From a virus, in the IMG/VR virus record IMGVR_UViG_3300044811_000035, positions 1 through 34,872 of that record: 34,872 nucleotides of DNA; one strand, 5' to 3'. This document shows positions 1 to 34,872 of this stretch, piece after piece (within the stretch, counting starts at the first letter, position 1; each line of letters starts with the position of its first letter). The notes below the pieces were generated by a model. It made no database searches and was not told where the DNA came from. It saw nothing but the letters and a program-made list of their open reading frames with translations. Made by a program: the position numbers and the translations under genes.

Positions 1-1
1 T

Positions 2-106
2 CGCGGTGCTGGCCAGGTCTCCCTCATGCAGCTGTCGGGCACTGCGTACGCCAACTACGACGCGGATAGCAACATCATCGTGGCGGAGAATCTAGGCGCG
101 CGATGA
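2..106 (+). CDS. C-terminal end of an unknown protein (5' truncated by window)
   Basis: A reading frame open from the left edge ends with TGA at 104-106 and gives about 34 residues, ending ...DADSNIIVAENLGAR. Its composition looks protein-like and the following genes run in the same direction, so it is probably the tail of a phage gene that starts outside the window. No domain can be recognised from so little sequence. The 46 bases that follow carry only the ribosome binding site of the next gene. Confidence 0.45.
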   Translation, partial: RGAGQVSLMQLSGTAYANYDADSNIIVAENLGAR

Positions 107-152
107 TGCGGTCAGTCCTACGAGATAGTTTGACCGCTAACTCGGAGGCCGC

Positions 153-377
153 ATGACTCCTTTCCGAGTCAAGTTTGCACGTCCGGCGCCCGGCATGGAA
201 GACATGGACTGGACGGAGCCATTCCTTGAGCGCGGAACCACGTTCTCGCTCGACGGGCCGATGATCTGCGAAGGCATCCCCGTGAGCTGCGCCTACGTCA
301 AGAACGAGGTGCTGTACGTCGAAGGAACAGCCGACTTCGAGACTGGTCCAGCCACAACACACGGAGACACCACATGA
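153..377 (+). CDS. Small hypothetical phage protein (74 aa)
   Basis: Starts at ATG behind a good Shine-Dalgarno sequence (CGGAGG, six bases upstream). The product is 74 residues with balanced composition (acidic pI expected, several aromatic residues) and no signal peptide, membrane segment or recognised motif. Its stop overlaps the next start as ATGA, so the two are translationally coupled. Function unknown; its place in a run of small coupled genes upstream of the packaging genes suggests an accessory or early phage role. Confidence 0.7.
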   Translation: MTPFRVKFARPAPGMEDMDWTEPFLERGTTFSLDGPMICEGIPVSCAYVKNEVLYVEGTADFETGPATTHGDTT

Positions 378-646
378 CGCTCCTATCCATTCGCCAGCTA
401 TTCCGTCCCATCTACGGCGGCAAGCACGTCACCGTCAGGCCTCGGCGCTGGTGGAGCCCACACGCCCGCAAGTCCGCCCGTATCGCAGCCAAGATCGTTG
501 ACCAGCAGACAACCGAGCCCGCGCTACTGGTCAACGACGTGGCGATCTACGGCGTCGCTATCACTGACCAGGCTGGCCGCCGCGTCGACCCCAACACCGT
601 TCGACCGACCAGCGAACTCGCCGACCCGGAGGCCGCGCATGAGTAA
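374..646 (+). CDS. Small basic hypothetical protein (90 aa)
   Basis: Begins in an ATGA overlap with the preceding gene. The N-terminal half is strongly basic (HVTVRPRRWWSPHARKSAR around residues 18-36), the C-terminal half neutral to acidic. The basic stretch could contact nucleic acid, but no known fold is visible. Another frame runs through part of this region, but the coupled start and the regular Arg-Ala-rich helix pattern (ARKSARIAAKIVD) favour this one. Function not recognised. Confidence 0.65.
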   Translation: MTLLSIRQLFRPIYGGKHVTVRPRRWWSPHARKSARIAAKIVDQQTTEPALLVNDVAIYGVAITDQAGRRVDPNTVRPTSELADPEAAHE

Positions 647-1076
647 CCCGCTGCATGACCCGCTCCACACGGAAGCCCAAGCCCTCTACAACCAACTCAG
701 CCTGCTCAGCGACGTGAGCGCGGCGAGTCTCGGCCAGCACGTCCACCAAGGCAAGCCGGGCGCGAAGATCCTGTCGTTGTCCGGGGAGCCACCGCACCTC
801 GAGTTCGCCAGGCGTTACAACGGCTGCCACACCGACCGGTCACGCCAAGCCGTCGTGGATGAATGGACCGAGGCGCTGAAAGCCATCCGTTACAGCAAGC
901 GGCCAAGCCTCGACCTGCAGACACTCGACGGCCGACTCACTGTCGGGCGTGACACTAGGCCCGCGCCGACTGTGAAGCATGCGTACAGCATCTCGTTGGC
1001 GACGGTGTACAGGTGGCGTAAGGAGGCCGAGAAGTACGACCAGCGCGCCGCCGGGCTAAGACGGAGGGCAGCATGA
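639..1076 (+). CDS. Hypothetical protein with a C-terminal helix-turn-helix-like segment (145 aa)
   Basis: The frame is open further upstream (to 498), but the ATG at 639 has a CGGAGG ribosome binding site and overlaps the end of the preceding gene by 8 bases, as is usual in this cluster, so it is chosen as the start. The middle (about residues 55-95) contains a Trp/Glu/Lys-rich helical segment. The C-terminal SISLATVYRWRKEAEKYDQ resembles a recognition helix (xxLATVYRWRKEAE) of a small HTH domain followed by a basic tail. It overlaps the next gene as ATGA. A DNA-binding role is an inference from that pattern and the regulator that follows. Confidence 0.6.
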   Translation: MSNPLHDPLHTEAQALYNQLSLLSDVSAASLGQHVHQGKPGAKILSLSGEPPHLEFARRYNGCHTDRSRQAVVDEWTEALKAIRYSKRPSLDLQTLDGRLTVGRDTRPAPTVKHAYSISLATVYRWRKEAEKYDQRAAGLRRRAA

Positions 1077-1486
1077 GCGACGACCTATCGGCAAGGCGAC
1101 GGGCGCTCGGGCTATCGCAGGACACACTCGCGCGGCGCGCGGATTGCTCGACCGCGATGGTGCGACTCCTTGAGGCCGGATACCAGCCAGACGGCAGCGA
1201 AGTCCTCGGGCGCATCCAGTCGGTCCTCAACAGCGAAGACCCAGCACCACGACGGTCTTCGAAAAAGAACACGATGAAGCCTCGCAGCCAAGAGCCGCAG
1301 TCTGCGGTCATCATCCACGCCTCTCCCGTAGCCGTGGACCGTGTTACCGCGGCAGCCATGCTCGGCATGGGCCTCGACAGCTTTGAACGCTACGTCCAAG
1401 GCAATATCAAGCTCATCAGGCGAGGGCGACTACGCCTCGTGCCCATTCGCGAACTAGAGCGATGGGCAGCAGCCAACGCCGAATAG
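1073..1486 (+). CDS. XRE-type HTH fused to an excisionase/MerR-like DNA-binding domain
   Basis: One uninterrupted frame of 137 residues carries two DNA-binding modules. Residues about 3-52 match the lambda-repressor/XRE fold (RRRALGLSQDTLARRADC, then STAMVRLLEAG as recognition helix). Residues about 86-134 match the winged helix of excisionases: VTAAAMLGMG, then a charged wing and VPIRELERWAAANAE, the usual end of such domains. A basic, low-complexity linker (RRSSKKN) joins them. XRE domains act as repressors; excisionase domains bend att DNA and direct integrase towards excision. The fusion could tie gene regulation to excision, which is inference. Start chosen from the ATGA overlap with the upstream gene; a second ATG at the linker (residue 68, nt 1274) could make the excisionase half alone. 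Confidence 0.75.
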   Translation: MSDDLSARRRALGLSQDTLARRADCSTAMVRLLEAGYQPDGSEVLGRIQSVLNSEDPAPRRSSKKNTMKPRSQEPQSAVIIHASPVAVDRVTAAAMLGMGLDSFERYVQGNIKLIRRGRLRLVPIRELERWAAANAE

Positions 1487-1591
1487 CTCGCGATCCGACC
1501 GACCGACCGCTATTCTCACGAGAGTCAGGCTGACGAGCTGCGTCCACGACGCTTCACCAGCACTGACCCGGCCAGCCCCCTGGAGGTAAAC

Positions 1592-1828
1592 GTGGACGAT
1601 GCGCACACCACGCCGCGCACCCTCAACCTCCCCGAACGCCTCACCCTCGTGAGAGCGTTGAACCGCCACGGGCTCGCAGGCGTAAGGCTCCCCGGCATCA
1701 CTAGCACCAGTGTCTGCCTCGGCAAGCAGTTCGGGTGCCCACACCTCTGCTGCACCACGGTGCCCAAGCTTGCGCCACCAGCCGTGAGCCAACCCTGGGA
1801 TGTTCGACCGGCCAAGCACGCCGCATAA
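1592..1828 (+). CDS. Small cysteine-containing hypothetical protein (78 aa)
   Basis: GTG start preceded by a strong ribosome binding site (GGAGG at 1582-1586, five bases before the start). The protein is 78 residues with a central Cys cluster (VCLGKQFGCPHLCC, about residues 41-54) that could bind metal or form disulfides. The N-terminal part (LPERLTLVRALNRHGLAGVRLPG) looks like an amphipathic helix pair of a small HTH. The 105 bases before it show no other gene. No family recognised. A long frame on the opposite strand covers the region but lacks a plausible ribosome binding site. Confidence 0.5.
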   Translation: MDDAHTTPRTLNLPERLTLVRALNRHGLAGVRLPGITSTSVCLGKQFGCPHLCCTTVPKLAPPAVSQPWDVRPAKHAA

Positions 1829-1898
1829 CTTCAGCGCCGCCACGGCAACACACCAACGACCGGAGCCGTCGGCCGGCGCATGACCACCAGGAGGCAGC

Positions 1899-2204
1899 GT
1901 GAGCCATCTCGACCAGGCCGCGCCCTCCGACGCACGCCAAACACTCCTCCGAGCCCTCGACCAAATCGACGAGATCGAAGAAGAAATGGGCGGCAAAGTC
2001 TGGGCGCTCTGCGTCTGCTACTCCGTCACCAAGATCCACCAGGACGGCTCGGTCGAAGAGAACGGCGGATGGAGCGCCACCAGCGAACCAGCATTCGTCA
2101 CCGCCGCCATGCTCCGCCGCGCCGCCCGCCACGTCGAAGGCTCACCGCACCCCTACGACCCAGACACGGACGACGACGACGAGCAAGAGGACGAGGACGA
2201 CTAA
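1899..2204 (+). CDS. Hypothetical acidic protein (101 aa)
   Basis: GTG start with an AGGAGG ribosome binding site six bases upstream. The N-terminal third is a helix rich in Asp/Glu (LLRALDQIDEIEEEMGG), the middle a short mixed segment with two Cys residues, and the C-terminus an almost purely acidic run of Asp and Glu (from about residue 87). Such acidic tails are common in DNA-mimic or chaperone-like phage proteins, but nothing here proves that role. The stop overlaps the next start as TAATG. A competing + frame starting at 1880 is Arg/Pro-rich and is a shadow until it becomes the next gene. Confidence 0.65.
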   Translation: MSHLDQAAPSDARQTLLRALDQIDEIEEEMGGKVWALCVCYSVTKIHQDGSVEENGGWSATSEPAFVTAAMLRRAARHVEGSPHPYDPDTDDDDEQEDEDD

Positions 2205-2401
2205 TGCCGCCACACGACCCAGCCAAACCACGGCCCTTCCAATCAGCAGCAGCCCGCCGCGGCATGTTCGCCAACAACCCCACCTACGCACAGCACATCG
2301 CTGACACCGTCGGCGCCAAGGTTCGCGGCGGCTTCACCAAAGCCCAGATCAGCGCACGACGCAGCGCAGCCGGCAAGGGCGAGACCTACAAGCCGTCGTG
2401 A
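2204..2401 (+). CDS. Small basic hypothetical protein (65 aa)
   Basis: Starts in a TAATG overlap with the preceding gene and ends at 2401. It is a 65-residue basic protein (KPRPFQSAAARRGMFANN...; TKAQISARRSAAGKG) without Cys, Trp or a membrane segment. The pattern FxSAAxRRxMFANxPxxAxxxA resembles small phage proteins made near the packaging genes, but no characterised family is recognised. The frame is open upstream to 1880; that part is the out-of-frame shadow of the previous gene. Confidence 0.6.
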   Translation: MPPHDPAKPRPFQSAAARRGMFANNPTYAQHIADTVGAKVRGGFTKAQISARRSAAGKGETYKPS

Positions 2402-2422
2402 CAACCACACGAAATACCACCC

Positions 2423-2501
2423 CGACCCAGGGGGGAGCAGAACATCACAACGCCCTGCGGCCATCGCTGACCCCGCGAGTCATCCTCCCCCCCCTGGGTC
2501 G
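2423..2501. repeat. Inverted repeat in gene-free stretch before the HNH gene (candidate cos/packaging region)
   Basis: CGACCCAGGGGGGA at 2423-2436 is mirrored by TCCCCCCCCTGGGTCG at 2486-2501 (14 bases complementary, with two extra C in the right arm), about 49 bases apart. The stretch 2402-2535 holds no credible gene. In many actinophages with 3' cohesive ends the cos site lies just before an HNH endonuclease and the terminase genes, exactly this place. Calling it cos is inference; a transcription terminator or a looped regulatory site is also possible, though no T-run follows. Confidence 0.4.
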
Positions 2502-2535
2502 CGCGAGGTCCACAACAGGCGCGCCGCGGTGATGG

Positions 2536-2805
2536 GTGTTGCCGCGACTTTCGACAGCGGCTCGGGGCTACGGAGCGGGGCATCAGAGGCTGCGGCGTCA
2601 GTGGGCGCAGCGCGTGTCACGCGGTGTTGTTGCTTGTGCGCGGTGCGGTCGGCCGATCGTTCCTGGAGAGCCGTGGGATTTGGGGCACGTTGATCATGAC
2701 CGAACGCGTTACCAAGGGCCGGAGCACGCGGGATGTAACCGGGCGACGGCAGGCCGCCGGGAAGGGCGCGAAGAAGAGCGGCGGATCACGTCGCGCGCTT
2801 GGTAG
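2536..2805 (+). CDS. HNH endonuclease next to terminase
   Basis: An 89-residue protein of the short phage HNH family. It has a CxxC pair (CARCG, residues 34-37) and the HNH core with LGHVDHD (residues 49-55) followed by [14 protein letters not shown], where the second His and the Asn-Arg of the motif lie. Proteins of this type associate with terminase and nick at cos during packaging of HK97-like and many actinophage genomes. Its place just upstream of the terminase genes supports that role. An in-frame stop at 2530 leaves GTG 2536 or the adjacent TTG as start; no strong ribosome binding site is present. Confidence 0.85.
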
Positions 2806-2881
2806 CGACGCGAGTTTGCATGATCGAGGTGCGCGTGTCGTAGGTGTTTGCGGACCGTTCGGTTCGCGGGCGTTGGTCGAG

Positions 2882-3223
2882 ATGCCGTCGGCCCTTGCCG
2901 ACGAGCTGTTTCCGGGCGGCCTTGCCGACGCTGCTCCACTTGCTGTGATCGAGGCGGCGGAGCGGGATATCGCGGCGATCCGCGAGCGCGATGAGGCGCT
3001 CGGCGAATCGGCGCTTGCGGCGGCTGCGGTGGCGCTGGCGCGGGAGTTGTCGAACCCCTACAACTCGGCGACATCGAAGTCGATGTGCGCGCGGGAACTG
3101 CGGGAGCATCTCGGCCGGTTGCGCGAGTTGTTGCCGCCGGCGAAGGAGGCGGACAGGCTTGACGAGATCGCTCGTGCTCGAGAAGCCCGTCTTGCCCGAG
3201 TTGCGGGGGGCGCAGGAGCCTAG
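2882..3223 (+). CDS. terS: Terminase small subunit
   Basis: The C-terminal region (SALAAAAVALARELSNPYN, then an Arg/Leu-rich helix LRELLPPAKEADRLDEI, then short Arg/Ala tail) is the pattern of actinophage small terminases, which form a ring that recognises viral DNA and hands it to the large subunit. The position between the HNH gene and the large terminase agrees. ATG 2882 gives 113 residues and is the first ATG after the HNH gene; upstream in-frame TTG codons (2816, 2873) would lengthen the N-terminus, and no start has a good ribosome binding site. The 3' end overlaps the large subunit start by about 50 bases. Confidence 0.7.
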   Translation: MPSALADELFPGGLADAAPLAVIEAAERDIAAIRERDEALGESALAAAAVALARELSNPYNSATSKSMCARELREHLGRLRELLPPAKEADRLDEIARAREARLARVAGGAGA

Positions 3224-4658
3224 GCTTTGCGCGCTGCCCGATGGCGTGGTGTCATCGGCTGGCGAGGAGGCCATCGAAGTCGCTCGCGTTGCTGGCCTTG
3301 AGCTTGACCCGTGGGAAGAGCTCGTCCTTCAGCGCGCCCTCGGTGAGCGCGCAGACACGAAGTGGGCTGCGTTCGAGGTTGGCACGGTCGTCCCGCGGCA
3401 GAACGGCAAGGGCACGATCCTTGAGGCGCGCGAGTTGGCCGGCTTGTTCTCGTTCGGCGAGAGGCTGCTGATCCATTCTGCGCACGAGCAAGACACTGCC
3501 AGCGAACACTTTCGGCGGCTGCTGAATCTCATCGAGGGGGTCCCCGAGTTTGAACGGCGCGTGCTCAAGGCCCCGAAGGGCAAGGGTTCCGAAGCGATCG
3601 AGTTGCGCGGTGGAAAGCGCATCCGTTTCAAGACCCGGACGGGTGGAGGCGGTCGTGGGCTGACCGGTGATTTCGTCGCGCTTGACGAGGCGATGATCTT
3701 GCCGGTCACGACAACGTCGGCTTTGGTGCCGACGATGGCCGCCCGGTCTATCCATGGCAACCCGCAGCTGTGGTATGCCGGCAGCGCCGTCGATCAGCAG
3801 AACACCGAGCATGGCATCGTTCTCACGCGGTTGCGGGCCAGGGCGCTTGCGGGTGCTCCGGGTGTCGCCTACTTCGAGTGGTCTGCGGAGGGCGACGACC
3901 CGGACCTAGTGGCTGCTGATGTGCTGGCTGATCCGGAGGTGTGGGCGCAAGCAAACCCCGGTCTCGGGATACGAATCAGTACTGAGCACGTCGCGAAAGA
4001 GCATGGTGGCGCGCTCGGGCCACGGGAGTTCGCCGTTGAGCGTCTCGGGATCGGCGACTGGCCCGATCTCGATGAAGACAACGACGAGGAGGCCGTCATC
4101 AGTCGAGATACCTGGGCGGACCTGGCCGATCGCTCATCCAAAGCGGAGGACCCTGTCTTCCTCGCTATTGATGTGCGCCCGAACTTCACTGCTGCAGCGA
4201 TCGGCGCTGCAGGCCAGCGCCCGGACGGCCTTGATCATGTCGAGGTCGTTGACCATCAACCTGGCACACGCTGGCTTGTCGATCGGCTCGTCGATGTCTG
4301 CGACCGTAACCAGCCCGCCGCTGTTCTCTACGACGAGAAGAGCCCCGCCGCTGTGCTCGCCGAGCAGGCCCGAGAGAGGGGCGTGCCAATGAAGCCGGTA
4401 ACGGGCCGCGAGTACGCAGAGGCGTGCGGTCGGTTGCAGGCTGAGGCCGAGCAGTCAGGTGTGCGACATCTCGGCACAGACGAACTCGCCGCCGCCTTGC
4501 GAATTGCTGGCACCAGACCGCTTGGCGACGCCTGGGCATGGTCCAGGCGGTCATCCAACGGGGACATCTCTCCGTTGGTTGCGGTCACGCTTGCGCTCTG
4601 GGGACTCAACTCTGCCCAGCAGGCGTGGGAAGGTCCGCTCGTCGAGGTCTTCGGCTAG
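3174..4658 (+). CDS. terL: Terminase large subunit (packaging ATPase and nuclease)
   Basis: About 494 residues. The ATPase domain shows the actinophage-type Walker A PRQNGKGT (about residues 74-81) and Walker B FVALDEA (Asp171-Glu172). A nuclease domain follows, with FLAIDVRPNFT, AVLYDEKSPAA and a late ISPLVAVTLALWG as the likely acidic-metal site and final helix. It pumps DNA into the prohead and cuts the concatemer. The open frame extends upstream to 2991, but that part is Arg/Cys-rich nonsense opposite the small subunit; GTG 3174 starts a sequence (LEKPVLPELRG...PRLCALP) of the expected form. It ends in TAGTG, overlapping the next start by one base. Confidence 0.92.
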   Translation: MLEKPVLPELRGAQEPRLCALPDGVVSSAGEEAIEVARVAGLELDPWEELVLQRALGERADTKWAAFEVGTVVPRQNGKGTILEARELAGLFSFGERLLIHSAHEQDTASEHFRRLLNLIEGVPEFERRVLKAPKGKGSEAIELRGGKRIRFKTRTGGGGRGLTGDFVALDEAMILPVTTTSALVPTMAARSIHGNPQLWYAGSAVDQQNTEHGIVLTRLRARALAGAPGVAYFEWSAEGDDPDLVAADVLADPEVWAQANPGLGIRISTEHVAKEHGGALGPREFAVERLGIGDWPDLDEDNDEEAVISRDTWADLADRSSKAEDPVFLAIDVRPNFTAAAIGAAGQRPDGLDHVEVVDHQPGTRWLVDRLVDVCDRNQPAAVLYDEKSPAAVLAEQARERGVPMKPVTGREYAEACGRLQAEAEQSGVRHLGTDELAAALRIAGTRPLGDAWAWSRRSSNGDISPLVAVTLALWGLNSAQQAWEGPLVEVFG

Positions 4659-4885
4659 TGGCCCGCGGGTGGGTCGACACGCTGACCCTCGAGACGTTCG
4701 TCGTGCACCTCAAGAGCGGCAGCCAGTCATTCAAGGGCGTCCTCGCGGCCGTTCACGACGACTGCTTGGTGTTGCGTGACGTGATCGTGCTCGAGCCCGA
4801 CAGCCAAGTGTCGCTGGCGGGCGAGATCATCATCCCGCGAGACAACGTCGACTTCTTGCAGAGCGTCACGGGAGGCAATGCATGA
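4658..4885 (+). CDS. Small Sm-like-looking protein between terminase and portal (75 aa)
   Basis: Starts at GTG in a TAGTG overlap with terL and ends in ATGA with the portal gene, so it is coupled on both sides. Its pattern is unusual: VVHLKSGSQSFKGVLAAV, then DDCLVLRDVIVL, then EIIIPRDNVDFLQ. This resembles the Sm1 (hydrophobic-x-G...G-x-L) and Sm2 (I-R-G-x-N-V-x-x-I) motifs of Sm/LSm RNA-binding proteins. Homologous small genes between terminase and portal occur in other actinophages, as far as I recall without assigned function. The Sm-fold assignment is my inference from the pattern. The upstream extension of the frame to 4538 is a terL shadow. Confidence 0.6.
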   Translation: MARGWVDTLTLETFVVHLKSGSQSFKGVLAAVHDDCLVLRDVIVLEPDSQVSLAGEIIIPRDNVDFLQSVTGGNA

Positions 4886-6255
4886 CGACTCTGCAAACCG
4901 CTGACGGACGGCTTCTGCGATCGAACAGGCCCGGTGGTGCACCTCTCACGATGGGGTTGCCGTCGGCGTTTCCGCCAATGTGGTCGGATGGCACTCGCGA
5001 GGGCGACCACGCGATCCTCAAGTCGTTTACGGGCATCTACCACTCGCAGCCAGCCGTTGCCGGCGTCGTCGACAAGCTCGCGCGCAGGATCGCCAGCCTG
5101 CCGTTTGACGGGTACCGACACCTGGACAACAACGCCCGCGAGATCGTGCGCGGCGACAGCCTCGACTCGCTGCTGCGCAAGCCGATGCCGCGCTGGTCAA
5201 CGCTACATCTCAACCACTTCGTTGCCCAGTCCCTGTTGGTGCAGGGAAACGCGCTGCTGGCAAAGGTTCGCAGCGGCAGCGACCCTGAGGCGCCACCGGA
5301 CATGCTGTGGCCGCTCGACTGGAACCTCGTCAACGCCTACGCACCGATCGGTGGCCGCATCGAATGGTGGAGCACCCACCAATTCGACGGCGAAGAGCGC
5401 TTCATCGCAGTCGACGACACCGTCCACTTCGCGTGGGAATCGCCGCTCGGCGAGATCGGCATCAGCCCGCTACAGAAGCTGCGCGTGACGATCCGCACCG
5501 AGGATGCGGCCCAGCGCTTCCAGACAGCCAGCTTCCGCAACGGTGCGCGCCCCGGCGGCGTCCTGACGCTGCCCGCAGGCGTCGTACCGAACAGGGAGAT
5601 GCTCGACCTCACGCGCACAACGCTCGAGGAGATGCACAAGGGCCCCGACAACGCGTTCCGGGTTGGCCTTGTCGCTAACGGTGCAGAGTGGAAGCAGATG
5701 GGCGGCAGCGCGGTCGACGTTGCCCTGATCGACCAGCGCCACCTGAACTGGGAAGAAGTCGGAATGGTCTACGACATGGGCGGCCCGCTCATGAACGACT
5801 TCCGCCACGCCACCTACAGCAACGTCGCAGAACTTCTCCGGGCCCTCTATCGCGACGTGCTGCCGCCGTGGCTTGGCCTGATGGAAAAGACGTGGCAAGC
5901 CCAGGTCATCGACGCTGAGCCGGCGTGGATGGACCGCTTCGTCGCGTTTGACCTGAGCGACAAGATCAAGGGCGATCCGGTGGAGCTGGCCAACACGCTC
6001 AAGCTCGAGGTCGAGGCCGGGATCATCACTCGCAACGAGGCGCGCCGCATCCTGAACATGGCGCCGGTGAGCGACGAGAACGCCGACAAGCTGACCTACA
6101 ACGCCAACAACCAGGCGCCGATCGACTACCACCGCGCGACCGAAGTCCTTACCGAGAACGCGGCCGGCACCGAAGTCAACCCGCCGGCCGCCCTGCAGCG
6201 CCCAGGAGCGGGCACGGTTCCGACGCCGCCCGTTCCGCCAGCACCCAAGCAGTAG
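4882..6255 (+). CDS. Portal protein (HK97/SPP1-like phage portal family)
   Basis: 457 residues, the usual length for the HK97-type portal family. It forms the dodecameric ring at one capsid vertex through which DNA is packaged and ejected. Typical segments include the N-terminal YHSQPAVAGVVDKLARRIA, then LLRKPMPRWSTLHLNHFVAQ and SLLVQGNALLAKV (about residues 94-130), a central LGEIGISPLQKLRVTI, and the helical stem/wing region with VAELLRALYRDVLPPWLGLM. The C-terminus is Pro/Ala-rich and probably disordered. It begins in an ATGA overlap and sits between terminase and scaffold as in most siphoviruses. Confidence 0.9.
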   Translation: MTTLQTADGRLLRSNRPGGAPLTMGLPSAFPPMWSDGTREGDHAILKSFTGIYHSQPAVAGVVDKLARRIASLPFDGYRHLDNNAREIVRGDSLDSLLRKPMPRWSTLHLNHFVAQSLLVQGNALLAKVRSGSDPEAPPDMLWPLDWNLVNAYAPIGGRIEWWSTHQFDGEERFIAVDDTVHFAWESPLGEIGISPLQKLRVTIRTEDAAQRFQTASFRNGARPGGVLTLPAGVVPNREMLDLTRTTLEEMHKGPDNAFRVGLVANGAEWKQMGGSAVDVALIDQRHLNWEEVGMVYDMGGPLMNDFRHATYSNVAELLRALYRDVLPPWLGLMEKTWQAQVIDAEPAWMDRFVAFDLSDKIKGDPVELANTLKLEVEAGIITRNEARRILNMAPVSDENADKLTYNANNQAPIDYHRATEVLTENAAGTEVNPPAALQRPGAGTVPTPPVPPAPKQ

Positions 6256-6297
6256 CACTCCATCGCCTCTCAGGGCGTCATCTGAGTAGGAGGCAAC

Positions 6298-6918
6298 ATG
6301 TCCGAGGACACTGGCGTCGTCGACGACGCTGTAACGACCGACGAGCAGGACGAGGGCGAGAAGCCTGACCCGGCTACGGATCGCCTGAGAGAGATGGGCA
6401 AACACAAGAAGGCCGCTGAGGAGCGCGCCGCCGACCTCGAGAAGAAGCTCGCGGCCGTCCTGGCTGAGCAGGAAGCCCGCGAAGCTGAGGGGCTCCCAGA
6501 ACTCGAGCGTGAGCGCAAGCGCGCGGAGGTGCTCGAGAAGCGAATCGCTGAGGCCGAGGCACGGGCCCAGGCCAGCGAGCAGCGTGTCCTTCAGACCCAG
6601 CGTGAGCAATGGGTCGCGCAGGCCGCCGCAGCACTGAACTTTGCTAACCCGTCGCGCGCCGCGAAGCTGATCGACGATCTCGACTCGATCGAGGACCCGG
6701 ATCAGGCTGAGCGCGCAGTCAAGCGTCTCGCGAAAAGCGACTCGTATCTCGTCAAGTCCGACGAGGGGCAGCCAAAGATCGGCAGGGTCCTCGAAGGCGG
6801 CAAGGCCGTGCAGCCCGGCGACAAGTCGCGAGGCCGGATCAATGTCGAGGAAGAGGCCGGCATGATCGCCGACCAGCTCAAGCAGTTCACGAACAACTGG
6901 CAGTCCACAGCGGGCTGA
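6298..6918 (+). CDS. Scaffolding protein
   Basis: 206 residues, preceded by AGGAGG and located between portal and major capsid protein. Residues about 30-105 are a heptad-rich, highly charged coiled coil (long runs of Ala, Glu, Lys, Arg) with an acidic disordered N-terminus. The C-terminal region (RINVEEEAGMIADQLKQFTN) is a helix of the kind that binds the capsid shell. Scaffolds guide prohead assembly and then leave or are degraded. No protease motif is seen here, nor in the portal gene or elsewhere in the head block. Confidence 0.8.
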   Translation: MSEDTGVVDDAVTTDEQDEGEKPDPATDRLREMGKHKKAAEERAADLEKKLAAVLAEQEAREAEGLPELERERKRAEVLEKRIAEAEARAQASEQRVLQTQREQWVAQAAAALNFANPSRAAKLIDDLDSIEDPDQAERAVKRLAKSDSYLVKSDEGQPKIGRVLEGGKAVQPGDKSRGRINVEEEAGMIADQLKQFTNNWQSTAG

Positions 6919-6967
6919 CAGCCCGCGTCGCAGTTCAGCCGGGTTTTCGCCTCCGGGGCGTAAAACC
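6910..6967 (+). promoter_or_regulatory. Two hairpins before the major capsid gene
   Basis: A perfect 7-bp stem with a 3-base loop (GCGGGCT / AGCCCGC, 6910-6926) carries the scaffold stop codon in its loop region. A second hairpin follows (GGTTTTCGCC at 6942-6951 against GGCG-T-AAAACC ending at 6967, one bulged T). No T-run follows, so they look less like simple terminators and more like processing or attenuation elements that separate a low-level scaffold message from the abundant capsid message. The capsid gene has its own AGGAGGG site. Function inferred from structure and place only. Confidence 0.45.
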
Positions 6968-7014
6968 GCGTAGCGCCCGGCCCTTCTCTCTAAATCAAGC
7001 ATCAGGAGGGCCTC

Positions 7015-7938
7015 ATGGCCAACGCTATCCCGCTGCTCGAGGGCACTGCTGCCTCGGGTGGCTATCTCGTCCCGGACCAGTACGTTCAGGACGCCTTTCA
7101 GCTCGGCATCGACCGCCAGTCCGCGGTCGCGCAGCTCGTCCGCATCCGCAGGGTTGCCGCCAAGCGCGTCCAGCTCACGGAGTACGTCGGGCGGCCCACG
7201 GCAGGGTTCGTCGCCGAAGGCGCCGACAAGCCCGCGTCGGGCGCGGCGTACAACGTCGTGACGGTCGACATCAAGAAGATCGCGTCGCTGATCATGTACA
7301 CCGAGGAGCTGATCGAGGACGCGCAGAGCGACCCGACCGTTCTCATCAACCAGGACGTGCGCGGCGCGTTCTCTGACCTGATCGACTCGCACGCCCTGGG
7401 CACCAGCCCATCGGGTGCGGTGACGACGCAGTTCAACAACGCGCTGGCGAACACCACCCAGACGGTGGAGTACGACCAGAGCAAGCAGGATGCCCTGCCG
7501 CTGGCGATCTCGTCGGCGATCCAGACGATTCGCTCCAACGGCTACAACGCCAACGGGGCGATCGTCGGGCCCGACGCCGAGCTCGCTCTGCGCAACGCTC
7601 GCGACACGCTGGGCCGCCCGCTGTACGCGGATGGCTTCTCGGGGGCACCGAGCAGCCTGTACGGGCTGAACATGTCGCGCACGACGAATCTCCAGACGAT
7701 CGCGGGTACCGCGGCGGCTGGCCGGGTCGTCGCGATCGTGGGCGACTTCAACCAGGGCCTTCTGGCCGTGCGTGACGACATCCGCGTGAAGTTCAGCGAC
7801 CAGGCGACGGTCAACGTGTCCGGCACCGACCACCGCCTGTGGCAGCAGAACAAGGTCGCGGCGCTCTGGGAGACCCGCGTGGGCTTCGTCGCTCACGACC
7901 TCAATAGGGCCTTTGTGGCTGTCGTGAACGCGTCCTGA
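7015..7938 (+). CDS. Major capsid protein (HK97 gp5-like)
   Basis: 307 residues with the hallmarks of HK97-fold capsid proteins of the phage-capsid family: an N-terminal arm reading ASGGYLVPDQYVQDAFQL, an E-loop/spine segment with YVGRPTAGFVAEGADKP (about residues 58-74), KKIASLIMYTEELIEDA as the spine helix region, and the A-domain with GAIVGPDAELALR and GLNMSRT, followed by VVAIVGDFNQGLLAVRDDIRVKFSDQA. It builds the icosahedral shell. Good ribosome binding site (AGGAGGG) six bases upstream. Only a short arm precedes the shell domain and no long delta domain is present, fitting a separate scaffold gene. The stop overlaps the next start as TGATG. Confidence 0.93.
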   Translation: MANAIPLLEGTAASGGYLVPDQYVQDAFQLGIDRQSAVAQLVRIRRVAAKRVQLTEYVGRPTAGFVAEGADKPASGAAYNVVTVDIKKIASLIMYTEELIEDAQSDPTVLINQDVRGAFSDLIDSHALGTSPSGAVTTQFNNALANTTQTVEYDQSKQDALPLAISSAIQTIRSNGYNANGAIVGPDAELALRNARDTLGRPLYADGFSGAPSSLYGLNMSRTTNLQTIAGTAAAGRVVAIVGDFNQGLLAVRDDIRVKFSDQATVNVSGTDHRLWQQNKVAALWETRVGFVAHDLNRAFVAVVNAS

Positions 7939-8390
7939 TGAGCCTCATTCAGAAGGTGCGGGCACGGGTCGCGGCGGTCACGATCGCTGCGACGACCGGC
8001 TCGACGGTGGGTGAGGCCGACCAGGCCGGCCGGGTGGTTGGCGTGACGTACACGCCGGACGCGTCGGTTACCGGAGCGGCCTCGCCGAATAGCCGGACGC
8101 TGACGCTCGTCAACAAGGGCCAGGACGGCTCAGGGCCGACGAACATCGCCACGCTGGCCCTCGTCGGGTCGGTGAACCTGACCGCATTCGACGAGGCGGC
8201 GATCACGCTGAACGGCACGGCCGCGAACCTCAAGGTCGCGGCGTCAGACATCCTGGAATGGGTGTCGACCGCCGTTACCTCTGGCGGCGGTCTCGTCGAT
8301 CCAGGTGGCCTTGTCGAGGTCGAGATCGGCTCGGGGTCCTACACGGATGTCGCGTCGACTGTCGGAACTATCGCCCAGACCGAAGGCTAG
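7938..8390 (+). CDS. Probable capsid decoration or minor head protein (150 aa)
   Basis: Starts in a TGATG overlap with the major capsid gene, so it is likely made in step with it. The 150-residue product is rich in Thr, Val, Ala and Gly with alternating hydrophobic pattern (SRTLTLVNKGQDGSG, IATLALVGSVNLTAFDEAAITL), suggesting an all-beta fold. Position directly after the capsid gene and this composition are usual for decoration (cement) proteins that sit on the outside of the shell. No specific family is recognised, so the assignment is by context. Confidence 0.6.
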   Translation: MSLIQKVRARVAAVTIAATTGSTVGEADQAGRVVGVTYTPDASVTGAASPNSRTLTLVNKGQDGSGPTNIATLALVGSVNLTAFDEAAITLNGTAANLKVAASDILEWVSTAVTSGGGLVDPGGLVEVEIGSGSYTDVASTVGTIAQTEG

Positions 8391-8398
8391 GAGAAAGT

Positions 8399-8581
8399 AT
8401 GCCCAGGCAGACGCAGCCGGTGACCTCGCAAGGCGACACGAGCAGTGACGCCTCTGGGGCGCCGCCGATCAACAAGGCCGACGACCACGCTGGCACGTTC
8501 GAGTACCGGGACCTCCCGGACTCGGAGAAGCCGGCGCCGGAGACGGTCGCGCAGGAGCAGGTTCTCCCCAGCGACAAGTAG
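8399..8581 (+). CDS. Small disordered hypothetical protein (60 aa)
   Basis: ATG preceded by TAGGAGAAAGT, a good ribosome binding site with seven-base spacing. The 60-residue product is Gln/Ser/Asp/Pro-rich without predicted secondary structure (QPVTSQGDTSSDASGAPP), with a short central HAGTFEYRDLPDSEKP. It may be a small head accessory protein. The frame runs further upstream to 8258, but that part is a shadow of the preceding gene. Function unknown. Confidence 0.55.
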   Translation: MPRQTQPVTSQGDTSSDASGAPPINKADDHAGTFEYRDLPDSEKPAPETVAQEQVLPSDK

Positions 8582-8587
8582 CAGCTC

Positions 8588-8623
8588 GGGCCGCCGCCGT
8601 TCTCTCTCTTGCGGCGGCGGCCC
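8588..8623 (+). terminator. Strong GC hairpin between head genes
   Basis: GGGCCGCCGCCG (8588-8599) pairs perfectly with CGGCGGCGGCCC (8612-8623), a 12-bp stem with a pyrimidine-rich 12-base loop, starting seven bases after a stop codon. A short pyrimidine-rich stretch (ACCTTCTTCTACC) follows rather than a clean T-run. It probably attenuates transcription or stabilises the upstream capsid message, lowering expression of the genes after it. Confidence 0.55.
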
Positions 8624-8653
8624 ACCTTCTTCTACCTGGCCGGGAGGCTACGC

Positions 8654-8869
8654 ATGGCAAACCACCTGGCCGGTATGGCCCCGACAAGCATCACGCTCGA
8701 AGGCACCATCCTCCGGGCTGACGGCACCACCGAAGACCTCGGCGTCATCGCCTACACCCACCGCAATCCTGTTCGCAGGCTGCTGGGTCAACAGAACGTC
8801 CGGGGCGGCAGCGTGCTGCGAACCATCCTCGGTCGCGCCCCGAAGATCACCGATCACAAGGAGGGCTGA
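8654..8869 (+). CDS. Small hypothetical protein (71 aa)
   Basis: ATG 8654 has a GGGAGG ribosome binding site; the frame upstream to 8609 lies in the hairpin region and is not used. The product has a short beta-rich start (ITLEGTILRADGTTEDLGVIAYTHR) and a basic C-terminus. No family recognised. The stop overlaps the next start as TGATG. It lies in the head gene block, so a minor head or head-tail role is possible. Confidence 0.55.
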   Translation: MANHLAGMAPTSITLEGTILRADGTTEDLGVIAYTHRNPVRRLLGQQNVRGGSVLRTILGRAPKITDHKEG

Positions 8870-9183
8870 TGCCCCCGTTTCGCATCGTTGTACGCCACCC
8901 CGATAGTTCGCATCACGATCACGCGTGGGCGGCGGTCGGCGGTGTCTTTGACACCCCGGAAGACATCGACGAGGTTCTCGAGCAGGCGGACGGCGTTGAG
9001 CCGTCGGTGCCTGGGTCGCTGGCGCCCGAGCAGCGTGTTCGTGTGACGGTCCCTCAGCGCCTCGCCGAGTTCGTCGGCCAGGGGTATGAGGTTCGGTCGC
9101 AGGAACTCGTCGTCAAGACGGAAGGCACTGATGACGCCGGGCAGACCATTCCTGTTGAGCACAAGTGGAAGGACGTGAAGTAA
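8869..9183 (+). CDS. Hypothetical protein of the head gene block (104 aa)
   Basis: TGATG overlap at the start and TAATG overlap at the end show coupling with both neighbours. The 104-residue protein is acidic, with a mixed alpha/beta pattern: FRIVVRHPDSSHHDHAW at the start, a Glu/Asp-rich helix TPEDIDEVLEQADG, then YEVRSQELVVKTEG strands. No recognised family and no membrane segment. The His cluster near residues 15-18 could bind metal, but no complete site is visible. Confidence 0.6.
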   Translation: MPPFRIVVRHPDSSHHDHAWAAVGGVFDTPEDIDEVLEQADGVEPSVPGSLAPEQRVRVTVPQRLAEFVGQGYEVRSQELVVKTEGTDDAGQTIPVEHKWKDVK

Positions 9184-9641
9184 TGGCTGCTGGAGTCATC
9201 ACCGCGCCGGCGCCGAGGGCGACGATCCGCGACATCATCGACTTCGTGTTTGGCACGGCGACGGTCGTTACGTCGTCGGGCAAGGCGATCAGCGCGAAGC
9301 GCAATGTCGGGTCGACGCCGACGCAGACCGAGCCGAAGTTCATCGGTATCGGCGTGGGTGCGACGGGCGCTGCCAGGACGGCTGTCGCGGCGGACACAGC
9401 GTTGACGACGGAGGTCGAGACGCGGGCGACGGGTACGGCGTCGACGGTCACGACGACGGTGACGAACGACACGTATCAGACGGTCGGGACGATTACGGCG
9501 ACGGCGGGCCGGTCGGTGGATGAGGCGGGCACGTTTGACGCTTCGACGACCGGCAACATGGACGTGTCTGCGACGTTCGCGGTGGTCACGCTTGCGAGCG
9601 GCGATTCGCTGCAGTTGACCGTGAAGAAGCAGTACACGTAG
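9183..9641 (+). CDS. Minor structural protein, beta-rich (152 aa)
   Basis: Starts at the ATG of a TAATG overlap. The product is Thr/Ala/Val/Gly-rich with repeated short strands. The segments FIGIGVGATGAARTAVAADTAL, TTEVETRATGT, TYQTVGTITATAGRSVDEAG and VTLASGDSLQLTVKKQYT follow the order seen in small phage fibre/collar-type structural proteins (xxGxGTGAxxxxxxDTALxTE...). Known proteins of this form are predicted virion surface components. Whether it sits on head or tail here is unknown; the position before the tail genes favours head or neck. Confidence 0.55.
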   Translation: MAAGVITAPAPRATIRDIIDFVFGTATVVTSSGKAISAKRNVGSTPTQTEPKFIGIGVGATGAARTAVAADTALTTEVETRATGTASTVTTTVTNDTYQTVGTITATAGRSVDEAGTFDASTTGNMDVSATFAVVTLASGDSLQLTVKKQYT

Positions 9642-9644
9642 GCG

Positions 9645-9986
9645 GTGGCTGTGCGGGTGGTTGCCGGGATGGTGCTGGCAACCATGGCGGGTTCGACGTT
9701 CGCATCGGTGCCGGGCCCCGCGGTCCTGGTTCGTGGTGGCGGTGTGGCTGGTGGTGACGCCCTGGTGATTCCTGGGGGCGACATTCTGAATGTCCGCAAC
9801 ATCCAGGGCGGCACGATCGCCGATCCGAACCTTGACCTCGGTGCCGGTTCGGCGTCTCACCGGGGGACGCTCGCCCTGAATTACGACGTGGGGCGGTGTG
9901 TCGTGATCTACGACGGCCACAAGCACCGGCTCGCTGAGTTCTGCCCGCACCAGATCGTCTTCTACGTCAAGCCACGGGTGCGCTGA
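9645..9986 (+). CDS. Hypothetical protein (113 aa)
   Basis: GTG start three bases after the preceding stop, without its own clear ribosome binding site, so translation is probably coupled. The N-terminal 25 residues are hydrophobic (VRVVAGMVLATMAGSTFASV), like a weak signal or membrane segment, followed by Gly-rich and then beta-type sequence ending CVVIYDGHKHRLAEFCPHQIVF. The two late Cys and several His residues stand out. The stop is followed immediately by the ATG of the large repeat protein (TGATGG). Function unknown. Confidence 0.5.
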   Translation: MAVRVVAGMVLATMAGSTFASVPGPAVLVRGGGVAGGDALVIPGGDILNVRNIQGGTIADPNLDLGAGSASHRGTLALNYDVGRCVVIYDGHKHRLAEFCPHQIVFYVKPRVR

Positions 9987-12730
9987 TGGCGATCGCGTTC
10001 GTCAAGAACGGCGGGATCGGAGGGAACAAGTCCGGCGCGATTAGCCAGGCGATCACCGTCCCCACTGGTGGACACGCGGCAGGGAACCTTCTGGTCGTCA
10101 ACGTCGGTGTCAGCGGCTCCGCGTCCTCGACAGCAACGGTCACCGACTCCCGTGGGAACACGTACACCCAGATCGACGCTGGGGCAGGGGACGTGGTGCG
10201 AAGCCAAATCTGGGCTGCGGTACTGACGACAGCTCTCCTTGCGGGGGACACCATCACGTGCGCGGTTACGTCAGGAACGCCGACCTGGGCAATCTCGTCG
10301 ATCGAGTTCTCCGGCGCATCAATCACTGAGGACGTTGCCTCCTCAAACAACATCACAGGCACGGGTGGAACCACTCCCTCGGCGTCTATCACGCCAGTCA
10401 CCACCGGGTCGCTGGTGATCGGCTCGATCTTCATCATCAACGGGCCGACCGCCGACACGTTCACGCAGGACACCGACACGACGAACGGCTCGTGGGGAAC
10501 GATTCCGGCCGGCGGAACGACCGGCGGAAGCGCGACGAGCAACGTCACGCTTCGTGGTGGTTACAAGATCATTACCGCCTCCGGCGCGCAGACGTACAAC
10601 CCAACACTCGGGACGGGCCGCTCCTACCAGATCGCTATAGCGGCGCTGAAGCCCACGGCGACCGGCACGACGTTCACGCAGACGCTGTCGGCGACCTCAA
10701 CAGTCTCGGCGTCGATCGCGCAATCGCCCAGCAAGATCATCGCGGCAGCGGCCGCATCGGCCCCGGCGAAGATCACTGCTGTCGCAAGGACCTGGACGGT
10801 CGCGGCGGGCAGCACACCGACGATCGTCCGACTCACCGCCCGCACCTGGGCCGCCAGTGCGGCATCGACAGCCTCGCTGCTGGCGAGCAGGCTCTTTCAG
10901 AAGGTGCTGAGCGCCACGACCGGGTCTACGGCGGCGACCGTTCGCACCGCCAGCCTCGCCAGGAACGCCACTGCTGCGGCGAGCGCCACGATCCGCAGGG
11001 CGGTCACGCGTACGTGGACGACAACGACATCGACCGCAGCCACCGTGGCGCGCACCGGATCGCGCACACTGACCGCCGCCACGTCGACAACGGCATCGGC
11101 GGCGCGATTCGCTCAGCGAGTGCTCACCACCGCGGCGGCAAGCTCAGCGACCGCGGCCCGCGCAACGACACGCGCACTGGCTGCCAGCGCCGCCGCGAGC
11201 GCCACTGTCAGACGTGCCGTCACCCGCACGCTGCCCGCGCCGGCATCGGCAGTGGCCACCGTTCTGCGCGCAACGGCACGCACGATCTCCTCGAGCACGT
11301 CGGCGGGCGCGGCACTGGCGGCCAGCCGGGCCCTGCTGCGGACGCTCGCGTCAACGACAAGCAGCTCGGTCACCCTCTCCAGAACGTCATCGCGCACGCT
11401 GTCGACCACCGCGAGCTCGACGGGCACCGTCGGCCGCACTAGCTCGCTGCGCCGCACGATCGCCGCAACCGCGCCCGCGGCCGCAACTCTCGTGCGTTCT
11501 GTCTCGCGGTCGATCAACGGCGCCGGGGCGCAGCTGGCCAGCACTGTGAGATCGACCACCAAGCAGGTGGCGTCCATCGCGCCGGCGACAGCGGTACTCG
11601 CGATCGGCCGGGCGCTTCTGCGGACACTCACTGCGGCGACAAGCAGCACGGGAACGCTCTCCCGAGCGTCGTCGCGAACGCTGGCGAGCACAGCAGCCTC
11701 GACGGGCACCATCAGCCGCGCGAGCTCCGTGCGCCGCACGATCGTTGCCTTCGCCCCAGCCGCTGGATCACTCGCCCGCGCGATCACCAAGCAGATGTCC
11801 TCCACCGCGCCGGCGACGGCGGTACTGACAACCGTCCGGGCGATCCTGCGGACGATCACCACCACCGCCCCCGCCGCCGCCCTGCTCTCTCGAGCAACGT
11901 CTCGAGCGCTGACCGGGACGGCAGCGAGCGCGGCAACGCTCACTCGGCAGACGTTTCTACTACGCGCCCTGACCGCCGTTTCAGCCGTCTCGTCAACCAT
12001 CGTGCGCGCCATCTCGCGGAACGTGACCGCCGGCACCGGCTCGACCGGCACTGTTTTCCGTCTCACCGCCAGGACCATCCAGGCGACCGCACCCGCCAAT
12101 GCCGTGCTCGCGATGATTCGCGTCACGCTGCGCACCCTGACCGCGGGCGCCTCGTCGGCTGCCACGGTAAGCAGGCTCACGTTCAAGCAGATCGTGGCCA
12201 GCGGCGCAACGATCGCGAGCGTTCGCATCGCCGTCGGTCGAACGGTCACGGCAACCATCGCGACTGGCGCGACGATCGGTCGAACGGTCGCTCACGCCGC
12301 CACAGCGGTCGTTGCCGCCGCCGCCGCCGTCAGACGAACGATCGCGACGACCAGGACCGCGAGCACAACCGCAGCTGCCGCGATTGGTCGCGCTGTTGCC
12401 CGCACACTCTCAACCGCGACAGCAGCAGTCGCGAGCGTCACACAGCTCCGAAGCAGCCCCGTCCTGTACCTCACGGCACAAATCGGCACAGTCGCGACAG
12501 TGGCCCGCAACACCGCCCGCCAGCTCACGACGGGCAGCATGGCCGCGGCGAGCATCACACGAGCGATCAGCGCCACCAAGGCCGCGGCTAGCCCGATCGT
12601 TGGCTTTATCACCGAACTACTCGGACGTCTTTCATCTTCGCCGTCGACCGCCGGACATCTCGTGCGGTCCGTCGTCGGCCGGGTCCTCCCGAGTTTGTCT
12701 GGGCGCATCCGCGGCTCCGGCCGCCGCTAA
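9986..12730 (+). CDS. Giant Ala/Thr/Ser/Arg repeat protein with N-terminal beta domain (914 aa)
   Basis: Residues 1 to about 222 are a beta-rich domain (ITVPTGGHAAGNLLVVNV, TVTDSRGNTYTQIDAG, VLTTALLAGDTITCAV, WAISSIEFSG) like carbohydrate-binding or jelly-roll domains of phage surface proteins. From about 224 to 869 the chain is roughly 34 units of 18-20 residues. The core is a small-residue run (Thr, Ala, Ser), then T-V/L-x-R, two to four residues, and R-T-L/I/W. There is no Asp or Glu from 165 to 876 and only one His, so the region is extremely basic. A short C-terminal segment (FITELLGRL... then Arg-rich) ends it. A regular beta-solenoid or coiled helix stack with Arg ladders is possible. 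It lies between head and tail blocks, so a head fibre or an internal DNA-binding protein are both conceivable. The role is unknown. Confidence 0.75.
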   Translation: MAIAFVKNGGIGGNKSGAISQAITVPTGGHAAGNLLVVNVGVSGSASSTATVTDSRGNTYTQIDAGAGDVVRSQIWAAVLTTALLAGDTITCAVTSGTPTWAISSIEFSGASITEDVASSNNITGTGGTTPSASITPVTTGSLVIGSIFIINGPTADTFTQDTDTTNGSWGTIPAGGTTGGSATSNVTLRGGYKIITASGAQTYNPTLGTGRSYQIAIAALKPTATGTTFTQTLSATSTVSASIAQSPSKIIAAAAASAPAKITAVARTWTVAAGSTPTIVRLTARTWAASAASTASLLASRLFQKVLSATTGSTAATVRTASLARNATAAASATIRRAVTRTWTTTTSTAATVARTGSRTLTAATSTTASAARFAQRVLTTAAASSATAARATTRALAASAAASATVRRAVTRTLPAPASAVATVLRATARTISSSTSAGAALAASRALLRTLASTTSSSVTLSRTSSRTLSTTASSTGTVGRTSSLRRTIAATAPAAATLVRSVSRSINGAGAQLASTVRSTTKQVASIAPATAVLAIGRALLRTLTAATSSTGTLSRASSRTLASTAASTGTISRASSVRRTIVAFAPAAGSLARAITKQMSSTAPATAVLTTVRAILRTITTTAPAAALLSRATSRALTGTAASAATLTRQTFLLRALTAVSAVSSTIVRAISRNVTAGTGSTGTVFRLTARTIQATAPANAVLAMIRVTLRTLTAGASSAATVSRLTFKQIVASGATIASVRIAVGRTVTATIATGATIGRTVAHAATAVVAAAAAVRRTIATTRTASTTAAAAIGRAVARTLSTATAAVASVTQLRSSPVLYLTAQIGTVATVARNTARQLTTGSMAAASITRAISATKAAASPIVGFITELLGRLSSSPSTAGHLVRSVVGRVLPSLSGRIRGSGRR
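10658..12592 (+). repeat. Array of about 34 degenerate 54-60 bp protein-coding repeats
   Basis: This is the repeat-coding part of the 914-residue protein. Typical units read TAATSSTGTLSRASSRTL, AATAPAAATLVRSVSRSI and TAGTGSTGTVFRLTARTI: 18 residues with conserved Arg at positions about 12 and 16. Some units have one or two extra residues before the final Arg-Thr-Leu. A higher-order duplication is visible: the blocks beginning at 11330 and 11612 are 282 bases (94 residues) apart and share the same unit order. Repeats are conserved in protein more than in DNA. Confidence 0.8.
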
Positions 12731-12744
12731 CAGGAGGCAGCACC

Positions 12745-13629
12745 GTGGACTACAACGTCAGCCTCGAAGACTTCACGCCCGCGCCAAGGTACCCGCCGGT
12801 AGTCACCCCGTGGACGACCGTCCAGATCGAAGAGTCGACCTCGTCAGACGGGCCGTGGACAGTCATCGACACGTTCGCGCTCGACCCTGTCGACACAGAT
12901 CCGGCCAATCCGGCCGTCAGGAGCTTCACGACCGAGAACGCCACACTGCAATCAGGCTGGTACAGGGTCGCGTTCCTCGACGCGGCGGACCGCATCTCCT
13001 ACGCCGACCCCGTCACCAACCCAACCAGCGGCAGCGCCTACTTCACGGTCGCGGAGTTGCGGGCCCGCTACCCAGACCTTGCGGACGACACCGCCTACCC
13101 GGATGTGCTCGTCGAGGAATACCGCGAACTTGCGGAGCAAGCGTTCGAGGATGCGTGCGACCGCGCGTTCGTCCCGAGGGTCGCGACCGACACGGTTACC
13201 GAGGACCGCTCCTACCGGTGGGAACGCGTCACCCGCACCGACTTCTCAACGTTTCACGGCCGCAAACTCAACCAGCACGACATCCGGCGTGTCCTGGCCG
13301 CCACCGACAGCACCGGCATAGCGCTGGACATCACTGCGGCTGAGCTCAACCACGGCTGGGTGTACGGCCTGCCTTCCGGCGGGACCATCACGATCACCTA
13401 CGAGTACGGCCTCGACACCCCGCCGCTCAGGGTCAAGCACGCCGTCATGGCACTGGCCCGCGAGTGGATGCTCAGCGGCCCGGTGACTGACCGGCAGACC
13501 GGCATCCCCGTGGAGGGTGGTGGCGTGATCAGCCTCGCACTCCCGGGCGGCTGGACGGGCACGTTCGGGCTGTCGGAGGTTGACGAGTGTGTCCGCAGGT
13601 ATGGCGTCAGCCAGGTCTTTGTCGGATGA
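12745..13629 (+). CDS. Head-tail adaptor (gp6-like) with N-terminal fibronectin-III-like domain
   Basis: GTG start behind CAGGAGGC. Residues about 1-97 look like an FN3/Ig-type beta sandwich (VTPWTTVQIEESTSSDGPWTV, then SGWYRVAFLDAADRISYADPV). Residues about 98-294 match the head-tail connector family that docks on the portal: FTVAELRARYPDLADDT, EEYRELAEQAFEDACDRAF, ITITYEYGLDTPPLRVKHAVMAL and a C-terminal FGLSEVDECVRRYG. It seals the portal and receives the tail. The FN3-like fusion is uncommon for this short protein. It ends in ATGA with the next gene. Confidence 0.75.
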   Translation: MDYNVSLEDFTPAPRYPPVVTPWTTVQIEESTSSDGPWTVIDTFALDPVDTDPANPAVRSFTTENATLQSGWYRVAFLDAADRISYADPVTNPTSGSAYFTVAELRARYPDLADDTAYPDVLVEEYRELAEQAFEDACDRAFVPRVATDTVTEDRSYRWERVTRTDFSTFHGRKLNQHDIRRVLAATDSTGIALDITAAELNHGWVYGLPSGGTITITYEYGLDTPPLRVKHAVMALAREWMLSGPVTDRQTGIPVEGGGVISLALPGGWTGTFGLSEVDECVRRYGVSQVFVG

Positions 13630-14060
13630 GGGCAACGTTTCCGGCCGCAAAGGTCGCGCTTCGCGACATGCTTTCGGCACGTACTGGGATGGCCGGCGTG
13701 TTGGTGCAGCTGCACCTTCCGACACGGGTGCCTACCCAGCGCGACCGGGTGTATGTGGTCGGCACCGAGAACTTCGCCAGGGTTCCGAGTGATCAGCAGG
13801 GCGGCATGGTCGAGACGTACCTCCTGGTGCTGCTGGTGGAGGCCCGCCGTAACGGCACAGACGCGCAGCCCGCGGCCGACCGATTGGCGGCAATGATCGA
13901 CGAGCTCGACCAGCTCCTGGTTGACGATGAGGAACTGGGCGGCGTGGTGTACGACAGTCGCCTCGCCGCGATTCCGGCAGAGAACACGCTGCCGCTGCCG
14001 GACAACACGGGGTGGCTCGCTAGGGCTGAGGTTCACGTCCACGTCGAGGTCCTCGTCTAA
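13626..14060 (+). CDS. Tail terminator-like / neck protein (144 aa)
   Basis: Starts in an ATGA overlap with the adaptor gene; the upstream part of the frame is a shadow. The pattern VYVVGTENFARVPSDQQGGMVETYLLVLLVEARR, then a helix with AADRLAAMIDELDQLLVDDE, then a late ARAEVHVHVEVLV strand, is that of the small alpha/beta tail-terminator or minor tail proteins that cap the tail tube and join it to the head. Position between adaptor and gp10-like gene agrees. Assignment by pattern and context. Confidence 0.65.
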   Translation: MRATFPAAKVALRDMLSARTGMAGVLVQLHLPTRVPTQRDRVYVVGTENFARVPSDQQGGMVETYLLVLLVEARRNGTDAQPAADRLAAMIDELDQLLVDDEELGGVVYDSRLAAIPAENTLPLPDNTGWLARAEVHVHVEVLV

Positions 14061-14482
14061 TGGCCTCCACGCTCAGGGTGCCGCTGTCGGTCGATCTTGC
14101 TGACCTGTTTCGCGATCTGGAGTCGGTGAAGCTGGGGCTGGGTCGCGTGATGAAGGACGCCTTGCGCGAGGCCGGCGGCCTTGCCAGGAACCGGACGGCG
14201 GATCTGATGCCGCTCGGGCCTGGTCCGCAGGGCGGCAAGGACAACCTGCCGCACATCAAGGAGACGTTGAGCGCGTCGGCAACACAGTCGTATGCGCAGG
14301 TCGTGTCCGATCACCCAGGCGCCCCGGTGCTCAACTGGGGCGGCTCGATTGCGCCGAGGGGTGTCGAGATCTTCTTCCCGAAGAAGCTGTATGCGCAGCA
14401 GGCCGGCGAGGAAGTGTTGCCGCTCGTCGAATCCCACTTGCAGGACGCGGTCGACAGGTTGACCGAGCAGTACCTCAGCTAG
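14060..14482 (+). CDS. HK97 gp10-like neck/tail completion protein
   Basis: 140 residues, starting in a TAATG overlap. An N-terminal amphipathic helix pair (DLFRDLESVKLGLGRVMKDALREAGG) leads into the family signature LMPLGPGPQGGKDNLPHIKETLSA, followed by beta strands and PKKLYAQQAGEEVL. This is the layout of the HK97-gp10 family, needed to complete or attach the tail. A long C-terminal helix finishes it. The 76 bases downstream hold a short hairpin (AGCCC-ACG-GGGCT) and the ribosome binding site of the next gene. Confidence 0.78.
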   Translation: MASTLRVPLSVDLADLFRDLESVKLGLGRVMKDALREAGGLARNRTADLMPLGPGPQGGKDNLPHIKETLSASATQSYAQVVSDHPGAPVLNWGGSIAPRGVEIFFPKKLYAQQAGEEVLPLVESHLQDAVDRLTEQYLS

Positions 14483-14558
14483 CCCACGGGGCTGGTTGGT
14501 TCTCGCCCCCGGTGACGGCGGGCTTCATGCACAGCAGCACTACTCACCAGGAGGCACC

Positions 14559-15233
14559 ATGCCGTTCCTCGAATTCGATCAGGCCAACCTGATCCAGTCC
14601 GGCGCGCGCATCCTTATCGCGCCCGTCAGCGTCGCCGTTCCGACGACACCGAAGGACATCTTCGATGTCACCAGCCCCTACGCCCCGAAGACGAGCTGGG
14701 TGGACATCGGTGCCACGTCGGCGCCGTCGGAGATCCATCGCAACCTGACCACGGCGGGTGTGTCGATCGAGCAGTCGACGACGACGCTGCTGGAGGAGCC
14801 GACCGACATCGTTCGCACGCTTGTCATCAAGGCGGCGGAGTGGCGGTCGGACATCCTCGAGATCGCGGAGGAGTCGACCACCTCAGCTGTCGCTGCTGCC
14901 GTCAAGCTCGGTGCTGGCGAGAAGGTGCCGTTCGGCAACATCTTCTCGCTCTCGGAGTACCGGCTGTGCCTCGCCGGCCGCCGGTCGAAGAAGTCCGGGA
15001 TCGTCACCGAGGGCTCCGGTGGCTCACCGGTCACAAGGGGCGGCCTGGTCGTGACGTGCGCGTATCGCGCGAGCCTGGTCGGTGAGGACCTGTCGTCGGT
15101 GTTCGGGAAGGGCCAGCTGACCGACATTCCGCTGACGTTCAAGCTCACGCCGGACCCGACCGTTACGACGGAGGGCGCCGAGATGGGCTTCCACTACATC
15201 GAGACGGTTCCGCAGACGATCGCGCTGACCTGA
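14559..15233 (+). CDS. Major tail (tube) protein
   Basis: ATG 14559 with CAGGAGGC nine bases upstream; the frame extends to 14496 but without a site. The 224-residue product begins MPFLEFDQANLIQSGARIL and contains WVDIGATSAPSEIHRNLTT, a central EEPTDIVRTLVIKAAEWRSDIL and DIPLTFKLTPDPT, the order of strands found in siphovirus tube proteins of actinophages. Hexamers of it stack to form the tail tube. Strong own ribosome binding site fits high expression. It lies directly before the tail assembly chaperone pair, as in most siphoviruses, and overlaps it as TGATG. Confidence 0.85.
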   Translation: MPFLEFDQANLIQSGARILIAPVSVAVPTTPKDIFDVTSPYAPKTSWVDIGATSAPSEIHRNLTTAGVSIEQSTTTLLEEPTDIVRTLVIKAAEWRSDILEIAEESTTSAVAAAVKLGAGEKVPFGNIFSLSEYRLCLAGRRSKKSGIVTEGSGGSPVTRGGLVVTCAYRASLVGEDLSSVFGKGQLTDIPLTFKLTPDPTVTTEGAEMGFHYIETVPQTIALT

Positions 15234-15844
15234 TGGCGGCACCTGTCGAAGTCACGCTGGGCGCTGACCCGGCGACGGGGGAGGGCGGCGTCACCGTCCC
15301 GGTCTACCCGCAGCGCCACAAGTACATCACCGACCGTCTCGGCAAGTTCATCTCCGAACTGACCGAGTCGAGTCGGTCGACGCCGATGGACAACCTCCTC
15401 GACGTTGCCAGCGAGAAGTCCTACGCGTTGCTCAGCGCACTCATCCCGAACCTGAGCAAGCGGCTGCCGGAGTGGGCCTTCTGTGGCTTCCCGTCACGCG
15501 AGGCAGCAGACGTTGGGGAGTACGACCCGGCGCTGGATACGTCGTCGCCGTCGATCCCGGAGATTCGTAACGCGGTCAAGGTCGCGTCGCAGGTCAACGG
15601 GCTGGACATCCTGACGCACGTCAAGGGGGTCTTCGGACTGGTCCCCCCTACGGTGGTCCAGGCGATCATCAGCGAGCCGCTGATGCTGGTGGCGGACCTG
15701 ATCACGGAGGCGATGCGCTCGGCCTCGACGACCTCGCTCTCATCGCCGTCAGCGAGTGGGGATTCACCCTCGACGAGTTCTGGGACGACACCCCCAACGT
15801 CGACGGCGAACGGGGACTCACGATCCCCCGTCTCAACGGCCTGA
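15233..15844 (+). CDS. Tail assembly chaperone, short (unshifted) product
   Basis: Starts in a TGATG overlap with the major tail gene. Residues 1 to about 160 are an ordinary helical protein (HKYITDRLGKFISELTESS, SKRLPEWAFCGFPSREAAD, IRNAVKVASQVNGLDILTH). After about residue 160 the frame degenerates to Ser/Thr/Pro-rich sequence (SASTTSLSSPSASGDSPST), because the second chaperone is encoded in the -1 frame there. Lambda gpG-type proteins coat the tape measure during tail assembly. Lies between tail tube and tape measure, the canonical place. Confidence 0.82.
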   Translation: MAAPVEVTLGADPATGEGGVTVPVYPQRHKYITDRLGKFISELTESSRSTPMDNLLDVASEKSYALLSALIPNLSKRLPEWAFCGFPSREAADVGEYDPALDTSSPSIPEIRNAVKVASQVNGLDILTHVKGVFGLVPPTVVQAIISEPLMLVADLITEAMRSASTTSLSSPSASGDSPSTSSGTTPPTSTANGDSRSPVSTA

Positions 15845-16008
15845 TCCTGTCGTGGGGCCGGCATCGTGGCCGGGTGTTGCATGAGCAGGGCACGGTCGCT
15901 GCGTTTGCGCATCACGACCCGAAGCGCTTGGACGATCTGAAGCCGTCTCCCGTCGCTCATGGCGGGGATGGCGGGGGCGGGTTTGTTCCCTGGGACAGCA
16001 ACGACTAA
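15233..16008 (+). CDS. Tail assembly chaperone fusion made by -1 ribosomal frameshift (gpGT type)
   Basis: From 15649 the -1 frame is open to TAA at 16006-16008 and has no ATG, GTG or TTG start until far inside, so it can be made only by shifting. Its product contains LGLDDLALIAVSEWGFTLDEFWDDTPN, then LTIPRLNGLILSWGRHRGR, and a Gly-rich end FVPWDSND. The pattern of Trp/Phe and Asp matches the T domain of tail chaperones. The likely slip site is C CCC CCT at 15643-15649. The first 23 codons after it are Gly/Asp/His-rich and may serve as a linker. The fusion is expected at a few percent of the short form, as in lambda. Confidence 0.8.
15643..15684 (+). promoter_or_regulatory. -1 frameshift signal: slippery heptamer and stem-loop
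   Basis: C CCC CCT (15643-15649) is read in frame as GTC CCC CCT and fits the X XXY YYZ rule, so both tRNAs re-pair after slipping back one base. Eighteen bases downstream ATCAGCG (15668-15674) pairs perfectly with CGCTGAT (15678-15684) over a 3-base loop, a possible stimulator, though farther than the usual 5-9 bases. Confidence 0.7.
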
Positions 16009-16023
16009 GTAGGGGGTGGGCGA

Positions 16024-18615
16024 ATGGCAGGGAAGCGCCCCCTCCTGAAAATCGGGAGCGATGTCGCTGAGGCAATTCGCGGCATCGACCAGGTCAAGGA
16101 CAAGGCCGAGACGCTCGGCCGGTTGCGCGAGGAGGCGAAGGTCTCGATCGCCGCCGACGCCGCGCTCGCGAAGTTGGACGTGCTGAAGGCCCGCCTTGAG
16201 CGGTATGGGGCGCAGGAGCAGACGGCGCGGGTGAAGATCGCGACGGGCCGGGCGGTTGAGGAGATCGACCGGATCGAGGCGAAGCTCGACAAGCTCGGCA
16301 AGAAGGACGTGACGGTCAGCGTCCGCATCCGCGAAGCTGCGCTTAGTCGTCTGAGTGGCGCGGGGAGCCGTGTCGGCGGGTCCGGCCTCACCGGGTTCGC
16401 TGGGACCGCGATCGGTGGCGCCACCAGCGTCATCGGTGGCATAGCTGGTGCTGCAGGGCAGGGCGCGGGCGCCCTCGCAGGACTCCTCCCCGTTGTCGGT
16501 GAGGGCGGAGCGGCCATCGCGAGCCTCGGGGTATCAGCCGCTGTCGCTGCCCCGCTGGTAGCGGCGCTCGGGTTCGTCCTCGTCGCACTGACCGCCGCAG
16601 CCATCGCGGTCGTCGCATCGCTCGCCGCCGCTGCTGCCGCTGTCGTCGGGCTCGGTGTGGCGTTCGGCGCCGCGCTGATCCCGATCGCGGCGTTGGCAAT
16701 TCCGGCGATCGCGACGATCACGAAGCTGTTCGGTGCGCTGAAGACGAACGCGCAGGGCCAGAAGGCCGCTGCGGAGGGCGTCAAGACGGCGCAGCAGGGC
16801 GTCGCGCAGGCCACGCAGGCGGTCACGAACGCGCAGCAGAACCTCGCCTCGCAGGCGGTCCCGGCGCTTCAGGCGATGCAGGACGCGGCGGAGCGCGTCA
16901 AGGACGCCATCCTCGGTGTCAAGGACGCACAGCTCGGGGTGCAGGACGCGAGCCTGGCGTTCCGGCAGGCCAAGTTCGCCCTTGCGCAGTTTCGGGCTGA
17001 GGCGGGCCTGACGAGCACCACGTTCGACAACGTCTTCAAGAAGTTCACCGATGTCAGCTTCCGCCCGACCGCCTCCGGGATCAAGGACGCCATCGGTGCC
17101 GCCGGTGGAAGCCTCGATACCGGGCAGGAGCTCCAGCTCGAGCAACTGATCCTGGCCGTCAAGCACGCCCGCCTGGGGCAGCAGCAGGCAACCGACAAGG
17201 TCCACGACAGCACGGTCGAGTTGTCGCGGGCGCAGCAGGCCAACAACACCTACTTGCAGCAGGGCATCCGCGCCTACCCCGGCTATCAGTCGGCGGTGCA
17301 GGGCGTCACGAGCGCCGAGCAGGCCCGCACCAGGGCGCTGGACGCGCTCGTCAAGGCGCAGGACGCCCAGCACAAGGGCACCCTGAAGCTGACGGCCGCA
17401 GACCAAGCTAGGTTGCCTGCGCTTCAGGCGATCGTCTCGACGTTCACGAAGGCGTTCAACCCGGCTGTGAACGCGCTGATCGGCGGGATCTTCAAGGGCG
17501 CCCAGGCGTTCGCGTCGGTGTTCACCGACCCGAAGCTCAGCAACGCGCTAAGCAATCTCGGCGGGGCGCTCGGGGACGTGTTCGTCAAGATCGGTGAGGA
17601 GTTTCAGAAGCCGGCGTGGCGTGAGGCGTTCGTGTTCTTCTCGGCGAGCGCCGCCCGGCTGGCCCGCATCCTCGGCGGCGACGCGTTCGTGTCGTTCCTG
17701 AACATCATCAGGAAGCTCGCGACGGCGTTCATGCCGATGCTGCTGACCGTCGCCCGCGACCTTGCCGGATGGCTGCGGCACATCGCGGACGCTTCACCGC
17801 ACGAGTACGCCAGGGTCGCCCGTTCGTTGTGGCAGTCGTTCGTCGACTGGTTCGGCGTTGCGAAGAGCCTCGTGCGGTTGCTGGGCGCGTTCTTCCCCGA
17901 CGCGAAGCGCACCGGTGACGGCATCGCTCGAGCCCTGAGCCGCATCGTCGACCGGTGGACGGCTTGGCTGAACGCCCACCCGGGTGCCATCAAGGCATTC
18001 TTCTCGACCGTCCTGACCTCGGCGAAGGCGCTCAAGACGGTCCTTGACGCGATCGTCTCGGCGCTGAAGTACATCGCCAAGGTCAAGAACCAGGTGATCG
18101 GCAGCGCCATCTCGGGCAAGGTCGATCCGGGCAAGTTCATCAACCAGATTCAGCCGGTCCACATCCCGGTCCCGAAGACGGTCGGTGGCCCGCAGCTCGC
18201 GGCAGCGATCTCGGATCTGCGCGACAAGCCGCACGGCCTATCGCACGACCGGGCCCGCGCCACGCTCAAGGCCATCTTCGAGCAGATCTACGGCCACGTC
18301 CGTGGCGCTGCGTTGTTCGCGGCCGGCCACTACTCGACCGGTGGACTCGTCCCCGGTGCCGGTGGTGGCGACACGGTGCCGGCCTGGTTGCAGCCGGGCG
18401 AGTTCGTGATGCGCAAGGCGGTTGTGCAGGCGATCGGGCTGCCCGCCCTGTCGCGCCTGAACGCCGCCCCCGCAATGGCCGGTGCTGGTGGGCACGGCGG
18501 CTCGTTGCATCAGGAGAACCACTTCCACATCACGACCCCCGACGGCGGCTCGCCCGACGGCCGCTACCTCGGTCAGCAGATCATTCGTGACCTCGGGAAG
18601 CTCGGGCTCGCGTGA
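16024..18615 (+). CDS. Tape measure protein
   Basis: 863 residues, the second longest gene, following the chaperones. The N-terminal third is charged coiled coil, followed by a long hydrophobic Ala/Gly/Val-rich region (about residues 120-240) with several membrane-like segments, then a second coiled-coil region (VKDAILGVKDAQLGVQDASLAF). The C-terminus carries the frequent tape-measure signature STGGLVPGAGGGDTVPAWL, then PGEFVMRKAVVQAIG. It sets tail length; at about 1.5 Angstrom per residue a tail of roughly 130 nm is expected. GTGA overlap with the next gene. Confidence 0.93.
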   Translation: MAGKRPLLKIGSDVAEAIRGIDQVKDKAETLGRLREEAKVSIAADAALAKLDVLKARLERYGAQEQTARVKIATGRAVEEIDRIEAKLDKLGKKDVTVSVRIREAALSRLSGAGSRVGGSGLTGFAGTAIGGATSVIGGIAGAAGQGAGALAGLLPVVGEGGAAIASLGVSAAVAAPLVAALGFVLVALTAAAIAVVASLAAAAAAVVGLGVAFGAALIPIAALAIPAIATITKLFGALKTNAQGQKAAAEGVKTAQQGVAQATQAVTNAQQNLASQAVPALQAMQDAAERVKDAILGVKDAQLGVQDASLAFRQAKFALAQFRAEAGLTSTTFDNVFKKFTDVSFRPTASGIKDAIGAAGGSLDTGQELQLEQLILAVKHARLGQQQATDKVHDSTVELSRAQQANNTYLQQGIRAYPGYQSAVQGVTSAEQARTRALDALVKAQDAQHKGTLKLTAADQARLPALQAIVSTFTKAFNPAVNALIGGIFKGAQAFASVFTDPKLSNALSNLGGALGDVFVKIGEEFQKPAWREAFVFFSASAARLARILGGDAFVSFLNIIRKLATAFMPMLLTVARDLAGWLRHIADASPHEYARVARSLWQSFVDWFGVAKSLVRLLGAFFPDAKRTGDGIARALSRIVDRWTAWLNAHPGAIKAFFSTVLTSAKALKTVLDAIVSALKYIAKVKNQVIGSAISGKVDPGKFINQIQPVHIPVPKTVGGPQLAAAISDLRDKPHGLSHDRARATLKAIFEQIYGHVRGAALFAAGHYSTGGLVPGAGGGDTVPAWLQPGEFVMRKAVVQAIGLPALSRLNAAPAMAGAGGHGGSLHQENHFHITTPDGGSPDGRYLGQQIIRDLGKLGLA

Positions 18616-19472
18616 CCGTCGCACTCACAGACGGCCCGCTCGGCCTCGAAGCCACACATGTCTGGACCCCGGGTGACGGCGGCGCGCCGATCGTCCTGAA
18701 CGACCTGACCGACAAGTACGGCATCAGGTTCGATTCGATGCCTGGCTTCCGGTCGCTACCGGAAGCCGACAACAACGCGTTCCCCCGGACCGCCAGGATG
18801 GGTGAGACGCCGTTGCCGTCGTTGGTGCGGGGCAAGACGTTCACCGTCAACGGCAGGCTCCGGGCGCAGACGATGCGGCTGCTTCGTCAGATGGAGTGGT
18901 CGATGGCCGCGGCGTTCGGTGAGCGCAGCCTTCTCGGGACCTGGGCTGCGGTCCCTAACCCGGACTACGGCGACGACACGGTGTTCTGGCAGACGAATGG
19001 CCGGGTGTTGCAGTACGACCCCGACGAAGCGCTCGCAGCCGCGAAGACGGCGCTTCCATCGCCGTACCAGACACCGTTCCTATTGGGCATCCGCCAGACA
19101 GACCCACGGTGGGTGTGGAGCGACCCGGTAGCGAGCCCCACCAACTCCGGGATGGTCACCGTCACCAACGAGGGCAACGCGCCCGCCGAACTCGTCGCCA
19201 CCGTCGCAGGAGCGTCGGGCACCACGACAGTGTTCAACGACACGATCACCGCCCAGCTGAAGTTCGTTGGGCTGCCGTCCGGCACCCTCGTGATCGACAG
19301 CGGCGCCCGCACAGCATTGATCGGCACCGACGACGCCCTGCCGTTCATGGACACGCTGCTGTCGAACTGGTGGGACCGCGGCACCCCCGGCCTGCAGCCG
19401 TTGGTTGCGAACACGATCCGGCAAACAGGCGGGTCGAGTATCCAGGTCGGCTTTCACCACACCGCCTGGTAA
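18612..19472 (+). CDS. Distal tail protein (Dit-like)
   Basis: 286 residues, GTG start in a GTGA overlap with the tape measure. The order of segments is that of siphovirus distal tail proteins: an N-terminal ring domain (LTDGPLGLEATHVWTPG... RTARMGETPLPSLVRGKTFTVNGR), a mid-region with RLLRQMEWSMAAAFGE, and a C-terminal galectin-like beta half (GMVTVTNEGNAPAELVATV, TTTVFNDTITAQLKF). The hexamer forms the hub at the tail tip. Position directly after the tape measure supports this. Confidence 0.75.
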   Translation: MTVALTDGPLGLEATHVWTPGDGGAPIVLNDLTDKYGIRFDSMPGFRSLPEADNNAFPRTARMGETPLPSLVRGKTFTVNGRLRAQTMRLLRQMEWSMAAAFGERSLLGTWAAVPNPDYGDDTVFWQTNGRVLQYDPDEALAAAKTALPSPYQTPFLLGIRQTDPRWVWSDPVASPTNSGMVTVTNEGNAPAELVATVAGASGTTTVFNDTITAQLKFVGLPSGTLVIDSGARTALIGTDDALPFMDTLLSNWWDRGTPGLQPLVANTIRQTGGSSIQVGFHHTAW

Positions 19473-21340
19473 TGCCCGCACCACTGTCAACGGCAACGAT
19501 CGCCGAACTGCCGCACGGGTCGACGCTCGAAAACGTCCGGGTCGGGTTCTATCTGACGGCGTCGGGCGGATCAGATATCCAGGTCGCGATTGTGGCGCCC
19601 GACGACCGAGAGGTCGTGCTGTGGTGGCGCGAACAGACCTTCTCGGTAGATCCCGTCACGGCGATAGGTGCCGACAGCACCGATGACGGCCTGAGCATCT
19701 ATGACCACGACGCAGCGGACGGTATCTGGACGGCCCCGGCGCCCTACACCGGGTTCTGGCGGGAGGACTACGGCGACTGGTCACTCGCCGATCTCCTGGG
19801 CGAGCCGGCGACCGGGACATGGAAGTTCAAGGTCTATAACTGGAGTGACACCGTCACGTGCGAGGCCGTGCGCGCCTCCATGTATCTCACCGTCAGCGGC
19901 GTCGAGTACCGCTATGACTTTCCGGTCCCGCTCGAGGTCCCCGTCGATGCTGACCCGACGGCACCGACCGGGTCGTACGTGTCGCTGGATGTTGTCGAGG
20001 GCGTGACCGATGTCGGGCTGCCGGGCCTGTTGCCCGCGTACGCGCAGCCGGGGTTCTTCCGGATCAAGCTGACCTCGCTGCACTACCCGGCAGTCACCAG
20101 GGAGGGCTTCACGCCCCGCGACGCGGTGCGCGCCCAAACATTGGCGCTGCTGGAGGACTACAGCAACGCCGAGGTCGTCATTCCGATCAACGACGCAAGG
20201 ACCGCGTCGGTCACGATCTCGATGGATGACCCCGCCGCCGCCCATGTGAGGCCCTACAGCACGTTGCTGCACATTACGTATGTCTCGCCGCGTCACGCGC
20301 ACCTTGTGTTTTGGGGCATCCTGACGCAGCCCGAATGGAACAGTGCGAGCGAGACGGTCAAGCTCAACGCTGTCGACATGAGCCTGCGGTTGCAGCATCA
20401 CTACGTCAGGTGGGGCGACCAGATCCTCAACGGCAGCGACGCCACTGGCACCGTTGAGGAGTTCGGCTACACCGTCGACAACCTGCCGAACCCGCACAAC
20501 ACGCCCGGCTGGAAACGCTCGTCGGGTCGTATCCCGCTCGACCATGTTGGGTTGCGGTGGTTGCGCGACGCCGCCGACAACGAGGCCTACCAGGATGCCC
20601 GCGGCGTCCCGCCCCTCGGGATTATGGACGGCTTCAACGACGTGGTGGCGTTGCCGGACGACACTCCGCACATCATGGAAATCGGGCGCGGCGACAACGT
20701 CTGGGAACAGATGCAAGCGCTCAACACGCATGGCGCGCACGGCGACTTCGTTGGTGCCCCCGACTTCGAACTCGAGCCGCATGACGACGGCGTCGACTTC
20801 TTCTACGCCCGCCTGAACACCTACATCCGGCAGGGCAACAGCGACCCGTCGCGGCTGATCTTCCATGACGGGTTCGGCAAGGACAACGCGACGATCACCT
20901 ACACGCCGGGCGGCAAGATCATCAACCTCGCCCACGTCCTCTCCACCGGCGACCAGGAGCGCGTCACCGTCATCGACTTCGACTCCAGCGGCGCGTACGG
21001 CATCTACAACTCGTGGGACACCACCGGCCTCCCGGCGGGCGCGACAGACGCGCTCTACGAGTACGGGCAGCAGCTCGTCGACGCGTACGGTGACCCGCCC
21101 GACTACTTCACGACAACCCCGAACCTGGACATGGGGTTGCACTACCACGACCACTTCCTCGTCGGTGACGCCATGACCGCCGTCATCCGCAGAGGGGCCC
21201 TGGTCCGGTCGATGACGGCCGACATCGTGTCGGTCACGCTCAAGCAGGCCGACCAGGCCGGAAACGTCGCAACCGAACTCGACTCCAGGGTCATCGTGGG
21301 CTCGACGACCGATGATGTGCCGCCGAGGCCGAACGCGTGA
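19472..21340 (+). CDS. Tail-tip/baseplate protein with N-terminal P-domain-like module (622 aa)
   Basis: Starts in a TAATG overlap with the Dit-like gene (the open frame extends upstream as a shadow). Residues about 8-145 resemble the proprotein convertase P-domain, a jelly roll: NVRVGFYLTASGGSDIQVAIV, then VVLWWRE, GFWREDYGDWSLADLLGEP, GTWKFKVYNWSD and SMYLTVSG. Residues about 150-610 match the actinophage Gp37-like minor tail family (TRDAVRAQTLALLEDYS, LVFWGILTQPEWNSASETV, NVWEQMQALNTHGAHGDFV, YTPGGKIINLAHVLSTGDQ, and a late IRRGALVRSMTADIVSVTL). It is likely the tail-tip spike or receptor-contact protein. The P-domain in this place is notable. Confidence 0.72.
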   Translation: MPAPLSTATIAELPHGSTLENVRVGFYLTASGGSDIQVAIVAPDDREVVLWWREQTFSVDPVTAIGADSTDDGLSIYDHDAADGIWTAPAPYTGFWREDYGDWSLADLLGEPATGTWKFKVYNWSDTVTCEAVRASMYLTVSGVEYRYDFPVPLEVPVDADPTAPTGSYVSLDVVEGVTDVGLPGLLPAYAQPGFFRIKLTSLHYPAVTREGFTPRDAVRAQTLALLEDYSNAEVVIPINDARTASVTISMDDPAAAHVRPYSTLLHITYVSPRHAHLVFWGILTQPEWNSASETVKLNAVDMSLRLQHHYVRWGDQILNGSDATGTVEEFGYTVDNLPNPHNTPGWKRSSGRIPLDHVGLRWLRDAADNEAYQDARGVPPLGIMDGFNDVVALPDDTPHIMEIGRGDNVWEQMQALNTHGAHGDFVGAPDFELEPHDDGVDFFYARLNTYIRQGNSDPSRLIFHDGFGKDNATITYTPGGKIINLAHVLSTGDQERVTVIDFDSSGAYGIYNSWDTTGLPAGATDALYEYGQQLVDAYGDPPDYFTTTPNLDMGLHYHDHFLVGDAMTAVIRRGALVRSMTADIVSVTLKQADQAGNVATELDSRVIVGSTTDDVPPRPNA

Positions 21341-21786
21341 GCGGGAGACGCCGCCTCCCGACCGACGCCGCGATCCTCGCCGGGATCATGGAGCAGCAGC
21401 GCCTCGAACGGATCAGGCGCAAAGGCCACACCGAGAGCAAGACGTTCCTCGTGCCCCAACCAGTCACAACAGCGATGTTCATCCCGCCGTTCTTCGTTGG
21501 CCTAGACGATGACGGCGAGACGCCGGAATGGAAGCGCCTGACCGGCTTCGCGATGATCCTGCAAGGCGGGTCAGCGACCGTTGGCTGGTCGCTGAACGGC
21601 ACCGATCTCGGTGTTGACACGGCCGTCACGACCACAAAGGTCTTCGCGGACCTGACGGCAGCTGGTGCGCCCGTCGGCCCGGTTGATCTCGGGCACGCCG
21701 ACGCGATCCAGCCCACTGTCAGCGTCGATGACGGCAGCGCGTTCGGGCTCTCCGCGGCGGTCTTCATGGTCTGTGCGCCACGATGA
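21337..21786 (+). CDS. Minor tail protein (149 aa)
   Basis: GTG start in a GTGA overlap. A basic N-terminal helix (MEQQRLERIRRKGHTESKT) precedes a beta-rich segment (WKRLTGFAMILQGGSATVG, WSLNGTDLGVDTAVTTTKV) that resembles the small jelly-roll domains found in tail fibres. No enzymatic motif. Coupled on both sides with tail genes, so it is probably part of the tail tip. Confidence 0.6.
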   Translation: MSGRRRLPTDAAILAGIMEQQRLERIRRKGHTESKTFLVPQPVTTAMFIPPFFVGLDDDGETPEWKRLTGFAMILQGGSATVGWSLNGTDLGVDTAVTTTKVFADLTAAGAPVGPVDLGHADAIQPTVSVDDGSAFGLSAAVFMVCAPR

Positions 21787-22490
21787 GCTTTGCGCTCTGG
21801 CCGTACGGGCTGGCTGCCGACTCGCCCCTGTTTTTCGGTGACGCAGACGACACGTTCGCTCCGCCGTACAGCACGCTGACGATCACGTGCCCAACCGATG
21901 TGGAGGGCCTGTCGTCGACGGCGACTGTCCCGGACGAGTTCACGGGGCATCTCGACTGGCCCGTAGCTGCCGCTGTTGCCGTCACCGACGCTGCGGTCGC
22001 CGGCACGCCCCCAGGGCATGTGCAGTACTACGCCGTCAGACTGACCCTTTTCAACTCGATCGGTACCGAAGACGGCGGCTACACCGCCTGCCGCACACCA
22101 CCCGAATCCGGCGGATACGACTCCTCGTTCACCGGCTGGGAAGACGGGCACGCCACCTTCACCCCGGACGGCACGACAAGCATCGTCAACCCGGACGGCA
22201 CCCCCGGCACGCTGCCGAACACCTCAGGCGTCTACTTAGTCAACCCCGGCGCCCCAGGGTGGCCGTCTCCGGACGCGTACGGCAACGTGGCTGGCGAGCT
22301 GCTGTTCACGTATGCGGAGTTGCAGACCGCGACCGCCGGGTTTGACTACGACATCTTCTGGGCCGGCTTCTCCTATGACCCGCTCGCGAGTGGCCCGAGC
22401 GGAAAGACGATCGACTTCCCGGTGACGGTCGTGCCGATCTATCAGCAGTTCCCGGTCGCGTCGCCGTACCCGGGGATGCAAGTCCTATGA
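21783..22490 (+). CDS. Probable tail-tip protein, unknown fold (235 aa)
   Basis: ATGA overlap at both ends. Rich in Tyr, Pro, Gly, Asp and Thr with few Lys/Arg, as in receptor-binding or surface proteins. Segments such as YYAVRLTLFNSIGTEDGGY, VYLVNPGAPGWPSPDAYG and ELQTATAGFDYDIFWAGFSYDP suggest a beta-sandwich with long loops. No family recognised. As the last gene before the lysis module it is a candidate for host-range determination. Confidence 0.6.
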   Translation: MSFALWPYGLAADSPLFFGDADDTFAPPYSTLTITCPTDVEGLSSTATVPDEFTGHLDWPVAAAVAVTDAAVAGTPPGHVQYYAVRLTLFNSIGTEDGGYTACRTPPESGGYDSSFTGWEDGHATFTPDGTTSIVNPDGTPGTLPNTSGVYLVNPGAPGWPSPDAYGNVAGELLFTYAELQTATAGFDYDIFWAGFSYDPLASGPSGKTIDFPVTVVPIYQQFPVASPYPGMQVL

Positions 22491-22873
22491 GTGCCGCTGA
22501 CGACCGCGAGCCCGAAGTTGTCCCTAGGGGCGAACGTGACGACCTGCAACGCACCGCGCGGGAAACCGGCGAACGATTCGGCAGCATGGACACCCTGCTC
22601 GCCGAGCATGACAAGCACCTCGCGAAGATCAACGGATCGATCGGCGACATGGCAACCGCGCTCTCAGCGCAGGCGACCTCGACGGCGGTGATGGCGTCGT
22701 CGATCGTCGGGATCGAAAAAGAACTTGCGTCAACGGATGCGAACACGCACCGTCAGCACGGCATCTCGACACAGTGGCTGTTGGCGATCTTCGCGGCGAT
22801 CGTCGCCGGTGTCGGCATGTTCGTGACGATCGTGATCGCACTCGTTGTCCTGATCGCCAACGGCAAGCTCTAA
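22487..22873 (+). CDS. Coiled-coil protein with one C-terminal TM segment (holin candidate A)
   Basis: 128 residues, ATGA overlap with the tail gene before it. Residues about 15-90 are charged and helical (RDDLQRTARETGERFG, LLAEHDKHLAKI). Residues 97-124 form one strong membrane segment (WLLAIFAAIVAGVGMFVTIV...), ending in a short NGKL tail. Layout resembles XhlA-like lysis accessory proteins or single-TM holins. With another protein of the same design and two lysins next to it, a role in lysis is likely; which one is the pore former cannot be told. Confidence 0.65.
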   Translation: MSAADDREPEVVPRGERDDLQRTARETGERFGSMDTLLAEHDKHLAKINGSIGDMATALSAQATSTAVMASSIVGIEKELASTDANTHRQHGISTQWLLAIFAAIVAGVGMFVTIVIALVVLIANGKL

Positions 22874-22883
22874 GAGTTCCAGC

Positions 22884-22919
22884 GCCCCCGAGTACCGGTC
22901 ACACCCGGCACACGGGGGC
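22884..22919 (+). terminator. Hairpin inside the lysis module
   Basis: GCCCCCG (22884-22890) pairs with CGGGGGC (22913-22919), with an inner CCGG/CCGG stem (22895-22898 with 22905-22908) over a six-base loop. It starts ten bases after the holin-like stop codon. No T-run follows, so partial termination or message processing between the first membrane protein and the later lysis genes is more likely than full stop. Confidence 0.5.
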
Positions 22920-22943
22920 TGACACAAGGAGAACCTGCTCCCC

Positions 22944-22994
22944 GTGCTCACCGAACCGTACGCCCCCTGCCATTCCTGCTGCAAGGCCACATGA
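22944..22994 (+). CDS. Possible 16-residue Cys-containing peptide
   Basis: A very short frame starts at GTG 22944, about 12 bases after AAGGAG, and reads MLTEPYAPCHSCCKAT. Its stop overlaps the next start as ATGA, the same coupling used by nearly every gene here, so it may be translated as a leader peptide. Three Cys residues in five positions are notable. It may equally be fortuitous; the long spacing from the ribosome binding site counts against it. Confidence 0.3.
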   Translation: MLTEPYAPCHSCCKAT

Positions 22995-23446
22995 GGGGCG
23001 CTGGTGGTGGTGAGCCCGTGAGTCCCGGCCGGCGTGTTGAGGACAGGGAGATCGATCCCGTGATCGAGACGTTCGTCGAGCGCAGGCTCAGGGAGACCCG
23101 GCACGAGTTCAGAAACGAGATCGCTGCTCTTGCCGCGATCCTGACGAGCGGTCAGCTCAAGCAGACCGAGGAGCGCTCGGAGTTCCGCGGCGAGCTGCGC
23201 GAGATGCGCAAAGACCTCGCCGGGCTACGCGAAGACCTCGTGCCGATGCGCGAAAAGGTCTCGGCCCTCGAGCGTCACGACGATGTTGACGAGGCCCGCG
23301 AACAAGAGCGCGACAAGGTCTTCAAGGCGATCGAGGATCAGCGGCGCTGGATGGCCAGTACAAAACGCTGGGGTGTTGGTGTGGGTTTGACCGCGCTGGG
23401 CCTGTTGTGCGGCGTCCTGTTTTTTCTTGTCTCACACCCCCACTAG
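22991..23446 (+). CDS. Coiled-coil protein with one C-terminal TM segment (holin/spanin candidate B)
   Basis: 151 residues, with a long charged coiled coil at about residues 25-120 (ELREMRKDLAGLREDLVPM) and one C-terminal membrane segment at about 126-147 (WGVGVGLTALGLLCGVLFFL), ending in SHPH. The architecture repeats that of the gene before it without clear sequence identity. Start uncertain: ATG 22991 overlaps the possible small peptide; GTG 23018 lies after a GGTGGTGG stretch. Followed nine bases later by the amidase gene with AGGAGG. Likely a holin or membrane-linked lysis regulator; spanin is less likely since no outer-membrane lipoprotein partner is expected in an actinobacterium. Confidence 0.6.
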   Translation: MRGAGGGEPVSPGRRVEDREIDPVIETFVERRLRETRHEFRNEIAALAAILTSGQLKQTEERSEFRGELREMRKDLAGLREDLVPMREKVSALERHDDVDEAREQERDKVFKAIEDQRRWMASTKRWGVGVGLTALGLLCGVLFFLVSHPH

Positions 23447-23455
23447 GAGGGTCCA

Positions 23456-24631
23456 ATGCCGACTCCACCCAAGCCGCCCTCTGGTGGTTCGCAGAAGCGT
23501 GCGCCGAAGAAGTCACCTCCCGCACCGGGCACTCTCGACCGGATGAGAGGCGCACTGGCCACGTCGAAGCTGTCGCACGCCCTCGCCGCACTCCTCGGGA
23601 TTGTGCTGGCGGCCGGGGTGACGATCGCTGTCACCCCCGACCACCACGTCACCGTCCGGGTGGGTGGCCAGGCCACGGTTCCGACGCCGCCCGCGGCGAT
23701 CGTGGTGCATGGCACCGCAACGACCACCACGGCGACGAAGGTGGTTCAGGTCACGCAGTCCGCCCGAAGCGTGGCGTCGACGCTCGCGGTGGGCGCTGCC
23801 AGGGGCACCAACGATCTCAAGCCCCGCGAGAAGCCAAGCCTCCCGAAGCTCAGCGGCCCCATTGTCGGGCCGGTCGCGCAGCTGCAGCCGCCGTTCGCCG
23901 CAGATTCGATGCCAGGTTGCCGCACCCGATTCTTCACGACCAACTGGTCCGCCCGCAGCGGGAACGCGAAGCCCTCACTGTTCTGGCTGCACTACACAGC
24001 CGGCCCCGACCTGCCCGGCAGCAGGGCCGATGTGGATGGCTTGACGGCGTTCGGCAACCAGCCGTCCGCAGCGGTGTCGTGGCATCTGAACATGGACAAG
24101 GACGGCAACTGCGACTACAACGTCCCGCTGCGCTACAAGGCGTGGACCGAAGCGGACGCCAACTCGACCGGCATCGGCATTGAGGTTGCGGGGAAGGGCA
24201 ACCCGCCCTACCTGCGGGCGGGCGGGTATCGGGAGCTCGCACGGATCTACCTCGAGATCCACCGCCGCTACAACATCCCGCTCAGGCTGGGGGGCGTCTC
24301 GAACTGCTCGCCGACCAGGAGCGGGATCGTGACGCACTGGATGGGCGGGCCCTGCTCCGGTGGGCACGTCGACATCAAGCCGCTCGACCTCAATGCGGTC
24401 ATCGGGACGCTCAAGCACTACGTGGCCGCGGACCTGTGCAACGCGACGTGCCGATTGCGTGCCCGGCACCTCGTGACCCATCAGCGGCTCGTCAAGAACC
24501 ATTGCGCAACCGGTGGGGCTGGCGGCAGGCCCCGGTTGGGCGGCTACTGCCAGGTACTCCGAGCCCGGAACGCGCAGATCCACCTGGCCGCGAAGACACA
24601 CCGGATCAGCCTCGCGGGCACGTACGGGTAG
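23456..24631 (+). CDS. Endolysin: N-acetylmuramoyl-L-alanine amidase with N-terminal membrane anchor
   Basis: 391 residues, AGGAGG seven bases before ATG. Residues 1-38 are Lys/Arg/Pro-rich, followed by a hydrophobic segment at 39-59 (SHALAALLGIVLAAGVTIAV), a signal-anchor of type II orientation. A Thr/Ala/Pro-rich linker leads to an Amidase_2/PGRP-like domain at about 150-320: LFWLHYTAGPD (His179), SAAVSWHLNMDKDGNCDYNV (His210), STGIGIEVAGKG, and THWMGGPCSGGHVD (His294, with further candidate Zn ligands at 300-306). It would cut the bond between muramic acid and the stem peptide. The C-terminal 65 residues contain four Cys and many basic residues and may bind the cell wall. The anchor suggests secretion by the host Sec system and possibly SAR-like release, which is inference. 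Confidence 0.85.
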   Translation: MPTPPKPPSGGSQKRAPKKSPPAPGTLDRMRGALATSKLSHALAALLGIVLAAGVTIAVTPDHHVTVRVGGQATVPTPPAAIVVHGTATTTTATKVVQVTQSARSVASTLAVGAARGTNDLKPREKPSLPKLSGPIVGPVAQLQPPFAADSMPGCRTRFFTTNWSARSGNAKPSLFWLHYTAGPDLPGSRADVDGLTAFGNQPSAAVSWHLNMDKDGNCDYNVPLRYKAWTEADANSTGIGIEVAGKGNPPYLRAGGYRELARIYLEIHRRYNIPLRLGGVSNCSPTRSGIVTHWMGGPCSGGHVDIKPLDLNAVIGTLKHYVAADLCNATCRLRARHLVTHQRLVKNHCATGGAGGRPRLGGYCQVLRARNAQIHLAAKTHRISLAGTYG

Positions 24632-24686
24632 CCGCCATGGCCAGTCAGCCGCCGCTCGGTGACCGCATCAGCGTCGCGCTCCCAGC

Positions 24687-24815
24687 ATGAGCGGCTGGCT
24701 CGCCGGGGGCCTGGCACTTATTGGCGATGGGGGTCGCGATCCGGCTCGCGTTGTTTGGCCGTCGCTGCCGCCACTAGTTGACCTGCCTTCGGGCGGATGC
24801 GGCCTTCGGGCCTAA
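24687..24815 (+). CDS. Possible small protein between the two lysins (42 aa; poorly supported)
   Basis: The 240 bases between the two lysin genes hold only small frames. A 17-residue frame (24637-24690) overlaps as ATGA with this one, which begins MSGWLAGGLALIGDGG. In another frame ATG 24727 begins MGVAIRLALFGRRCRH. The start of the first joined to the second would make a natural short membrane protein, which suggests either a sequencing/assembly base error or a real shift near 24725. Without that, neither small frame is convincing. Confidence 0.25.
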   Translation: MSGWLAGGLALIGDGGRDPARVVWPSLPPLVDLPSGGCGLRA

Positions 24816-24871
24816 CCGGCCTCGCGCTGAGCGTGGGGCGAACCGACGGAGGGAGCAATCCAATCCGCCGC

Positions 24872-25285
24872 ATGTATTCCCTGGCCGCCCTCGTGGCGGC
24901 TTTCGTCGTTCTAGGAGCCGTCGCCGGTGCGCACGTTCCCGGCTGCCATTCCGCACGCTGCGACCGCACAGCACGCCGGGCCTGCTCAAGCAACCCCGCC
25001 TGCGTGGTCCGCGTGCAGCACAAGCGATGGCGCCGCACCGCCCAGCCGTACTGGTCCACCTTCGAAGCGATCGCCAGGTGCGAGTCCACAAGCCGCTGGC
25101 ACATCGCTACCGGCAACGGGTTCTATGGCGGACTTCAGTACACCCTGAATTCGTGGGCTGCTGTCGGGGGGCACGGTTCGCCCGCCACGGCGTCGAAAAC
25201 GGAGCAGATCTTCCGAGCGGTTCTCCTCATGCGCTTGCAGGGCTTTGGCGCCTGGCCCCTCTGCCGTCGGGCGGCCGGCGTGTAG
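24872..25285 (+). CDS. Secreted Rpf-type transglycosylase (second lysin)
   Basis: With ATG 24872 the product is 137 residues. Residues 1-21 form a signal peptide or anchor (MYSLAALVAAFVVLGAVAGA). Residues about 60-132 match the resuscitation-promoting-factor domain, a small lysozyme-like muralytic fold: WSTFEAIARCESTSRWHIA with catalytic Glu71 (CES), then TGNGFYGGLQYTLNSW, GGHGSPATASKTEQI and LQGFGAWPLC, with Cys70 and Cys131 placed for the usual disulfide. It would cut glycan strands, complementing the amidase. The frame is open to ATG 24797, but that part is not signal-like; the GGAGGG at 24850 is rather far from 24872, so the start is uncertain. Rpf domains are characteristic of Actinobacteria and their phages. 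Confidence 0.83.
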   Translation: MYSLAALVAAFVVLGAVAGAHVPGCHSARCDRTARRACSSNPACVVRVQHKRWRRTAQPYWSTFEAIARCESTSRWHIATGNGFYGGLQYTLNSWAAVGGHGSPATASKTEQIFRAVLLMRLQGFGAWPLCRRAAGV

Positions 25286-25337
25286 TCGTCCGCCGAGACG
25301 CGCATACTCTCAGACCGGTAGAGATCTGTTCTGGGCT

Positions 25338-25369
25338 AGGGCCCGTCACCTTGCATTGTGACGGGCCCT
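25338..25369. terminator. Strong bidirectional terminator between late genes and lysogeny block
   Basis: AGGGCCCGTCAC (25338-25349) and GTGACGGGCCCT (25358-25369) form a perfect 12-bp stem with an 8-base loop between converging genes. The sequence after it (CAGTCGTT) is only mildly T-rich. It would stop late transcription from entering the minus-strand genes and the reverse. Confidence 0.85.
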
Positions 25370-25382
25370 CAGTCGTTAAGGG

Positions 25383-25754
25383 CTACGAGTAGGTCGGGTT
25401 GTCGAGGATGTGCCGCTTTTCTGCCGCGAACTCGTCCTCCGTCAACGCGCCCGACCGATGCAGCTCCGCCAGCTTGCGAAGGTTGTCGATCCGTGACGCC
25501 GCAGGATCAGGACGCACGGGCGGCGAGAAGCGCTCGGGGAACGGCCCAAGCGACCGCTGCGGCATGGGCTGCGCAAGCTGCCCGACCGGGCGGTCTTGGC
25601 AGAGCACGGCGATGATCCCGGTGATGAACGGGCTCAGGATCAGCGTCCAGAAGAAGAACCATCCGCCGCTGCGACCCTTGCGTTCGGCGTACCTGGCGAC
25701 GAAGAACGCCGGGACCGCCCAGACCAGCAGCAGGAAGCCGAAGAAGGTGCCCAT
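25383..25754 (-). CDS. Two-TM protein with C-terminal SHOCT domain
   Basis: 123 residues. ATG 25754 has GGAG eight bases upstream; the frame extends further but only as shadow of the neighbouring gene. Two membrane segments (residues about 3-20, FFGFLLLVWAVPAFFVA, and 32-51, WFFFWTLILSPFITGIIAV) are followed by a Pro/Arg-rich linker and a SHOCT domain at 88-116 (IDNLRKLAELHRSGALTEDEFAAEKRHIL). SHOCT is a short C-terminal oligomerisation helix pair seen in many bacterial membrane proteins. It lies two bases from the end of the next gene upstream, so the pair is one operon. Expressed with the repressor block, it may change the lysogen's membrane, for example for superinfection exclusion; that is inference. 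Confidence 0.8.
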   Translation of the reverse strand: MGTFFGFLLLVWAVPAFFVARYAERKGRSGGWFFFWTLILSPFITGIIAVLCQDRPVGQLAQPMPQRSLGPFPERFSPPVRPDPAASRIDNLRKLAELHRSGALTEDEFAAEKRHILDNPTYS

Positions 25755-25756
25755 GG

Positions 25757-26125
25757 CTAGTTCTCCAGGTGGCAGCCGAGCGACCGTTTCGTCCCGGTCG
25801 GCCTGTGCCCAGGCTTCAGTCGCACGTCGACCACGCGGTTGCAGATCTTTGGGTTCGGCGGCGCTTCGGGGTCGTTGCGATCGCCGCGTTCCCAGACTTC
25901 GTAGGGGCACCTGACGTGGAGTGCTGTAAGCCGCTTGCACTGTTCGATACCCGCCCCTGTGTAGTAGGCCGGGTATTCGGAGAATTCGGACTTGTCGATC
26001 ACGATGAATCGCCAGGTCACGTTCTCGGCGGCCTTGATCGACAGTCGCGGCGACCCGGAGACTTGGGACGCGAAGGCCGTGACGGCGAGCAGCGCCACCG
26101 CGGCGGTCAGGGGACGGGAGGTCAT
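25757..26125 (-). CDS. Secreted hypothetical protein (122 aa)
   Basis: Begins with a typical signal peptide (MTSRPLTAAVALLAVTAFAS, cleavage expected near residues 20-24). The mature part has four Cys (QCKRL, VRCPYEVW, KICNRVV, LGCHLEN), placed for two disulfides, as in exported proteins. Segments WRFIVIDKSEFSEYPAYYTG and KRLTALHVRCPYEVWERG look like a small alpha/beta fold. Not recognised as a known family. Coupled with the SHOCT membrane gene. A cell-surface role in the lysogen is likely by location; no start ribosome binding site is obvious. Confidence 0.7.
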   Translation of the reverse strand: MTSRPLTAAVALLAVTAFASQVSGSPRLSIKAAENVTWRFIVIDKSEFSEYPAYYTGAGIEQCKRLTALHVRCPYEVWERGDRNDPEAPPNPKICNRVVDVRLKPGHRPTGTKRSLGCHLEN

Positions 26126-26186
26126 CGGCCGACCGTACGCGCGGGCTCGGTCAGCCTGCTACTGGACCTTGGGTTAGGACCGTGCA

Positions 26187-26426
26187 TTAGGTTCCGTGCC
26201 ATTCAGGTTGGGGGTCGACCGGGGAGAGTGGATGACAGTCAAGCGGGGCCCACACGAAGACGTAGCGTCCGATGCCGGGCCTAGATTCCCCCGCCTCGTC
26301 GAGGATGGTCCCCAGCGGCGAGGGTCTGGTCCAGAGCCAGGGGATAGTGGGATCGAAGCACCAGGAGAAACGCGGTTGCTCGCACAGCAGACGTTTCCGG
26401 GGCTCCCAGCGCCCCACCTCGATCAC
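26187..26426 (-). CDS. Small hypothetical protein of the lysogeny block (about 79 aa, start uncertain)
   Basis: The frame runs to TAA at 26187. Its C-terminal half is rich in Trp and Pro (WEPRKRLLCEQPRFSWCF, PTIPWLWTRPSPLG, GRYVFVWAPLDCHPL) and its codon third positions are GC-rich, unlike the opposing + frame, so it looks coded. GTG 26426 is the first usable start; the frame stays open and protein-like farther up (RRRIYVGALELRAQ), towards the end of the repressor gene at 26539, but without a standard start codon there. No family recognised. Confidence 0.45.
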   Translation of the reverse strand: MIEVGRWEPRKRLLCEQPRFSWCFDPTIPWLWTRPSPLGTILDEAGESRPGIGRYVFVWAPLDCHPLSPVDPQPEWHGT

Positions 26427-26538
26427 CAGGTCGTCATCGCGCGATCGGCGATGCGACGGATTGCATGGCTGCGCTCGGAGCTCGAGCGCGCCGACGTAGA
26501 TGCGACGCCGGAACTTCGTCGTGTCTATGAGCGCGAGA

Positions 26539-26937
26539 TCAGCCGGCTGGCTGAGTCTCGTCGTCTTCGTCTTCGAGTAGCCCGGTAGAGCCACCGGCGG
26601 CGTCTTCGATGTCGGCCTCGGCGCCGACATCGAAGATGGCGGGGTCCATGCCGGCGTGCTCGAGGAGCGCGTCGATCTTCCGTTCCAAGCGGCCAAGGTC
26701 AGTGTCGGGCCTTGGCCTGCCGCTGATGCCGAACTCGATGTACTCGGGCGTGACTTCGAGGACATCGGCGAGCTTGACGAGGTTGTCCCATGCGATGCCG
26801 CCGCCGGCTTCCCACTCTTGGTAGGCGCGCAAGCTGACGCCGACTTGCTCGGCGATGCGGGGCTGAGGGATGCCACCGCGTAGTTCCTCGATTCGGTCTC
26901 CACGGTCTCTCGCTCGCGCTTGTTCTGCACGGGCCAT
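26539..26937 (-). CDS. XRE-family phage repressor
   Basis: With ATG 26937 the product is 132 residues. Residues about 14-68 form the helix-turn-helix of the Cro/CI family (DRIEELRGGIPQPRIAEQ, VGVSLRAYQEWEAGGGI, then NLVKLADVLEVTPEYIEFG). A short charged helix (LGRLERKIDALLEHAG) may dimerise it and the tail is very acidic. No C-terminal protease domain is present, so it is not LexA/CI-like self-cleaving; induction must work otherwise. An upstream ATG at 27033, directly after a TAGTAT element, would add 32 residues. It lies divergent from the RHH gene across a palindromic operator, as expected of an immunity repressor. Confidence 0.78.
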   Translation of the reverse strand: MARAEQARARDRGDRIEELRGGIPQPRIAEQVGVSLRAYQEWEAGGGIAWDNLVKLADVLEVTPEYIEFGISGRPRPDTDLGRLERKIDALLEHAGMDPAIFDVGAEADIEDAAGGSTGLLEDEDDETQPAG

Positions 26938-26976
26938 CTGAAGCGCGAGCGTACGGATGCTTCGCGGCCCCCGCGA

Positions 26977-27017
26977 CGAACCGGGAACGAAAGATTTATG
27001 CGCGAATTGCCGGTTCG
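26977..27017. repeat. 8-bp perfect inverted repeat upstream of the repressor
   Basis: CGAACCGG at 26977-26984 is mirrored by CCGGTTCG at 27010-27017, 25 bases apart, inside the non-coding stretch between the divergent regulators. It may be a second operator or a looped pair of half-sites. Confidence 0.4.
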
Positions 27018-27020
27018 GGG

Positions 27021-27048
27021 TTGAGTTCGTCATCACTGCATGTAATAC
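27021..27048 (+). promoter_or_regulatory. Candidate early promoter for the RHH-to-integrase operon
   Basis: TTGAGT (27021-27026) and TAATAC (27043-27048), 16 bases apart, match the sigma-70-type -35 and -10 boxes with four of six positions each. Transcription would start at about 27055, so the GTG at 27057 would be essentially leaderless. No ribosome binding site lies before it, which agrees. Confidence 0.5.
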
Positions 27049-27059
27049 TACGTGAAGTG
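27034..27059. promoter_or_regulatory. 26-bp imperfect palindrome: probable operator of the genetic switch
   Basis: The left half CACTGCATGTAAT and right half ACTACGTGAAGTG are complementary at 10 of 13 positions, the mismatches being at positions 5, 8 and 12. It covers the + strand -10 box (27043-27048), a possible minus-strand -10 (TAGTAT, 27053-27048 read on the minus strand) and the GTG start of the RHH gene. A dimeric repressor bound here would block both directions. Confidence 0.6.
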
Positions 27060-27245
27060 ACCACGAAGCACAACAACAGCGGGACCGAGCCAATCGTGGC
27101 GATGTCGTTCCGAATGACTCCCGACCAGCGCGAGGCGCTCAAGCGTCTGGCGCTCGCGAGTCACCGGACGTTGTCGCAGGAGTTGCGGGTCGCCATTGAC
27201 GACCACCTGGCACGGAATGAGCCCGCACTCGAGGAGGCCGCGTGA
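27057..27245 (+). CDS. Ribbon-helix-helix (Arc/CopG-type) regulator
   Basis: 62 residues from GTG 27057; a longer frame to 27021 runs through the promoter and is not likely used. The pattern is that of small RHH repressors: strand PIVAMSFRM (residues 12-20), helix A DQREALKRLALAS (23-35) and helix B LSQELRVAIDDHLARN (39-54). Such proteins bind DNA as dimers through the paired strands. As first gene of the rightward operon, opposite an XRE repressor and with its start inside the palindrome, it is the candidate Cro/antirepressor-like regulator. Leaderless translation likely. Stop overlaps next start as GTGA. Confidence 0.72.
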   Translation: MTTKHNNSGTEPIVAMSFRMTPDQREALKRLALASHRTLSQELRVAIDDHLARNEPALEEAA

Positions 27246-27442
27246 CTCGCCTACAGGCCGTTGAACTCGTCTTGGCGTTCGCGCTCGCGATCGGCCTGAC
27301 CCTCAGCATCGGCCTCATCCTCATGACGCTCAGGTTCGAGTTGCAGGCGCGTCGTGCCCGTCGTGCCCGGGCCGGGTTCGTTGTCATCGCGCCCAGGGTC
27401 GATGACCCCGTCGCACCCGACTGGTGGGACAACGCAGCGTGA
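27242..27442 (+). CDS. Small single-TM protein (66 aa)
   Basis: GTG start in a GTGA overlap with the RHH gene. Residues about 8-30 are one membrane segment (ELVLAFALAIGLTLSIGLILM), followed by a basic stretch (RRARRARAG) and an acidic C-terminus with WWDN. The positive-inside rule places the C-terminus in the cytoplasm. Early-expressed small membrane proteins of phages often affect host membrane or superinfection, but no function can be read here. Confidence 0.6.
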   Translation: MTRLQAVELVLAFALAIGLTLSIGLILMTLRFELQARRARRARAGFVVIAPRVDDPVAPDWWDNAA

Positions 27443-27789
27443 GTCCGCGTAACGAAGGCTTGGCGATCCTCGCCGCCGTCGTCGCGGACCTCGACCTGTG
27501 TCCCGACTGCGGCAACAACCGCACCATCGTCGAGCGCGAGAACCCCGCCGACCCGGGCACCGAAACCGTCACCACGTGCGCGACGTGCGCGTTCGAGCAC
27601 TCCGGCCTCGCCTACGTGGAGCAACCTTACCCGCGCGAACGCGCCCTGCACGCCGCCGCCGGCCCGCAGCCCGACACGGCCGACCAGTGGTGTCAGTGCG
27701 GCGCCCGCGAAACCGGCTACCGGCACCCCGGCCACCGATACATCTGCCCCCGCTACTCGCCTAACCCCGAAAGGCACGCAGCCGCATGA
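27439..27789 (+). CDS. Zinc-ribbon-like protein (116 aa)
   Basis: GTG start in a GTGA overlap. Two Cys pairs, CPDCG (residues 21-24) and CATCA (47-50), are spaced as in a zinc ribbon. A second cluster (CQCG at 85-87, His96/His99, Cys103) may form another metal site. The sequence between is hydrophilic. Probably a small nucleic-acid or protein-binding Zn protein. Function unknown. It overlaps the next gene as ATGA. Confidence 0.6.
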   Translation: MSPRNEGLAILAAVVADLDLCPDCGNNRTIVERENPADPGTETVTTCATCAFEHSGLAYVEQPYPRERALHAAAGPQPDTADQWCQCGARETGYRHPGHRYICPRYSPNPERHAAA

Positions 27790-28595
27790 CCGACGTGCTC
27801 GACAGCACCGCCACCGAACTCCCCGCCGACGACCAACAAGTCGACGACGACATCGTGCCCGCCACCGCACCCGCACCAACCACGCTCGCCCGCCGCGAAC
27901 GCCGCAGCGAAGTCATCCGGCCACTCAACGCCAACGACCTCGTCGAATCCTTCAAGGCCTACCAAGACCTCCTGCCGCAACTCCTCAACAGCGCCGACTA
28001 CCAAGGAGCCGGCCGCGGCAAAAGGTTCGTCAAGAAGTCCGGGTGGCGCAAGATCGCGACCGCGTTCGACCTCGACGTACAAATTATCCGCAGCCAGGTC
28101 GAACGCGACCACGACGGCAACCCGCGCCGCGCCGAAGTCTGGGCCCGCGCCATCGCCCCCTCCGGCCGCAGCATGGACGGCGACGGCTACTGCTCCTTCG
28201 ACGAAGACCGCTTTAGCGGCCCGCGCGGCAACCAGTCCAAGCTCGAGAACGACCTCCGCGCCACCGCCACCACCAGGGCCATGAACCGCGCGATTAGCGG
28301 CCTCGTCGGCATGGGCGAAGTCAGCGCCGAAGAAGTCGACGGCAGCGGCGGCCAACACGACACGGGCCCGCCGCACGGCCCGGCCGTCACCGACATGGAG
28401 CGCATCGCCGCTTCCGCCGCGCTGACGCAACTCGTAGGCGACACGGAACTCGCCCGCGAGCGGTGGGGACAGATCAAGCAGGCGTGCGGCGGCTACATGC
28501 CCCACGCCGTCGCTGCTGCTCTCCTCGTGTTGGCGCCGCAGTCGCCCGACACCGAGCCCGAGATCCTTGCCGAACGAGTCGAGCGCGCAGCATGA
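27786..28595 (+). CDS. Probable single-strand annealing/recombination protein (fold inferred)
   Basis: 269 residues, ATGA overlap at both ends. A low-complexity acidic N-terminus precedes a core at about residues 70-190: YQGAGRGKRFVKKSGWRKIA, TAFDLDVQIIRSQVERDHDG, AEVWARAIAPSGRSMDGDGYC, then LRATATTRAMNRAISGLVG followed by EVSAEEV. The order (basic segment, beta strands with Gly turn, then a TA-TRA-NRA-I-G helix) recalls the Rad52/ERF-type annealing fold, whose last helix reads like AxTxAxKRAxxxFG. Similar proteins are common in archaeal viruses and actinophages, usually unannotated. The nearby PDDEXK nuclease and replication genes agree with a recombination role. Assignment is inference, not a recognised signature. 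Confidence 0.5.
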   Translation: MTDVLDSTATELPADDQQVDDDIVPATAPAPTTLARRERRSEVIRPLNANDLVESFKAYQDLLPQLLNSADYQGAGRGKRFVKKSGWRKIATAFDLDVQIIRSQVERDHDGNPRRAEVWARAIAPSGRSMDGDGYCSFDEDRFSGPRGNQSKLENDLRATATTRAMNRAISGLVGMGEVSAEEVDGSGGQHDTGPPHGPAVTDMERIAASAALTQLVGDTELARERWGQIKQACGGYMPHAVAAALLVLAPQSPDTEPEILAERVERAA

Positions 28596-28804
28596 GCGTG
28601 GCCGTCGCCGTCTTCCACACAGAGCAGCCCGACGGCCAATACCAGGCCACCTGCCCCACCTGGCCCGACTGGACTCACCGAGCGCCCAACCTGCCGCAGT
28701 CACGGGTCCTCGTCGAATCGTCGCTCATGGCGCACATCACGCGGAACACGCGGCTCTCGCACTACGTCATCCCGCACGCCAACGAACCTCTCCGCATCGA
28801 CTGA
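28592..28804 (+). CDS. Small hypothetical protein of the early operon (70 aa)
   Basis: Starts in an ATGA overlap and ends in a TGATG overlap. Reads MSVAVAVFHTEQPDGQYQAT, with a short Trp/Pro segment (CPTWPDWTHRAPN) and a helical end. The frame is open upstream to 28463, which is a shadow. No family recognised. Confidence 0.55.
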   Translation: MSVAVAVFHTEQPDGQYQATCPTWPDWTHRAPNLPQSRVLVESSLMAHITRNTRLSHYVIPHANEPLRID

Positions 28805-29133
28805 TGGGCGGAGCGATGTCACGCCGCAAAGGCAAGGTCGGCGAACTCGAAGTCTGCGCCCTTCTCCGCGATCACGGCCTCAAAGCCCAACGCACCGCGC
28901 CGCTCCAAGCAGCCGGCGGAGTCAACGACGCCGACATCATCGGAGTCGACGGGTTCCATCTCGAGATCAAGCGCGCCGAGGCGGTCAGCATCGACAAGTG
29001 GTGCGCACAGGCCGAACTGGCAGCCAAGCCCACCGACACCCCGTGCGTCGTCTGGCGGCGCTCCCGGCAGCCGTGGCGCGTCGCGCTGTCTCTCAACGAC
29101 TTCCTCGATCTCGTCAAGCAGGCATCGCTGTGA
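28804..29133 (+). CDS. PDDEXK nuclease, Holliday junction resolvase-like
   Basis: With ATG 28804 the product is 109 residues. The nuclease core is clear: KGKVGELEVCALLRDHG (Glu14 as in Hjc-type resolvases), VNDADIIG (Asp44) and FHLEIKRAE (Glu54-x-Lys56), the E...D...ExK metal site, with a later Gln/Ala helix (KWCAQAELAAK). Such small phage enzymes cut branched DNA before packaging or during recombination. Neighbours are a possible annealing protein and replication genes. ATG 28816 is an alternative start. GTGA overlap with the next gene. Confidence 0.78.
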   Translation: MGGAMSRRKGKVGELEVCALLRDHGLKAQRTAPLQAAGGVNDADIIGVDGFHLEIKRAEAVSIDKWCAQAELAAKPTDTPCVVWRRSRQPWRVALSLNDFLDLVKQASL

Positions 29134-29366
29134 TCCTCGTCGATGTAGCGCGCGTCATCGCGCCCGACCACCACAACAAACACGCCTGGGCCGACGACCC
29201 CGCCAACCTCGCGCAACTCATCCGCTGGCTCGACTGCAAAGGCCTCACCCACAGGTGGGAAGCCGACCACTACGCCTACCTGCTCGAGAAGGCGCACAAG
29301 TGGCAGGGCGAGTGGGACGAGATGCAGGCCGAGCTCGCCAAGGCCGACCGGGACGACTACTCGTGA
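29130..29366 (+). CDS. Small hypothetical protein of the replication operon (78 aa)
   Basis: GTG start in a GTGA overlap with the resolvase-like gene. It reads MILVDVARVIAPDHHNKHAW, then a helical region with several Trp residues (LIRWLDCKGLTHRWEADHY, KWQGEWDEMQAELAKAD). Balanced charges, no signal or membrane segment. No known family. Coupled with the following winged-helix gene. Confidence 0.6.
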   Translation: MILVDVARVIAPDHHNKHAWADDPANLAQLIRWLDCKGLTHRWEADHYAYLLEKAHKWQGEWDEMQAELAKADRDDYS

Positions 29367-29692
29367 CCCAGCGAGACACCGTCCTTCAGCTACTCCGCCA
29401 GGCCGGCCCGCAGGGAGTTCACACGTTTGAGTTGCGCGGCCAGTTCATCGGCAATCCGTCGCAGCGCATCGCCGAACTCGAGGCGCTCGGTCACCCGATC
29501 TCGCATACCCGGGAACGGTTGCACGGCCAAGCGACGGGCACGCGGTACAGGTTGGTCTCGGGTGCGGCGTCTGCCGTGTCCCTGGGGGGAACGCACGGTC
29601 ATGCACCGGCCGGCGTCGCACCCGAGAGCACCCTGTTCGACCCCGCCGAGGGCAGCCGCACGTTGTCGCCCTATGACAAGGAAGCCGCGTGA
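29363..29692 (+). CDS. Winged-helix DNA-binding protein (109 aa)
   Basis: GTG start in a GTGA overlap. Residues 1-70 show a winged helix: TQRDTVLQLLRQAGPQGVHT, then FELRGQFIGNPSQRIAEL as helix-turn-helix and EALGHPISHTRERLHGQATG, TRYRLVS as the wing. Such small phage proteins are common next to replication genes and are thought to bind the origin or regulate early genes. The rest is low complexity. Confidence 0.62.
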   Translation: MTQRDTVLQLLRQAGPQGVHTFELRGQFIGNPSQRIAELEALGHPISHTRERLHGQATGTRYRLVSGAASAVSLGGTHGHAPAGVAPESTLFDPAEGSRTLSPYDKEAA

Positions 29693-30186
29693 CGTTCACG
29701 ACCGACCAACGCGTCGTGCAGTACCGCGAAGCGATCGACGGCCATGTTGTCGGCAAACGCCTCGTCGACGCCGAGACCTCGTTCGTCAACTACATGGTCA
29801 CCAGCAGCCCCGATCACATGCGGGCTGTTGTCGTGAAGGTGTTGGCGCGGGAGGGCTTTTCGCACGCCGCGTTGGCCGCCGGTGCTGGCCTCACCGACGA
29901 CGAGAGGCTGACGCTTCCGGCGCCCGATCGCGGCGTCCATGACCGTGTCACCGCGCTGCGCGCGCTGCCCTACAGCGAGTACCTCAAGACCGACCACTGG
30001 CAGCTCACACGGCACGCCACGCTCCGCCGCGCGAACTACCGCTGCCAGATCTGCGGAGAGACAGACGGGCTCGAGGTCCACCACAACACCTACGAGCGCA
30101 GGGGCGAGGAACTGCCGACCGATCTGTTCGTGCTCTGCGCCGCGTGCCACCAGCTGTTTCACGAGCACGGGAAGCTGGCAGCGTGA
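29689..30186 (+). CDS. HNH nuclease-like protein (165 aa)
   Basis: GTG start in a GTGA overlap. The C-terminal half is an HNH/zinc domain: YLKTDHWQLTRHATLRRANY, CQIC (Cys119, Cys122), LEVHHNTYERRGEEL (His131-His132 with Asn133), and LCAACHQLFHEH (Cys150, Cys153 and His residues). The double CxxC binds structural zinc, the HHN is the catalytic centre. The N-terminal 80 residues are helical and unrecognised. Distinct from the terminase-linked HNH gene; may act in DNA processing or as a homing-type nuclease. It does not interrupt another gene, so homing is not evident. Confidence 0.78.
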   Translation: MTFTTDQRVVQYREAIDGHVVGKRLVDAETSFVNYMVTSSPDHMRAVVVKVLAREGFSHAALAAGAGLTDDERLTLPAPDRGVHDRVTALRALPYSEYLKTDHWQLTRHATLRRANYRCQICGETDGLEVHHNTYERRGEELPTDLFVLCAACHQLFHEHGKLAA

Positions 30187-31055
30187 CCGGCCGCACGACA
30201 TGGTGGGCGAAGGACGCCGCCTGGCTGCGCCGCGAACTGATCGTCGAGCTCGGCGAGGAGTTCGGTGCCGCAGGACCGCTCGTGATGGATGCGCTGTCGT
30301 CGTGGGCGCAGGAGCAGCGCGCCGGCGGAACCGTCCGCGGCGGGTTCCGCACCCTCGCCCGCGAGACCTTTGTTACGCCGTGTTCGGCTGAGTCCATCGT
30401 TTCTCGCGCAGCGGCAATTGGGGCCCTAGACGACCTCGAACTCGACGCTGATGGCCGCAGGTTCGTCTGCCGAGTGAGCGGCTGGAAGGCTGATTCTGTC
30501 CGTGGACGGGCCGCTATCAGGATGGCAGAAATGCGGGCAGATGCAGGCGAAACGCCCGATCCAGACGACGAGGACTCACCCGAACAAGACCTAACAGACC
30601 GTGACTTGTTACGCCCTGTTACGCCGAGTGCCCTACCAGACCAGACCATAGAAGAAGAAAACAACAACGTCTCGCCGGCACGGCTCGACGAGGCCCGCCA
30701 ACGAATCCAGGGCGAACAGATCCAGCAGGTCTTCGACGAATGGATCAACGCGACCGGCAAGACCTCGCGCACCATCCTCGACGAAAAGCGCCGCAGGAGA
30801 ATCCGCAACGCCCTGAAGACCTACCCCCTCGACGAAGTCCTCGCAGCTGTCCGCGGGTGGCGCAACTCGCCGCACCACCGCGGCGAGAACTCCACCGGCA
30901 CCGTCTACAACGACCTCGACCTCCTTCTGCGCGACAACGCCAACATCGAACGCTTCCGCGACCTCGACACCAACCCTCCCGGTCGTTCGACCGAAGAGGC
31001 GCCAGCCGACCGGGCAGCCAGGTTCAACGCCCGGTACGGAGACAGCGCCGCATGA
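30183..31055 (+). CDS. Replication initiator / helicase loader-like protein (290 aa)
   Basis: GTG start in a GTGA overlap with the HNH gene. The N-terminal domain (about 1-115: WWAKDAAWLRRELIVELGEE, FGAAGPLVMDALSSWAQEQ, ETFVTPCSAESIVSRAAAIG) is like the winged-helix half of phage replisome organisers. A long acidic linker follows. The C-terminal domain (IQQVFDEWINATGKTSRTIL, RRIRNALKTYPLDEVLAAV, RGWRNSPHHRG, then YNDLDLLLRDNANIERF) is the part that in such proteins contacts the helicase. Position directly before the DnaB gene with an ATGA overlap strongly supports this role. Confidence 0.72.
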   Translation: MTGRTTWWAKDAAWLRRELIVELGEEFGAAGPLVMDALSSWAQEQRAGGTVRGGFRTLARETFVTPCSAESIVSRAAAIGALDDLELDADGRRFVCRVSGWKADSVRGRAAIRMAEMRADAGETPDPDDEDSPEQDLTDRDLLRPVTPSALPDQTIEEENNNVSPARLDEARQRIQGEQIQQVFDEWINATGKTSRTILDEKRRRRIRNALKTYPLDEVLAAVRGWRNSPHHRGENSTGTVYNDLDLLLRDNANIERFRDLDTNPPGRSTEEAPADRAARFNARYGDSAA

Positions 31056-32317
31056 CCGCCCTATTCGATCACGACGTGGAACGCACCGTCGCCGCGACCT
31101 GCCTGTTCTCGCCAGCCGTCACGACCCGGCTGATGGCCGACCAGGGCATCCGGCCCAGCCACTTCCACCACCAGGACCTCCGCCAAGCCTTCGAGGTCCT
31201 CGCCGCCCTCAGCGACCGCGGCCAAGCGATCGACCCGCTCATCGTCCGCAACGAGCTCGACCGCGCCGGCCACCACAACCCGCAAGGCCTCGTGTCCTAC
31301 CTCCTCGATGGGCCGATCGAACCGTCGACCGTTGCCAGCCACGCCGACCGGATCGTCACGCTCGCCGACTGGCGCCGCCGCACCATCGCCGCGACCGAAA
31401 TGACGAATGCGGCACAGGCAATGAACGACGAAGCGTTCACGCTCGCGACACGCCGCCTCGACGATAACGCCGCCCCCACCAACGCGACGTACACCCCCAA
31501 CCGGTGGGCCGCCCTGCTATACGAGCAGATCGAGGGCCGCGACGCAGCCAACGCCATCCCGCTGCCATTCCCCATCCTCAACGACCCGCTCGACGGCGGC
31601 ATCCGCCCCGGCGAACTCATACTCCTCGCCGGCTACACCAGCCACGGCAAAAGCATCCTCGCCGACCAGATCCTCGACCACGCCGCCCACCACGGCGCAC
31701 GAGTCCACCTCTACATGACCGAGATGACCGCTGCGCAACGCGGACTGCGTCTCCTGGCCCGCAAGACCGGCATCTCGATGCGCAACATCAAACGCGCCAA
31801 CGAACTTCCGCAACGCGACATCGACCGTCTCCTCGCCGAGCTCGAGCTGCTGCCCTACGGCTGCACAATCGCCGCCGGCTGGCCGATCGAAGATGTCTGC
31901 CGCGACATCCGCCGCAACCGGTGGGACCTCGTCGTCATCGACCTCATCCACGGATTCAAGTACACCGACGAGCGCGACCTCTCGACGATCAGCCAAGCGA
32001 TCCTGCACACCACCAAGGCGTCCAGCAATGAGCACACGGGCACCGCCATCGTCGCCGTCGCACACCTCAACGCCAACCAGCAACGCGACAGCGGCCGCAG
32101 GCTCGCCCGGCCACGCCCTGGCCTGCATTCAATCAAGGGCGCGTCGAGTCTCGCGCAGGACGCCGACGTGGTCATGTTCGTCTGGCAACAAGACGACGAC
32201 GAGGGCGTCCCGTCGGGTGAGGGCGAGATCTGGCTCGCGAAGTCTCGGCAGGGCGGCTACGCCTCCCAGGCCGTCCATCTCAACGGGCAGCGCATGCGCT
32301 TCGAGGCAGCGGCATGA
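31052..32317 (+). CDS. dnaB: Replicative DNA helicase (DnaB family)
   Basis: 421 residues from ATG 31052 (ATGA overlap; the frame upstream to 30740 is a shadow). The N-terminal domain (DVERTVAATCLFSPAVTTRL... SHFHHQDLRQAFEVLAALSD) is the DnaB primase-binding half. The RecA-like domain starts at about 170: PLPFPILNDPLDGGIRPGEL, Walker A GYTSHGKS (residues 194-201), a Walker B region WDLVVIDLIHGF, HLNAN, then GASSLAQDADVVMFVWQ and EGEIWLAKSRQGGY. It unwinds DNA at the phage fork as a hexameric ring. Shorter than bacterial DnaB (about 450), usual for phages. Confidence 0.92.
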   Translation: MTALFDHDVERTVAATCLFSPAVTTRLMADQGIRPSHFHHQDLRQAFEVLAALSDRGQAIDPLIVRNELDRAGHHNPQGLVSYLLDGPIEPSTVASHADRIVTLADWRRRTIAATEMTNAAQAMNDEAFTLATRRLDDNAAPTNATYTPNRWAALLYEQIEGRDAANAIPLPFPILNDPLDGGIRPGELILLAGYTSHGKSILADQILDHAAHHGARVHLYMTEMTAAQRGLRLLARKTGISMRNIKRANELPQRDIDRLLAELELLPYGCTIAAGWPIEDVCRDIRRNRWDLVVIDLIHGFKYTDERDLSTISQAILHTTKASSNEHTGTAIVAVAHLNANQQRDSGRRLARPRPGLHSIKGASSLAQDADVVMFVWQQDDDEGVPSGEGEIWLAKSRQGGYASQAVHLNGQRMRFEAAA

Positions 32318-32559
32318 GCGGCGAGATCGACACCGTCCTGCTCGCCGCTCAGCAGGCCCTGCGCGACCTCGAGCGGCAGACCGAACAGGCGCACGAACGA
32401 CGCGCTATCGCGTTCGCGCTGGCCGCTGAGAAGGGCAAGACCAGCGGTGACATCGCCAGGCTTGTTGGGACGCCGCCGGCCACCGTGAGGTACGCGATTC
32501 AGAATGGTGCCCGGCTGATCCGCAGGCGCCGCTGGCTGGATGAGGGGCGCGCCGCATGA
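32314..32559 (+). CDS. Small HTH protein (81 aa)
   Basis: ATGA overlap on both sides. An N-terminal helix (LLAAQQALRDLERQTEQAHERR) is followed by AAEKGKTSGDIARLVGTPPA, TVRYAIQNGARLIRRRRW, a compact helix-turn-helix with basic recognition end. Likely a DNA-binding regulator of the replication/integration genes. No specific family. Confidence 0.62.
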   Translation: MSGEIDTVLLAAQQALRDLERQTEQAHERRAIAFALAAEKGKTSGDIARLVGTPPATVRYAIQNGARLIRRRRWLDEGRAA

Positions 32560-32834
32560 GATTCGACGAGTACCCACTCTTCGAGGACAGGCTGGCAGCC
32601 GAGTCGACAAAGTCGCTCGTCCTCGACGCCATGTTCTACGTCAAGAGCGGCGGCATCGACCGCGACACCATCAACCGCTACTTCGTGGAGTCCCTGCCGC
32701 TCCTGCGCAGCCTGAGGGTCCAGTTCATCTTCGCGATCTCGCCGAAACAGAACCGCCAGCCGGCCTACGACCCTGAGACCGTCGCACGGGAACTCGCGAG
32801 ACGCTCCCATGCCAAGCACGGAGCGAAGTCATGA
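32556..32834 (+). CDS. Hypothetical protein before integrase (92 aa)
   Basis: ATGA overlaps at both ends. Residues 1-70 are mixed helix/strand (YPLFEDRLAAESTKSLVLDA, INRYFVESLPLLRSLRVQFI) and the C-terminus is basic. No motif recognised. Because it is directly coupled to the integrase it might be an accessory factor for recombination, but nothing in the sequence shows this. Confidence 0.58.
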   Translation: MRFDEYPLFEDRLAAESTKSLVLDAMFYVKSGGIDRDTINRYFVESLPLLRSLRVQFIFAISPKQNRQPAYDPETVARELARRSHAKHGAKS

Positions 32835-33847
32835 GCGCGGTCGAGACGGTCGACGCGTTGACGCTCGCTCAGGCAGCGCGCATCATGCGCGAAGCCGTGC
32901 GCGACAAGACCTACCTGCTGTACCCGCTCGGCCAGGAAGCTGGCGAGTACCTGCGCCACAAGCGCAAGCGACTGACCGACAGCAGCTACACCGACTACGA
33001 AAACAGCCTCGACAAGTTCGCGCGCTACTTCCCCGACCTCCAACTCGCAGACCTCGAACCACCGGTCGGGACTAGCCGCCTCGAGGAATTCCTTGACCAC
33101 CAATACGGCGACCTGTCGCCGCGGACCTACAACAAGAACCTGTCGATCCTGCACGACTTCTGCAAGCAGGCCGTCCTCCGAGGCAAACTCCGCGGCGACC
33201 CGACACTCCCAATCGAGCGGGCCAAAGCCCGCGGCGTCTACCGCACCACCTTCACCGCAGACCAGCGCCGCGCGATCATCGCAACACAGCCCGAGCTCCG
33301 CGACCGCATCTGCCTACGCCTGCTCCTTGACTACGGACTGCGGAAAGGGTCGCTCAAGGCGATCCGGTTTCAGCACTTCGACCATGTGCGCAAGCGGCTG
33401 ACGATCTTCGCGAAGGGCGGCAAGGTCCGCAACCTCCCTGTCCCCGACCCCGCGTTCTGGCACGACCTCGAGCGACTCATCCTCGACACCCAGGCCGAGC
33501 CGCACTGGTACCTGCGACCCACGTCGCGCGGCAACCAGGCCTACCGGCGCCTCGTTCACGACAAGCCGATGGCCGACCATGGCCTGCACAACTGGTGGTA
33601 CGCCTGCCTGACCCGCGCTGGCGTCGTCGCGCAAGGGACCACGAGCGGCGAGCACATGCACAAGGCCCGCCACACCGCCGGCCAGCGCCTCCTCGATCAC
33701 ACCGGCAACCTCAAGGCCGTCCAGAAGCTACTGGGGCATTCGTCGATCACGACGACCGCTGACGTGTACGTCGATTGGGATGACGAGCAGCTCGCGGAGA
33801 GCCTTGCATCAGCTATGGCGCATGAGCGCCGGGAGAACCCCTCGTGA
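32831..33847 (+). CDS. int: Tyrosine integrase
   Basis: 338 residues, ATGA overlap. An N-terminal SAM-like core-binding domain (about 40-130, YLRHKRKRLTDSSYTDYENS, YNKNLSILHDFCKQAVLRG) is followed by the catalytic domain with Arg171 (LLDYGLRKGSL), Lys198 (FAKGGKVR), the HxxR box (His277, Arg280: HMHKARHTAG), His303 (LLGHSSITTT) and nucleophile Tyr313 (ADVYVDW). Box I reads LRKGSL rather than the common ARxSEL, so it is a divergent branch. It recombines attP with attB. Placed at the end of the replication operon rather than beside the repressor. A tRNA/tmRNA 3'-end match lies 46 bases after its stop. Confidence 0.9.
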   Translation: MSAVETVDALTLAQAARIMREAVRDKTYLLYPLGQEAGEYLRHKRKRLTDSSYTDYENSLDKFARYFPDLQLADLEPPVGTSRLEEFLDHQYGDLSPRTYNKNLSILHDFCKQAVLRGKLRGDPTLPIERAKARGVYRTTFTADQRRAIIATQPELRDRICLRLLLDYGLRKGSLKAIRFQHFDHVRKRLTIFAKGGKVRNLPVPDPAFWHDLERLILDTQAEPHWYLRPTSRGNQAYRRLVHDKPMADHGLHNWWYACLTRAGVVAQGTTSGEHMHKARHTAGQRLLDHTGNLKAVQKLLGHSSITTTADVYVDWDDEQLAESLASAMAHERRENPS

Positions 33848-34239
33848 ATCATTCCCGCCAAACCCTTATTGCACCCAGTAACGGCGGGGCTAGTGGAGAC
33901 GGCGGGAATCGAACCCGCGCTGAATTCCCGCCGGAGACGATCCTTCAGGGCTGGCTGCTCGCCCTCCGCGACCTGTGTGACCAGGGAGCCACCGCAGCCC
34001 GCGTGACGCTCCCCGGCGACCAGGGCGACGTGAGCGTCTACTACTCACCCGGCAAGGGCGGCAAGGTCATCACGGCGGCCGGCACGCTGGACGTGCCTGT
34101 GGACGCCCTGGACCTGGTCGGCCTCGAGCCCACAGACACGCCCGAGATCCCCGAGCACCTAGCCGCGCTCGTCGCCGCTGGCGCTATCGAGATCGAGCCC
34201 GCTGCCAGTCCGTCGAGTGGATTGGGGCGACCCGAATGA
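33844..34239 (+). CDS. Reading frame running through attP (131 aa, N-terminus doubtful)
   Basis: GTG 33844 overlaps the int stop as GTGA, the coupling used throughout this operon, and the frame continues through the att core (read as GDGGNRTRAEFPP) to 34239, where it overlaps DUF1643 as ATGA. From about residue 30 it is a believable protein (TILQGWLLALRDLCDQG, RVTLPGDQGDVSVYYS, PEIPEHLAALVAAGAIEIE). If the first 25 codons are really used, integration would separate them from the rest. The DGGNRTR stretch is a known by-product of reading tRNA 3' ends, so the true start could lie later (for example GTG 34002). Function unknown. Confidence 0.5.
   Translation: MNHSRQTLIAPSNGGASGDGGNRTRAEFPPETILQGWLLALRDLCDQGATAARVTLPGDQGDVSVYYSPGKGGKVITAAGTLDVPVDALDLVGLEPTDTPEIPEHLAALVAAGAIEIEPAASPSSGLGRPE
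33894..33918 (-). other. Probable attP core: match to the 3' end of tmRNA (ssrA) or a tRNA
   Basis: Read on the minus strand, GCGGGTTCGATTCCCGC (33918-33902) is a perfect T-arm: 5-bp stem GCGGG/CCCGC with loop TTCGATT. It continues CGTCTCCA, the 3' acceptor strand plus discriminator. From memory, this is the same order as the 3' end of bacterial tmRNA (for example Bacillus ssrA), a frequent integration target; a tRNA with acceptor GGAGACG is an alternative. No tRNA or tmRNA body is present on the 5' side (33919 onward), so this is attP, not an intact gene. ATTCCCGCC recurs at 33851-33859 and 33924-33932 and may be arm sites. Confidence 0.7.
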
Positions 34240-34808
34240 GCGTCGATACGGCGCTGTTCGACGCCGACCCGATCCGCAATTGGGCGATCTTCTCCCAGGA
34301 CCGCCGCTACCGCTACAGCCTGGCCCGCGAGTGGAGCGACGGCAGCGAGAGTAACGGGCGCGTCACGTTCATCGGCCTGAACCCCTCGACGGCCGACGAG
34401 ACCGAGGACGACCCGACCATCCGGCGCTGCATCCGCTTCGCCCAGGACTGGGGCTACGGCGGCGTGCGGATGGTCAACCTGTTCGCCTGGCGGGCGACCG
34501 ACCCGCGCGAACTCGCCAAGGCTGAGGACCCGGTGGGCGTCGGCAACGACGAGATCCTGCGCACGCTCGACACCCTTTCGACGCTGATCGTGGCCGCGTG
34601 GGGGTCGCACCCGATGGCAGTCGAGCGCGCCAAGGTCGTCGTGCCGATGCTGCCCGACTTCAAGGTGCTTGGCCTGACCGCCACGGGCCACCCGCGCCAT
34701 CCGCTCTACATGAAGAAGTCGTGCCTTCCGCTGAACCCCCTGACTCTGGAGGCCGTTAGCAGTCCGTTGGTCAACTTTCACCGGCCCGAGGAGGGTCCCG
34801 ATGTTTGA
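34236..34808 (+). CDS. DUF1643 family protein (190 aa)
   Basis: ATGA overlap with the preceding frame. The family signature is clear: YRYSLAREW, then VTFIGLNPSTADETEDDPTI, RRCIRFAQDWGYGGVRMVN, LFAWRATDPRELAKAEDPVG and later VAAWGSHP. DUF1643 proteins are common in phages and mobile elements and in bacterial genomes; their biochemical role is not known to me. The gene overlaps the following start by 8 bases (ATGTTTGA), indicating the next gene is in the same operon. Confidence 0.85.
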   Translation: MSVDTALFDADPIRNWAIFSQDRRYRYSLAREWSDGSESNGRVTFIGLNPSTADETEDDPTIRRCIRFAQDWGYGGVRMVNLFAWRATDPRELAKAEDPVGVGNDEILRTLDTLSTLIVAAWGSHPMAVERAKVVVPMLPDFKVLGLTATGHPRHPLYMKKSCLPLNPLTLEAVSSPLVNFHRPEEGPDV

Positions 34809-34872
34809 GCGGTTCACCGAACGTGCTCGTCATGTCGTCGTGCTCGCCCAGGAAGAGGCCCGGAGTCTCAAG
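34801..34872 (+). CDS. Start of a Clp N-domain protein (ClpC-like), cut by the window
   Basis: Only 24 codons are present: ATG after GAGGAGGG, reading MFERFTERARHVVVLAQEEA and on to RSLK. This is nearly identical to the beginning of actinobacterial ClpC (MFERFT-RAR-VVVLAQEEAR). It may be a full ClpC unfoldase or a stand-alone Clp N-domain protein, which phages and actinobacteria both encode. The overlap with the DUF1643 gene and the attP reasoning favour a phage-borne gene rather than the host chromosome. What lies beyond 34872 would decide. Confidence 0.7.
   Translation, partial: MFERFTERARHVVVLAQEEARSLK

Follow-up and report, generated by a model that had tools for sequence, protein, structure and literature searches.

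What might a phage do with a long protein that carries two Arg residues in every 18–20 and no acidic residue over most of its length? The question is raised by a gene at 9986–12730 (+) of the window, by which we mean the whole 34,872-base stretch of viral DNA analysed here (an IMG/VR record; 66.5% G+C). The window has a siphophage gene order, with a terminase-like gene, portal, capsid, head-tail adaptor, tape measure (16024–18615) and tyrosine integrase (32831–33847). As an earlier reading of the DNA by eye and open-frame list (the sequence-only reading) had noted, the gene sits between head and tail genes: an HK97-type major capsid gene (7015–7938 (+); PF05065 3.5e-26, phrog_10 6e-39) bounds its slot upstream, and a head-tail adaptor gene (12745–13629 (+); phrog_442 E 1e-11; Shine-Dalgarno AGGAGG) bounds it downstream.

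Reading frame and composition

The frame at 9986–12730 (+) is open and encodes 914 residues, a protein that we call P0001. Its start codon overlaps the stop codon of the upstream gene (TGATG), and it is the only frame open over the whole stretch between its two flanking genes. Asp or Glu occurs at positions 54, 64, 69, 88, 107, 115, 116, 157, 162 and 164 and then not until 877, leaving 712 residues (165–876) free of both, with His 770 the sole His among them; the length, the acid-free stretch and the single His claimed in the sequence-only reading are all borne out. The net charge of P0001 is +74. Among 14 other proteins of the window that were checked, the longest runs lacking Asp and Glu span 12–90 residues.

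Chance alone can give long frames in GC-rich DNA. P0001 could on this account be no real protein, being either such a chance frame or the product of a frame error. Off-frames in GC-rich DNA may be both long and acid-free, as exemplified by a 209-residue acid-free off-frame in another viral record (L004), and codon usage in the repeat, positive for its own frame, is not better than for frame +3 and by itself does not set the P0001 frame apart. The coding case consequently rests on the substitution pattern and on homology. Between internal duplicates of the gene, codon position 2 is the most conserved and dN/dS is ~0.36–0.5 (closest pairs: dN 0.20–0.32, dS 0.44–0.67), which indicates that the frame is under protein-level selection, and repeats homologous to those of P0001 exist in other phages (see below). 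This conservation already largely refutes the view that P0001 is not a protein; given also that no other frame is open across the whole stretch between the two genes, we regard that view as extremely improbable. A separate antisense frame of 381 residues was rejected as a shadow of the P0001 repeat with weak codon bias.

Architecture of the repeat

Regular basic repeats of 18 or 20 residues, delimited with a unit profile and consensus, occupy residues 268–769 of P0001 (10787–12292 (+)). Twenty-six regular units span residues 268–751 (starts 268 to 734); 16 are of 18 residues, nine of 20 and one of 16. The unit consensus is [RK]-T-L-T-A-T-A-S-S-T-A-T-L-x-R-A-T-S; 26/26 units have Arg/Lys at position 1, and 21/26 have it at position 15 or the corresponding position. 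Along the array, an Arg pair (i, i+4) recurs every 18–20 residues, in agreement with the regular cationic repeat of two Arg per unit described from the sequence alone. The figure of about 34 units given in the same description is an upper count, because the units past residue 751 are degenerate: the 26 regular units are joined by about one more at residues 752–769 and by several degenerate ones, recognised by eye, at residues 770–861 (12293–12568 (+)). A basic C-terminal tail follows (residues 862–914; 12569–12727 (+)), in which the first acidic residue is 877.

The Arg/Lys autocorrelation of P0001 is 0.46 at lag 18, and Fourier peaks lie at 18.6 and 2.0 residues. Scored against its own unit profile, P0001 reaches 838 bits and 100 shuffles reach at most 149.5 bits; the regularity of the repeat exceeds chance. 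At the DNA level, the tandem repeats of the gene have diverged too far for TRF.

The T/S/V/I content of the repeat argues for beta structure, and an extended beta shaft would be our predicted form; a beta-spiral, or the solenoid with Arg ladders suggested in the sequence-only reading, would be a candidate fold. In the consensus, Arg, Leu and Ala predominate at odd positions and Thr and Ser at even ones, and changes in unit length come in steps of two or four residues. The moments are mixed, with a strand-type signal in side-chain size at 180 degrees (z 3.7) and a helical one in hydropathy at 100 degrees (z 6.1). The AlphaFold model of the repeat (pLDDT 35) is too poor for use, and the repeat profile found no match in the PDB.

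Relatives of the repeat in other phages

Scans of Pfam, PHROG and NCBIfam returned no family covering P0001. A tblastn search of cultured phages gave no match for P0001, for its N-terminal domain or for the L004, L006 and L010 proteins, a search whose low-complexity filter leaves absence unproven. A DNA pattern for the repeat yielded 37 candidate viral stretches, which we rescored with the 18-residue unit profile. Judged against composition-matched shuffles, the true matches are L053 (z 21), L056 (10.7), L068 (10.5), L058 (9.6) and L070 (8.0), and the match of L004 to the window profile is weak (z 2.8). L042 does not rise above its shuffles with the window profile (z 0.6), and an Acinetobacter contig (L072) was set aside as an RILTAT-type simple repeat matching by composition.

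We defined an 18-residue cationic phage repeat family from L053, L058 and L070. A profile built from these three alone finds P0001 at 174.6 bits (E 6.6e-53); of 200 shuffles, it reports not one at E 10. Another profile, which includes the window and leaves out both L056 and L068, finds these two at 2.8e-24 and 2.7e-17, respectively. P0001 has the traits of the family, an i, i+4 Arg/Lys pair every 18–20 residues and a long acid-free run. Acid-free runs extend over 316 residues in L053, 363 in L058, 648 in L068 and 134 in L070; their presence in L053, L058 and L068 indicates that the exclusion of acidic residues belongs to this branch of repeats and is not a quirk of the window. By profile comparison, then, the P0001 repeat recurs in several unrelated phages, and the related Ala/Thr repeat proteins to which the sequence-only reading had referred can be named: those of L053, L056, L058, L068 and L070. 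The same 393-residue repeat protein is found in L040 and L070, viral contigs from two metagenomes (3300034066 and 3300042321).

Looser repeats of 18–20 residues in L004, L009 and L010 match phrog_10356, a virion structural protein of the head and packaging class, at E 1.7e-4 to 4.7e-4; these matches are weak and composition-prone, and P0001 itself, unlike them, has no phrog_10356 match at E 1. The repeats of the looser relatives are near-neutral in L004 and L009 and acidic in L006, indicating that not every protein of this kind requires a strong positive charge.

It is these neutral and acidic relatives that make a passive spacer the main rival to the attachment role favoured below. The repeats would then be a soluble extended stalk that holds an N-terminal adhesin or another subunit off the particle, the Arg residues serving folding or solubility and not a ligand. 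The looser relatives keep a comparable architecture, and in L053 (3804–6041 (-)) a LamG/ConA-like lectin domain (E 1.7e-18) separates two arrays of the 18-residue repeat, which look there like linkers. A mere spacer would not, however, need what the 18-residue branch keeps in four phages, namely the Arg/Lys pair and the lack of Asp and Glu over 316–712 residues, and we consider the spacer unlikely.

The slot between capsid and head-tail adaptor

The capsid-to-adaptor slot is empty in L015, whose capsid protein is 58% identical to that of the window, and in the cultured phages ArV2 and Kimona. As judged from these genomes, the slot is accessory, and the P0001 gene is a head-block gene that is dispensable in relatives. 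Elsewhere the slot that P0001 occupies is taken by lectin-, CBM- and esterase-like genes: L016 has a CBM5/12-like protein (1.2e-4) and a GDSL-like one (2.6e-6) there, both below the Pfam cut-off, and L004 a LamG-like protein (0.0012, below the Pfam cut-off), a looser 20-residue repeat protein and Gp80 (5e-45). These CBM, GDSL and LamG matches, each under the cut-off, nevertheless point the same way. The gene order in L056/L084 is that of the window: a capsid-like gene, a phrog_5417-like gene, an N-terminal domain with repeats and a head-tail adaptor (phrog_783 7e-28). The L053 array likewise lies in a head block, with terminase-like and portal-like genes, a cement protein and a major head protein.

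A net charge of this size, a repeat stretch without acids and a gene in the head block would also suit a protein inside the head that neutralises the packaged DNA by binding it, such binding being among the functions suggested in the sequence-only reading. The lectin domain joined to the arrays in L053, the carbohydrate-binding or carbohydrate-acting proteins (CBM-, GDSL- and LamG-like) that occupy the slot elsewhere, and the absence of P0001 from relatives with a similar capsid protein all speak against such a protein, and internal DNA binding seems to us highly improbable. Other suggestions of that reading, a virion-block gene encoding a head fibre or extension, gain support from the context in several phages. 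The shared accessory slot and the lectin domain within an array, together with the fibre-type partner described below, point to an external appendage.

The partner gene and the N-terminal domain

Upstream of the repeat gene and on the same strand, as elsewhere in the cationic family, lies a gene for a small, putative virion protein of the phrog_5417 / Gp80-like kind (9165–9641 (+)); between the two is an ORF of 113 residues (9645–9986 (+)) with no family match. The 9165–9641 protein shares 47% identity with a neighbour of the array in L053 (E 6e-24), and neighbours in L006, L068 and L070 are further homologues. It scores 15.9 and 20 bits against PF23140, under the curated cut-off of 27 bits. 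The phrog_5417-like and Gp80 families of partners are distant relatives (hhalign P 3.3e-5).

Across 32 records, a phrog_5417-like gene or Gp80 accompanies the repeat protein in 11/11 cases, whether the repeat is cationic, of the looser kind or, as in L006, acidic, and occurs in 3/21 others, which are a convenience sample containing some fragments (Fisher p 3e-6). With the profile-building records removed, the co-occurrence is 6/6 (p 3e-4). The partner genes of L056 and L058 were first found by this search.

Gp80 is the fibre I protein of Ralstonia phage GP4 (PF23140; PDB 8jou_a), and its family (phrog_240, head protein) adjoins the looser repeat proteins in L004, L009, L010 and L042. Its relation to the 9165–9641 protein is distant, and it is the counterpart of this partner, not of P0001.

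The N-terminal domain of P0001, delimited by BLASTP and alignment, comprises residues 1–225 (9986–10660 (+)) and is plausibly beta-rich, probably a beta-sandwich; its AF2 model has low confidence (pLDDT 42). It has a LLVV..TD..GNTYT motif in common with the N-terminal domain of the L056/L084 repeat protein (BLASTP E 0.004 against L084). A search of this domain for lectin or glycan-binding families found none. Another N-terminal domain is ~71% identical between L004 (9689–10333 (+)) and L006 (9995–10642 (+)), different phages from the same metagenome; the repeats behind it differ, being neutral in L004 and of an acidic DSVTVSD type in L006, which suggests module exchange. Comparison of this domain with that of the window supports no relation (hhalign probability 0.5%).

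These data bear on whether P0001 could be a receptor-binding fibre of the neck or collar, with the N-terminal domain contacting a specific host glycan and the repeat serving as its shaft. The P0001 gene adjoins the head-tail adaptor, Gp80 is named a fibre protein, and a collar/fibre assembly of GP4 is described in citing papers. The scores of the window partner under the PF23140 cut-off and the lack of a lectin or glycan-binding match in the N-terminal domain count against this reading, which we judge improbable.

A candidate electrostatic fibre

With moderate confidence, we favour an optional external fibre of the head or collar that would attach the virion to anionic surfaces through the charge of its cationic shaft. 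On this view P0001 would be an accessory virion protein exposed on the particle surface, either at the head or at the neck/collar. Behind its small N-terminal domain would come a long rod or shaft of ~30 basic repeats of 18–20 residues, on which the Arg pairs would confer a net charge of about +74. The neighbouring 9165–9641 protein probably acts together with P0001 and may be its docking part. The shaft could bind polyanions of the cell surface or matrix (teichoic acids, exopolysaccharide, extracellular DNA) as a reversible tether, and such tethering would help with adsorption. Reversible electrostatic attachment seems the most economical function of a shaft whose units each carry two Arg and which lacks acids.

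The head fibres of phages phi29, 7-7-1 and phiCbK are capsid appendages; in 7-7-1 and phiCbK they make the first contact with the host by binding its flagella (PMC12796354). The phi29 head fibre has a supercoiled helix-turn-helix motif, as the title of a paper cited there states, and the fibre proteins of 7-7-1 are not known (PMC12796354). P0001 would resemble these fibres in being a capsid appendage. Alishewanella phage LSH1 carries an optional structural module (gp34–36) in which an adhesin/lyase-like domain lies beside long stretches that AlphaFold cannot model and which includes a fibril protein matching GP4 (PMC13243795); here the likeness to P0001 is one of description, and the LSH1 repeats are not described as cationic (PMC13243795).

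Catalogues cover accessory virion proteins of first contact poorly, since searches filter out low-complexity repeats and structure prediction fails on them. The present repeat is absent from the three family scans, yet it recurs in unrelated phages near lectin- and hydrolase-like genes. A broader proposal, tentative and on the doubtful side, is that P0001 represents a widespread, unrecognised class of polycationic 18-residue repeat fibres, exchanged among phages together with a small collar or head partner, which would let virions hold to anionic walls or matrices by non-specific electrostatic contact before a specific receptor is bound. With a usable profile and a partner gene to hand, what cationic virion fibres do can be tested directly.

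Other features of the head block

No maturation protease is apparent between portal and capsid in the window (6255–7015), where the only gene is a scaffold-like one (6298–6918); the window contrasts in this with ArV2 and Kimona and is resembled by L004. An antisense open frame of 808 residues (5470–7896 (-)) runs over the portal, scaffold and capsid genes; it has no codon bias and is a GC-rich shadow. In L006, a GH39/GH5-like gene (8034–9317 (+)) lies between the partner gene and the gene for the acidic-repeat protein.
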